From contig NC_088913.1 in the NCBI RefSeq assembly GCF_963576675.1, positions 90,333,001 to 90,397,000 on the forward strand: a DNA stretch of 64,000 bases, given 5' to 3'. Positions within the stretch are counted from its first letter, which is position 1. Every line of letters begins with the position of its first letter. The DNA is from Euphorbia lathyris (Eukaryota; Streptophyta; Magnoliopsida; Malpighiales; Euphorbiaceae). The position numbers were made by a program, and so were the translations under genes. Positions 1 to 64,000 of this stretch are shown here, in pieces. The notes under the pieces were generated by a model. The model was not told the origin of the DNA. It saw only the letters and a list, made by a program, of their open reading frames with translations, and did no database searches.

Positions 1-125
1 AAATGTTAGGGGTATTTTTGCACCTTAACCCATAAAGATTTGTACAATATTTTTTTTAGCTTAATACATAACTTGTTTCATTTTGTCACTTAGCTCCATT
101 TATTTAATAAGAAACTTGTCAATCC
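1..125. repeat. MITE terminal arm plus flank, also present at 50393-50516
   Basis: The first ~33 bases (ending GTGCACCTTAACCC-like) form the outer end of a long-TIR MITE family seen again at 50283-50425 and 55857-56335. The next ~90 bases are unique-looking flank that is also repeated at 50426-50516. Sharing of element and flank suggests duplication of a chromosomal segment rather than independent transposition. Confidence 0.6.
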
Positions 126-1344
126 CTGAACAACAAATGTAACACTTGGTTCCCCTTTACGTGTTTACATGACATTGATTAGCCTTTCAATCTATCTTTT
201 GCAACTTCTTAGTCCCCTCATGTAAAAAATGAATAAATAGTTTATATCGTGGTGCAAAAGATGTATTAAAATTGATGGAGATGGTGTCTTGAAAAGTGTA
301 CTCAATCTCGTGAAAACACAAAAAGATACAAATGTATGATAATTTTTGAGGTGAGATGTAGATAGATTGACCAGTAAGGTTCTATTCTTTTTTTACTGAA
401 CTGAACTGAATGCTATTAAACTGAAATTATAATATTATACTTTAAAAATAGCAATAATAATAATAATAGTTATAATTATAATAAGTTATTATAAAAATAA
501 AAATAATTATAATAAATAATAATAAATTACTGAACTAACCTAAAAATCATTGAACTCCAATTAATGATACTGAAATTAAGTGATAAAGAGCAATGTCCAA
601 GTAGAGGGACCTAAATAACAAAATTGGACAAATTCAACAGGCAACAGAGGCATTAAGCCTATTTTTCTTTTCTAAAATTAACTGTCTATCGAATTTTCTA
701 AATCTTGTATACTTCAACAAATCTTTAATTCATATTCTAAAAAAAGGAAAACGTGAAAAATAAAAAAATATATGAAAAATTAAATACTTGAAAAACACGA
801 CAAGCATGAAAATATGTAAACATTAAAAACGTAAAAATGGTAAAATGAAAAAACAGGAAAAACGAAAAAATACAAATATAATGAACAAACGTAAAAAGCA
901 TGCAAAGTCGAAAAACGTGGAAAATAGTAAAAAAGAAAATCGGTATAAATACGAAAAATATTAAAACAAACAAAGAACATGAAAACATAAAAATGGAAAA
1001 AACGTGAAAACGATAATAAAATACAAAAAACGGGAAAAACAGGAAAATATAAAAACAGTAAAAATGATAAAAAAAAATGCAAAAAAAAACAGTAAAAACT
1101 AAAAAATTTGGAAAAACGGAAAAATGAGAAAATGAGAAAAAGAAAAAAAAACATGAAAAATAAAAAAGAAACGTCAAAGTCAGGAAAACAGTGAATTGTG
1201 ATAAATGGAAAAACACAAAAAATGGTAAAAGAAATATAAAACATGGAAAATGATAAAAAAAACGTGAAAATAAGACACAGTAAATGTGAAAAAACATGAA
1301 GTAAAGACATAATTACTCTTGTGGTCTTGGTCTGAGGGGAGGAT
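126..1344. other. AT-rich intergenic DNA with a degenerate CGTGAAAAA tract
   Basis: No gene is visible. From about 730 to 1300 the + strand is an A-rich, imperfect repetition of a word like CGTGAAAAA or CATGAAAAA. This leaves long Phe-rich frames open on the minus strand with no other coding signal. The same word builds the arms of the foldback element at 60719-61407. Confidence 0.6.
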
Positions 1345-1535
1345 TGTTGGGTATACATCTCAAGTCCCACATCGGAAAGATACAAGGGAGATGCATAGTT
1401 TATAAAGAAGTTCACCAACTACATTAGTATGAGGCCTTTTAGGAAGGAACCCAAAAACAAATCCGTGCGGGTTTGGTCCAAAGCGGACAATATCATACCA
1501 ATGGTGGAACTGTTGGTGAACTTGTGGGCCCTACA
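1345..1535 (+). repeat. Solo-LTR / TRIM-like fragment
   Basis: The segment begins TGTTGGGTATACATC and ends GGGCCCTACA (TG...CA). It contains the widespread plant tract AAGTCCCACATCGG and, further on, AAAGCGGACAATATC, known to me from short LTR elements and solo LTRs. A purine run (CTGAGGGGAGGA) lies just upstream, as a polypurine tract would before a 3' LTR. The 5 bases flanking each side do not match (AGGAT/ATTAC), so the element is truncated or the boundaries are off. Confidence 0.5.
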
Positions 1536-1944
1536 ATTACTAATGCATTAGTAAACTTGAAGGGTTAAAATTGAATCACAATATCTAAATTCAGTAAAAA
1601 ACGAAGCACAAAAACTAAAATCACAAATTCAAAATTTACCTCCAACTAAACTAAAACCATTGAAATTCAAAATTTACATGCAACTAAAACCATTAAGTAC
1701 CACTTAAAAAAACTCTAAAAATTTATAAAAAAAAATCAACCATAATAATATAAATAAACTATTTCAGTTATAATGTATTAATATAAATTGCTTAAGCATA
1801 ATATTACATATAAAAAAAAGAATGACCAATTTAAAGTAAATTAATAGAATATTATTTTCAACAGTAAATTTAACAGATTAAAACTCCTAACTCCACCCAA
1901 TTAATTATTTCGCAAACAAAGATACCAACTGAATAGGGTAAAGG
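1536..1944. other. AT-rich intergenic, nothing recognised
   Basis: Roughly 400 bases of A/T-rich DNA with short homopolymers. I see no ORF, RNA gene or repeat boundary. Confidence 0.6.
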
Positions 1945-2078
1945 TTATACTTACTTTGTTTTTGACAAAGTAAGCTTTACTTTGTGTGTTTTCACCATTA
2001 GATTAATTTTATACTCCATCATTCAATGGTGAAAGCACACCAAGTAATAATACTTTGTCAAAAACAAAGTAACCATAG
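1945..2078. mobile_element. Small hairpin MITE (ACTTTGTTTTT family), copy 1
   Basis: A terminal inverted repeat pairs 1951-1972 (TTACTTTGTTTTTGACAAAG...) with 2051-2072 (its reverse complement). The inner halves also pair through TTTCACCATT and AATGGTGAAA. Related copies lie at 3151-3271 and, as a fragment, at 60235-60260. The superfamily is not determined because the target duplication is unclear. Confidence 0.6.
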
Positions 2079-3150
2079 AAAGCACTAATGAGTAGTATTT
2101 ACATGGATCATGAATTACATTGATCAAAATACCAAATAAATTTGATCATTTAATATTACATTTAAGTTTATTAAATTTTTTTTTTTTTTTTGAGAAAAGG
2201 TTTATTAAAATCTTAATATGCAGATTAAAAGTATTATAATGCTTACATTGGATAAACATTGATCTAACGTGAGTGACTAAATTCATTTGATAACTTAGCG
2301 TTTACGTAAACACTATTGGAAAATTTTGAATAAAATTATATATTGATTTAAATACCAACAAACACCTAATTTCATAAATATTCGTGTCAGTCGTGAATAG
2401 TCATGTTCGTATGTGAACAGTCGTGTCTGTCCGTGTACAGTCGTGTTCGTTCGTAAATAGACATATCCTTTCGAGTTCTATTTATATAGAATGAATTGTC
2501 AAATTCATAAGTTATGAAAAAGTTGTTGATAAAATAAATATCCTCTGAATGTTTATGTTCTCCGTCTGTTCGTAATGTTCTTGTTTTCCTACTCCGGTGA
2601 TCACTAGGCTACACACGATTTGAGTCCGCTTGCGTAATCTGTTGTATCCTGGGAGACGATAGTCAATATCGACGATATCTGTCTTAAGGAAGCTGCTAAT
2701 ACAGGCCTCAGATTTGTCTAACTCCATTCTTTTGATTTTCTATTTACTGTTGATATATTTTTCTGTGTTCTTTTTGTTTTTTTGGTTAATCACATCTAAC
2801 ATTTTAAGGCATACGTAACTGTTTATCTTACAAACACAATATTTAAAATGAAAATTAAAGAAGATGTATGCTTATGAGAAACAATTCAAAAAACTACTTA
2901 AGGTTAACTTTAGTTAACCTTGAAGTCGCTTAAACCAGATCTCGAGTTCGAATCATAACTTACACAAGAAAATATTAATTGGAAGAGGATCCGTTTAAAA
3001 AGGTGTCTGATGACTCTAAAATTGAGGAATCAAATATTAAAAATTAACTTAGGGATTTGAAAATTACTTCAAATGGTAACTTTTTTTTTTTTTTAATTCA
3101 CATTTTTTTGAAATGTTTTAATTTATTAAATTCATATGTATTAATATTAA
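2079..3150. other. AT-rich intergenic with weak short repeats
   Basis: 2380-2465 has loose repetition of GTCGTGTTCGT-like words. A 71-codon minus-strand frame (2512-2727) has no supporting promoter or family match that I recognise. 2920-2960 has a GAGTTCGAATC word resembling a pol III B box, without a convincing A box. Confidence 0.4.
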
Positions 3151-3271
3151 GTGTCTTTTACGGTTGTTTTTTTCACCATTGGATGATGGTGGACTTTAAC
3201 AAAGTAAGTTCATCTAATGGTGGTAAAAATAAAGTAAAGCTTACTTTGTTAAAAACAAAGTAAACATAGCC
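3151..3271. mobile_element. Small hairpin MITE (ACTTTGTTTTT family), copy 2
   Basis: The right end (GCTTACTTTGTTAAAAACAA then AGTAAACATAGCC) matches the termini of the 1945-2078 element. The inner part carries the same CACCATT...AATGGTG pairing. The left terminus is eroded. Confidence 0.5.
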
Positions 3272-3436
3272 TTACCTTTAATATTATAATGTTATTCACA
3301 TAATATAAATATAAAAGAAAATTTTTACTTCAAATTATAAATTAATCGATTATTAAGTTTCAGAAAACCTTAAATATATTTTTAAACTGTGTAAATGGAT
3401 TAAAATAAAATTCAGTATAAATGGATATAACTTTGA

Positions 3437-3665
3437 TATAGTACCATAAGTTTGAGAGGGCGAGTCTTGGCGCAACGGTAAAACGTTGTTGTCGTGTGAC
3501 CAGAGGTCACGGGTTCGAGTCTTAGGAGCGGCCTCTTGCCAATTAAATTGGCAAGGGAAGGCTTGCCCCTAATACACCCTTGTGGTGGGACCCCTCCCCG
3601 GACCCTCGCTCAGCGGGGACGCGTAATGCGACCGGGCCGCCCTTTTTATAGTACCATAAGTTTGA
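3437..3665 (+). mobile_element. tRNA-derived SINE, Au-like, with 19-bp target duplication
   Basis: The body is 3456-3646. Near the 5' end is a pol III A box (TGGCGCAACGGTAAA, from 3469), followed about 30 bp later by a B box (GGTCACGGGTTCGAGTC). The 3' half (CCCTTGTGGTGGGACCC, CCCCGGACCC, then GGGCCGCCC plus a short T tail) is the layout known for the plant Au SINE family. The 19-bp sequence TATAGTACCATAAGTTTGA is perfectly repeated at 3437-3455 and 3647-3665, which fixes both ends and indicates a fairly recent LINE-mediated insertion. It is not a functional tRNA gene. Confidence 0.9.
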
Positions 3666-3802
3666 AAAAAAAAAATATGATAGAGTGGAAGTTGATACAA
3701 AATACAATATAAACACATACATCAAAAGAGAAAGATTTAAACTTAGCAAGTTTTGCCTATTTGACATTATAAACTTTTAAAATAACTTTTAAAATCCTAT
3801 CA

Positions 3803-4821
3803 ATAGTTGGTTTTAAAAACATATCATACACCTATAATTGATTCATTTGGACCTCTTGCACACAAAATCGTTGATTTGTCATTTTTGACAGATAAGGCGG
3901 AAAACATGACTATGGGTGGCAACGGTGCAGGGCGGGGACGATTCTGCATTAACCACTCCGTCCTCAAATATTTACGGGACGGTTTCGGGGAATACCCATT
4001 AAATGATTCAGGGGTTTTTTCATCCCCATCCCCTCTCCATACGGTTTCGGAGAATCCTCATGTCCAATAAATTAATAATATTTACTTTTATATATACAAA
4101 AATTTAATTATAATATTTTAAAAAAATAACCAAAAAAATATTTAATATTGTGCTAGTTATATTACAAAGTAATAGCAAACTGGTTATAGATAATGTAACC
4201 AACAACAATTGCTGGTTATGTTGTTTTATTTTATAAAAAGTTACTAATTTATTTTGATACATTGATATAAAATAATGGTTAGAAATTAAAATTAATAATT
4301 TTATTCGGGGATTTTTTAGGGATACCCATGGAAATTTATACGGTAACGGTGCGGGGATCCCCATAGGGCGATTATAGCAATCCTCGTCTCCATTTAGGTT
4401 TCGGGAAAAAAATTTATCCGTCCCCATCCCCAAATTTTACAGTTATTCCCTATCCCCGTCGGTTCGGATACCCGCGGTTTTCAGATAATCCCTGCCCATT
4501 GTCACCCCTAAACAGAACGAACTTACATGAATTTCTTTTTTCCTATAGCACGCATGTCATCTCAATTGTCAAAGATGATGGATCAATGATTTTATATGCA
4601 GGATGTCTGAATAAGCCAACTATAGGTGTGTGATAGCTTTTTAAAACCAACTATAAGTGTTTGATAAGTTTTTAAATCCAACTATAGATGTGTGATAGGT
4701 TATTTTGAAAATTCAGGATGCAAATAGATAAAACGAGCCAAGTTTAAAGATATAAATATTCATTAAGCGAAAGAAAAAAAATAGCAGTACACTACATAGC
4801 CGATTAATTAAGGGATAAAGT
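3803..4821. repeat. Foldback segment duplicated at 51105-52137
   Basis: 3803-3905 and 4512-4670 are imperfect inverted repeats of each other. The right arm carries a ~30-bp tandem unit (CCAACTATARGTGTGTGATA...). An hAT-like element sits between the arms. From about 3826 the whole segment recurs in the same orientation at 51105-52137. The alignment stops at 4821, exactly where the Copia LTR begins. The first 5 bp flanking that LTR are AAAGT. Confidence 0.7.
3911..4510. mobile_element. Non-autonomous hAT-like element
   Basis: The ends are imperfect inverted repeats: TATGGGTGGCAACGG...GGGCGGGGA on the left, and a right end whose complement is TAGGGGTGACAATGGGCAGG. Flanking 8-mers AACATGAC and AACAGAAC fit a decayed 8-bp hAT target duplication. 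The interior is rich in CGGGGATCCCC-type words and has no transposase. A duplicated copy lies at 51201-51794. Confidence 0.6.
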
Positions 4822-5088
4822 TGTTAGAGATAATAGTATTATTATTATCTCTCCATTAATTATCTATATACTAATTAGAGTCTCACTTATTCTATAAGTC
4901 TAATTCGGATTAGAGATAATATTATTATTATATCATATATAATTAGTTATACACAAATAGAGTTGTATTTATATTATACGTCTAATTACGTCACTGAATC
5001 CTAGTTAGACTACACACCTATATCTGTCATATATATACGATTGGTCAATGAAAACCCTAATCAAGGGAAAATATTTTCGGTCACTCTC
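4822..5088 (+). repeat. Outer Copia 5' LTR, left part
   Basis: Starts TGTTAGAGATAATAG and is interrupted after CTCTC by the Athila-like element. The LTR resumes at 13293, so its full length is about 341 bp. Confidence 0.75.
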
Positions 5089-5313
5089 TGAGAGGGGCAT
5101 TTCGTCCCTATCTTTTAGCGTGGTTTACGGTTTATTTTCGAGCTAAATAAATAAGTTTAATTACGAAAATAATGCGTTTTAATAAAATAATGAAATAAAA
5201 ATAAAAATCGAGCTTTCGGGTAATTTCCTTTATTTTTAGTTGAATTTAGAGAATAAAATGTCAAGTTAACTCGGCTCGTGAGAAGTGTATTTCGCAAGTA
5301 CAAAATACAATAC

Positions 5314-5639
5314 ACGCAGGGCGTATCCCCATCCACGCGGGGCGTGCAGACAAGTGAGTCAGAAATGATTGATCAATCCTGAACCACCACATGGAATCTA
5401 CTCAGCACACGCAGGGCGTGTCAACCACCATGCAGGGCGTATGGTGTTTGTCAAGAAATGATTAACCCAATCCTGAAAGTCAGACTGCATTGTCCCCTAA
5501 GTCAACTATCAATACGCAGGGCGTGTTTTGGGACACGCGGGGCGTACATAGGGTAATTCGAGCAATAAAATACCAGGAGCTCAAACACGCGGGACGTATA
5601 GCAAGACACGCAGGGCGTCTCCTCCCATACGCAGGGCGT
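5314..5639 (+). promoter_or_regulatory. Helically phased ACGCRGGGCGT array upstream of LTR TATA box
   Basis: Nine copies of an 11-bp motif start at 5314, 5335, 5409, 5430, 5514, 5535, 5587, 5608 and 5629. Neighbours within a cluster are exactly 21 bp apart. Gaps between clusters are 74, 84 and 52 bp, close to 7, 8 and 5 turns of 10.5 bp. All are in the same orientation. The last copy is ~79 bp before the TATA box. The position suggests a promoter element bound on one DNA face; this is inference. Confidence 0.75.
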
Positions 5640-5717
5640 GACCTGAGAATTCTGCACCAAATTATGTACCTCCATACTTGTACCTTGTGAAGTTACAATT
5701 CTACCCCTAGCTTGATG

Positions 5718-5727
5718 TATAAATAAG
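5718..5727 (+). promoter_or_regulatory. TATA box, Athila-like 5' LTR
   Basis: TATAAATAAG lies downstream of the phased array and upstream of a CT-rich stretch, as expected for the U3/R boundary. Confidence 0.7.
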
Positions 5728-6743
5728 AGTGACTAGCACTCATTTTGGAGACACCTCTACCACTACCTTCTATCTTCTACTTCTTTGTATAGTTTGAGTT
5801 TGAGATTCAGTTTATGTAATAAGACTCTCCCCTTTCGGGGTTGTTCGTTGATCCCGACATTCCGTCAAAGCTACGTTCCTTCTCCGTTCACCAAGCTCGA
5901 GAGTTCCACCTCCAAGTCCTAAGCGACGGCCTTGAGTCCGGTTGGCTAGTTCCGAGGGCCGATTCTTCCATCTTCGCTTGCTAACTAGCTTGCACTCTTC
6001 CTATGTACTAGGCTCGGTTGTATTCATCATTTTTATTCTCCATATTTATAATATATGATTTGCAATTTCCGTTTCTATACACGTGTTAATGTTTATTACT
6101 TGCTTTGATACTTATAATTGACTATTGTGTAGGGGAACGCGATTTCCGACGCCATTCGGGCTATCTTTAGGGATTCATATAGGTGTTGCCTCATCGGAAG
6201 TGACGCTCTGGAAACCGTAAGAATTGACACACCACGGAACTTACGGGCCCTAGTTTCTGATCCCCAGCATTAGACACGTCTTGACTAGGAATCACGTAGT
6301 CTAAGTACTTCACGGGTCGGTCGAACTACACGTAGTCGTCTTTGCAAGAGTAGATTATTAATCGTATATATTCGGAGTCTTTGTTTGTCATATTTATAAC
6401 TTATCGTCGCCATTGCACTTCGTAGAGTATTCGTTATATAAAATCTGTCTCACCAATAGTTTAGGAGTAGTTGGTAGTCGTCACCAAAACCCTTTAAAGT
6501 ATTCACCGCTTAAATAACGTATAGAACCGAGTCGTTTAATACTTGTAGTTATAAATCTCGTGGATTCGATACCCGGTCTTAACTGGATTATTACTTGATA
6601 CGACGGGGTACACTTGCCCCTAAGTAGTCGTGACGTCTAGTGAATTTAGAGCATTTATAAAGATCAAATCCATAGTCCCGTAGCTCACTCATATTACACC
6701 AACATCCGTAAACACACACCTAGACTGCACGCTATCAAGTTTT

Positions 6744-6761
6744 TGGCGCCGTTGCTGGGGA
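6744..6761 (+). promoter_or_regulatory. Primer binding site, Athila-like element
   Basis: TGGCGCCGTTGCTGGGGA begins six bases after the LTR end. It differs by about one base from the tRNA-Asp type PBS usual in Athila/Tat elements. Confidence 0.85.
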
Positions 6762-6914
6762 TTTATAATTTCTTGCAATATTAGACAAAAACGTTTTATT
6801 GTTAGTTTAAGCATTTGTAAATTTTATTTTCTCTTTTTGTGAATAATTTATTTCGTTACTAATGATTTGTTTCATGGTAGGATACTTCATAGTCGTCATC
6901 GGTGGGACAACCGC

Positions 6915-7445
6915 ATGGATGACGAACACCCACACTCAACCTCGCAATTCGATGTGATAAATTCTTTGCTTGAAGATATCCATGGAGGTTTATCTAACAC
7001 TGAAACATATTTCAGGGAAATAGGAAATCTATGGGTCAGATTGAAGTCTCCTCTTGATTCCGCCGCGGATGAATCAATTCGAGATTCCAATTCGGTTCGC
7101 CAAAATGGGAAGCTCGAGTTAATTGAGTTTTCTCAAAAGGATCCCCTAAGGAACAAAAGTCGTTTCAGTTGTGAGAAAACGGACATCGATGAGTCGGTTG
7201 TGCGCGGACCCATGGAAATAAATCCAAAGCTAGAAGAGTCGGAGGTTCCTTCTACGTCGGAACATTTCGCTCTTTTTGAACTACCGAAGGAGTCAAAAAG
7301 GGAGCAAACTAAACTCTTCGATAATTTCTGTAAATATAGCTTTTGGTTTTTGTTAAATTTCTTTGAAGCTAACAATCCGTTTTGTAGGTACGGATTGTTT
7401 ATTCAAGAATTTGGATATCTTACGCGATTAGAGGCATTCACCTAG
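6915..7445 (+). CDS. Unrecognised 176-aa ORF of the Athila-like element
   Basis: The frame is open from 6867, but the first ATG is at 6915, which I take as the start. It lies ~155 bp downstream of the PBS, where gag normally begins, so it may be the remnant of a gag N-terminus. The protein is acidic and polar (many Glu, Ser, Asp) with no zinc knuckle or capsid motif that I can see. The last ~40 residues are aromatic-rich (around SFWFLLNFFEANNPF), which may reflect run-on into non-coding DNA. The next 240 bp carry no ORF. Function unknown; moderate doubt that it is translated. Confidence 0.4.
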   Translation: MDDEHPHSTSQFDVINSLLEDIHGGLSNTETYFREIGNLWVRLKSPLDSAADESIRDSNSVRQNGKLELIEFSQKDPLRNKSRFSCEKTDIDESVVRGPMEINPKLEESEVPSTSEHFALFELPKESKREQTKLFDNFCKYSFWFLLNFFEANNPFCRYGLFIQEFGYLTRLEAFT

Positions 7446-7683
7446 GAGGGGAAAAAGTCGAGCTACTCCGACTCTAAACATAGCATCGGTTTGAATTTCT
7501 CAAACCACTTGTTTATATATATCTAAACCATTTTCGACTTATTTGCACTCTTTCTTTATTTTTACGTGTGACGTTTTTCTCGTGTCTTGTTATATTGGTA
7601 CTATTTTGTATTTTATTTTATTTTTATTTTTATCTTTTCTCAAAAATTAAAAGAAAAACAAATCCCTTTAGAAATCCAAATAT

Positions 7684-8294
7684 ACGCGGGGCGTATACAC
7701 CCGTACGCCCCGCGTGTTCCGGGCTCTGCTCTTTTTCGTAGCAAAAATTGCAGAGGACGCGGGGCGTCCCTACTCCATGCCCTGCGTGTTTCCCTTTTCG
7801 GCAAAGAATAAAAGGACACGTGTCAGAGGACGCAGGGCGTCCCTTCCTACACGCCCCGCGTATCCTGGGGAGCTGCGAAATGCAGATTTCCCATGGCAAC
7901 TTTTCCTCTTTCCTCTCCCATCAATCACCTCTTCCCCAAAAATCTTTCCCACTTCTCCACTCCACCTCCCTTTCTCTCCAATCACATCATAACCTTTTCA
8001 AATCCACAATAAATTTATCTTAATTACTTTCTTAATCACTCATTAAAATAATAAAAATATTAAATACACCATTAAAACCCATAAAGATTTGAAAAGACTC
8101 AAAAATTCAAAAAAAAAATCGAGCATGCACGCGGGACGTACCCCCGAGTACGCCCGCGTCTCCGCCTTCTCCCAGAAAAAATCTAACCAGGAGACTTGAC
8201 ACGCAGGGCGTCCCACACGGTACGCCCCGCGTGTCCAACCAAAATAAAGTCAGGAGGCGGGAGACGCAGGACGTGGCCCCTTCACGCCCCGCGT
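7684..8294 (+). promoter_or_regulatory. Phased inverted GC-motif pairs, upstream cluster
   Basis: Six pairs, each an ACGCRGGGCGT-like motif followed by its inverse ACGCCCYGCGT starting 20-21 bp later. Pair starts: 7684, 7757, 7830, then 8129, 8201, 8264. Steps within runs are 73, 73, 72 and 63 bp. The cluster ends 45 bp before a TATTTAAA box and 140 bp before the ATG of the 422-aa ORF. In RNA each pair could form a stem of ~11 bp with a ~10-nt loop. Confidence 0.75.
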
Positions 8295-8339
8295 GTCCTG
8301 CTTGGGAATCCGAACACTCTTGGATTCCCCCTCTTTTTC

Positions 8340-8433
8340 TATTTAAACTTACCATCCTTTTCCCCTTTCTTCCTCACAAATCACTCTAACCTTCTCCATT
8401 ATCTCTTCATCCTTACTTCCCCCTCATACAACC
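8340..8433 (+). promoter_or_regulatory. Possible internal promoter and leader for the 422-aa ORF
   Basis: TATTTAAAC at 8340 is followed by ~85 bp of CT-rich leader (CCTTTTCCCCTTTCTTCCTC...) and then ATG at 8434. This looks like a plant core promoter plus 5' UTR. A subgenomic transcript would let the ORF be expressed without the full-length RNA. No direct evidence of transcription. Confidence 0.4.
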
Positions 8434-9702
8434 ATGACCCAAAGCAAGCGAACTGAGATTGACCGCCCCCCACGGGCCACTCGTGCTCGCTCCGCTCGTT
8501 CCACCCAAAATCCACCATCTCCCGACCGGGAAGTAACTCCACCCCTCACCCGACAATACCGGGCACCTTTCCACCTTCTTTCCGAGGCTGAAGCCGAGGC
8601 ATATCAAGCCCTCTCCACCAATCAACCCTTGATCCTCTCGTACTTCACCTTGGACATTCTCAAGCATGATAATATCCGTGATGCTTTTGTAGAACGCCTC
8701 CGCACTCTTGGTTTGGAGGACCACTTCTGGGCTCGTCATCATGTGTATCCATCCTTGGTGTTGGAATTTTTCACCACCATGGATTCCAACAATGTCCCGG
8801 GTGCGGCCCTTTTCACCTTCCGTCTATATAACCACCCCTTCTCCATTGACACTCAATGGATCCGCACCCACTTCACCAAACAAACCGAAGAGGGCATCGC
8901 TATTTGGCTGGATGGCGTCTCTGCTAAGGAATTCTGGACCTCCATTACCGGGTCCAACAAATTTGACGTCTCCAACCTCCGACCATCATGCATCCGAAAC
9001 CCCGGCCTCCAACTTCTCCACCGGTTCATCAATTATTATTTCTCGGGGAAATCGGAGGCCGTCAATGTGAACATTCACGACCTACTTGCCCTCTATTGTG
9101 CTGAAAATAAGCTCGCTTACGACTGGTCCTATCTCGTGGAGGTCCACCTCCACGCAATGCCACGGCGGAAGCGGGCTCAACTCGTTTTGGGCCACCTCAT
9201 CACTATCTTCGCCACCTCCACCCTCGGTGCAAACACCTTGAATCACCTCCCAAGCCACGAACCACGGCCGCTAAGTAAAAACGCTTTCAAATCCCTTGGG
9301 CAGCCTACTTCCGATCCGGGAGAGAGTTCGGGGGCAGCCCAACATGCGGAGGCAACCCAATATCAAGGGGATAGTGGTTCGGACTCGGACATGGGGCTTA
9401 ATTTCAGCCCACCACCCAACCATGATTTCAATGACATTTATTCCCGGTTGGGTGCGGTGGAAGCCCAACAACGTCAAGACTGGGCCCATTTCGATTCTCG
9501 ATTCAAGAACCTCAACGCCACCATCACCACTCGCTTCGACACCCTTGAAGCTCACCGCCTCATGGATCACTCAACTTTCACCACCCGTTTTGATGCGCTT
9601 GAGGCGCAACGACGAGAGGATCGGGCCAACTTTGACGCTTTTACCAACACCTTCTTCGCCCACTTCAACATCAATGGCAATCCGCCTCCACCTCAACAAT
9701 AG
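8434..9702 (+). CDS. ATHILA ORF-1-like protein, 422 aa
   Basis: Starts at ATG 8434 after a CT-rich leader and ends TAG 9700-9702, with no internal stop. The N-terminal ~45 residues are basic and Ser/Pro-rich. Residues ~60-280 match the feel of the ATHILA ORF-1 family: a segment ending RLRTLGLEDHFW, then YPSLVLEFFTTM, then FTFRLYNHPFS. The acidic linker (SGSDSDMG) is followed by three tandem ~25-residue units of the form RFDTLEAHRLxDHxxF, predicted alpha-helical and probably coiled coil. In Athila relatives such ORFs are extra, non-pol genes of unknown role; here it is the only sizeable intact gene of the element and lies between two clusters of the phased GC motif. Family assignment is from memory of motif pattern, not a search. 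Confidence 0.65.
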   Translation: MTQSKRTEIDRPPRATRARSARSTQNPPSPDREVTPPLTRQYRAPFHLLSEAEAEAYQALSTNQPLILSYFTLDILKHDNIRDAFVERLRTLGLEDHFWARHHVYPSLVLEFFTTMDSNNVPGAALFTFRLYNHPFSIDTQWIRTHFTKQTEEGIAIWLDGVSAKEFWTSITGSNKFDVSNLRPSCIRNPGLQLLHRFINYYFSGKSEAVNVNIHDLLALYCAENKLAYDWSYLVEVHLHAMPRRKRAQLVLGHLITIFATSTLGANTLNHLPSHEPRPLSKNAFKSLGQPTSDPGESSGAAQHAEATQYQGDSGSDSDMGLNFSPPPNHDFNDIYSRLGAVEAQQRQDWAHFDSRFKNLNATITTRFDTLEAHRLMDHSTFTTRFDALEAQRREDRANFDAFTNTFFAHFNINGNPPPPQQ

Positions 9703-9845
9703 TTCCCTTTCCTTTTTGTTTTTCTTGTGATGTTGTTGTTTTTCTTTTTGTTGTTAATGTACTTTCCGTTTATTTTATTATTTTAGTAATTTCGGTTTGT
9801 GTTTCGTATTGTTTCCCGTTTAATTTTGCTTTTCGTAATAACACG

Positions 9846-10169
9846 ACGCAGGGCGTACCCCATGGCACGCCCCGCTTCCCTTCATTTTTATGCTTAAAAA
9901 CAGTTCAGAAACTCAAACACGCGGGGCGTCCCCTAATTGCGCCCCGCGTATTTGAGTCTCTGCCTAAAAACATCACCAAACATACTGGTTACGCGTGGCG
10001 CCCCTGTGGGCACGCCCCGCGTGTCCCAGTTAATTAAGCAATAATCAGACCAGGAGCAGCAACATGCAGGGCGTCCCCTTTGGTACGCCCTGCGTGTTTC
10101 CGCCTCTGGTCCCAACGTGTTTAAATAAACACCTTTTGCGCAGGGCGCCTCTTCTGGCACGCCCTGCGT
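9846..10169 (+). promoter_or_regulatory. Phased inverted GC-motif pairs, downstream cluster
   Basis: Five pairs start at 9846, 9919, 9991, 10064 and 10138 (steps 73, 72, 73, 74 bp), each with a second inverted motif 20-21 bp on. The layout is the same as at 7684-8294 but sits 3' of the 422-aa ORF. A lone relic (ACGCGGAGGGCC) follows near 10278. Confidence 0.75.
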
Positions 10170-11638
10170 GGGGACCAGCGATCTGGGCCCCCCTTCTTTT
10201 CTAGCCTTCTCTTCATTTTTGCTTTTGTTTTTTTTATTTTCTTTTGCGACGTTTTTGGAATTAACGTCACCTTTAAACACGCGGAGGGCCGTGCAACCCC
10301 GCACTTTCAGTTTGTTTTGCACTAAAAACAAAAACAAAAATCAAATAACATCAAAATAATCAAACAAAATTATTAGCTCATAAATCATTCCGACACACCA
10401 CCTCCCTCGGAAATTAATTAAAGTTCTGTTATTTGTCGTTAAAAATAAAAGTGTTGGAACATAAAGGAATGATTCGATAAAGAAATTTTAGTCTTGGTTC
10501 CGAAGTTAGGGAATTTATGCAAAATGTAGGTTTGTACTAATTAAAAGCATTTGAGTCCTAACCCACGGGTCATCTCCATAATAAAGGTTAAAAAGGCAAT
10601 AAAAACGGGATAGTTGAGAATTTAGAGAAAACTTGATAGTACACAATTTAAACCCGAATCTTTGTGAGGTATTTTTGAGCCTAAAAGAGTTCATACGAGA
10701 ACTCTAATTCTTTCACAATTTTTCGAGAGCTTTGACTTCACTCGACTCATAGAATTTGCATCCAATACCGGGTTAAGTACACTTACTTTTGGTAAAAAAC
10801 GGCAATAGATGATAAACCGAACCCACTTAGGCTAATTTTTCCTAATTGATTTTTCTCGTTTTCATTAAACATTAGGAAACCCCTTCGAGCCTAATAACCC
10901 ATTTTTTGTTAATACCCTTTTATCATTCAACCCCTTTTTCCTCTTGTCCAAATACCGACAAAATCAATTTGCACCCGAATTATCCGAAATAAGTCACGGC
11001 CTTAACAAACGAGCATCAAAAGCCTTCAAAATATTGTTTTTGTGCCTCTATCAAAACAAAGGATACAATAAAAATAAAAAGGCATTCTCAAGCTCCACCC
11101 GAGCAAATTTTGAAGTACATCTTGTAAAATTCACTAAGGTCGAAGAAAAACACGGTGCGATTATAAGTCGATATTTTGGAACTTGAGTTTCTCAAAAAAC
11201 CCACTGAAAAGCCTCCCACATTACAACCCCCCTCCGGTTTCGTTTTTAATATTACCTAAACCATAAAAGTAGGAGGAAAAACCCGGATAAAAATGCAAAT
11301 TCAGCATGATCTCGAGTAAGTGCAAAGAAGAGCGATAAAACACTGACCCACCTAAAATTGAGCGTAAGAGCGAAATCCCTTGGTGGGGTACTATCGGGTT
11401 CTCAAAAGATAATCAACCCCCGTTAATATTGCCTATTAGCCTTAACCATGGAGGTCTCAAACAAGTTTTGTACTCAATTGTTTGCGTAGTTACTTACCGA
11501 AACCTTTGCATAAAACCATTGCTTTGAAACCACGCACTTGGTAAAACCCCGAAGGTTTGTTTCTTAATCATCTCAATCCATTGTCTTTCGATTTCTTTTT
11601 ACTTGAGGACAAGTAAAACTTTAAAGTCCGAGGAGGTT
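10170..11638 (+). other. Athila-like 3' non-coding region and polypurine tract
   Basis: No ORF above 80 codons with support. The last part (ACTTGAGGACAAG at ~11601, then AAAGTCCGAGGAGGT immediately before the 3' LTR) matches the conserved pre-LTR segment and polypurine tract of Athila-type elements. Confidence 0.65.
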
Positions 11639-13287
11639 TGATAGGGGCATTTCGTCCCTATCTTTTAGCGTGGTTTACGGTTTATTTTCGAGCTAAATAA
11701 ATAAGTTTAATTACGAAAATAATGCGTTTTAATAAAATAATGAAATAAAAATAAAAACCGAGCTTTCGGGTAATTTCCTTTATTTTTAGTTGAATTTAGA
11801 GAATAAAATGTCAAGCTAACTCGGCTCGTGAGAAGTGTATTTCGCAGGTACAAAATACAATACACGCAGGGCGTATCCCCATCCACGCGGGGCGTGCAGA
11901 CAAGTGAGTCAGAAATGATTGATCAATCCTGAACCACCACATGGAATCTACTCAGCACATGCAGGGCGTGTCAACCACCACGCAGGGCGTATGGTGTTTG
12001 TCAGGAAATGATTAACCCAATCCTGAAAGTCAGACTGCATTGTCCCCTAAGTCAACTATCAATACGCAGGGCGTGTTTTGGGACACGCGGGGCGTACATA
12101 GGGTAATTCGAGCAATAAAATACCAGGAGCTCAAACACGCGGGGCGTATAGCAAGACACGCAGGGCGTCTCCTCCCATACGCAGGGCGTGACCTAAGAAT
12201 TCTGCACCAAATTATGTACCTCCATACTTGTACCTTGTGAAGTTACAATTCTACCCCTAGCTTGATGTATAAATAAGAGTGACTAGCACTCATTTTGGAG
12301 ACACCTCTACCACTACCTTCTATCTTCTACTTCTTTGTATAGTTTGAGTTTGAGATTCAGTTTATGTAATAAGACTCTCCCCTTTCGGGCTTGTTCGTTG
12401 ATCCCGACATTCCGTCAAAGCTCCGTTCCTTCTCCGTTCACCAAGCTCGAGAGTTCCACCTCCAAGTCCTAAGCGACGGACTTGAGTCCGGTTGGCTAGT
12501 TCCGAGGGCCGATTCTTCCCTCTTCGCTTGCTAACTAGCTTGCACTCTTCCTATGTACTAGGCTCGGTTGTATTCATCATTTTTATTCTCCATATTTATA
12601 ATATATGATTTGTAATTTCCGTTTCTATACACGTGTTAATGTTTATTACTTGCTTTGATACTTATAATTGACTATTGTGTAGGGGAACGCGATTTTCGAC
12701 GCCATTCGGGCTATCTTTAGGGATTCATATAGGTGTTGCCTTACCGGAAGTGACGCTCTGGAAACCGTAGGAATTGACACACCACGAAACTTACGGGCCC
12801 TAGTTTCTGATCCCCATTATTAGACACGCCTTGACTAGGAATCACGTAGTCTAAGTACTTCACGGGTTGGTCGAACTACACGTAGTCGTCTTTGCAAGAG
12901 TAGATTATTAATCATATATATTCGGAGTCTTTGTTTGTCATATTTATAACTTATCGTCGCCATTGCACTTTGTAGAGTATTCGTTATATAAAATCTGTCT
13001 CACCAATAGTTTAGGAGTAGTTGGTAGTCGTCACCAAAACCCTTTAAAGTATTCACCGCTTAAATAACGTATAGAACCGAGTCGTTTAATACTTGTAGTT
13101 ATAAATCCCGTGGATTCGATACCCGGTCTTAACCGGATTATTACTTGATACGATGGGGTACACTTGCCCCTAAGTAGTCGTGACGTCTAGTGAATTTAGA
13201 GCATTTATAAAGATCAAATCCATAGTCCCGTAGCTCACTCATATCACACCAACATCCGTAAACACACACCTAGACTGCACGCTATCA
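11639..13287 (+). repeat. Athila-like 3' LTR
   Basis: 1,649 bp, the same length as the 5' LTR. It carries the same nine-motif array (11864-12189) and TATA box (TATAAATAAG, 12268). Differences from the 5' copy are mostly transitions. Confidence 0.9.
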
Positions 13288-13292
13288 CTCTC

Positions 13293-13384
13293 TCTCTCTC
13301 TCTCTCTCTCGGTCGATTCTCTCTCTCTACTTTTCTTGTTCTTCACAAACTAACCTTATTCCAACATGGTATCAGAGCAGGACA
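13293..13384 (+). repeat. Outer Copia 5' LTR, right part, and PBS
   Basis: Resumes in a CT microsatellite after the TSD and ends CCAACA at 13366. TGGTATCAGAGC at 13367-13378 is the initiator-Met tRNA primer site typical of Ty1/copia elements. Confidence 0.85.
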
Positions 13385-13394
13385 AGGTTCAAAC

Positions 13395-13513
13395 ATGTCT
13401 GGCTCAGCTTCCGCATCCATATCGAGTAACTCACTTTCTCAAGTGGCGTCTGGTTCATCTGAACAGCAGTCGCAATCAGTTTTTAACGCCAGAATTTCAT
13501 CTCCTACGGCGGT
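13395..13513 (+). pseudogene. Outer Copia gag, N-terminal fragment
   Basis: ATG at 13395 opens a Ser-rich Copia gag leader (MSGSASASIS...). After 40 codons it is cut by the Tat element's LTR. The frame resumes at 34146, after the duplicated GCGGT, where it soon meets a stop. The clean resumption across the insertion supports the TSD call. Confidence 0.75.
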
Positions 13514-13934
13514 TGTAGACACCGAGTCGGAGGACCTGTGACGAAAACCTGAAACAAGACGGTCGAAGCGATTGGTTCCGGAAGTTTTTGAAAAAAATAT
13601 AAAGAATAATAAGCAAAGAAAATTAACGGCAGGGCACGGGTGCTTAGCGGCATCCTGCACGCGGACGACAATGGTCGAACGCCCGCTCGGCGGCACGGGA
13701 CGTGCGCTCGGCGTCCGTCGGACGCATCGCGAGTGGCACGCCCCTGACGTCCGAATAATGCTCGGGTCTAGTGGCACGGTGCGCGCTCTCGTGGGCCATT
13801 GGGCGTGCGCGCCCGGTGGCGCGAAACACGTGTTCGGCGGCCGCGACGTGTGAGCGTTCGACGGCGCGATACGCGCGCTCGGCGGCCGCGGGGTGCGCGT
13901 ACCCGACGGCGTGAGACGCGCCCCGAAGGTCGTC

Positions 13935-14230
13935 GGGCGAGCGCCCAACCACGTCGGGCGAACGCCCAACGAACGTGGGGCGAACACCCAACGATGGTAG
14001 GGCGCAGGCGTCCCAACATTGCGTTGGGCGCTCGCCCAACAATTGTCGGGCGATCGCCCAACGAATGTTGGGCGACCGCCCAACATTGTTGGGCGCTCGC
14101 CCAACGCCGTTGGGCGATCGCCCAACAATTGTTGGGCGATCACCCAACGAATGTTGGGCGGCCGCCCAACATTCCTTGGGCGGCCGCCCAACAACTTTGG
14201 GCGACGCCCAATTTTATTTGGGCGTCGCCC
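13935..14230. promoter_or_regulatory. Array of 14 GGGCGNNCGCCC dyads at ~21-bp spacing
   Basis: Core palindromes start at 13935, 13956, 13978, 14000, 14026, 14048, 14070, 14091, 14112, 14134, 14156, 14178, 14199 and 14220. Steps are 21-22 bp except one of 26. The flanks are mostly GTT...AAC, so many units are 16-18-bp perfect palindromes. The last two form a 14-bp stem with a 6-bp loop. The array stops 23 bp before the TATA box. All six reading frames stay open through it because of the repetition; I do not regard these as genes. Confidence 0.85.
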
Positions 14231-14252
14231 AAAGTTCCGGGACCCGTTTCCC

Positions 14253-14260
14253 TATATAAG
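14253..14260 (+). promoter_or_regulatory. TATA box, Tat 5' LTR
   Basis: TATATAAG (context CCCTATATAAGGGC), conserved at 31771 in the 3' LTR. Defines the U3/R boundary ~740 bp into the LTR. Confidence 0.75.
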
Positions 14261-14940
14261 GGCACGGATCCCAAGGAAAAAAAAGAGGGGGGAGGCTTTT
14301 TGGGAAAAACTTTCTCACTCTAAACATTTTTAGAGAGAGAGAGAGTGGATTTTTTTGAGAAAAATATTTTTTTTTCTCAAAAATTCCAAATTTCCTAAAT
14401 TCAATTTTTACTAAATTTTTATTAATATCGGGAGCTCGCGGTTCGTGGAATCAATCGGCTTCGACTGTCAGATACCGAATCAAAGGTATTATCCGAGGAC
14501 TAGACTCTTTATTTTATTTGTTCTCTCCTTCTATTTATTTTTTTATGCTATAGTTTTTATTCCTTTAGTTATTTATTTATTTTGTCACGTTTTATTTAAT
14601 TAACGTATTTATTTAATTTTCGTTTCGTGTTAAATAAAACTCGGGTTTTGTTTTAAAATAAAAACCTCGTTTTGGGTATCCCAATACGAACCGTGATCCG
14701 ATAAAAAGGTAGTTCGGGTATCGAAAATGTTGTAATTATAAGTTTTTAATTTAAAAGAGGTTTCCAAATAACGTTTTAAAATAAAAACATCGTTTTAGGA
14801 ACTTCCGTTTTCGACTATGATCCATCTTTGGTAGTTCGGAAGTCCAAAACGATTGAATTAGATTTAATTTAAAGCTTTTGAATAAATCTGGAAAATATTG
14901 GAGTGCTGCTGTAATTTGCCAATTCTGTCACTAAATGCTG

Positions 14941-14967
14941 TTTACCGACGGATTTTCCGTCGGTAAA
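14941..14967. repeat. Perfect hairpin in Tat R/U5
   Basis: TTTACCGACGGA, loop TTT, then TCCGTCGGTAAA: a 12-bp perfect stem. It is conserved at 32458-32484 in the 3' LTR. It lies ~690 nt downstream of the TATA box, so it would be in the transcript. Confidence 0.7.
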
Positions 14968-16622
14968 TCTGCCAAAATGTAAAAAATGTCATTTCAGTCC
15001 CTTTTTCTTAACTTTTAGACTTTTAATCCTTAGTATATATATATATAATTATGTAATATATTCTTTTCAAATTGTTTTAAAACTTTAACATATATAATTA
15101 TTTTAGGAGATTGGTATTCCATTTTTATTCTAATTTTTTTTGTATATGTACATATTACTTTCCTTTTTATTATTATTCATTTAAATTACATTAAATTCTA
15201 TTTTAAATGTTATTTACTTAGGAATTTTGGGAGATAATTAGTAGATATTGGGGGATGAAATATAGTCTTTTTGACAATAGGATTATATTAGCTATGTATA
15301 TATATAGTTTTGGGGTATATTTGGGTTATCTTAATTATTGTTAAATAAAATTATTTTGAGTGATAAATGCTATTTTCCTATTTATGAATTTCATTCACTA
15401 TTTTCTTATGTTTAAAGTATAAATATATTATTTTCATTATTCTTTCTTATATATGTATTAGATAGTATATTTTCTTTTACTCTTATTTTATGTCTTTTGG
15501 GCTAAAATGTGTAAATATATATCTATATTATTCTCTTTATTTCTTTTGGTTATTTATAAGTCCATGTTTCAAATGGGCTTCACTTGGAAAAATTAATTTT
15601 TGGACCTAAATGTGTTTATTGATGTAATTATAATAGTTAGAGAGTCCATTAAATAAGTGGGGAAAATGAGTTACAAAAAGAGTGTTTTCAATTAAATTAT
15701 TTAAGCTAATGAGCTTTCTTAAATCTCTAATGTAGATAAATAGAGTCATTTTGGTTGATATTTCAAATCGTTTTCTAAACACCACGTTTTAAAATCTTAG
15801 TCCGTTCCAACGACGGATTAAGCGAACATTGTAATCAAAATCGTTTTCTTTGTTAATAATGGAGATTTTGAATCGCTTTCTTAATGAATTTGTACAAAAT
15901 AAAATTGACTTGTATGTTTAACCACGTTTTCTTATTAAAAGGCTTTTACTTTAACGTTTTCAATCACTCGAGTCGTTCCAACGGCGATTCGGGTAAGCTT
16001 CATCAAACAGGATTTTAAAACGCACCTAAATCGTTCCAACGGCGATTAAAGTGCGAACCATGTAATAAACGTCGTTTTGGGGAAATAAGTTAATGTAGAA
16101 TAGACACACCATATAACATTTAAATACGGTTGTAAATAAATCACTTCTTTCTTCCCTATCTCTGTGTATGTATAAACATAAATGGGTGATTCTTTACTGA
16201 TGTGGCTTTTCAATATCATATGCTCAAAATGGTTTCTAAAAAGAGAAAGAAAAGGGTTTCAAATGAATTTTAAACTTAAAGAAGTATACGATTAGTCCGT
16301 TATCGCCTAACATGCTGAGTAGGAGGTCGGTGGTTCATAACCGGGCGATGTCGGGGTGCCTAGTAGCCTTTCTCCGGAAAGGAGCTAGCCTTCTCGGCTT
16401 GTACCTAAGTTTCCTGAACCCACACCGGTCTCCCGCAAGGGATCGGTGTTCATTTTCCCATTCGTGGGTGGCGACTCTTCCATATCTCCGAGCTCCGGTC
16501 CTGCCGAGCAGCTTGATTCCGCGATTGGTTGCTTTCGGTGCCAATCACCGCTTACGTCGCCATGAGGTTGTCCACCCCCCGGTCCGCCCGGGAGATTAGG
16601 CCGCGGCACCTCGTCTAACAAG

Positions 16623-16640
16623 TGGCGACTCTGTTGGGGA
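16623..16640 (+). promoter_or_regulatory. Primer binding site, Tat element
   Basis: TGGCGACTCTGTTGGGGA starts two bases after the LTR. This form is known from Ogre/Tat elements (tRNA-Arg type). Confidence 0.8.
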
Positions 16641-18544
16641 AGCGAGAAATTTGATTCCGGAAGGCATGCACTAAGCCCTTAACGGGGACGGATCGTTTTA
16701 CTTCTTTTTGTATGCATTCACGAGCATTATTGCAAACCCTTTGGGTAATTTCCGCGAAACCTCTAGCGAGAGTCCATTCGTCGCTCGAAAGAGGATAGCG
16801 TAAGTTCCCCCTTACAGTAAGGCGCCAGAGGGTCCTCATCCATTCGTTAGGGGCGAATCTGTGCGGTCCTGTGAGGTCCCGCGGTCAGCCGTGTCAGCAT
16901 ATAGTAGCCTTAGAAGTTTCCATAGGATTACCCGTTACTATTTTTGATGTGATAAATGAATCAGTTCGTGTTTTCAAACCCCCATGATACGTGTCTAATC
17001 CTAAACTATGTAAAGAAAATGAGACGACGCGTTAATATATACTCATGAATCGACATACTAGTTACCCTAAAACATCGAAACGATTTGAACTAAAGACGAC
17101 TTAGTCATCTCATATGAATGAACATGTGCGACCCGCCTTGTCCCTTTCGGTGTCCCGACGAAGGCACGTGTTCAGGAAATACGTTATGATGTAAGCACGT
17201 ATTAGTATGAATCGGTTCTGTGTTAAGGATAGTTACATTTCGATACAAGAGACTATATTAACAGTAGCCGTTATTCACATTCTTTAAATAAATTAGGATA
17301 AAACGAGATCACGACGAAACGAAAACAAAGAACATTTCTGTTTCGAACGACCTTGTTGTAACGTGAAAAGTTTCGCACAAGTAGCCCGTCCCTTCCGAAT
17401 AAAAGACGAGCTTTTACGTTATGCCTTGCGTCATTCTTAAGAGAAATGGACGTGTCCGCAAAAGGTGACTAAGAAAAGAAAAATGAACTAAAAGACCAAA
17501 ATCATTCCGAATCTGCGATATATGTCAATCCCGAGAGTAGTTAAAGAAAATAAACCAATACCGTTGAATACGTGCCTCGAACGAGTGTATACCCCGTTTA
17601 AAATCTCGAAGCCGAATTAAGCCAAACCATATAATTGCGCCATATGGACGAGACTGCGGGTTTTGACTAACGACTCGATCATTTCGACCGTTACCAAAAC
17701 TGCAAGAAATATGGCCCGATGTACGTGTTTGCTTAAATCGTGCCTAAAGAAAAGAGAACGGTGATGTCCTTGCTTTGAATAAGCATGCGATTCAACGAAA
17801 TGTTGATTTTCTATAACCACACTAAGATAATATATCCCGTGGATTGGGAAAAACAACGAATTGTAATTAGCCGAAAGATTATCGTTCGCTCAAAATAAGA
17901 CTCGCCGTCTTTTCACATAACAAAATGAGCAAACGGATCCTCGACGCTAAGAACAAACATGTTACGCGATGAGTCCGTTCCCTAAAATAAAATCCAAAAG
18001 TGATTCCATCACTAAATAAACACGTGGTTACGTCTCTCGATAGATCCAAAAGATCCCGTTGTAATCGAGACATGAACCCACGCGAATAAAAGGGAACGAG
18101 TCATTGACAATAACGAACGATTGGACTAGAAGAATAACTCGAACCACGTCTAAAAACTGAGATGCGCTCAAAGGGAGTCAAAACCCGAATTAATGCGTCT
18201 CACGAAAGGACGACAGACGAGTTATTCTGAAAGAACAATTCAACTTGGTCGATTTCTTAGTCACTGAACGTGGATACGTCAAAACAAACTGTATTGTCTG
18301 ATGAATGATTTATTTTCCCGCAATAATCGACGGCATCATGCGTCCCCTAGACCGCAATGTGAGCCAAAAAACCAAAATCCTAGGAAAGAGACCTGGACCA
18401 ACGAGTGCGTGGAGGAATAAGGGTGGAAGAGAGATGTTGTGATACATGTAAATAGAACTAACGTTTGTTCTTCTTATCTTATAATCGTAAATAAATAAAC
18501 GCACACACCACGAATCATGCATATGAAATCATGCATACATACTA
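16641..18544 (+). other. Tat element leader, no gene
   Basis: About 1.9 kb between PBS and gag with only short chance frames on either strand. Ogre elements have an extra ORF here; I do not find one. The region may be untranslated leader with packaging signals. Confidence 0.6.
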
Positions 18545-21200
18545 ATGGATACCGTTCGCGCAGACGTCATCATTAAGCGGTTGTGGTTTCGCGAGAGTAA
18601 TCGGCTTGTCAGACAGTTTGATCAACTGCGAGTAGACAGTTCCGAATCAGTAGTTGTGGCTCCTGAATCATCTTCATCCGAGTATACTCAGTCTTCCGTC
18701 AGTATGTCTACAACCGACGAGAAGGTGGCTGAATTAGAGAATTCTGTGAACAATATCAACGACCAGCTGGCCGCAATCTTGGCCCAGCTAGCTGAGTTAG
18801 CACTGAAGGACAACAAGAGTGGTAGTAAGCGTGCTGAGAATGAGGTGAACGATGGCCCTCGCTTTGGGAATGAGGAGGATTATCAGGATTAGGTCCGAAA
18901 ACAGTTAGAGAAGGAGAAAGCTAAGGAAGAGGAGTGGAGGCAACACATCACACAGGAAGTGCAGGACTTGCGCGAAGGAAGCTCCGGAAGTCAGGATTTC
19001 TATAACTTGAAGAATTGCTTGACAGCAACAGCTTTGCCTCTGAAATTTCGTCTCCCCGACATGAAAAAGTTCGATGGAACGGGAGATCCCACCGCTCATA
19101 TGAATCAGTACGTTGCGGTAATGAAGCACACGATCCTGACCGAGGATCAAGTCTTGGGGCTGTTTAACACTTACCTGGAGGGGGCTGCCCTCACATGGTT
19201 CCATGCGCTGCCAATGGTGACAAAGAAGGATTGGAAGGAGTTAGCGAAGTCATTCATCGCTCAGTATAGTTTTAACACCATGTTGGAAGTCACTTTGAAA
19301 GAGTTAGAGAGCACTAAGCAGCAGGCTGGGGAATCCCTTTCAGACTTCGTGAAGAGATGGAGGGCTAAGGCCGCGGTCATGAAACAGAAGCCGCTTGAGC
19401 AAGATCAGATCCGAATGGTGATTGGCAATACGTTGCCGTATATTAAGAATGAGTTGAGATATATGCCGTTCACAGATTTTAATCAGATGTATAGTTGTGC
19501 CTTGACTGTCGAAGGCGATGGGGAGCCGAAGAAAGCTTATACCAAGTGGACGAAGTCTGGATATAGTGCCGGAGGGCCTAGCGCGAGTACGAAATCTGCG
19601 ATAGTGAAAGTGGTTGGTCTTAATGCTATCGAAAAGAGGCGGTTCGCCAAGTTCGATCAGACCTATGCGAAAGTTTTTGAACGTCTGCAGAAGAAGGGGT
19701 TGTTGAAAGCCCTTACCCCGTATAACAAAGCTCAACCTACTCCGCAGATTCAGGCTAGAGGGTATTGTGAATTCCACAGCAGTTATGGACATACGATTGA
19801 GAATTGCGAGAGGCTGAAACACGAAATCCAAGATTTGATTGAGGAGAAGAAGATAGCTGATCCTTCGTCAGCAAACCCTTCCGTTAGGCGCAATCCATTG
19901 CCTAATCATAGGGTGAGCGTGATCGGAGTTGGTTTGACGGAAACTGTAGTGATGGAATCTTTTGAGGAAGATGTAGAGGAGTTGTTGGACTCCGTCGAAA
20001 GAAGCAATGTGGGAAATGGTTTGTATGTGTCCTTCTTGGGTGAGGAACAAGAGGAAGAACCAATGGAGGAGGGATCGGATGGTGGAGCACCATACGACGA
20101 GGATAGTGCCGAAGAGACCGGTGAAGGGGCGTCTCGGACTATCGTGCCAAATTTGGGTTTGTTCAGTGGAGGAAGGGACCCCGAAGTGCACTTGCGTGAA
20201 TATATGCATGACATGTTTATTGAATCCTTCGGAGTAGATGAAATTGCTCAGTGGTTCCACCATTCGCTAGTGGGCGAGCCTTTGCAATGGTTCCATTCAT
20301 TGCCCGACTCTTGCAAGCACGATTGGGATCGGTTGTCGGATTTGTTTCTTGAAAAGTATCAGAGAGCTGAGGATAGAACCGTGGAGCACTTTGCAATGCA
20401 GATTGGACCCATCAAGCGTCCATTGCCAAGGGTGAGCAAGTATAACGGCAATAAGGACCCTATGGAGCACCTCCACTTCTACTTATCGGCTATGACAGCT
20501 TTGAGTTTTAAAGAAGAAGAGATCACTAGCTTGTTTTGTAATTCACTGATGGGTGAACCGCTGATGTGGTATATGTCGCTGCCGATGTATGTTAAGACCG
20601 ATTGGGCAGCTATGACAAAGAGATTTATCAAGGAGTATATAGTATGGATGCTAGCAGAGCAAACTCCTGATTCCCCGTCTTACCAAACACCTGATGCGGT
20701 GTTAGCAATGCCTAGGTATGGTGGATACCGGGATCCTGTAGAGCATGCGAGGATATTCCGCGATCATATGTATAACGCTGGATTCCCACAGTGTGAGTTG
20801 CATGAACATTTTCCGAAAACCTTGATGGGAGAAGCCTTATTGTGGCATCAGGGTCTGTCGGAGGAAGAGATGTGTCATTGGGTACCACTCAGAAATGCCT
20901 TTGTGGCGAGATACGAAATGTACATTCCGTGGACGGGATCCCTGGATGATTTGGACAGGATTAGGCAATTCCCCGAGGAACATTTTGTGGATTATGCTAG
21001 GAGGTGGAGGCACCGTTATGAGCAGTGTAATGAGACAATGAGCGATAAGGTGCAACTTATGTGCATACAACGAGGCGCTATTCCATTGGCCGCAAGGAGG
21101 ATGAGCCGGGTGTCCCTACTTGACTATGATGAGTTGATAGGTTGGGCTTTGTACGGATCAGCGGATCCCTTTTTCCTGAATCCGAGTGTTCCTCACGTCA
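18545..21200 (+). pseudogene. Tat gag with four capsid-like domain copies
   Basis: The gag-pol frame opens at ATG 18545 and stays in one frame to 25978 (2,477 codons), broken by TAG at 18890 in gag. Residues ~55-90 look coiled-coil. Four copies of the Retrotrans_gag N-terminal pattern (aromatic-x-G-x-x-DP-x-x-H ... L-x-G-x-x-L-x-W ... dW ... F) begin at 19070 (FDGTGDPTAH), 20159 (LFSGGRDPEVHL), 20441 (YNGNKDPMEHL) and 20717 (YGGYRDPVEHA). Copies 1 and 4 continue into the C-terminal half (FVKRWRAK, YARRWRHR); copies 2 and 3 lack it. A CCHC-like segment (CEFHSSYGHTIENC) follows copy 1. Ordinary gags have one such domain. Confidence 0.8.
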
Positions 21201-22800
21201 TGGATTTAATGGTCGTAGACATTTGTGCGAGTTCCTCGGACGAGGAGGATGCCAATCGGAAGATCCCTATCAACATTTGGGACGAGTCGGATGACGAGCC
21301 GGAAGTTGCGGTGATGACGAGATCAGGTCGTGTGGCCGAGGGAAAGGCACCAATGGTAGAGACTGAGATTGGAGAAGGTTCGGCTCCTAAGCCCGACGAC
21401 CAAGTTCTTGAACAGTTGAAGAAAACGCAAGCTAAGTCTACGGTCTGGGAAGTTTTATGCCACTGTAAGTACCATCGTGAGAACCTGATGAAGGAGTTGC
21501 AGAATTTGGTGATCTCCACCGAAACTGAGCCGGCAGCGCTAGTAGGGGCAATTATGGCTCGAAAGAGGACTGAGATCACATTTACCGACGAGGATCTCCC
21601 AGAAGAGGGGAAGGCTCACAACAAGCCATTGTATATCCGAGCGGAAATTAACGGGAAGAAGACTAGCTGTGTGATGGTCGATGATGGATCGGCCACTAAT
21701 GTTTGTCCGTTGAAACTCTTGTCGAAGTTGGGAGTGGAGAGAGGAGACTTGACAGCTTCTGAAACAGTGATCAGAGCATACGATGACAGCCGTAGGCATA
21801 TTGAAGGAGTCTTCAAGGCCAAATTGAAAGTAGGGCCGCATGAGGAAGAGACTGAATTCACAGTGTTGGACATCCCGGTAACTTTTGCTGTGTTGTTGGG
21901 ACGCCCTTGGTTCCACAAGCTGGGAGGTGTGCCCTCCACGCTCCACCAAATGATCAAGTTCCCTTTCGGGGAGGAGATAGTAACAATTAGAGCTGAGAAA
22001 TTGAGCTCGGTGGCAGCATTGGGAATTGAGCCTCAACTCTTCTTCGGATTCCAAGTCTCTGGGATTTACGAGTCGAGCATAACCACCGATGTGGTGAAGA
22101 TGATGAAAGGAGGTTTCATCCCGGGAATGGGATTAGGAGCACACCATCAAGGGTTGTCGGAGTTTCCGGATTTTAAAAGTCAGAAAACCCGGAGGGGTTT
22201 GGGATATGAGCAGGGGAGTCCATCCAACATGAGTGCAGAAGGAAAAATAGGCTTGAGGAAGCATTTTGTAAGCGAGGGGCATGGAAAGCCATATTCGGGA
22301 ACCTCCGAGTCGTGGACTAGCACGGAAGGAAAGATTCTGCCAGGGTTTGAAATCTTCAATGATGTCGCCGACTGGGGCAAAGGAAAGGCAAGCTGCTTTG
22401 TCGAGGAGATCATGATGCTGGATTCAAATGCCGAGGAGCAGGTCATTACCATTGAAGCGACTACAGGAGCTGAAATTGAGCCTAGTACCTCGAGAGTATA
22501 TGAGAAGTCCGAAGATATTGAGGATGAAAATTGTATTACTGCTTTGTTTGAGTCTGATGATGTAATCACCCACGCTATCAATGAAATGAATTCCGATTTT
22601 GCTTACTTGCTTGATGTTGATCATGATCATTCCATGCATTCTCATTCATATAACATGCCTACATTTGAAATCAATACAATAGAAATGTCAACTTTCAATC
22701 TTGGTACGGATGAAAATCCTAAACTTATACAAATTGCTCAAGAACTAACTATTGAAGAGAGAAAAGAATTTGAGAGAATAATTAAAAAATACGAAATTGT
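21201..22800 (+). pseudogene. Tat aspartic protease and G-patch-like linker
   Basis: Same frame as gag, no stop here. The retropepsin-like segment holds VDDGSATNVCP with the catalytic Asp at 21680 (residue 1046), in the D-x-G-S form usual in Tat elements rather than D-S/T-G, and a downstream LLGRPWFH (flap/hydrophobic core). It releases the gag and pol proteins. About 130 codons later a Gly-rich stretch (GGFIPGMGLGAHHQG) resembles a G-patch, an RNA-binding motif known after the protease in several plant Ty3/gypsy polyproteins. An acidic spacer follows before RT. Confidence 0.75.
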
Positions 22801-24130
22801 ATTCGCTTGGACATACGAAGACATGCCTGGAATCGATCAATCAATCGTAACGCACCGCATTCCAACTTACCCCGAAGCAAAGCCCGTAAAGCAGAAGCTC
22901 CGACGTATGAGACCAGAATGGGCAGATAAGATCAGAGAGGAGGTGAAGAAGCAGTTAGAAGCAGGATTCATCGAAGTGATCGACTATCCCCCTTGGGTCG
23001 CAAATGTAGTGCCCATTGCGAAAAAGGATGGCAAAGTGAGGATGTGCGTGGATTATAGAGATCTTAACAAGGCATGCCCCAAGGATGAGTTCGCCTTGCC
23101 TCATATCGATGTATTGATCGACAGTGCAGCATCAAGCGTCTTACACACAAATGTGGATGGTTTCATGGGCTACATGCAAGTTCAGATGGCCGAAAAGCAC
23201 AAAGCGAAAACCTCGTTCACAACAGAGTGGGGAACATACTGTTACAGAGTGATGCCATTTGGTTTGAAAAATGCCGGGGCAACCTACCAGCGAATGGCCA
23301 CAGCCCTGTTCCATGACATGATACACAAGGAGGTATAAGTCTACGTGGATGACATGATGGTCAAATCAGAGACGAGAGAAGGGCATTTTGCCGCACTCGA
23401 GAAATTTTTGGCCCGAATTGCAGAATTCAAGCTAAGGTTAAACCCGAAGAAATGCTTTTTCGGCGTTTCGTCGGGGAAAATCTTAGGCTATGTAATCGGA
23501 AATAAGGGAATTGAGGTAGATCCCGATAAAGTGAAGGCTATAAAGGAAATGCCAGCGCCGAGAAATGAGAAGGAAGTGAGGGGGTTTCTGGGGCAAGTTT
23601 AGTATATCAGTCGGTTCATAGCAAGACTCACCACAATCTGCGAGCCAATCTTTAAGTTGTTAAGGAAAGACCAACCCGTCGTTTGGAATGATAAGTGTCA
23701 ACAGGCGTTGGAGAGTGTCCGAAGTTACTTGTCTAATCCGCCAGTGTTGAGACCGCCTAAACTGGGAAAGCCACTTCTCCTCTATGTAGAAATTGAGGAG
23801 CGATCTATCGGAGCAATGTTAGCTCAAGAGGGAGACACCGGTGTGGAACACGCGGTGTATTATTTGAGTAAGAAGTTCATAGAGTATGAGCTCAAATACA
23901 ACATGATCGAAAAGACATGTGTGGCAGTGGTGTGGTTGATGAAGAAACTGCGGCACTATTTCCAATCGTATAAAGTGATCATTATTTCTCGGATGGACCC
24001 CGTGAAGTATCTATACCGAACTCCATCCTTGACGGGGAAGTTAGCCAGATGGTTGTTGCTTTTGTCCGAGTTTGACATTGAATATGTGACGAAGAAGGTT
24101 ATCAAAGGAAGGGCCGTGGCAGAGTTTCTG
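22801..24130 (+). pseudogene. Tat reverse transcriptase and first RNase H
   Basis: RT motifs in order: PPWVANVVPIAKKDGKVR, VDYRDLNKACPKD, the first catalytic Asp in NVDGFMGY, MPFGLKNAGATYQR, and YVDDMM at 23342. A TAA stop (23336-23338) lies two codons before YVDD, and a TAG (23600-23602) replaces a residue in the thumb (GFLGQV*YISRF), both in frame. The connected RNase H follows (LLLYVEIEERSIGAMLAQ ... VAVVWLMKKLRHYF). In an active copy it would copy genomic RNA to DNA and degrade the template. No frameshift is seen; four point mutations account for all breaks in gag-pol. Confidence 0.85.
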
Positions 24131-24745
24131 GCTAACCAACCCCTGAATGCAGAAGCGGAAGAAGTAAGCTATGATTTCCCCGATGAACATTTGAACGCAA
24201 TCGAAGTCATACCATGGAAAATGTTCTTCGACGGAGCAGTTAATTCGAGTGGAGCCGGAGTAGGAGTACTACTTATCTCACCGGAAGGAGAAAGAATCCC
24301 GATGGCGAAGAAGTTATCCTTCCCTCTTACTAATAATATGGCCGAATATGAAGTGTGCATTTATGGTTTGGAGTCATTAGCAGCACTGGGAGCATCATAT
24401 GTCGAAATTTGGGGTGACTCCAAGTTGATCATCGAACAGGCACAAAGGAACTGGGAAGTGAGAGAAGAAAGGCTACGTCCGTATCTAGATCAGCTAGGAG
24501 GGTTGGCATTGAGATTCAAAGAATGTCGCTTCTATCACATTCCTCGAGCTCAGAACCAGGCGGCGGATGCCTTGGCCACTTTGGTGTCAGTTTGGGACAA
24601 CCCCCGGAACCTTGCTTCGAAACCATTAGTATTGAGAAGATCTCACAAACCGTGCTATGAAGATGTAATGCTGTTAGGGGCAGATGAAAAACCATGGTAT
24701 TTCGATATCGTGAACTTCATGAAAAATGGAACATATCCGGCATAG
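24131..24745 (+). pseudogene. Tat second (archaeal-type) RNase H
   Basis: FFDGAVNSSGAGVGVLL with the first acidic residue at 24230 (residue 1896), NNMAEYEVCIYGL, and WGDSKLIIEQ give the D-E-D set. AQNQAADALATL gives the last conserved part. A second RNase H after the RT-linked one is characteristic of the Tat clade. The frame is broken by TAG at 24743-24745 just after this domain. Confidence 0.85.
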
Positions 24746-25978
24746 TCAGAACCTAGGGATCAAGCTGTGATTAGAAGGCTAGCTCGTCAGTTCGTCATCC
24801 ATAACGACTTGCTTTACGAAAGGCACGTTGATGGATTACAACTCAGATGCTTGGATGCGGGGGAAGCCCGCGAGGCGATGGAATCAGTACATTCGGGAAT
24901 TTGTGGAGCCCATATGGGAGGAGCAGTACTAGCTAAGAAAATTATTAGGCAAGGCTTTTATTGGCTCACCATGGAAAGGGATTGTAACGAGTATGCGAAG
25001 AAATGTCACGATTGTCAAATCCACGGCGATTGCAGTCATCTTCCGGCCATGGAATTACACGTGCTAGCACCTATTTGGCCATTCGCTGCTTGGGGCATTG
25101 ACATCATTGGCGAAGTAAGGCCTAATGCTTCAAATGGACATAAGTTTATTGCAGTCGCCATCGATTATTTCACCAAATGGGTAGAAGCTGAGTCGTTTAG
25201 CAAACTGGGATCCAAGCAGATGAGAAAGTTCATTGAAAAACACTTGATCACCAGGTTCGGAGTGCCTCATCACATGATCACGGATAACGGGCTCCAGTTT
25301 CAGGGGGAAGTAAGGAATCTTTTCCGAGAATATGGCATTGAACATCACAGATCTTCTCCGTACCGTCCACAGGCTAATGGGGCAGTAGAAGCAGCTAATA
25401 AGAACCTTGAAAGGATCCTCGTAAAGACGGTGGAATCACATCGGAATTGGAATGAGCACCTCCCACTCGCGTTGTGGGCTTATCGCACGACAGTCAGAAC
25501 CTCGACTGGGGCAACACCATTCTCCTTGGTATACGGAACAGAAGCAGTCCTGCCGATTGAGATCGAAAAGCGATCGTTGAGAATCGCAGTGGAAGCAGAA
25601 ATTCCCGAGGCGGAATGGGTAAAGAGGCGATGCGAGCAGTTGGCTTTAGTTGATGAGAAAAGGATGGAAGCCCTTTACCATGTACAGTTGTATCAAAGAA
25701 GGATGGCTCGGGCTTTCAATAAAAAAGTCAAGACCAGCCCTATCAAAGAAGGAGATTTGGTGCTGAAACAGATCCGTGTGACGCACACCGACCCGAGGGG
25801 GAAGTTCAGGCCTAACTGGGAAGGACCATTCGTCGTGAAGAAGATACTAAGCAAAGGAGCGGTGAAGTTAACCACAAGGGACGGCATGGAATTCTCCGAA
25901 CCTACCAATCTGGATAGGCTTAAGAAATACTTTTCGAAAAAAAAAAGGAAAAATAAAGAAAAATTCCCGATAGGTTGA
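24746..25978 (+). pseudogene. Tat integrase
   Basis: The HHCC zinc-binding part (H...H with KCHDCQ) is followed by the catalytic D, D, E at codons 25100 (GIDIIGEV), 25283 (ITDNGLQF) and 25388 (NGAVEAANK), with 35 residues between the last two. The C-terminal part has GPFVVKKILSKGAVKL. It ends at TGA 25976-25978. This domain itself has no internal stop, but it is separated from the gag ATG by four stops. It would insert the cDNA and make the 5-bp duplication seen at the element ends. No chromodomain is visible. Confidence 0.85.
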
Positions 25979-26397
25979 AAACCCGCAAAGGGCGACCTAT
26001 GCAACAATAAGGGAAATCCCAATGGGTGAAAACCCGAAAGGGCACTCATTTAAAAATTCCGGGATAGTAAAAGGAGAGGAGAAAAATCGCCGGGATCCGA
26101 AAACCGAAAGGCGGGTCCTGGTAACAATAGTTATGACTTGAGCAATTACAAAAACAATGTATAAGAGACTAAGTATTTCTGTTGTTTGTAAATAAATAAA
26201 GGCATGAATATATTTGACGAGAATGATTGGAATCATCATAATCTACTGAATGCATGGTAATATGAATCACGAGTTATACATTTCCTATCCTACTTTTCAC
26301 AAAAAGCCTACCTACTATCCACCCCACTCCCTATACATCATTTGTACATCGAAGAAACCCTAATAAAAGCTACAAAGCAACAATGAAAGCTACGAGC
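25979..26397 (+). other. Post-pol linker with GAAAACCCG repeats
   Basis: Three imperfect repeats of a GTGAAAACCCGAAAGGGC-type word (about 25975-26120). Similar blocks after pol are known in Tat elements. No ORF. Confidence 0.5.
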
Positions 26398-29300
26398 CTA
26401 ATACGGAGGGAAGTCCCAATAGTTCTCAAAATCTCTCAGGTGAGATGCCCGCTCCGCAGATAGTGTCTCCTCGGCAGCACGGGCTCTCTCATCAGAAGCT
26501 CGCGCTCTCTCATCAGAAACCCGTGCTCTCTCATCAGCAGCTAGTACTCTCTCCTCTGCAGCAAGGCGTCTGATCGACTCATCACGCGCCCTCTCCTCGA
26601 CGGCAAGGCGACCCTCAGTCTCCCGTCGCATCACCCCCGACCAGTGGTCGTTCCTCTCTTGATACACATGACCAACTCGGGCATCAGCTTCCCGCACTAG
26701 CTCACTCTGTCTCCGCTCATGGGCATGAAGATCACTCTAAAAAAAAAAAAAAACAAAAACAGATAAGAGGCAGCATAGGCAAAAACATAAATCATACGTA
26801 CATGCATACATTTCACTACACTAAAGTACAGTAATGATACATACCAGGTGGTCGGTGCAGCGCAAGCTGAGGCAATCTCGTAGGAAGCCGGATAGATCCA
26901 CGTAGTCTGTACAGGTCTCCCTAGTGGTCAGTGAAGCGTCCGAGGGATCAAACGGGACCCTCGAGGAGAAGATAAGAGGGGCCGCCTCAAATCCCGCATA
27001 AGGTGTCCCAGACTCGTCATAGCGGATCGTAGCATAATCCCTCCCGTAGCCTGGTATAGGCACGCCTATGGACGATCTCTCCGATCGGGCTGCGCTGGAG
27101 GACTCGCCGATGAAGTAGGGCTGCTCGCGCGCTGGTGTCTGAGTCTGAGTGCCATCAAAAAAATCAGATAAGTGGGCACTCCTCCAAGATCCCTCCTGCA
27201 AAAAAAAACACACAATAAAACCTCCGAGCATATCATGAATAAAATGAAAAGAGGGCAGAATCACTTACCGGAACCTCCTCCTGACCGAAGACTGCCGCGA
27301 CAGCCTCCCTCGAAAACACGTCTGTCACCGGATCTACCTCCATCGCTGTCGCTGGGGCATCCCTCGCGCCCAGTAAAGTAGACAAGTAAGGCTCGCGGCC
27401 CCCAGCGTGAATCCACACCGCTCTACCAACATACCTACGGGTCAGGTCCCGACGAATGACCGATAAAGGCAGGGTCCGCACCGCGAACATAGAGATGGGG
27501 ATCTCACCCGGCGTCCAATGAGCGTCTCTAACCCCGGTAATGCCTCGATCCCCTAGATACCACGCCCGCACGCAGGGGCCGGTGAGCACACACTGCTGCT
27601 CTTGGATCATCGACACGTATGCATACTCAGGGCCGAAGTCGAGGTCATCCCACCTGAACTGAATCTAAAGCAAAATACACAAAGAGAAAGTCAGAAAGGC
27701 TCAAACCAAAATCTGGCACGATGGGGCAAAATCTACCTGACTCAGGGTCAGCGAGTCGATCCGATCCAGAAGCCGCGACACTGTCCGACTCCTCTCAGCG
27801 CTCAAGTCGAAGTCCCTCCATCGAGTAATAAATGGCGGCCTCGGCACTCTCGGTCGAGGTCGAGACCGGCTAGGAAGGATGTGTCTCTCGTATGCCCACA
27901 CCTGCGGTAAAAACAAGGACTAGGAGTGTGAAAAATGCGAAAAAGATAAGACGGATAAGTCAAGAAGGCGTCACGTACCAACAGGGCAAAGGTATAACCG
28001 CCGAAGTCCTTGCGCTTCCGGCAAGTCAGATCCAAGAACTTGTAAAGAAAGGCTAAGCCTGCCCCTGCCCAATCATAAGAAGCCGCTGCATCCAGATCGC
28101 TAAGTGCCTGAATGAGACCTGCGTGTACCTTCCCGCCCTTCGTGCGGAAAATCGTCTCACTCAGAGCATATACTAAGAAACTACGAACCGCCAGGTCGGT
28201 AGCGTCAGTCTCGCAGAAATCGCGTCTACTCAAGAGGCTCGCGGTAGAGACAAACTTCGCCGGAGTAGACTTGGCGCATAGACGAACTCCCGATCCAATC
28301 AAGGTAGCAAGCCTAGCAGGGTCGACCCGGGGTCGCATCATACCAAAGTGGAAAGGGATGGGAGTGTTGCTCCCTCGCAATCCTGTCAACAGTGAAAAAT
28401 CTCGAGTCGAGATGGTCATCTCCCCAAAGGAAAGGTGGAAGGTGTGGGTTGAGTCAACCCACCGCTCGCATAAGGCCCGTAGGCCAAAAGGATCGCATAC
28501 CCCGTTGGTGCGGGGCAGCACTGCAATAAAGGGCTCGAAGCCCAACTCCTGCACACGGGCTCTCGCCGTGGCACCTAGCCTATCATACCATGAGAGAACC
28601 TCGGCGGTGGTCCCCGAAATCTCAATGAACTAAAAAGGAACAAGATAAGAAAATTTAAATACAGCTCCTAAAGCAGGCAATTGAAAAGAACGCGTTAAGA
28701 CTAGGTATTCTTCCATTTTTCTAACCTAGAGACATCTGGTCAGTTAGGACCAATTTTCTGTAAAAAAAATCTCTCATGTAGGGTCCTTCAGTAAGGTTGA
28801 GTCAATTCTTTGATCCACTCTCGTCTACGGCGACGAGGAGCATAGATTAGGTTCTACTATTCACGTGCCTTAGCTAAGTTTTTACTATTCACGTCACTAT
28901 TCATGTTGTCACTATTCACGTTTTTACTATTCACATGCACTATTCATGTTTTTACTATTCACGTCTACTATTCACGTGCATTAGCTAAGTTTTTACTATT
29001 CACGTGCACTATTCATATTTTTACTATTCACGTGCATTAGCTAAGTTTTTACTATTCACGTTTCACTATTCATGTGCACTATTCACGTCTACTGTTCACG
29101 TGCGTTAGCTAAGTTTTACTATTCACGTGTCACTATTCATGTGCACTATTCACGTGCATTAGCTAAGTTTTACTGTTCACGTTTTTACTATTCACGTTGT
29201 CACTATTCACGTTCTACTATTCACGCGCATTAGCTAAGTTTTTACTATTCACGTTGTCACTATTCACGTGTACTATTCACGTGCATTAGTTAAGTTTTTA

Positions 29301-29700
29301 CTATTCCCGTGCACTATTCACGTTTTACTATTCACGTGCACTTTTCACATTTTTACTATTCACATCGTTTTTACTGTCAACATGCATAAATTCGTAGTGT
29401 ACTATTCACATGCATATAACGCGCATTCTTACAAAAACAAACAGGTGTTACGTGTAAATAAAGGAATTCACGTTTTCTAGTTAAAGTCCTCTAAAGCAGC
29501 CTAAGAGTTAACATGCAAATCATGTTCGTATAGGAATGTTAAAGCCTAGAGTTGAAATCAAATAAAAGTGAGAAACCACTTACCTCGTTGCAGTGTGTCC
29601 TGCTCAAGTGTGTCGTAGGGTCGTGGAAGGTATCCACTCTATCCAGGTTTACGTAAACCTCGTCCATGCCTCTGGTACCATCCCATTCGTCTAAATCCAT
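26398..29700 (-). CDS. Spliced antisense plant mobile domain (PMD) protein, 672 aa
   Basis: Read on the minus strand, six exons join in frame: 29700-29584, 28629-27979, 27901-27737, 27664-27269, 27195-26845, 26736-26398 (stop included). All five introns begin GT, end AG and are phase 0. Donors include GAG|GTAAGT and CCG|GTAAGT; acceptors have pyrimidine tracts. Lengths give 39+217+55+132+117+112 residues with no stop. Exons 2-4 carry the plant mobile / aminotransferase-like domain (RWVDSTHTFHLSFGEMTIS, LLTGLRG, LVWAYERH). The C-terminal exon is a charged helix with ADERARVSDERARASDER repeats, probably coiled coil. A TATA box lies ~80 bp upstream. PMD genes are known both as host silencing/meristem genes and as cargo of transposons. 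The role here is unknown. Confidence 0.85.
28855..29375. repeat. TTCACG tandem array inside PMD intron 1
   Basis: Dozens of imperfect copies of ACTATTCACGTG and a longer composite (TTCACGTGCATTAGCTAAG). The array accounts for more than half of the 954-bp first intron. CACGTG is the plant G-box core, but repetition is the simpler explanation. Confidence 0.8.
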
Positions 29701-29778
29701 CCCGAGAATAATCCAAATTGAAGTCTAGTGAGAGAAAGAGGAGAGAGAAGGTGTGGGGTTGAAATGAAACCCCACCAC

Positions 29779-29787
29779 CTTATATAG
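29779..29787 (-). promoter_or_regulatory. TATA box of the antisense PMD gene
   Basis: Minus strand reads CCTATATAAGG here, followed by a CT-rich leader (CTTCTCTCTCCTCTTTCTCTC) and the ATG at 29700. Spacing TATA to ATG is about 80 bp. Confidence 0.65.
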
Positions 29788-30139
29788 GAAAAGGGAATGG
29801 CATTCCCGTAAATAGTGAAAAAAGTACGATTTGACATAAAGGTAAAAAGTAAATAATTAATTACCAGGTGCACAGACCTCCGATTTGCAGTCCGTTTCAG
29901 CCTACATTTCTCCCAGACAGTGACTAACATTGTCAAAACATCAATTCCAGACAACAGCTAATTTTTACAGAACAGTGACACCAGTCGAAATACAGACGAC
30001 AGTCAATAGAAAAACAACCAGTAGTCTATTTCATTTCGGACTCAGACGTGTGCCCATCGAATCGTCGAGATGATAGCTCTAGTGAGAAAGTACAGACAAC
30101 CGTGTGGTAAGAAAATCCAGAAACAGAACCCGCTTGTTT

Positions 30140-30830
30140 GCCATTTGACTCTCGGTCGCAGACCGAAGTTACTTTTGAGCCATTTGACTCTCGGTCGCAG
30201 ACCGGAGTTGCTTTTGAGCCATTTGACTCACGGTCGCAGACCGGAGTTGCTTTTGAGCCATCAGACTCACGGAGTTGCTTTTGAGCCATCTGACTCACGG
30301 TCGCAGACCGGAGTTGCTTTTGAGCCATCTGACTCACGGTCGCAGACCGGAGTTGCTTTTGAGCCATCTGACTCACGGTCGCAGATCGGAGTTGCTTTTG
30401 AGCCATCTGACTCATGGTCTCAGACCGGAGTTGCTTTTGAGCCATATTTACCTAAGATCGTAGACTAGGGTAGCGGTTTAGCCATTATCCCCACAGTCGT
30501 AAATCAGGGTAGCTGTTTAGCCATTATCCCCGTAATCTTGAAATAGGGTAGCAGTTTAGCCATTATCCCCGTAATCTTGAAATAGGGTAGCTTTTTAGCT
30601 ATTATCCCCGTGATCTTGAAATAGGGTAGCTGTTTAGCCATTATCCCCGCGATCTTGAAATAGGGTAACGGTTTAGCCATTATCCCCACAGTCGTAAATT
30701 AGGGTAGCTGTTTAGCCATTATCCCCGTAATCTTTAAATAGGGTAGCTGTTTAGCCATTATCCCCGCGGTCATAAACTAGGGTAGCTATTTAGCCATTAT
30801 CCCCACGATCGCGAACTAGGGTGCAGCCCG
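30140..30830. repeat. 39-bp minisatellite, two subfamilies, ~18 units
   Basis: 30140-30440 has eight units of the form GCCATCTGACTCACGGTCGC + AGACCGGAGTTGCTTTTGA, one shortened to 28 bp. 30480-30830 has nine units of GCCATTATCCCCGTAATCTT + GAAATAGGGTAGCTGTTTA. Both are 39 bp and start GCCAT. A unit at ~30441 is intermediate, so this is one array that diverged. As 39 is a multiple of 3, frames stay open on both strands; they are not genes. Confidence 0.85.
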
Positions 30831-30989
30831 AAGCAGAGTCTGATGCAGTCAGAGAGCAACGCCAGAGCGCGCAGCGCAAAGGTCAGGTATGTTTCCTCCT
30901 ACTCGTTACGTGTCTTTTACTTTTATATGTTTTACATTGCATGTGTTACGTTAGCAAAAACGTTTTCGAACCACACACATCACTGTCAA

Positions 30990-31009
30990 AATAGAAAAGT
31001 AGGGGCAAC
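30990..31009 (+). promoter_or_regulatory. Polypurine tract, Tat element
   Basis: AAAATAGAAAAGTAGGGGCA then AC directly precedes the 3' LTR start TGTAGACACC at 31010. Confidence 0.65.
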
Positions 31010-34000
31010 TGTAGACACCGAGTCGGAGGACCTGTGACGAAAACCTAAAACAAGACGGTCGAAGCGATTGGTTCCGGAAGTTTTTGAAAAAAATATAAAG
31101 AATAATAAGCAAAGAAAATTAACGGCAGGGCACGGGTGCTTAGCGGCATCCTGCACGCGGACGACAATGGTCGAACGCCCGCTCGGCGGCACGGGACGTG
31201 CGCTCGGCGTCCGTCGGACGCATCGCGAGTGGCACGCCCCTGACGTCCGAATAATGCCCGGGTCTGGTGGCACGGTGCGTGCTCTCGTGGGCCATTGGGC
31301 GTGCGCGCCCGGTGGCGCGAAGCACGCGTTCGGCGGTCGCGACGTGTGAGCGTTCGACGGCGCGATACGCGCGCTCGGCGGCCGCGGGGTGCGCGTGTCC
31401 GACGGCGCGAGGCGCGTCCCGAAGGTCGTCGGGCGAGCGCCCAACCACGTCGGGCGAACGCCCAACGAACGTGGGGCGAACGCCCAACGATGGTAGGGCG
31501 CGGGCGCCCCAACGTTGCGTTGGGCGCTCGCCCAACGCCGTTGGGCGATCGCCCAACAATTGTTGGGCGATCGCCCAACAAATGTTGGGCGACCGCCCAA
31601 CATTGTTGGGCGCTCGCCCAACGAATGTTGGGCGGCCGCCCAACAATCTTGGGCGGTAGCCCAACTTAGTGTTGGGCGGCCGCCCAACATGCCTTGGGCG
31701 GCCGCCCAACAACTTTGGGCGACGCCCAATTTTATTTGGGCGTCGCCCAAAGTTCCGGGACCCGTTTTCCTATATAAGGGCACGGATCCCAAGGAAAAAA
31801 AAAGAGGGGGGGAGGCTTTTTGGGGAAAACTTTCTCACTCTAAACATTTTTAGAGAGAGAGAGTGGATTTTTTTGAGAAAAATATTTTTTTTTCTCAAAA
31901 ATTCCAAATTTCCTAAGTTCAATTTTTACTAAATTTTTATTAATATCGGGAGCTCGCGGTTCGTGGAATCAATCGGCTTCGACTGTCAGATACCGAATCA
32001 AAGGTATTATCCGAGGACTAGACTCTTTATTTTATTTGTTCTCTCCTTCTATTTATTTTTTTATGCTATAGTTTTTATTCCTTTAGTTATTTATTTATTT
32101 TGTCACGTTTTATTTAATTAACGTATTTATTTAATTTTCGTTTCGTGTTAAATAAAACTCGGGTTTTGTTTTAAAATAAAAACCTCGTTTTGGATATCCC
32201 AATACGAACCGTGATCCGATAAAAAGGTAGTTCGGGTATCGAAAATGTTGTAATTATAAGTTTTTAATTTAAAAGAGGTTTCCAAATAACGTTTTAAAAT
32301 AAAAACATCGTTTTAGGAACTTCCGTTTTCGACTATGATCCATCTTTGGTAGTTCGGAAGTCCAAAATGATTGAATTAGATTTAATTTAAAGCTTTTGAA
32401 TAAATCTGGAAAATATTGGAGTGCTGCTGTAATTTGCCAATTCTGTCACTAAATGCTGTTTACCGACGGATTTTCCGTCGGTAAATCTGCCAAAATGTAA
32501 AAAATGTCATTTCAGTCCCTTTTTCTTAACTTTTAGACTTTTAATCCTTAGTATATATATATATATAATTATGTAATATATTCTTTTCAAATTGTTTTAA
32601 AACTTTAACATATATAATTATTTTAGGAGATTGGTATTCCATTTTTATTCTAATTTTTTTGTATATGTACATATTACTTTCCTTTTTATTATTATTCATT
32701 TAAATTACATTAAATTCTATTTTAAATGTTATTTACTTAGGAATTTTGGGAGATAATTAGTAGATAGTGGGGGATGAACATATAGTCTTTTTGACAATAG
32801 GATTATATTAGCTATGTATATATATAGTTTTGGGGTATATTTGGGTTATCTTAATTATTGTTAAATAAAATTATTTTGAGTGATAAATGCTATTTTCCTA
32901 TTTATGAATTTCATTCACTATTTTCTTATGTTTAAAGTATAAATATATTATTTTCATTATTCTTTCTTATATATGTATTAGATAGTATATTTTCTTTTAC
33001 TCTTATTTTATGTCTTTTGGGCTAAAATGTGTAAATATATATCTATATTATTCTCTTTATTTTTTTTGGTTATTTATAAGTCCATGTTTCAAATGGGCTT
33101 CACTTGGAAAAATTAATTTTTGGGCCTAAATGTGTTTATTGATGTAATTATAATAGTTAGAGAGTCCATTAAATAAGTGGGGAAAATGAGTCACAAAAAG
33201 AGTGTTTTCAATTAAATTATTTAAGCTAATGAGCTTTCTTAAATCTCTAATGTAGATAAATAGAGTCATTTTGGTTGATATTTCAAATCGTTTTCTAAAC
33301 ACCACGTTTTAAAACCTTAGTCCGTTCCAACGACGGATTAAGCGAACATTGTAATCAAAATCGTTTTCTTTGTTAATAATGGAGATTTTGAATCGCTTTC
33401 TTAATGAATTTGTACAAAATAAAATTGACTTGTATGTTTAACCACGCTTTCTTATTAAAAGGCTTTTACTTTAACGTTTTCAATCACTCGAGTCGTTCCA
33501 ACGGCGTTTCGGGTAAGCTTCATCAAACGGGGTTTTAAAACGCACCTAAATCGTTCCAACGGCGATTAAGGTGCGAACCATGTAATAAACGTCGTTTTGG
33601 GGAAATAAGTTAATGTAGAATAGACACACCACATAACATTTAAATACGGTTGTAAATAAATCACTTCTTTCTTCCCTCTCTCTGTGTATGTATAAACATA
33701 AATGGGTGATTCTTTACTGATGTGGCTTTTCAATATCATATGCTCAAAATGGTTTCCAAAAAGAGAAAGAAAAGGGTTTCAAATGAATTTTAAACTTAAA
33801 GAAGTATACGATTAGTCCGTTATCGCCTAACATGCTGAGTAGGAGGCCGGTGGTTCATAACCGGGCGATGTCGGGGTGCCTAGTAGCCTTTCTCCGGAAA
33901 GAAGCTAGCCTTCTCGGCTCGTACCTAAGTTTCCCGAACCCACACCGGTCTCCCGCAAGGGATCGGTGTTCATTTTCCCATTCGTGGGTGGCGACTCTTC

Positions 34001-34140
34001 CATATCTCCGAGCTCCGGTCCTGCCGAGCAGCTTGATTCCGCGATTGGTTGCTTTCGGTGCCAATCACCGCTTACGTCGCCATGAGGTTGTCTACCCCCC
34101 GGTCCGCCCGGGAGATTAGGCCGCGGCACTTCGTCTAACA
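31010..34140 (+). repeat. Tat element 3' LTR
   Basis: 3,131 bp, near-identical to the 5' LTR except in the palindrome array (31431-31748), which has 15 units in a different order. TATA box at 31771, hairpin at 32458-32484. Ends CGTCTAACA, followed by the TSD GCGGT. Confidence 0.9.
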
Positions 34141-34145
34141 GCGGT

Positions 34146-35530
34146 CCTTACGGCGTCTACACCGGCTGGTTCGACTTCGTCGTTCCTGAACATAACCGAG
34201 GAGAGCGGAAGCTTTGTCATGCCACCGCCTCTCTCTGCCGCGTGATCAGCAGCTCTGTCGGCAAGCGTTAACACCGAGTACATCGTGAATACGTTCTCAG
34301 CTTTTTCCCTTCAGCCGTCGTTAGGATGGCGGTTCGGATCTCCATTCATAGCTCATGAACCATCATCCTTAATAGCCACATACTTGTTCGACAAACATGA
34401 TGGCAGGATGTTCCCGCGGGCTCGCCAACAAAATCCTCCTCATTCAACCAAGCAGCCACATCATCCCCTATTGTTTCCCCCTCTAGGTAATTTTTCTCAA
34501 CCTCCTGTCCGACCCGGTTTTAGATCTCCTCTATCTTATCATAGCTCTCAACTGACCTCAACCTTTTATCCTCACTCAACTGATTCTTTTTTATCTAATC
34601 CACCCCAAATCCATACTTCTAATCAATATCATGAGCATGTTGCTTCGTCCACCTTTACGGGTTTTTCAAACCCTAACACCAACAATAGCACACAATCTAG
34701 TCCTCCCCCCAGTCATTCGCAAACTCACATTAGGTTAACTCCACATAACTATAAAGCATGGAGTATGGCCATTGTGTCCACCCTAAAATTTCATCACTAC
34801 TTTGATCACATCATAAGCAATACACCACCACCACCAAAAATTTTATCCCGGGGGGGTTTTCTCACATACAATGATAATGTCTTCCTTAATCTGGCGTATA
34901 CTGTTTGGGATGACATAGAAAATGTTGTTATGTCTTTACTGTTACACTCTATCACTAAAGAAGTTTACTATATTATTACATGCTTCCATTATTCTAATGA
35001 CATCTGGATTGCCCTAGAAAAAGCATATGGTATAATCACTGATAGTAAACAGTTTTAGTTAGGCATTGAGTTATAGGAGTTTGAACAGAATGATATATTG
35101 ATTGTTGAATATATGCAAAAACTCAAAACAATTTTGGATGATTTGGCTGCATCTGGTAATCCATATCCCATGCATCTGTTGCCTGCCCTACTTTACAAGA
35201 ATGTGAATGAAGCATTCAAATCCAGCATCAAGAATCTCATAACTCAAAAAGGCATTCACATTGACTATTATGACTTGTTGAGAACTTCAAAGAATGTTGA
35301 AGGGATGATTCAGTCCACAAAGAAATCCAGTTTCTTGCTCCCTGCGCATCACCCGGGTGCGCATAAAGCAAATGTGTCTACCATTTCTCCCCCATCAGCC
35401 TCAAGAATAAAAACAAAGAAATAGAGAGGTGGAAAGTGCTTCAATTATGGTGATCTTGATCACTGGGCAGATAAATGCAAACGGCCTAAGGGATTTGCAA
35501 CACAAAATTCACGACATGGTGCCCAAGCAC
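34146..35530 (+). pseudogene. Outer Copia gag, main part
   Basis: Continues the frame cut at 13513. Recognisable gag text runs from ~34730 (RLTPHNYKAWS) to ~35390 with several stops (e.g. around 34245, 35056 and 35422). The zinc knuckle at ~35441 reads CFNYGDLDHWADKC: the second Cys of CX2CX4HX4C is Tyr (TGT to TAT), so the knuckle is lost. These are signs of long decay by point mutation. Confidence 0.75.
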
Positions 35531-36560
35531 ATGTCGCATGACACAACCCTACAGACCCGTTCAGTGGTCTGCCTCAGCCATGGTATCTAGACACGGGAGC
35601 CACTTTTCATATGACATATCATCCCAATCAGCTTCAGCACATGCACCCCTACACTGGAAATGATACGGTACACTTTGGCAATGGGCAAGGTTTGCAGATC
35701 TCTCATCTTGGACATTCTCATGTCAATAAATTAAACTGTCTGATGTTTTAATACTTTCTAAACTTACCAAATCTCTATTGTCTGTTCAGAAATTTACTCA
35801 TGATAATGATTGTTTCTTTGAATTTTGGCCTAACCATTTTCTTGTGAATGATCAAATCTCTAGGGAAATCCTGTTATGCGGTCCGAGTAAGGATGGGCTC
35901 TATGTGCTTCCACCCAACTTGAAAGAGGCGCTAGTAGGAGAGAAGGTTTCCTTTGAACGGTGGTATGCATGCCTAGGTCACTGTCAGAATCAGACAGTCA
36001 GTAGAATCTTGAAAGATAACAATCTATCATCAACAGCACCAGTTAGTGGTTGCTCCTTTTGTCCTTTAGGAAAATTAGCTCAATCTTCTTTACCTTCAAT
36101 TATTCATTCTAGCACTGCTAGGTTTGAAAGTTTACATTTGGATGTTTGGGGTCCTGCTCCTATTCTTTCTTTTAATGGACATCATTATTTTTTTATTACC
36201 ATTGATGAATTTACTCGGTTTAGTTGGGTATTCTGCTTGAAAAATAAGAGTGAAGTTGCTTTAACTTTTCAAAACCTTCTTTCCATGATTAGAAATCAAT
36301 TTGATGCTAAAGTTAAAAAAATTTACTCTGATCTTGGGGGTGAATTTCAAAAACTTCAACGTTTTCTTTAAGCAAACGGAATTGTGCACAAAATTGCGTG
36401 TCCTCACACTCATGCTCAAAATGGAATAGCCGAAAGAAAAATTAGACATGTAGTTGATACGTGCTTAACAATACTTGCCAATGCATCTCTACCTTGCAAT
36501 TCTAGAACTATGCCATGATTCACAGTGTGCGCTTGATCAACATTCTTCCTATAAAAACAC
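35531..36560 (+). pseudogene. Outer Copia protease and integrase
   Basis: The protease active site WYLDTGATFHMT is at 35581. A GAG-pre-integrase HHCC region (WYACLGHCQNQTVS ... CSFCPLGK) is at ~35960-36090, then the integrase core (LHLDVWGPAP, YSDLGGEF, AQNGIAERK) to ~36450. Stops and frameshifts occur before and inside the core (TAA at ~36369). The DDE residues themselves are still readable. Confidence 0.75.
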
Positions 36561-38419
36561 TTTGAAATCACTCTCCGTATTTTTTTCATAGAGAACGTCT
36601 TAATTATTCATCATTTCGTATCTTCGGTAGTGGCATTTATCCTTTACTTCGTCCATACAACAAAAACAAGTTTGATTTTTGTTCCAATCTATGCATCTAC
36701 TTAGGACCATATGCAAATCATTTGGGGGATGTATGTCTAGATCTTCCAACAAGTAGGATATACATTTGCAAATTTGTGAAACATGATGAAGGAATCTTTC
36801 CAGCAACGCAGACAACGTCTGTGCCCCTCTCCTCTAGCACAGGGTGGAACACAATGACTCATGAGCTACCATCTCTACTTGGACCTTATCCAGGTAATCC
36901 ACATAATTTAATTTGTCCCTTTGGTTCACCTTCATCCCTGCCTTCTGTACCACCCTTAGTATCTACCATGATAAACAATGAATCCGCAAATGTCAGAAAT
37001 TGTGCGGGTTCGTATCCTGCTTCGTTTTTTGAAGAAATTGCAACTTCCGCCTCTACACAAGCATTTCCATTGCCATCGCTAGACGGTAGGCTACTTGCAT
37101 CGAATGAAGATCAAACGCCTCACACACCTGCTGCAGCTGCAGTGGAACTGGCGGAATAGGAACCAAGTTCAAGGGCCATTCCACGCAGCAACGCTCCACG
37201 TATTCCTTCCTGTGGTGTGTTTAGCTCCGCACCGTGCTCTCCTACGCACGGCACTATCTCTACGGCACGTGCAGATGCCACGACAATAGAAAATACGCCC
37301 GTATCAAATCCGAGCATGAATTACCTCTCTCGGCTACGGTGGTGCCTACCCTTGGACCTGTGAATATCAGTGTCGATGGTGCTCCATCATCTATGCATGA
37401 CGCATCCCGTCGTCACGCAATGCAATTGCACCATTCCATATTGCACTCTCGCGGCAAGTTTGAAGCCCTGCTGGTATCTCACGATAATGGGTTCATCGAT
37501 GCAACTTGCTTTAGCAAGGCTCACAAATTACCGGAATGGCGGCATGCCATGTCTAATGAAATTAAAGCACTTATTGACAATGGAACTTGGAAACTGGTTC
37601 CACGTCCTGCAGGGAGACATATCATAACATCTCGTTGGCTATTTCACACCAAACGAAAGTCTGATGGATCGATAGATCGATATAAAGCCCGTCTTGTGGC
37701 ACGAGGATTCACTCAAAAGTCCGGTATTGATTACAAAGAGACATTCAGTCCAGTTGTGAAAGCAACAACGATTCGAATTGTCATTGCAATTGCTGCTACA
37801 AACATGTGGTTCATCAACCAATTAGACATTTCCAACGCATTTCTTCACGGCAACCTTTCTAAAACGATCAACATGGAGGAACCATAAGGATTTTGGGATC
37901 CGGATAATGCTAATCATGCGTGTCTTTTTAAGAAAGTCTTTATGGGCTAAAATAGGCGCCACTTGAATGGTTCACTCGGCTCCGCAATTTCTTAGTATCG
38001 CTCGGGTTTCACATGTCTCTAGCGGATAATTCATTGTTTGTTCAAAGAGATGGCAAGTTGCAGATATACATTCTGTGTTACGTCGATGATATTCTGATAA
38101 CGGGTAACTCACCAGCATATATTGTCAACACTATCACTACCATTGAAACCGAATTCCCCATTCGTAATCTTGGTCGTGCAGAATACTTCTTGGGCATTAA
38201 AATCCAATACTCCAATGACGACATTCATCTTTGTCAAGCAAAGTATGCCGCTGATATCCTTGACAGAGTTAACATGGCTGATGCTAAATCCATCCTAACC
38301 CCTATGGCCACCACACCAACACTCTCCAAAAGTCTTGGAACTCAACTCTCCTCTAGCGATGAATATAGAAGCATAGTTGGTGCTCTTCAATATCTCCTGC
38401 TCACAAGACCAGACATTGT
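36561..38419 (+). pseudogene. Outer Copia reverse transcriptase
   Basis: 37540-37885 reads WRHAMSNEIKAL, RYKARLVARGFTQ and NQLDISNAFLHGNL. A stop at 37885-37887 and frame disruption follow. 38075-38419 resumes with YVDDILITGN and LGIKIQY. The last residues before the Sirevirus insertion are TRPDI; the matching continuation (AFSINKLCQF) is at 49890. 36600-37480 is a poorly conserved integrase-RT linker with several frame changes. Confidence 0.8.
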
Positions 38420-39762
38420 TGTTGGTCCCTTATAACGTAACAAGTTAGTTCCAAGGGGGGGATAGGAACTATTTAAAATTTTAGTATGTTAAGGCTGACT
38501 TCTTTTTCTTTGAAAAAGGATTACACAGCGCGCTGAGTAAATTAAGACACTAGCTTAGTCAACTGGTGACTAAGTCAGCTTCTTTCTTTGAGTCAGGAGA
38601 TAGCACTTGAGTCTATTCTTGAACTCAGATACTCAATACACACAACTTAGCGTGACCTATTTACTTGGTCAATTTTGTTTAAGCAAGCAATATATATATA
38701 AAGGAGTTTAAGGTTAGAAAGATGTTACTCGGCAGATTTATCCAGGTTCGACCTCTAAGCCTATGTCCTGTCCCCGGAACACGTTCCGAGCTTTCAAATT
38801 CTCTACTGAGCTCTTTAACGGTAGAGCATCAAACCTTTTACAACTTAGAAGCTGAGTATAACAAGAGTACCTTCCTCTATACCTCTACTCACTCCTAATC
38901 TGTCGATGAGTACTATAACCGAGTACTCAGCCTCTCCTTTCTAATCTCTAGAAATGATAAAGATTTGTCCTAGACAACAATTGCTAAGACACCTTAGATG
39001 ATTGAATAATCACTCTAGACTTTTACACGAAAGATATGGAATTTGGTGTAAGTATTTGCCTTGCTTTTTCTCACAGAACTTTGAGTAGAATTTTGGTCAG
39101 CGTAATGGCTTGATAGAGTTCTGTATATGAATGAAGCAATTGAAAGGCCCTATTTATAGAGACGTCTGAGACATCAGTCATTTCGAATTTCGAAATAACC
39201 GTTGGAGGGAAACGGCTTCCTGTCATTTTCACTCAGTCCTGCTCAGTGCTCTTGGCCAATCAAATTCGAGTATCTTCTGTCTTCGGTCAGTGTGGAGCAG
39301 CTTTTAGTCAATCCGGCAGAATGTCTCTCCATTTATGGTAAGGTCAACTAGACAGCTTTCTGTGTCTTCTGAACTTTACCCAAAGTAGAAATACTTTGTC
39401 TGGAAGTTGTTCTTGCTCAGGTGCGGTCTTGTACTCTTTGTCGATACAACTCAGCAGCTTCGTTCCGAAGTTGTTCAATGAAGGTCTTCTCGATCCTTCT
39501 TCCACTGAGCTGCGTTTTGTACACAACGAAGGCGTTTTGCACACGCGGGCCGAGTGGTCTTGATTTGTTTGACTTGGGCTTTGACTTTCGTATTGGGCTT
39601 TAAGTCTTTTAGTCTTTATGTCTTATAAACAATTTAACTCAACATTGAACAAACACATTAGTGTAATAAATTAAAGCATTTAAACTTAGTGTGTTTAGAA
39701 TATATTTAATTTTACTTAAATAATTTTGTCAAATCAAAATCATGTGGAAAAGTGTTTCAACA
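38420..39762 (-). repeat. Sirevirus 3' LTR
   Basis: 1,343 bp. A minus-strand TATA box (TCTATAAATAGG) at 39150-39161 has its counterpart at ~49271-49282 in the other LTR. Confidence 0.88.
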
Positions 39763-40310
39763 AACTCCCCCATTTTGATGTTGGCAAAACTATTCAGCGA
39801 GGAACTTAGTGTTGAGCTCCCCCATGATAGTTGACCTAATATTACTTAGCAGACTCCCCCGTAAGGGTTGAGCTACTGACTTAGTTTTACTCAAACATTT
39901 TTAGGTTTAATCGAGTAAGTCTAAGGTCAGTTTTCAGATATAGGTCAGCTCATGGAATATATTCTATTTTACTCAGTGTTAAGCGGAAGATTTAACATTC
40001 AGAGAGCGTTGAGTATTTGATTGTTCAATGGGTCTTATGAGACATTGTTTAATAAGCATACAAGATAATGTCAAACATTTTATCAGTGTAGCATACAATC
40101 AACAAGTATTGTAAACAGTAAACACAGTTGATGTATTTGAAGATACATAAGAACATAATACTCAGCATCATATAAAATAACTCAAGTTTGGATAAAAGAT
40201 GCAAGTATTGTATTGAAGTAAAGTAGTCAGCATATACAGCAAAAAGATAAGCAAAAAGAGACATAGAAACTACAAAGTAATAAACAAGCTAAGACTGAGT
40301 TAGCCTAGTT
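39763..40310 (-). promoter_or_regulatory. Sirevirus multiple polypurine tracts
   Basis: On the minus strand GGGGGAG-containing tracts occur at ~39763-39777 (adjacent to the LTR), ~39816-39826 and ~39852-39862. Repeated PPT-like motifs upstream of the 3' LTR are a known Sirevirus signature. The rest of the interval is AT-rich with no gene. Confidence 0.65.
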
Positions 40311-43163
40311 CTATTTCTTCTTCTTTTGCTTAGACTGACTACTTCTAGCAGCCTCCTGCTGAGTTCTAGCTTGTTCTTTCTCCCCCGTTTTGTCACCATC
40401 GGGAGGAGGAGGAATTCTAAAGGAGTCGGTTAAGACCGCGGTGGTCAGTACGATGGACATCTCCTTAAGCTTGTCGGCGCTTTCATTAATGTCGTCGAAG
40501 ATAATAACGCCTTCATCTAAGACCTCTTTAGGTATACCGAGTTCAGCTGCGCTAAGCATGCTCAGTATGTAGGCTTGAGATTTACCCACCCAAGTAATTG
40601 TATCTGACAGTGCAGCAAAAACTTGATGAAATGTCTTCAGCAGGGCTGAGTCATAATATTGACGCTGGATATTGTAATGACGCACATGGGTGAAAGTCTT
40701 TTGGGTAGTGACCAGTATCTCATTCTGCTTCATCTGGTCAGTGTCCATTTCTTTCTTATTTAAGTTCAGCAAACGAACGGCTTCGCTAATTTGCTCCACT
40801 GAGCATTGAGAGTAGGAAGCCAGCTGATGGTTGGTCTTGTTTTGCTCAGTGTGAAGCTGGGCAAAGATCATCTTAACTTCAGCAGAAGTGGCATATTGAG
40901 TGTTCAAAGTTGACAAGGTATGGAATTACTCTTGAAGAGTGTTGAGATGTTGAGCCATTGTCAGTTGGATCTCAGCCAGCTTCGTTATTGAGTCCTGCTT
41001 GGGCTGTTGTGTTTGAATGGAGATCATAACACTTAGCAGATCCTTCAGGCCTTTAACTTCATTTAAAAGCTGAGTGACTTGGGACAGCTGAGTTGACTCA
41101 TTGTTGATAGACCCAGCAGTAGGTTCAGCATTTTGATAAAGATCCTTGATTAATGACTGCACCGAGTTGATGAGTTGACTACCAAACTCGGTGGCATACA
41201 GATAGCTGAGTGATCCTTCATCAGGTTGCCGAGTTTCCTCAGTGTGACCAGTTAATGGAGGAGTCATATTTTTCTCAGGGACGATATGGTCAGTGACTGG
41301 AAGGGGGTTGTCAATCTGCACTTGATTCTCTTGTAGAGATGATTGATCGGCAGGAATGATTGTTGAGGCAGAAGTAAGCTGAATGGGTTCAGTGCTGATA
41401 GGGGCAGCAATTTCCTGAGTCAGCACAGTGCTTGGAGTAGCAACATTACTGAGAACTTACTCGGTTTGGCTTGTAGTGTTGGCAGAAGCATTCAAGTCGG
41501 CTTGTTCCTGTTGTGAAGAAACAGATGCTTGCTTTTCAAGAGAAGCTGATAGAGAAGAAGAAGTTTGTTTACTGAAAAACTTTAGCTTAAGTGTAGAAGG
41601 GTCTTTGGTCGGCTTCTGGACAGGAAGGTCAATGACAGTTGTCTAACTTGCCTTTACTAGTCTTCTTCTTCGAGGAGGAGGAGTGTCAGCTGGGATAGAC
41701 TCTACTGAGTGAGGAGGAGAAGTCTCTTCTTGATCAGCATTGAGCTAGTCAGTTTGTTCTTATTCTTCTTCTGCAGCCAACTCAGTATTAGTTGGGTCAG
41801 CAGCTTCCTCTTCACTGGCTGTCTCCTCAGTGTCATCTTGACCACTATCTTCTCATTCTTCTGCTTCCTCATCATCCTGATCTTCATTATCTAATTCTTC
41901 TTCCACCTGAGTGATGAACTGATCATCCAGTTGTACATCGTCTTCTTGATGCTCAGCTTCAGTTCCTTGACATTGTGTGAAGTGAGAATCGCTAGGATTA
42001 ATGAAGTCATTGGGGATAGCATCAATAGGGGTCAGTTCTGAAGATTTCTTCTTCTTCAGAGGTTGCTCATCAGCATCCATTCTTTCTTTTGTATTAGGCT
42101 CATCTTGCCTGCTTCTCTTCTGAGCTGACTTAGGTCTCTCCTGACCTTTTTGAGCAGCTGACTTCATCTTCTTGGCCGGAGACTCGGCATCTTTTGAAGG
42201 AGTCCCAACAGCTTTCCTTTTGCGGGCATCTGGAGCCTTTGTTCTTTTGCCCTTCTTTGGGACAGTCTCCTCAGCAGGCTGATCACCACCTTTGGTTTTC
42301 TTAATCGGTTGGTCAAACTTCAAGGCACGCAGCGCAACAGCTGTTATCTCAGAGCTTTGGGCCTCAGTTTCCTCGAATAGGTCAATCTGATGGTCTATGA
42401 GGATTATGGTTATGAGTGAGCCTAGTCTTAAAGTTCCAGTGCTCCTTTGGAAGCCAGCAATTAAGAAAACTGACATATTGATGGGATTGTAGGTCAGCAT
42501 ATGCCATATGAAGCACTGCTCGAAGATTGTCGCTGAGCTGGTGCAATTAATCTTAGGGTAGATGTAATTGGTCAGCAGGTAGTGTGCCATCTTTTGGTGC
42601 TGGCCCATTGAGGAACTGAAGATTTCTCTAGAATGACCAGTGGGCTTGCAAAAGGTTGCAGAGTACCTAGTTCCTTCATGATCACCAGTTCTCCTCAGTT
42701 TTGTTCCTTCATTCTTCAGTTTCAGTAAGTTGGCAAGGTAGGTAGGGTTGACAAAAATTGTTTTCTCTTTTACCACAATTACTAGGTAGTCCTGGTTATC
42801 ATCAGCAACCCGTAGATTATGGTAGAATTCCCTTACTAAGTCAGGGTAAGTTGGATCTCTGATAGAGAACAGCTCCGTCCATCCATTCTTCGATATCCAT
42901 TCACAGAATGGTTGCTCGGTTTCTACGAAAGCCTTAGAGAACCATCTAGAGAAGTCTATCTTACACTCTCTAACGTCTTCGAAGACCTTAGTATAGGTTC
43001 TGACTTTGGTCGGCTTTCCTTTAGAGGAGGTGGCTTGGCCAGCTTTGCCTTTGCTCGGTGTAGTGGCCTTAGTCGTTTCAGGCGGAGTAGAATGCATGGA
43101 AGATTCATCGGAACTGGTCTTAGGGTGACCGGCACCGGAGATGTTTATGGAAACCTTAGTCAT
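40311..43163 (-). pseudogene. Sirevirus extra ORF after pol, ~950 codons, broken
   Basis: One reading frame from ATG 43163 to 40311, interrupted by at least six in-frame stops (first at 41853, others between 41760 and 41450, and at 40926) and no frameshift that I see. The N-terminal ~270 residues resemble the domain annotated as putative plant transposon protein (FSRWFSKAFVETEQPFCEWI, FYHNLRVADDNQDYLV). The middle is Lys/Glu-rich with possible nuclear signals, then very acidic. The C-terminal ~450 residues look coiled-coil (LNEVKGLKDLL, EQISEAVRLLNLNKKE). Sireviruses often have an envelope-like ORF here, but I see no signal peptide or membrane segment. Function unknown. Confidence 0.65.
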
Positions 43164-43665
43164 AGTTTCAGAGAGGGGTTTGGAAGTTGTGAGAGTTTTT
43201 AGAGAGAAAATAGTTATGCCAGGGAATTCAGTAAGTGTAAAGAGATAAAAATGGGGATTTACACATTATTTATAGCTGTGAAAGGTGGATCTTATCGAAT
43301 CCATGTGTCAGTTTTGCCTTGGGATTGTCAACCGACAATGATCCTGGCATTTATGACACATTCGGCGCATACGTCATCCTAGGATGCTATTCGCGTGCTT
43401 TAGCATTAAATGCAACGGATCTTGTACTGATCAGCATTTAGAATTCTAAACTTTCTATATTCTGAGTAGTCAGTTTTATACAAATGGATGGTTTAAGTAG
43501 TTGGTTGCTCAGTTTGAGATAACTACTCAGTGCGTATATTTGCTCAGTATGTGATATTCATTCATTTAGAATTAAATACTCATCATACATCTATCCACTC
43601 AGCAAGTAATAGCATTCAGCATGGTAATTCACTCAACATGAATATATATTAAGAGCTAGAATTTA

Positions 43666-45050
43666 CTAAAGAGGATTAAACATACCAATGGCTTCTCTCA
43701 GTATGCTGAACTGCTCACGAGCCAGTGGCTTCGTGAAGATATCCGTAAGCTGCTCATCCGTTGGGACATAGGTCAGCTTGATCTGACCTTTGAGTACATG
43801 GTCTCTAATGAAGTGATGTCTGATGCTGACATGCTTCATCCTGCTGTGCTGAATTGGGTTCTTTGATAGATCAATTGCACTTTTGTTGTCACACCTGACC
43901 TCAATTGTCTTTGTTTGAACACCATAGTCTTCAAGCTGTTGCTTAATCCAGAGGACTTGAGCAACACAGTGTCCAACAGCAATGTACTCAGCTTCAGTGG
44001 TAGACAAGGCTACTGACGCCTGCTTCTTGCTGAACCAGGATACAAGACAGCTTCCTAGGAAGTGGCATCCTCTAGAGGTGCTTTTTCGTTCAAGCTTGTC
44101 TCGTCCATAGTCAGCGTCAGTGTATCCAACGAGTGTAAAATCATGAGTGTTGGGATACCATAAACCTGCGTTTACTGAGCTTTGCAAATATCTAAGGATT
44201 ATTTTTACAGCTATGTAATGAGAGTCCTTAGGGTTAGATTGATATCTAGCACAGTAGCATAATGAGAACTAAATGTCCGGTCTACTCGCTGTTAAGTAAA
44301 GTAGAGAGCCTATCATACCTCAATACAATTTGCTGTCTACCGACTTACCATTTTCGTCAGCACAAAGGACAGTGTCAGTGCCCATAGGAGTAGATATTGG
44401 CTTGCAATTTTCAAGATAATATTTCTTCAATATCTCCTTGGCATATTTAGCTTGACTGATGAAGATGCCATTTTTTCCTTGTTTGATTTGAAGTCCAAGG
44501 AAGAAGTTGAGTTCTCCCATCATTGACATTTCAAACTCAGTCTGCATTTGCTTGCTGAATTCTTTGCACATTGACTCATTAGTAGCACCGAAAATAATAT
44601 CATCAACATATATTTGAGCCAGCAGGGTGTCTTTACCCTTTCTCTTAATGAATAAGGTTGTATCAGCTTTGCCTCTGACATAATTTCTAGTCAGCAGGAA
44701 ACTGGTCAGCCTCTCATACCAAGCACGTGGTGCTTGTTTGAGGCCGTACAGAGCCTTTTTGAGTTTATAAACGTGGTTTGGGAATTTAGGATCCTCATAC
44801 CCTGGAGGTTGATTAACATAAACTTCCTCGTTTATAACTCCATTAAGGAATGCACTCTTAACATCCATTTGAAACAGTTTAAAGTTCATATGACTTGCAT
44901 AAGCGCATAAAATTCTAATAGCCTCTAGCCTTGCCACTGGGGCAAAGGTCTCACCGTAGTCAATACCTTCTTGCTGACTGTAGCCCTGAGCTACAAGCCT
45001 TGCTTTGTTCCTAACTACATTTCCTTATTCATCCAGCTTATTTCGAAAGA
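43666..45050 (-). pseudogene. Sirevirus reverse transcriptase and RNase H
   Basis: 44937-44320 reads as [42 protein letters not shown], and [10 protein letters not shown]. The N-terminal RT part ([20 protein letters not shown]) is just upstream with interrupting changes. 44187-43666 is RNase H (GYTDADYGRD, STTEAEYIA, RCDNKSAIDLS), ending at a TAA. A break lies between the two (around 44200-44320). Confidence 0.85.
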
Positions 45051-46460
45051 CCCATCTTATTCCAATGGTCTTCTGACTCCTTGGACTCCCATACATCGTT
45101 TCTTCTGAATTGATCAAGTTCCTCTTGCATTGCGCTTATCCAGAACTCATCGTGCTGAGCATCAGCGAAGTTCTTTGGTTCCTGAACTGAGACGAAGGCT
45201 ACATTGCTGAGGTATCTCCTGAGTTGATTTCTTGTCATCAGGGTATTCACAACAGCATCAAGAATAGCACCCTCTGAGTGACCTCTTGGTATCCTTATCT
45301 CCTTTGGTAGATTGATGTCTTGTGTTGTCTGTGTTTCAACAATCTCTGCAGGTGTAGATTGGTCAGTGAAAATAATTTGAGGTTCACTTTTACCTATGGT
45401 CAGCCCTTGAGGGAATGACTCAGCGGCTGTATCTTGGTCAGCGGGTACTGAGTGTGGATCATCCTCGGTCAGAGGCAGATATCTTCCTGCAGGGTTAGTT
45501 TCTTCGAACTCAACATGTACTGACTCTTCTAAAACTTGAGTTTGTTTATTGAAAACTCTGTATGCTTTGCTATTTGTTGAGTAGCCTAAAAAGATAGCTT
45601 CATCAGCTTTTGAGTCAAACTTAGCTAGGCTACCTTTGGTATTTAAAATAAAACATTTACAACCAAAGGCACGAAAGTATCCAATGTTGGGCTTTCGTCC
45701 TTTCCAAAGTTCGTAGGGGGTTTTCTTTAGTATAGGTCTAACAAGAACCCTATTAAGAATATAGCACGTTGTGTTGACAGCTTCTCCCCAAAAATACTTT
45801 GGAAGCCTATGCTCACTCAGTATTGTCCTGGCTATTTCAACCAAGGTTCTGTTCTTCCTTTCTACAACCCTATTTTGTTGAGGCGTTCTAGGAGCAGAAA
45901 AATTATGGTCAATGTCGTTGGTTTCACAGAATTCAACAAACTGTTGGTTCTTGAATTCTCCACCATTATCACTTTGGATGTGAGCCAGCTTTAGGTCTTT
46001 ATCATTTTCAAGTTTTCTAACCAAATTTGAAAAAGTCTCAAAGGTTTCATCCTTGCTACTCAGCAAGATGATCCAAGTGTACCGAGAAAAGTCATCTACA
46101 ATGACCAAGGAAAATCTTCTTCCACCCAGACTCAGCGGCTGTACTGGACCGAAGAGATCCAAATGTAGTAACTCTAACGGACGCTTAGTTGAGACAATAT
46201 TTTTACTATGAAAAGATTGTTTGGTTTATTTTCCAGCTTGGCAAGCGTGGCATAATTGATCTTTTTCAAATTTAAGTTCTGGCAGTCCCTCAACCAATTG
46301 CTTTCTTGCTAATTTGTCCAGGAGGTCCATGCTTACATGACCAAGTCTCCTATGCCATAGCCAGGAAATTTCTTCCTTTGATACTAATCATACAGTTTTT
46401 GAAAACTTTTTCTCTAAGTTCAGCATGAAGACATTATCAATGCGAGGGGCAGTTAAAATT
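45038..46460 (-). pseudogene. Sirevirus integrase
   Basis: The HHCC region (WHRRLGHVSMDLLDKLAR ... CHACQAGK) at ~46380-46225 ends in an in-frame TAA. The core from 46162 shows LDLFGPVQP, HIQSDNGGEF and QQNRVVERKNR, i.e. the D-D-E set, then the Copia GKGY-type C-terminus. The frame ends in the linker (WESKESEDHWNKMG) where RT should begin, indicating a frameshift near 45040-45060. Confidence 0.85.
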
Positions 46461-46528
46461 AACTCATTAGTTTTACCCTCGAATATTTTACATCCAGTGT
46501 CATCAAATATAACTTTTCTCCCATTGTC

Positions 46529-46785
46529 TCATAGCTGAGCTACGTTGAGTAAGTTATATTTGAGTCCGCTGACTAGGGAGACTGACTCAATAGTAGGATT
46601 ACCTCCAATGGTTCCTGACCCTACTATCTTACCCTTTTTGTTGTCTCCAAAACTTACGCTTCCTCCTCGTTTACGCACAAATGTGATGAATTGAGTTTCA
46701 TCACCAGTCATATGTCTCGAGCATGCGCTGTCAATATACCACATTTTTTACTTCTCAGCACACCTCAGGCTTACCTGCAATGTAA
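46529..46785 (-). pseudogene. Sirevirus protease
   Basis: MWYIDSACSRHMTG at 46744: the catalytic D-S-G is D-S-A here, a Gly-to-Ala change expected to harm activity. It sits in a different frame from the upstream gag. GGSVSFGDNKKGKIVGSGTI and LVSGLKYNLLNVAQL follow before a stop at 46529. Confidence 0.75.
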
Positions 46786-48479
46786 CTAGTTACTTTTAGG
46801 TACCCAATTCTTTTTAGGTCCTTGCTTGTTAGGTTCAACAGGTAAAGCATCATATTTTATTTTATGGCAACATACTTGGACAGTATGGGCATTCTTTCCA
46901 CAGAAGTCACAGCTGACTTTCTGTTTAGGATTTTTCACTGACCGGTCAGCATCCCAGTGCTGAGCGTGCCAGCACACCTTTGTGGTGTGTCCTTTCTTCC
47001 CACAGAAGTCACACTGGACATTCCGTTGAGGATTCCATCTCTGCTGACCAGTACCTCGGTACTGAATATTCAGAGGAATATTTCTTTTGTTTGGAACCTT
47101 TAGTTGGTTCTGAATAGTTGTGACGTCCTTTCTCAGTTTCTTAGAATCTGATTGGACTTCAGAGACAGACTTATGTATGATCTCCATATTATCATGCAAA
47201 GTTGAGTTGTCCTGAAGAAGGAATCTGAGGTCACTGCTGAGTGCTCTAACTTTCTTATTACACTTTTTGACAAGTGTGTAGAGGTCACCCAGGGCAGTAA
47301 CCATTTCATTTCTGAGCTGGGGTAGTGATATTACCTTATTTGATTGCTCCTCATCATCAGATGCAATTGAGGGGTCAGCATGCTCAGAGATGCACAGCTC
47401 AGCAAGTTCATCAGCCATGAAACAGATCTTTGCTGACTCAGTGGCATCAGCTTCTGATGATGAAGACTCATCACTGTCGCTCCATGTTGCCACCATTGCC
47501 TTTTTACCGTTCTTCCTGGGCAGCTTGACTTGATATGGCTAGTTTGATGACATTCAAAGCATGTAATGGGCTTTGAGTTGTCCTTCTTGTATTTGCTGTC
47601 GCTAGACTCATCTTTATACTTATCAAACTTTTTGTAAGGCTTCTTAGAATATTTGTCATTCTTTCTGAACAGCCTTTTCATCTTCCTGGTGAACATAGAC
47701 ATCTCCTCATCATCTGTTGAGCTCCCATCAGTGGAGTCAGCTTTCATGACAAGAGATTTTTGCTTCTTTTCTTCAGACTTTTCCTTCACCTCGAAATTCT
47801 TCATTGAGATCTCATGGGTCAGCAGTGAGCCGATGATTTTATCATATTTGTAGGTGGTTAAGTCTTGAGCTTCCTCAACAGCAGTCTTCTTTGCTTGCCA
47901 GTTTTTAGGAAGACTCCTAAGAATCTTCTTGACTTGTTCTTACTCAGTGAAGATATTCCCAAGTCTTTTGAGCTCGTTGATCATGTTTGTAAACCTTGCA
48001 TTCATGTGAGAGATTCCCTCATCATCGTTCATTTCGAACAGCTCGTATAGTCTCATCTGCTGGTTCACCTTGGACTCCTTTACTTTGTTGGTTCCTTCGT
48101 AGGTGACCTCCAGCTTCTTCCAAATCACTTGCGCTGACTCGCAACCTGATATCTTATTATATTCTGCAGCATCAAGCGCATAGTGAAGCATGTTTATAGC
48201 CGAAGCATGATTTTGTAGCTTCTTGATATCATCCTCTGTCCATTTGGCCTCAGTTTTGACAACTATTTGGCCAACCACAACTTCAACAGGAAAAAATGGG
48301 CATTGGACTATTGAAAGCCATGCACTCATATTTGTTGCCTGAATAAAGTTTTTCATCTTATTCTTCCAAAAGGTGTAGTTGGACCCGAAGAATAGGGGAG
48401 GCCGAGTAATGGACAGCCCCTCAGGTAAGATCTGAGTTGTCTGGTTTCCTGGAAGAAACTGAGTACTGTTTTCAGCCAT
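46786..48479 (-). pseudogene. Sirevirus gag
   Basis: ATG at 48479, 45 bp after the PBS. The capsid region resembles the Copia UBN2 family (YTFWKNKMKNFIQA, IWKKLEVTYEGT, LYELFEMNDDE). A TAA at 47940 interrupts it, and a frameshift near 47510 shifts the C-terminal part, which ends at 46786. Zinc knuckles: CFECHQTSHIKSSC, CDFCGKKGHTTKVC and CDFCGKNAHTVQVC. A basic, Lys-rich stretch precedes the first. Three knuckles are unusual for Copia generally but compatible with Sirevirus gags. Confidence 0.8.
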
Positions 48480-48527
48480 AGTGGGGATCAGCTCAAGGTA
48501 GTTAAACCTTTCACAGTGAGCTTTTAA

Positions 48528-48539
48528 GCTCTGATACCA
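48528..48539 (-). promoter_or_regulatory. Primer binding site, Sirevirus
   Basis: Minus strand TGGTATCAGAGC, three bases from the 5' LTR; complementary to initiator Met tRNA. Confidence 0.85.
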
Positions 48540-48541
48540 CT

Positions 48542-49884
48542 TGTTGGTCCCTTATAACGTAACAAGTTAGTTCCAATGGGGGGGGATAGGAACTATTTAA
48601 AATTTTAGTATGTTAAGGCTGACTTCTTTTTCTTTGAAAAAGGATTACACAGTGCGCTGAGTAAATTAAGACACTAGCTTAATCAACTGGTGACTAAGTC
48701 AGCTTCTTTCTTTGAGTCAGGAGATAACACTTGAGTCTATTCCTGAACTCAGATACCCAATACACATAACTCAGCGTGACCTCTTTACTTGGTCAGTTTT
48801 GTTTAAGCAAGTAATATATATAAAGGAGTTTAAGGTTAGAAAGATGTTACTCAGCAGATTTATCCAGGTTCGGCCTCTAAGCCTACGTCCTGTCCCCGGA
48901 ACACGTTCCGAGCTTTCGAATTCTCTACTGAGCTCTTTAACGGTAGAGCATCAAACCTTTTACAACTTAGAAGCTGAGTATAACAAGAGTACCTTCCTCT
49001 ATACCTCTACTCACTCCTAATCTCTCGCTGAATACTATAACCGAGTACTCAGCCTCTCCTTTCTAATCTCTAGAAATGATAAAGATTTGTCCTAAACAAC
49101 AATTGCTAAGACACCTTAGATGATTGAATAATCACTTTAGACTTTTACACGAAAGATATGGAATTTGGTGTAAGTATTTGCCTTGCTTTTTCTCACAGAA
49201 CTTTGAGTAGAATTTTGGTCAGCGTAATGGCTTGATAGAGTTCTGTATATGAATGAAGCAATTGAAAGGCTCTATTTATAGAGACGTTTGAGACATCAGT
49301 CATTTCGAATTTCGAAATAACCGTTTGAGGGAAACGGCTTCCTGTCGTTGTCACTTAGTCCTGCTCAGTGCTCTTGGCCAATCAGATTCGAGTATCTTCT
49401 ATCTTCGGTCAGTGTGGAGCAGCTTTTAGTCAGTCCGGTAGAATATCTCTCCATTTATGGTAAGGTCAACTAGACAGCTTTCTGTGTCTTCTGAACTTTA
49501 CCCAAAGTAGAAATACTTTGTCTGGAAGTTGTTCTTGCTCAGCTGCTGTCTTGTACTCTTTGTCGATACAACTCAGCAGCTTCGTTCCGAAGTTGTTCAA
49601 CGAAGGTCTTCTCGATCCTTCTTCCGATGAGCTACGTTTTGTACACAACGACATCATTTTTCACACGCTGGCCGAGTGGTCTTGATCTGTTTGACTTGTG
49701 CTTTGACTTCCGTATTGGGCTTTAAGTCTTTTAGTCTTTATGTCTTATAAACAATTTAACTCAACATTGAACAAACACATTAGTGTAATAAATTAAAGCA
49801 TTTAAACTTAGTGTGTTTAGAATATATTTAATTTTACTTAAATAATTTTGTCAAATCAAAATCATGTGGAAATGTGTTTCAACA
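48542..49884 (-). repeat. Sirevirus 5' LTR
   Basis: 1,343 bp, the same length as the 3' LTR, with scattered substitutions and small compensating indels. It is followed by ATTGC, the near-match of the 5-bp target duplication. Confidence 0.88.
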
Positions 49885-49889
49885 ATTGC

Positions 49890-50265
49890 CTTCTCTATCA
49901 ACAAACTTTGTCAATTTCTCCATTGTCCGACAGATGAACATTGGAAAAGCGTTAAAATGGTGTTGCGCTATCTTCAAGGAACCTTGGAATTTGGCATTGT
50001 CATGTCTTCAAAACCGATTGAGCACGTTCATTGCTACTCTGACAGTGATTGAGGCGGTTGTCCGGATGATAGGTGTTCCAAAGGAGCTTTATGTGTGTAT
50101 CTTGGAAAAAGCATCATCTTTTGGCAAATACGGAAGCAACCCATGATAGCCCGATCATCCACTGAAAGCGAATACAAAGCCATGGCCAATGCAACGACAG
50201 AACTGCTTTGGATCAGATCACTACTGACTGATTTGTTACTGATAAAACGACGTACGTGTGAAGTG
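49890..50265 (+). pseudogene. Outer Copia RNase H, 3'-truncated
   Basis: Continues the RT frame across the Sirevirus insertion: FSINKLCQFLHCPTDEHWKS, RYLQGTLEFGI, and CYSDSD followed by a TGA; then, shifted, STESEYKAMANATTELLWI. Homology stops near 50265, next to a MITE arm. No Copia 3' LTR is found, so the 3' end is deleted. Confidence 0.8.
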
Positions 50266-50282
50266 TAGATGACAAGATTCAT

Positions 50283-50516
50283 TACCGAGAAGACAATTTG
50301 ATGAATTATTTTTTAAATTGACCCAATTTATCAACGTTAGGGGTCAAATTGTATCATTTTAGACATTAGAGATAAAATTGCTCCTGACCCAAAATGTTAG
50401 GGGTATTTTTGCACCTTAACCCATAAAGATTTGTACTATATTTTTTTAGTTTAATACATAACTTGTCTCATTTTGTCACTTAGCTCTATTTATTTAATAA
50501 CAAACTTGTCAATCAC
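50283..50516. repeat. MITE arm and flank, duplicate of 1-125
   Basis: 50283-50425 is the right arm of the long-TIR MITE also forming 55857-56335 (CGAGAAGACAATTTGATGAA ... TTTTTGCACCTTAACCC). 50426-50516 matches the flank at window positions ~34-125. Confidence 0.65.
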
Positions 50517-51104
50517 AAAAATACTCTCTATTTTACCTAATCTATCTTCATTTTTCTCTACTCTATCTTTAAATATAGAGTTGTACAGTAAAACCTCTCC
50601 AACCATCTACTCTATTTATAACACCAAAAACCATATTCTTTTTAACACACAATATTTTATTATTATTATATTAATTTTTTACATAATAATAAATTTTTTT
50701 GACAATTTATAATTTTTTTATAAAAAAGAAAGAAATATAAGACACGAAAAGAAACTAAGGCGGAACAACCCTAAAAGTACAACACATAACAATAATATAA
50801 ATATCATTATAATTTGTAACAATAAATAAAAAAATAAAATAAAATAAAAGGTTATCCATAATTTTTAAAAATATACATAAAATTTTAAATAACAATGGAA
50901 TTAAAAAATAAATAATATTTAAACTAAATTATTATATATTTCATAAAAAAGTAATCTAAATATTAAATTAAATAAATAAATAAATCATGTACAGAAAAGT
51001 ATAAATTTTTTCTTAAAAAAAGAAAATTAAAATAAAAAATAAAATGCCTTGCGACATCTTTGCCGCAAGGCAAAGTGGCACTCTAAATATAGATTGTCAC
51101 ATCC
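50517..51104. other. AT-rich intergenic, nothing recognised
   Basis: Strongly A/T-rich. A 79-codon Ser/Ile/Asn-rich frame (50473-50712) has no coding signal. A short GC island (CCTTGCGACATCTTTGCCGC) sits near 51050. Confidence 0.55.
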
Positions 51105-52137
51105 ATTGTGCTATCACACACTTATAGTTGATTCATTCGGACCTCTTGTACACAAAATCGTTGATTTGTTATTTTGGACAGATGAGGCGGCAAACAAAGC
51201 TATGAATGGTAACAGTACAGGGCAGAGACGGTTATGCATTAACCACTCCGTCCAAATGTTTACGGGACGGTTTCGGGGAGGACCCATTAAATGATTCGGG
51301 AATTTTTTCATCCTCATCCCTCTCCATACGATTTCGGGGAATCCCTATGCTCAATAAATTAATAATATTTATTTTTATATATACAAAAATTTAATTATAA
51401 TATTTTAAAAAAATAACCAAAAAAACATTTAATATTATACTAGTTACATTACAAAGTAACAACAAACTGGTTACAGATAATGTAACCATCAACAATTGCG
51501 GGTTATGTTGTTTTTTTTTATATAAAAGGTTACTAATTTATTTTGATACATTGATATAAAAATAATGGTTAGAAATTAAAATTAATAATTTTATTCGGGA
51601 TTGTTCAGGGATCCCCATGGAAATTTATACGGTAACGGTGCGGGGATCCCCACAGGGCGGATATAGCAATCACCATCTCCATTTAGGTTTCGGGAAAAAA
51701 AAATTCACCACCCCCAATTTTTACGGTTATTCCCTATCCCTGTCGGTTCGGATACCCTCGGTTTTCAGATAATCCCTGCCCATTGCCACCCCTAAACAGA
51801 ACGAACTTATATGCATTTCTTTTTTCCTATAGCACACATGTCACCTCAACTGTCAAAGATGACAGATTAATAATTTTATATGCAGGATGTCTGAATAAGC
51901 CAATTATAGGTGTGTGATAGGTTTTTAAAACCAACTATAAGTGTGATAGGTTTTTAAAACCAACTATAAGTGTGTGATAAGTTTTTAAATCCAAGTATAG
52001 ATGTGTGATAGGTTATTTAGGAAATTCAGGATGCCAATAGATAAAACGAGCTAAGTTTAAAAATATAAATATTCATTAAGCGAAAGAAAAAAAAAATAGC
52101 AGTACACTACATAGCCGATTAATTAAGAGATAAAGTA
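51105..52137. repeat. Second copy of the 3826-4821 segment
   Basis: Matches 3826-4821 in order and orientation, including the hAT-like element, its flanks, and the CCAACTATARGTGTGTGATA tandem units (one more unit than in copy 1). After GATAAAGT it continues ATCAAAATAGG, where copy 1 is interrupted by the Copia LTR. Confidence 0.7.
51201..51794. mobile_element. hAT-like element, duplicated copy
   Basis: Ends TATGAATGGTAACAG and CCATTGCCACCCCTA. Flanking 8-mers AACAAAGC and AACAGAAC. Shares its insertion site with 3911-4510, so it predates the duplication. Confidence 0.55.
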
Positions 52138-52435
52138 TCAAAATAGGTCTATGATTTTTGGAAAAGTATGAATTTAGACTTCACGTATAAAATAACACTA
52201 ATATAGGCTTAACGTTTAAAAAATGTATCAATTTAGACCTCAAGAAAGGATTGGACATGTCATTCCTATGAATCTGCTAAGTTCTGATTTTTCTCTCTAT
52301 ATACAATTGACAAAACTTAACGGAGTAATATAAAAGACGTGTTTCGTTTTGTTATCTAGATTTAAATTGGTACCATTTTTTAAACGTAAAATCTATATTA
52401 ATGTTATTTTGTAAATTAATACTTTAAAAAAAAAC
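52131..52435. mobile_element. Long-TIR foldback MITE, eroded
   Basis: 52173-52230 pairs with the complement of 52360-52425 (AAAATAACACTAATATAGGC... against its inverse with the TTTAAAAAATG core). No coding capacity. Looks Mutator-like; the target duplication is not clear. Confidence 0.5.
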
Positions 52436-53360
52436 ATGGGCGTGTTTTAGAGTCTTATCACTGGTATACTGACGTGATTTGATCTATATAATTTCACAGA
52501 AAAATACATTAAAAAGGAAAAGGAAAAAGAAAAGGAAAGAGGATGATAGTCTGAAAAAGTTAATGCAGCCCCTAAAACATAGTATTGTACTATATCATTT
52601 ATTGCCATATATTAGAATAGCATTGACATGTTTTTATTTCAAAATGTTTCCTGCTGTTTGTGGGATTTCCAAGGTGTAACTTAACTCTAGCCTTTTATTT
52701 TACTCAATTTCATAGTCCTTTAAATTTTGGTCAAAATATGTCCTTGAATTGAACCACTTGTCCTGTTCTCAATTCAAATACCGTTGGAATCAAAAATCCG
52801 CTAACGAAGTCATCCATGTCCTTTGCCAATCAATTTTGGTGTTCGTGAATCCTAAACCAACGTCAATTCAATGCCTCACTAATGTTGTAGTTTCATTGTA
52901 AATGTTGTTGAAAAACTTTAATTCTTAAATATTTTCATTTTGAGAATTTAATTAAAGTAGAATGGCCACCAATATTAGTGTAAAATTCAATAATAATTGA
53001 AATTGAATGCCACCGGCAAGAAAAAAAATATTAGCCGAAAAACTAATACTTTATAAAGAAAAACTACTAATACTTTAAAAAAAATTAAAGAAACTAATAA
53101 ATAATTAATGAATGCAGTTGGAACTCACATCATGACGGCAGGGCAGATTAAAAAAAAGCTATTAATTCTTATCCTATTCCAAATGCAGTAATTATAAAAT
53201 TGAAAATTCATACAGGGTAATAATTTAGGGCTTCTTCAACCTCTTAACTTCCTAGCTCTTGCCTTTACAACATTTTTTCCCCAAAACCAGAAATGGAGTT
53301 TAATTTTCTGTTCTTTCCAAATCATCTTTCCAGAGATTAGAAAAAAAAAATTTAAATTTT
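52436..53360. other. AT-rich intergenic upstream of the small gene
   Basis: No ORF with support. Contains A-rich runs. The last ~150 bp, up to the TATA box at 53367, may hold promoter elements of the 53429 gene, but none is identifiable by eye. Confidence 0.5.
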
Positions 53361-53366
53361 TACCCC

Positions 53367-53374
53367 TATAAATA
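53367..53374 (+). promoter_or_regulatory. TATA box of the small gene
   Basis: TATAAATA, followed after ~30 bp by a CT-rich leader (CTTCTTTTTCTCACTAACTT) and an ATG 62 bp away: standard plant core-promoter geometry. Confidence 0.6.
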
Positions 53375-53428
53375 CCTCTTCTTTTTCTCACTAACTTCAC
53401 TCCATTTTCTTCTTCATATTCTGAGAAT

Positions 53429-53599
53429 ATGGCAATCAACACCGCAGCTCAAGCCATTTTGCAAGCTATAGTAAAAGCTAGTTTCCAATGCCTAATTGCT
53501 CTGTTAGTTAAGAAGCACGGTGGAGAGTTTCTAGAAATCCTTTTTGCTTGCCACATTGCCGGAAAAATTTTTGATTCCTTAATGGGCTTATGTATGTAG
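53429..53599 (+). CDS. Candidate small gene, 56-aa hydrophobic protein
   Basis: ATG 53429 to TAG 53597-53599. The first ATG after the TATA box is used, in a good context (GAATATGGCA, G at +4). The protein is Ala/Ile/Leu-rich: N-terminal MAINTAAQAILQAIVKASFQ, a hydrophobic CLIALLV, a short basic turn (KKHGGEF), then FACHIAG and a C-terminal Cys-Met. It could form two amphipathic helices; there is no clear signal peptide. Just after the stop, CACAAG|GTAAGTT looks like a 5' splice site, so a 3'-UTR intron is possible. It overlaps a strong hairpin (53617-53644). I do not recognise the family. It is too short to exclude chance by ORF length alone; the promoter-leader-ATG arrangement is the main support. 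Confidence 0.5.
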   Translation: MAINTAAQAILQAIVKASFQCLIALLVKKHGGEFLEILFACHIAGKIFDSLMGLCM

Positions 53600-53616
53600 A
53601 AGCACAAGGTAAGTTT

Positions 53617-53644
53617 TGCTCGGTGGAGCTCCGGCCACCGAGCA
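53617..53644. repeat. GC-rich hairpin after the small gene
   Basis: TGCTCGGTGG pairs perfectly with CCACCGAGCA (10-bp stem, 8-bp loop AGCTCCGG) in otherwise AT-rich DNA, 18 bp after the stop codon. Confidence 0.6.
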
Positions 53645-54635
53645 CTGGGCTGGATTTGAAGGATCTGATATTTTTTTTTTTTTTTTAATATTGTAATAGC
53701 TTGTTTTTAACATTTGAATTAATCAATGAGGTATTGCTCTTAGATTTCATTTAACATGTATTTTGTGTTTCTCGGATTTTGTTTTCTGCAGTTTTATAAT
53801 TTGATGTTGCAATTTTACAAAGTTATTATACACTGCTAACTTAGATTAGTTTTAACTGAACAAAGCTATATTAATTATTTGAAAAATAATCATTATCTTT
53901 AAATTTTACTAACTCGAAATTAAAAACAAAATTTATGAACTGTTATATGGTTTCAAAGTTTATAAGCAGTCGGATATGTTTTGTACAATTTATAAAGTTA
54001 AGCATTCCCTATAAAATTATTATAATAATTATCTACTCTAAAATATATCGATTTGAAGCAATCAATTCCATATACCATATGTATTGTTTGATAAAAAAGT
54101 TACTCACAAATATTTTCAATCTCGTATACCATCTGTATTGTTTGATCAAAAAAATTACTCACAAATACTTTAACTCCAAGCTTCACAAACCTGGGATTCT
54201 ATGTTCAGTGACAGAACGAGTAATTTATATTTGTGGACCTAAATTTAACCTTAGTGACTAGTGTCGGATTTAACTTTATGGAGTTGGGAAATTTTTTCCG
54301 AAGTTCAGCCCGTCAAGGTTAAGCAATTTTTTTTTAGCCTTGAGTATTCTAAAACTTAGACATTTTTGTACGTTGAATGCTAAAAATTAAAATTAATCTT
54401 AGATACCTTTAATTTTTATAAATCTAATGCTAATTTTTTTAAAATTTATAGAACTTTTATCTTTTATTTTTAATGATAAATTTTTCATAATTTTCATGAA
54501 GTAAAATTTAATTCAAAAACTAAGTTTTTTTAGTTCTAAAAGTAAGAAAATTAATTTAGAAAAAAATAGTTAAAAAGGGTTAAAAAGATAAATAGAATAG
54601 CGAAAGTAATTAATAATAATTTATATATTTTGAGT
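53645..54635. other. AT-rich intergenic
   Basis: No supported gene. A short direct duplication is visible near 54065-54165 (ATACCATMTGTATTGTTTGA occurs twice, ~60 bp apart). Confidence 0.5.
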
Positions 54636-54808
54636 TCGGAACTGAGGTTCTAGGTGGTGCCAACTTAGTTGGGATTTCCGAACGCCTCACATTCTCCTCC
54701 ATTTCCAATAAAAAAAATTAATAATAATAACGATACTTTCATGAAATTTGAATCCATTATCTTTATGTTGAAAAAACTTTTTAACCAACTCAACCATCAT
54801 AAAATATT
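54636..54808 (-). mobile_element. Eroded tRNA-derived SINE
   Basis: On the minus strand an A-box-like ATGGTTGAGTTGGTTAAAAAG (54780-54805) is followed by a B-box-like GGATTCAAATTTC (~54740). The tail GAGGCGTTCGGAAATCCCAAC, then TAAGTTGGCACCACC, resembles a tail known from plant SINEs. No target duplication is visible. Confidence 0.45.
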
Positions 54809-55116
54809 GTAGTAATAGTACGAACACAAAACACTACTACTCAGAGATGTAATGAACGGTCAAGGGCTCTAACCCCCGAGCTTTGGAATGACTCCGCCTC
54901 TATCTATGTTTGTAATTTTTTAAACTATAAAACTGTATTTACAAATCGAGTAAACCACAAATTGAGAAAGATTGTGGTTTGTTGATACATATTCTTAGAC
55001 AATTTATCAAAAGAATTATAAATAAAAAATACAGGTGGAAGAGAAGTATCAAATAGAATATCCATTACTATGTTAAAAAACTTGAGTTAAATTTCATTAC
55101 CTTGTTTCACATGTTA
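54809..55116. other. AT-rich intergenic
   Basis: Nothing recognised. The last ~40 bp are the left part of a short segment repeated at 56832-56925. Confidence 0.5.
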
Positions 55117-55507
55117 TTATCAATAGGGTAAATAATTTATTAGTCCTCATATTTTTACGCAACACACTGTTTAGTCCTTCTATTTTAAAGAACACATTAT
55201 AAAATCCTTATGTTTTATCAATATTAATCTTTTGATCATTTTGTCTATTTTTTTAATCTTTAACCCGACATATCTTAGCTTTCACGACAACCATAGTACA
55301 ATACAAAATGACCATGTTATTCTGTTATTTTCTGTCTGTCTGTTTATGTCAAATATAACGATTAAAAATCTAAAAAAAAAAAGAAGGACCAAAGGGTTAA
55401 TATTGACAAAAGATAAGGACCTTATAATGTGTTTTTCAAAATAAGATGACTAAACAGTGTGTTAGGTAAAAAGTGGAGGACTAATAAATTATTTACCCTT
55501 ATCAATA
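55117..55507. mobile_element. Mutator-like MITE with perfect 9-bp TSD
   Basis: The element is 55126-55498. Inverted ends of ~100 bp begin GGGTAAATAATTTATTAGTC and end with its complement. TTATCAATA is perfectly duplicated at 55117-55125 and 55499-55507; 9 bp is the Mutator length. A related segment at 56832-56925 shows the uninterrupted site (TTATCAATA at 56866-56874), an independent proof of the insertion boundaries. The interior has no transposase. Confidence 0.88.
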
Positions 55508-55856
55508 TTGGATACTTACTTATGACAGTGCAGAATGACCAGTGATGGAGCCAGAACAAAATCCTCAATTAAGCCTTATCCTAAGTAAAAATCATCAATT
55601 GAGACCTCATCAAAAATCATTCGGTTGAATAGTTTCAAACCCTCTTTCTCGAACCCATTCTGAACCAATAGATTTATTATTACAGTCCATATCAAATAGT
55701 CACACTTTCTGATTAATGATATTGATAGTTTAAAATCCTAATTAACTCCAAAGCTTTAGCTTGGGAAGCCAAACGTGTGTTATGCATACTTAAATTAATT
55801 AATAAGTAATTAAAATCAAATATTAATTACTTAAAAACTATATTCAATTTATTTAA

Positions 55857-56335
55857 AGGATAAGGTGCAAAACTACCTTCAAATTGATAACCAGAAGCAA
55901 TTTTGCCTTTAACGTCTAAAATAGTGCAATTTTATCTTTAAAATTAGCAAATTGGGTCCATTTCAAACATTATTATAAAATATAAATATTTTATTTTTTT
56001 ATTCTATACCAGTTGCATATCAGTTTGGCTTTTAAAAACATTCACATTTTTTTATGATTTAATAATAGAATTTGATATTAATATTTTTAAATTCAACGAA
56101 ATATTTCGATTTCAATATAATTTTTTTTTCAACATCTATTAATATATTTGTGATCTATTACTAATGAGTAAAAATGATGTAAATGTAAAATGTAGGTGAA
56201 AAAATTTAATCACGGAGAAGACAATTTAATAATTATTTCTGAAATTGACAAACTTGTCAACGTTCTTGACTTCTAATATTAGAGGATAAAACGCATTATT
56301 TTAGATGTTAGGGTAAAACTCTTCATGGATATTAA
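55857..56335. mobile_element. Long-TIR MITE (GGTGCAAAACTACC family)
   Basis: Left arm 55857-55975 (AAGGTGCAAAACTACC...AGCAATTTTGCC) pairs with the inverted right arm ~56215-56330. The same family supplies the arms at 1-33 and 50283-50425. Confidence 0.6.
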
Positions 56336-56344
56336 TGTTAGAAA

Positions 56345-56390
<46 letters not shown>
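56345..56390. repeat. (TTA)n microsatellite
   Basis: About 15 uninterrupted ATT/TTA units. Confidence 0.9.
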
Positions 56391-56986
56391 TGCACAATAT
56401 CCCTTTATTTAATAAGAAGTATACATTTATATTTTTTATCTTAAAATAAATATTATTGAACGTTTTAATTAGTTTAACTGTTTTAAATAGAATTACTGAT
56501 ATAATTAATACATTTGAAACAAGAATAATACAATAATGGCTCTCACTCTCAATGATCACATTACACTTCACACCTTACACCAAACAACGAGCGCGAGAGT
56601 TGGTGTCGCTGGTTTTCTTCAATTAGGTTAGAGATTAATAATTGTCTCACAACATGGACTGTGTGATCATTATCATCATGATCTTCATCATCCTTATCTT
56701 CAATCGGTTCGCAGAACACATCATAAGATGGTAAGAATCGTCTTTTAACATTGATTTCATCCGTAGCCAAGATCGTATGGGTTCCCTTCCTCATCTTTTT
56801 TTTGTTCTTCTTTCACGTGGTTCCACCAAACTGAGTTAAATTTCACTACCTTGTTTCACATGTTATTATCAATATTGGATACTTTACTTATGACAGTGCA
56901 GAACGATCAGTGATGGAGCCAAAACATAAACATTAAAAGAGCTAAACCGTTTAAAAAAATAAAATACTTCTCTAAACAATTAAATA
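56391..56986. other. Intergenic with an acidic 77-codon minus-strand frame
   Basis: A minus-strand frame 56794-56561 encodes an acidic peptide (around EPIEDKDDEDHDDNDH). No promoter or family match, so I do not call it a gene. 56832-56925 is the paralogous empty site of the MITE at 55117-55507. Confidence 0.45.
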
Positions 56987-59900
56987 CTAGTCGAAAACCC
57001 GTGCGATGCACGAGATATGAAACTTTTATATAATTTAGATAAATAAATAAATTGATATATTTACTTTTAAATAATTTTATATCATGCTATGAAAAAAAAA
57101 TTATATTATGTATATTTGAAATTAATATATATTTTTTAATGATAATTCAAATTAAATTAATTTTAAAAATAATTGACTACTTTTTTATAGAATTTTAACT
57201 AAAGATGAATGATTTATTTATTTTTACAAAATTCAATGATTTGTACTTTTTAGGAATTTTAATACATTTTCATATTCCAAAATATTATGTGAAACAATAA
57301 TAATAAAATAGCAGATTAATTAAGAAATATATTAGAATATAATAAAAAAAATTAAATTAAAACTATAATTACAATTAAATATTATATTTACGATACAAAA
57401 GAATTACAATATAGGTTAAACAAAAATTGAATTAAACTATAATTAAAATTAAATATTATATCTACGATACAAAAGAATTGCAATCTATGTTAAAATGGAA
57501 GCAGCATCAATATATTATTCTATAAACTATTACAATCAATACTTTTCTAATATTGCATATGAAGAAAATTTATCAATTCAATATGTTACATATAAAAAAA
57601 TAAAATTTATAAGAATTAGTCACAAATTCATCTTGATGATAATTATTTTGGTTGATGGAATTTCATGATGACCAAGTATTCGAATTCAATTATTCAGTAT
57701 GCTATAATAACCCAATATATCTAATTGAATCAGTTTAAATGATGATTTCTCCTATTTTCATCTCGTAATATCTCATCAAGACATTCGATCAATTTGTTCT
57801 TCATTCTTTCACTATATAGAGTATCAGTCATACTCGCAGATATCACTTATTTGACTTCATTAGTGTTTTCTAATAATTATATATTCTTGAATTTTGTAAG
57901 TAAGAAAAACAAACAAAATAATTGAAAAAAAATGAAGGGACGAAAAAGATAATTAGGAGAGAACCATCTTCCTCTCGGTTTTTTTTAAATAAGAGACAAT
58001 GTCGAGACATAAGCGTATAAAGAGGAGTGAAAATATTTTTTGCCCATTAATTAAACATTTTATTTTTTTATTAATGAAGTATTAAATCCATAAATTAATT
58101 TTAGTTAAATAGAATTAAATCGCAATTGTAACCACTCAGTACAAAAAAAAAAAAAAAACGTTTTATAATTAATATGTGAAATTAATTAGAATCATTAGAA
58201 TCATTATGCTCAACATTTGAGAATTTGAAGAGATTCAAATAATAATATTTTCTTAATTAATATTTTTCAATAATTTGTCCTATGATCATATTTTATTTTC
58301 ATCTGTTAAAAACTCTTGAAATACTAACAATTTTGTACGAACCATAATATAATAATTAAAAATTATATAAGCCAATGTTGTGAAAACAATTATCTCAATA
58401 TCCATAATTAATATACATTTTTAGGATTTTGAGCATCAAAATTTGTTTTTATTTACCTTGATTTTGAATTCGTATCTAGCATAATCCACATTCTTCAAGA
58501 ATAAACATCTTATCAAGCGTATTAGATGCTTATAATCTCTTTGTCTAGAAAATTGGAAAAAAAATAACTTCTTGATAATAATAATAATAATATAACATAA
58601 TTTATATTGAAATAAACTTCATTGTAACTATAATATTCCAATAGATCTCTTTAATATTTTATTTAATATGTCTCAAACTTCAATGAACAACTATCGTGTG
58701 AAACTTTATATCTATTTGTACCAAAATGCATAAAGATAAAAAAATACAATCCATATCAATTAGATAAACTCAAACTAAGAAAATGAGTGGATTTCAACAT
58801 GTTCTGAATTAGAAAAATTAATATAACTTCAATTAAAACTAAAAATTTAGTTTATAAAAAGCCGAAAATCTAAATTTTAGTTAGAGTTAACAATCAAAAC
58901 GATAACATCTAGGAACATATACTAAAAAAGAATACAAATATACAAAATGTTTATTTTAGTCATTTTCAAAAATAAATAAATAAAAAAGAAAACATGGATA
59001 AGGTAGCGAGAGGTATGGAATCTGGATAACGACAGAAATGAAATTTCAAAAGATGAAACTATAACAACAATTGTTTTATAAAAATAAAACAACGGCACAA
59101 TTGAGAAAGCCAAAAATTGAGTTCATATAAAGCCGAAAATCTAAATTTTAGTTAAGAGTTAGCAATCGAAACGATAACACCTAGCAACATATACTAAAAA
59201 AGAATACAAATTTACAAAATCTTTATTTTATTCATTTTGAAAAAAAAAGACAAATAAAAAAGAAAACATGGATAAGGTAGCGAGAGGTATGGAACCTGGA
59301 TAACGACAGAAATGGAATTTCATTTCTGAAAAATGAATCTATAACAACTATTGTTTAATAAAAAGAAAACAACAACACAATTGAGAACAAAAATAACTAC
59401 AACATATGAAAAAAATCAAATAATTACCTTGAGAAACATAAGAATTTCTTGTAATTTTTGACACTTTTGTGTTTTTCGGTTTTAGTTGTTCATGCATCTT
59501 CTATTTCTGTCAGATTTCTTCAATTGAAGCTATCAGTTTGGAAAAGAAAGACAAATAAAAAAGAAAACATGGATAAGATAGCGAGAGGTATAGAACCTGG
59601 GTAACAACAGAAATGAATCTGAAAGTTGAAACTATAATAACTATTGTTTAATAAAAATAAAACAACAACGTAATTGAGAACAAAATAACTACAACATATG
59701 AAAAAAATCGAATATTTACCTTCAGAAATATAATACTATCTATCATGACCAATGAATATAATGGTGAAATACTATCTATCATGCTTTATATAGAAGTTTA
59801 TTTGTGACTTTTGGATTTCCTTTGCTTTGTGTTTTTTCATCTTCCCATAACTCTTGCTTTCTTTTATTATTTTAATTAATAGGTTAGTAATTATTTAATA

Positions 59901-60044
59901 TATTATAAATATAAATTTATTATTTTTAATTAATTAAATGTTTTTAATCTGATTTTTTACTACGTTGACAACTCATCAAAAATACATCTAAAACACTTTT
60001 TCTCATTTCTCTCTGCTTCCGTAATTATATATAATATAGATAGA
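56987..60044 (-). mobile_element. Non-autonomous Helitron-like element
   Basis: On the minus strand the element starts TCTATCTATATTATATATAA (60044, preceded by A) and ends with a hairpin (CTCGTGCATCGCACGGG), TTTTCGA and CTAG (56990-56987), followed by T. TC start, 3' hairpin, CTRR end and insertion between A and T are the Helitron hallmarks. There is no Rep/helicase ORF. The interior is AT-rich with tandem ~270-300-bp units. The 5' end is short and AT-rich, so that boundary is less certain. Confidence 0.6.
58855..59760. repeat. Three degenerate ~270-300-bp tandem units
   Basis: A shared block (AGAAAACATGGATAAGGTAG, CGAGAGGTATGGAA, then AACGACAGAAATG) recurs at ~58990, ~59263 and ~59564. The upstream block AAAGCCGAAAATCTAAATTT is present in the first two only. 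Confidence 0.75.
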
Positions 60045-60718
60045 TGGGGTTTTTTTGGAAGAGCTGGAGAGTCGGCCGACTCTCCCCGCGCTCTCTAACT
60101 CCGCCCTTAAGAGTGAAGATCATCATCACTAGATTGCTAGTGGGACGTTAAAAGTGTGATTCCAATTTTATTACTTTGAATAAATATAAATATAAACAAA
60201 TAAATAGTATATATATATATAGTCAACGCTATCATTACTTTGTTGAAAAACAAAGTAACTCTTAATTTTCCTGCAGCACCATTCATTACAATTACAACTA
60301 ATCTGAACCATTCAATTATTGCACCGGTTAATCCATTAATTTAACCGGTTAACGTTTCTGCAGGTAAGATCTTCCATTATTCTCTCCACCTATTTTCTAT
60401 TCTACGCCTATGCTCAGTTGACTCTTTTACTCGCTTCTTCTCTCCACCACGCCTCTGTTTCAGACTTGTCTCCTCCCTCCGGCTCTTCTCTCCAGCAGGC
60501 CTTATTTCTGTAATCTCCTTTCTGTTTTGCGTTCTTTTCCGGTTTCTGGTGTTTTTTGGGTGCAACATTGTCGAAGATTTCTATTGACAGTGATGGATTT
60601 CTTCAAGTTATTTTGTTGTTTAAATGGCTTGTTGAAGATAGATTACTAATTTGAATTTTACAGAATGCTTTATTTAATTGTTTCTATGATTTTGAAGGAC
60701 TGATGATAAAAACTAATA
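60045..60718. other. Intergenic; palindrome, MITE fragment, CT-rich possible gene 5' end
   Basis: 60066-60085 is a perfect 20-bp palindrome (core AGTCGGCCGACT). 60235-60260 is a fragment of the ACTTTGTTTTT MITE. 60370-60560 is CT-rich with CTGCAG|GTAAGATC near 60360 and a TTTTACAG at ~60662, as in a leader exon and intron of a truncated gene. No ORF follows, because the foldback element starts at 60719. Confidence 0.4.
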
Positions 60719-61407
60719 GGTGCTGTTTGGTTCGCGGAATAGAATAGAATGAAATAGAATGGTTATTCCAAAGGAATAGAATAACAAAGAATGAAATAGA
60801 AATTTTTAAGAATTACTATTCCTATGTTTGGTTGGTGGAATAAGGTAGAATGGAATAGATAATTATTTTTATTAAAAAGATAATATTATCGTCAAATGTA
60901 ATTTCTTATTTCTTTTAAAGTTTTAATTTTGTTACTATAAATTGTTCAAATATTTAATATACATTATTTTAAAAAATATATAAAAAATAGAAAAATGGGA
61001 AACACGAAAGACGAACAAAACACGAAAAATACATTAAAAACGAAAAAAAATAAGAACATGAAAACGAAAAAATTGTAAAAACACGAAAAAAGATAGGTAA
61101 AAAAAATGTAAAAGCGCAAAAAAAAGCATTAAAAATACAAAAACAAAAGAAAAAAATGAGAAAAAAGTGGAAAAGGGTGAAAACATATAAACGTGTTATT
61201 CAAGTTTTTCCATGTTTTTCGTATTTTTTCATATTTTTGTGTTTTTAACGTTTTCGTGTTTCGTTTGCGTTTTTCGCATTTTCATGTTTTTCACATATTG
61301 TCACGTTTTTGTGTTTTAGCATTTTTCGTATTTTTTCGCATTTTTCGTGTTTTTATTTTTCACGTTTTTTAATATTTCGTGTTTTGTCACTTTTTCGCGC
61401 TATTCCT
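60719..61407. mobile_element. Foldback element with CGTGAAAAA-word arms, 3'-truncated
   Basis: Starts GGTGCTGTTTGGTTCGCGGA, an hAT-MITE-like end seen widely in plants. 60980-61190 is an A-rich arm of ACACGAAAAA words; 61195-61400 is its T-rich inverse (TTTTTCGTGTTTT). The right end (CGCGCTATTCC) would mirror the left (GGAATAG...) but is cut by the LTR at 61408. Confidence 0.5.
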
Positions 61408-61901
61408 TGATAACATTGTGATATTATCCCAAGGATCAAATGTGATATTCACCTAAGAGCGCCACATGTTGATCACCTGATACCGAAATATCACGGCGTA
61501 TTGAATAAAGAGATCCGACGGGCGGATCCACAAGAGACCCGCGGGCGAACCTGTAAGGCGAATCTCCATAAACACCCAATCCGCCATTGGAACGGCTGGG
61601 CCGATCCGGCAATAAAGACCATTAATGAGCTATCGATTATCTAACATCCTACTTAAAGGAAACCAGTAACCGCCACCATTGGAGCATTAATGGAGACTTT
61701 CTAGTTACTGAAAGTTACAGCTTTATGACTATATATAGCCTATGTCTCAGGCTATCAAGGTACACATTCACTTACCCTTTGTCAATTCAGTTTGCTCTCT
61801 TGTTCTTCCATACTGACTTTGGCATCGGAGCTTCCCCCCGTCGAACCCAACGACGCCCCCACAGAGACGGACGTCAATCGAAAATTCTCCACTAGTCATC
61901 A
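61408..61901 (+). repeat. 5' LTR of a Ty3/gypsy element
   Basis: Starts TGATAACATTGTG and ends TAGTCATCA (494 bp). A TATA box (TATATATA) lies at 61730. The following ATTGGTGCGGTGAAGG is where a PBS should be; it could be a mutated TTGGCGCCGTCTGTGG type. The 3' LTR is outside the window, so the ends are provisional. Confidence 0.6.
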
Positions 61902-61963
61902 ATTGGTGCGGTGAAGGTGGAATCCTTAATCAACAAAAGGGTTTTCGTTCACATTAGAGAGGC

Positions 61964-64000
61964 ATGACGAATGGAGAACAAAACCCCTCCTCTAAGGTTG
62001 AAACACCATCGGTAACGCCCTCAGGTCAACCTGAATCAAGCGCTGGACGCGTTGATACGAGTACTCCTGCGTCACATGATGGAAGGAATATGTCGCCGGA
62101 TACATTCGTGGAAACATGTGCGGGATCCATAGGACGAGCTTTTGGCCCTGAGATGGAAAGACGCCTAAGGTCGTTCATGATAATACCAGAGCTTCGGTGC
62201 ACAAACCCCACATCATCTCAATGGCAACAAGCCGCCATAGGACCAGGCGCCCATGATTCTTCATTCTTCCAAATTCAACCCATGGATTCCATGGTGACTA
62301 CTACTGTAGCAAGAAATAACCCACCACTCAATCGGCAAGTATTTTCTGATGGAGCAGGAGGAAGTCGAGGTGTAAATTTGGGCGGGTCAGATATCCCAAG
62401 CCGCCCGCGGTCAAGTCTCCCTGAGGGCGGATCAGAAGGTCAAAAGCACAAAAAGCGTAGAAAAGAGAAAAGTAGGCGGTCAGAATCACTTTCGCTCCGG
62501 AGAAAGAGATCCTCCCGTAGGGGTAGATCACCCCCATCTACTGGTCGTAGACAAAGCAAGAGGCCAGTAGAGACGCCACGTCCAGATAGGCCACCACCAC
62601 CACCATCAAATCTAGGAGATGAAAGGCCCGTTCTCCCAGGAGACCATGGAGGCAATAATGGGCAAGGTGGTGGAGGACAAGGTGGTAGTGGGCAAGGTTG
62701 TGGAGGATGCGATAGTGGCGGACACAGTGGTGGAGGTGGACATTCACCATCAGATCCGTCATCTGGCTCCAGCTCTTCATCTTCTCTAAGTAGATCTTCC
62801 CGTAGGAGACCTCCGAGTAGATCGCCACGAAGAGGACCCCCCAGGGGGGTCCAGAAAATTTTGATGATCGAGTTAGAGCTGTGGTGCTCCGCATCAATGA
62901 AAAGGATGCCCGGCATAACCCATTCGCCAATCGTGATCCGCCTTTTACAGCGTGGATCGAAGCTGAAGAAACGGAGAGGCATTTTAAGATACCTAATATA
63001 CTCGTTTACATGGGTGCCGACAACCCGGAGGCCCATACGAGAAAGTACCGAATGTTGCTTAGCCTTAACCGCGCTAGTGAGGCGGTCTTATGTCGGATGT
63101 TTATCACCACCTTAGGAGGCCCCACTTATGATTGGTTCCAATCTTTACCTCCTGGATCGATCAATAGCTGGGATCAATTGAGTAGGGAGTTTTGTGCTAA
63201 ATTCGCCGGATGTATTCCTCCAGTGGTCAAGTCACGAAAGCTTTTTGAATTAAAGAAAAAGGTGAATGAACCCCTTCGAGAGTATGTAGACAATTTCAAT
63301 AAATTATGTATACGAATTGTCGATGTGGATGTCTCCATGGCAGCAAAAGCTCTAGCAAAAAACATCACGTGTAAAAGCTTGCAAGAAGATTTAATTCGGA
63401 AAAAGCCTCGGGATATGGCAGAATTAATCGAAAGATGCAAGGACTTTATGGAGGTAGACGATATTCGCCGAGAGTCATTATCACCGCCTAGGAAGGACAA
63501 AGGCAAATCTCGCCATCGAGATAGAGAGAAGGACAAGCACCAGGATTCCTCCTCTAGAGGACGACGGAGGGGCTCTAAGAACAAATCGGCATTTGTCACG
63601 TCCTTCACACCTCTTAATGCCTCTAAAAGCGAGGTGCTAATGTGGATAGAGAACAGCCAACACAAATGGAGCATTTCATACCCCGAATCAAAAGGGGGGG
63701 AGTACATTAACACTGGGAAAAATCCCAAATATTATTGCAAATACGACAGGAAAAATGGCCATGACACAGACGCATGCTGGGAGCTAGCCAGAGAAATAGA
63801 AAGGCTTATCGAGAGGGGAAAGTTGGACCGGTTCGTCCAAAATGACGGCAAGAAGGGAGATGGTGATAGATCTAGAGATTATCCGAAGAAAAAAGCGAGA
63901 GGGACTATCAATGTCATAGCAGGCGGACCTAGGTATCAACCTGTGCTGAAAAGGGCAAAAACCACTGCTCTTGACAAGGCATCACTTAATCATCCATTTG
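61964..64000 (+). pseudogene. Ty3/gypsy gag, frameshifted, runs off the window
   Basis: ATG 61964. The first ~295 codons encode a disordered, Ser/Arg-, Pro- and Gly-rich head (RRSPRRG-type, GGHSGGGGH). In the C6/G6 runs at 62836-62849 the frame changes; from about 62848 a second frame stays open to 64000. It encodes the capsid domain (NILVYMGADNPEAH, LGGPTYDWFQSLPPGSI, FCAKFAG, EPLREYVDNFNKLC), a basic region (KDKGKSRHRDREKDKHQ) and a zinc-finger-like YCKYDRKNGHDTDACWEL. It looks like a Tat-type gag. Pro and pol are expected beyond the right edge. A one-base indel is the simplest cause; sequencing error in the homopolymer is possible. Confidence 0.75.

Follow-up and report, generated by a model that had tools for sequence, protein, structure and literature searches.

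Why should a single retrotransposon carry about 40 copies of one 11-bp motif at regular distances, and would these copies serve a protein, an RNA or nothing at all? The question arises from a young LTR element with LTRs at 5089-6737 and 11639-13287 of the window (the whole stretch of 64,000 nucleotides of Euphorbia lathyris DNA that was analysed). The initial annotation described the span 5314-10169, where motifs do lie, but omitted the rest of the element, which runs from 5089 to 13287.

The element and its motif arrays

The features of the element are as follows.

5089-6737, + strand: 5' LTR, 98.2% identical to 11639-13287, with termini TGAGAG...CTATCA and flank CTCTC
5314-5639, + strand: U3 array of the 5' LTR, nine direct copies with gaps of 21, 74, 21, 84, 21, 52, 21 and 21
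5718-5725, + strand: LTR TATA box, 78 bp downstream of the last motif
6744-6760, + strand: primer binding site TGGCGCCGTTGCTGGGG
6843-7445, + strand: open frame of 200 aa without a Pfam match
7684-7861, + strand: cluster A, three inverted pairs, between-pair gaps of 52 and 53
8129-8294, + strand: cluster B, three inverted pairs, with a 1-bp deletion in one arm
8340-8347, + strand: TATA-like box (TATTTAAA), 45 bp 3' of cluster B and upstream of ORF1
8434-9702, + strand: ORF1, 422 aa, uninterrupted, ATHILA ORF-1 family (PF03078, E 3.1e-7)
9846-10169, + strand: cluster C, five inverted pairs (three in many relatives)
11609-11638, + strand: purine-rich stretch, by position the polypurine tract
11639-13287, + strand: 3' LTR, paired with the 5' LTR at 5089-6737
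11864-12189, + strand: U3 array of the 3' LTR, nine direct copies with matching starts from 11864

The two LTRs differ at 29 of 1649 positions, and 23 of the differences are transitions. The candidate target-site duplication, CTCTC, is weak evidence, since a CT microsatellite directly follows the 3' LTR. A pattern search matched the primer binding site, putatively of the tRNA-Asp type, in 9 of 21 loci, the window counted among them; several of the fetched loci end before it.

A Pfam scan of + strand frames of at least 100 aa (seven in the interior) gave ORF1 as the sole match, at 30 bits against a PF03078 cut-off of 20.2, with no pol and no recognisable gag in the window copy. Several other copies carry a gag gene at the place of the 200-aa frame (Retrotrans_gag, E 1.5e-21 in L018); the gag of a relative matches Retrotrans_gag, its Ty3_capsid match falling below the cut-off. 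Inspection by eye of nine relatives also revealed no pol frame inside the element. One locus, L022, includes a copia-type reverse transcriptase (RT) fragment, situated beyond its LTR. Since no pol frame was found, the element cannot be placed in the Athila clade by RT-based classification. Judged from its sequence, it is Athila-like and non-autonomous, as first proposed, given the ATHILA ORF-1 match, the paired LTRs and the failure to find pol. The dN/dS of ORF1, 0.16-0.33 in the six copies compared, shows conservation by selection. Its C-terminus has coiled-coil-like heptads, judged by eye.

On both strands of the element ACGCRGGGCGT occurs 28 times exactly, 37 times with at most one mismatch and 39 times with at most two, compared with 0, 0 and 9 times in the remainder of the window and means of 0, 0.13 and 1.6 in the Markov-shuffled element (15 shuffles for each threshold). 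A fortieth site, at 8150, lacks one base. This agrees with the earlier count of about 40 copies, nine per LTR and 11 inverted pairs in the interior. The motif is a dyad with the core ACGC-N3-GCGT (general form RCGC-N3-GCGY). A contrast between direct copies in the LTR and inverted copies in the interior, also described earlier, is present but small, because the orientation of the dyad resides in its three central bases only.

Motifs of the 5' LTR start at 5314, 5335, 5409, 5430, 5514, 5535, 5587, 5608 and 5629, and the inverted pairs at 7684, 7757, 7830, 8129, 8201, 8264, 9846, 9919, 9991, 10064 and 10138. Interior spacing is 20-21 bp within pairs and 72-74 bp between pair starts of a cluster, with one distance of 63; these values and the LTR spacings are those originally given. 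The LTR array is present in 19 of 20 fetched relatives. Clusters A and B lie 5' of ORF1 and cluster C lies 3' of it; two loci without an ORF1 match (L026 and L032) retain cluster A. Many relatives have a gap of 58-60 ahead of the third cluster A pair, and the A-to-B distance ranges from 273 to 358 bp across the 12 elements having both.

Spacing, helical phase and TATA boxes

The LTR array and cluster B hold a regular position relative to promoter-like sequences. Of 27 LTR arrays, 25 are followed by TATAAATA (24 at 78-81 bp and one at 88); it was absent within 200 bp of the two LTR arrays of L033. The TATA-like box is found 41-47 bp past 11 of 12 B clusters and within 150 bp of none of 16 A clusters and none of 19 C clusters (these classes leave out L027, and one of the C clusters, that of L028, is probably a truncated B).

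The best period was 10.35-10.5 bp in all four window arrays tested. Against a null of random unit gaps of 40-90 bp, p was 0.004 for the 5' LTR, 0.072 for cluster A, 0.028 for B and 0.011 for C; in the relative L029 it was 0.0005 for the LTR and 0.67 for cluster A. Most arrays tested are helically phased, as initially claimed, but cluster A of this typical relative is out of phase.

The initial annotation also took conserved spacing with decaying sequence as a sign of selection. Selection on spacing within the family is on the whole not supported: LTR spacers are not more uniform in length than control segments taken from that LTR, 23 of 91 spacer lengths being off their mode compared with 24-38% for the controls (the length control is without L019 and L024, and the spacer tally without 10 unalignable element-slots). 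The 52-bp spacers alone look more constant (4 of 35 off mode versus 24%).

The spacers do carry a record of how the arrays arose. Compared in register, spacers B1, B2, C1, L1 and L2 resemble one another (identity 0.33-0.54 and z 3.0-5.8 over 10 pairings), and A1 resembles C2 (z 4.5); because this similarity joins different slots, the arrays likely grew from an old 73-bp unit through duplication. L033 has one extra array unit. Indels of at least 3 bp fall near whole turns in 10 of 11 cases in the array, 8 of 31 downstream and 2 of 6 upstream (array versus downstream, Fisher p 2.5e-4), in a tally made by eye without L019, L024 and L033, in which 'in phase' means within 0.15 turn of whole 10.5-bp turns, a threshold chosen post hoc. 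Such array indels are also expected from slippage between copies. The in-register spacers, the additional unit and these indels would all suit an array that is nothing but the decaying remnant of a neutrally duplicated 73-bp unit.

Selection on the motif and its possible function

Between the two LTRs of one element, CpG differences are 44/417 in the motif, 34/360 downstream and 6/56 in the spacer. Between elements, where only sites at which both LTRs agree were used and the same seven elements enter all pairings, so that the counts are non-independent, they are 89/986 (9%) in the motif, 285/1053 (27%) downstream and 100/198 (51%) in the spacer. Loci without two LTR arrays of at least six sites were dropped from this test. 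Over 105 sets of disjoint element pairs the Fisher p had a median of 1.9e-5 and a worst value of 0.016, and the result was unchanged with motif slots defined on elements outside the test. The LTR region upstream of the array, where the two LTRs of an element diverged more as well (25/110 CpG and 139/1129 other sites), was left out of the selection reading, as L020 and L033 misalign there.

Since motif CpGs change like downstream and spacer CpGs within elements, the motif is unprotected after insertion; since they differ little between lineages, it is selected during replication of the family. The CpG decay noted earlier therefore holds for inserted copies, whereas comparison of lineages shows the motif CpGs to be protected. 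On this test, neutral duplication is refuted as a full account, and as such is highly improbable, while remaining the likely origin of the arrays: mere tandem duplication without conservation, an alternative raised at the outset, does not explain why motif CpGs are far better preserved than those of spacers and flanks between lineages and not after insertion.

The selected entity might be an RNA, the inverted pairs folding in the genomic RNA into a series of hairpins with a packaging or structural role. Pairs in the interior are inverted and would leave loops of 9-10 nt. The sequences flanking the 11 pairs of the window show in-register complementarity (p 0.0017, 0.0001 and 0.0003 for 6, 8 and 10 nt; 0.054 for 4 nt), although a duplex-energy test of the flanks was non-significant (p 0.16). 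For a hairpin just 3' of cluster A plus the first A spacer, the covariation score was reached by 0 of 500 shuffles (its both-side-changed pairs were matched by 13/500 and further pair types by 311/500). The motif arms themselves, however, show no compensatory change, neither in a comparison whose pair finder accepted distances of 19-22 only nor in the covariation scores of cluster A (0.123 versus 0.123 shuffled) and cluster B (0.045 versus 0.041, with 99/500 shuffles as high). Fixed unpaired changes, at one pair each, occur in 9/12 and 11/12 B clusters and in 11/16 A clusters, and the LTR copies are direct. For the motif arms the absent covariation leads us to reject the hairpin, despite the complementary flanks and the neighbouring hairpin, and we consider an RNA hairpin array scarcely probable. 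The initial annotation had offered protein binding or RNA packaging as alternatives; selection on the motif is what the former predicts, and the latter is not supported, for want of compensatory change in the arms of clusters A and B.

The motif is not confined to this family. Genome-wide, there are 1550 inverted motif pairs with a gap of 8-11 (0 in the reversed control) and 26 with gaps of 12-42. Of these 26, 22 enclose a third copy, the starts of the outer two being 41-43 bp apart; the other four are one of 47 bp with a third copy and three simple pairs of gap 12. An LTR element (L036/L037), whose primer site type differs from that of the Athila-like loci and which BLAST matches to none of the 21 Athila-like loci except within the array, carries 11 motifs spaced 21, 51, 20, 21, 51, 21, 52, 21, 21 and 21, ten of them on the strand opposite to the promoter. 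One shuffle in 40 did as well as the best local match of its spacers (L036) to Athila-like spacers. The promoter-like locus L039, which has a TATA box, carries 12 motifs spaced 20, 52, 21, 20, 21, 52, 21, 19, 21, 52 and 21; this array, spacers included, resembles Athila-like LTRs, with 70% identity over 108 bp and 73% over 79 bp. The motif at similar 21/52-bp spacing is thus also present in at least one unrelated LTR family and in a third promoter-like locus; L036, L038 and L039 were chosen among the matches with pair gaps of 12-42, which favours 21-bp runs, whereas this choice set no condition on the 51-52 bp gaps. Because L039 shares array sequence with the Athila-like loci, with spacers similar in register, the common spacing may reflect shared descent of the module rather than convergence.

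Given its selection during multiplication and its presence in an unrelated family, the motif is most likely a protein-docking switch, and the array is probably a cis-regulatory module of the enhancer type for a dimeric protein. Each dyad site RCGC-N3-GCGY would be bound by a protein dimer. With two helical turns between the sites of a pair and about seven turns from one pair to the next (up to ten in the LTR), neighbouring dimers would sit on almost one face of the helix, where cooperative binding could occur. The array would be used at least twice per element, in U3 before the LTR TATA box and again before the internal TATA-like box at 8340, a putative internal promoter that would drive ORF1; the predicted outcome of occupancy is activation. 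Counted against this reading are the family LTR spacers, overall no more constant than controls, the typical cluster A, which is out of phase, and cluster C, which has no TATA box within 150 bp.

Instead of an activator site, the CpG-dense motif might have a chromatin function, positioning nucleosomes or recruiting or repelling methylation. The 73-bp unit is half of 147 bp and the core is rich in CpG, but CpG observed/expected is 0.89 in the array stretch, not above the 1.19 of the LTR remainder, and motif positions are tied to TATA boxes. We find this explanation improbable.

A special case of the enhancer reading, differing in the binder only, is that the ORF1 protein binds the arrays in its own LTR and promoter (anti-silencing or activation, as for VANC), other families having borrowed the sites. 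The arrays bracket ORF1, whose frame is uninterrupted, at the low dN/dS given above, in a window copy without recognisable gag; moreover, VANC motifs are arranged as tandem repeats, and an unrelated transposon also contains that of VANC6 (PMC5735166). Against this, ORF1 has no DNA-binding domain in Pfam, its single-sequence fold is uninformative (pLDDT 38) and no PDB relative was found up to E 1. A protein search of about 5.8 billion sequences gave 5733 candidates, none at E 0.001. Since 3.5 kb of the unrelated family contain no significant ORF1 match (best E 0.084), a host factor would be the simpler binder. ORF1 as binder is unlikely. The fuller proposal, that ORF1 is a sequence-specific transactivator or anti-silencing factor and that the 73-bp array passed to other LTR families which exploit ORF1 in trans, is more doubtful still; if true, retrotransposons would have their own equivalent of VANDAL/VANC, built on an enhancer module that can be transferred.

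Comparison with known systems

The closest described system is that of the Sireviruses (Ty1/copia), so that the earlier statement that no described element has such a layout no longer stands. Bousios et al. 2010 (PMC2829016) describe repeated motif (RM) boxes that are palindromic and CpG-containing, number 8-32 per element and precede a conserved TATA box of the LTR. Further copies are associated with an additional envelope-like gene (77 of 79 before it), and the RM is presented as Sirevirus-specific. In elements of this kind, copies ahead of the gene would be expected only where the gene exists; the observation that bears on this here is the cluster A retained by L026 and L032. The window element likewise has at least eight palindromic copies upstream of its LTR TATA box. 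It differs in being gypsy-type and Athila-like, with an ORF-1 of the ATHILA family, in its core (ACGC-N3-GCGT rather than CGG-CCG) and in having a third cluster, C, 3' of the gene, where the extra Sirevirus copies are mostly before it. It also follows a 21/52-bp spacing rule ('spacing' occurs in the consulted text of PMC2829016 in a reference title only) and, unlike RM as described there, its motif has been tested for selection and is common to other families of the genome. Searches of the open-licence PMC literature turned up no equivalent of the Sirevirus motif array in a gypsy element.

Grande (gene23) and Retand, both plant gypsy elements, resemble the window element in having an additional ORF; according to the parts of these reports consulted, that of Grande has its own promoter and Retand carries tandem repeats (PMC7264820, PMC11963269). 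Their ORFs are antisense and downstream of pol, unlike ORF1, and a comparable motif array is absent from the descriptions seen (PMC7264820, PMC11963269). In VANDAL/VANC, as far as the excerpts go, a short motif is similarly repeated in non-coding transposon regions and found in an unrelated element, and arrays change via tandem repetition (PMC5735166, PMC10398659). VANDALs are DNA transposons with a known binder, however (a VANC-type system being one whose element-encoded protein binds the motif and removes methylation), and their motif and protein, as described in those excerpts, are unrelated to those considered here. The TnpA subterminal arrays of En/Spm (CACTA) consist of a CpG-containing motif of about 12 bp in direct and inverted copies, with a multimeric binder. 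They lie at the ends of a DNA transposon and have no LTR promoter, unlike the window element.

New here are the Ty3/gypsy Athila-like host, the spacing rule, the selection test and the sharing between families. Sirevirus-type motif arrays are thereby extended to gypsy-type elements, and the selection test distinguishes functional motifs from duplication remnants. One array grammar is used by unrelated retrotransposons in a single genome, and the identity of the binder would reveal how such families are switched on jointly and whether Athila ORF1 is the switch.

Structure of the element and its motif arrays

The window (C4:90333001-90397000, in an assembly of 1.02 Gb) has a transposon content that points to a plant. 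The element comprises the following features (window positions, plus strand).

5089-13287: LTR element; LTRs of 1649 bp each with 29 differences, 23 of them transitions
6744: primer site
8434-9702: ORF1; 422 aa, uninterrupted, matching ATHILA ORF-1 (PF03078, E 3.1e-7)

Taken with a plant substitution rate, the 1.8% difference between the LTRs suggests that insertion occurred less than 1 million years ago. No pol was found: when the seven plus-strand interior frames of at least 100 aa were scanned against Pfam, ORF1 gave the sole match.

All 37 sites in the window with at most one mismatch to ACGCRGGGCGT lie within this element. Each LTR carries nine direct copies, and eleven inverted pairs are distributed over interior clusters A (7684-7861), B (8129-8294, before ORF1) and C (9846-10169, after ORF1). 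A recount of motif positions gave the same spacings as the initial annotation. The conserved core, RCGC-N3-GCGY, is a dyad whose orientation is set by the centre alone; direct and inverted pairs therefore differ by only three bases. The helical phasing also proposed in that annotation is common but not universal. The best period is 10.35-10.5 bp in all four window arrays tested and, with unit gaps drawn at random from 40-90 bp as the null, p was 0.004 (LTR), 0.072 (A), 0.028 (B) and 0.011 (C). The same null gave 0.0005 (LTR), 0.034 (B) and 0.67 (A) for a relative, L029, and 0.053 for the array of an unrelated locus, L036.

Relatives were sampled as twenty 10-kb stretches around genome matches, all on contig C1. 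Their identity to the window element is mostly 67-69% in ORF1, 70-78% in U3 and 78-85% in the remaining LTR. The LTR array is present in 19 of them (the exception is L027), usually with U3 gaps of 21, 72-74, 21, 84, 21, 52, 20, 52, 21, 74 and 21. Cluster A occurs in 15, B in 11 and C in 17, several loci being cut by the stretch ends or having no ORF1. One relative, L018, includes gag (Retrotrans_gag, E 1.5e-21), and frames resembling it were seen by eye in L022, L028, L031, L033 and L034. At synonymous sites, ORF1 of the window copy has diverged from five others by 1.1-1.4, and dN/dS among the six is 0.16-0.33. The approximately 1.4 kb separating cluster C from the 3' LTR (10170-11636) is mostly 78-87% identical to relatives, above ORF1; in the window copy it has no plus-strand stop-to-stop frame longer than 105 aa.

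Selection on the motif, and spacer constancy

The strongest evidence of the analysis is that the motif is protected during replication of the family, not in inserted copies. Using seven elements with both LTR arrays available, we compared CpG positions between the two LTRs of each element: 44/417 had changed since insertion in the motif, 34/360 downstream and 6/56 in spacers. Motif CpGs thus change after insertion as often as others. Between elements, counting only sites where an element's two LTRs agree, the differences are 89/986, 285/1053 and 100/198, respectively (Fisher p over 105 choices of disjoint element pairs: median 1.9e-5, maximum 0.016). Defining the motif slots on elements outside the test left the outcome unchanged (22/223, 101/309 and 27/50 between elements, with only four test elements).

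Spacing had itself been read as a sign of selection, a claim that the lengths on the whole do not bear out. Overall, 23 of 91 LTR spacers depart from the modal length: 4/35 of the 52-bp, 14/37 of the 72-74-bp and 5/19 of the 84-bp class. Control segments delimited by conserved columns of that LTR depart in 24%, 33% and 38% of cases, respectively. Little special cause is thus required for constancy within the family, the 52-bp spacers perhaps excepted. Spacer sequences from slots B1, B2, C1, L1 and L2 (clusters B and C and the LTR) are alike in register with one another (z 3.0-5.8), as are A1 and C2 (z 4.5); z ranged from -0.6 to 1.8 in the remaining 10 pairings. Such likeness between different slots indicates that the arrays derive from an old 73-bp unit.

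Promoter context and the proposed RNA pairing

Of 27 LTR arrays, 25 are followed by TATAAATA, 24 times at 78-81 bp and once at 88; none was found within 200 bp of the other two, both from the relative L033. A TATA-like box follows cluster B by 41-47 bp in 11 of 12 cases, and none occurs within 150 bp after cluster A (0/16) or C (0/19). By eye, CACGTG, a G-box, precedes the third pair of cluster A in 8 of 16 copies. Judged from sequence, the array is probably cis-regulatory, both in the LTR and ahead of ORF1, where it would serve a dimeric DNA-binding protein.

The initial annotation also envisaged RNA structure formed by the inverted copies. Complementarity in register of the pair flanks in the window points towards such pairing, as does a hairpin directly after cluster A which, with the first A spacer, covaries. 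Position 11 of the inverted pairs also leans to joint change (C/C 12). Against pairing of the motif arms, one-sided changes prevail in the 147 inverted pairs (for example, A/G 27, G/A 5 and A/A 3 at position 5), and arm covariation in clusters A and B is no higher than shuffled values. We therefore reject it, keep the protein-binding reading, and take the flank complementarity and hairpin covariation as a feature separate from the motif array. The sequence after cluster A (7862-7896 and in the relatives) is a 10-bp inverted repeat with a 5-nt loop, imperfect in the window; in some copies its pairing survives changes on both sides.

A second, larger gypsy-type element (LTRs 13514-16620 and 31010-34140) has a different CpG dyad array in each LTR: TTGGGCG-N2-CGCCCAA, at 13931-14232 and 31427-31750 (9 and 10 copies by pattern), spaced at 21-22, with 44 and 70. 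TATATAA follows at 14253 and 31771, making this another motif array ahead of a TATA box. In its interior, CACTATTCACGT-like units and 39-bp units are arranged in tandem (28851-29363, 30140-30822).

The motif in other families and in known systems

Across the 1.02-Gb assembly, inverted pairs at a gap of 8-11 number 1550, compared with 0 for the reversed motif pattern used as control. Gaps of 12-42 gave 26 pairs. In 22 of them the two copies start 41-43 bp apart and enclose a third; in one they start 47 bp apart and the third copy is altered; the remaining three are simple pairs with a gap of 12. A single string recurs in 16 of the 26, once with one base changed, and 12 of these 16 group into six pairs separated by 4.4-4.8 kb. 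Such a locus, L036/L037, is an LTR element distinct from the Athila-like family, with primer site TGGTATCAGAGC, which we take to be of initiator-Met type. BLAST against the 21 Athila-like loci gave six rows, all inside its array. The locus carries 11 motifs at 20-21 and 51-52, 10 of them on the strand opposite to the promoter, with a TATA approximately 195 bp downstream. A 519-aa frame with internal repeats (L037:441-1998) weakly matches aspartic protease, at a score below cut-off. L038 is related to this locus. A third, promoter-like locus, L039, which may not be an LTR, carries 12 motifs, spaced at 19-21 and 52, with a TATA box approximately 137 bp downstream.

The L039 array matches Athila-like LTR arrays, spacers included (108 bp at 70%, 79 bp at 73%); outside it the only match, of 40 bp, is to the part of the window that precedes the element. 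Its three spacers resemble Athila-like LTR spacers in register (0.43-0.49, 0/2000 permutations). The four of L038, two identical, are less alike (0.27-0.35 over the five slots that resemble one another, with p from 0.0015 to 0.25), and local search with those of L036 was borderline (1/40 shuffles equally good). Either a module has passed between families or the spacers hold further functional positions. Because an unrelated family uses the motif site, a host factor is the simplest candidate binder; a bolder alternative is that ORF1 itself binds the array.

The initial annotation knew of no described element with this layout. Sirevirus motif arrays ahead of the LTR TATA box have, however, already been described: according to Bousios et al. 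(2010, PMC2829016), these are palindromes repeated 8-32 times per element and grouped in the LTR a short way upstream of a conserved TATA box; where an envelope-like gene is present, further copies precede it. The window element works like these elements but is no Sirevirus. VANC targets (PMC5735166, PMC10398659) are the nearest example with a known binder.
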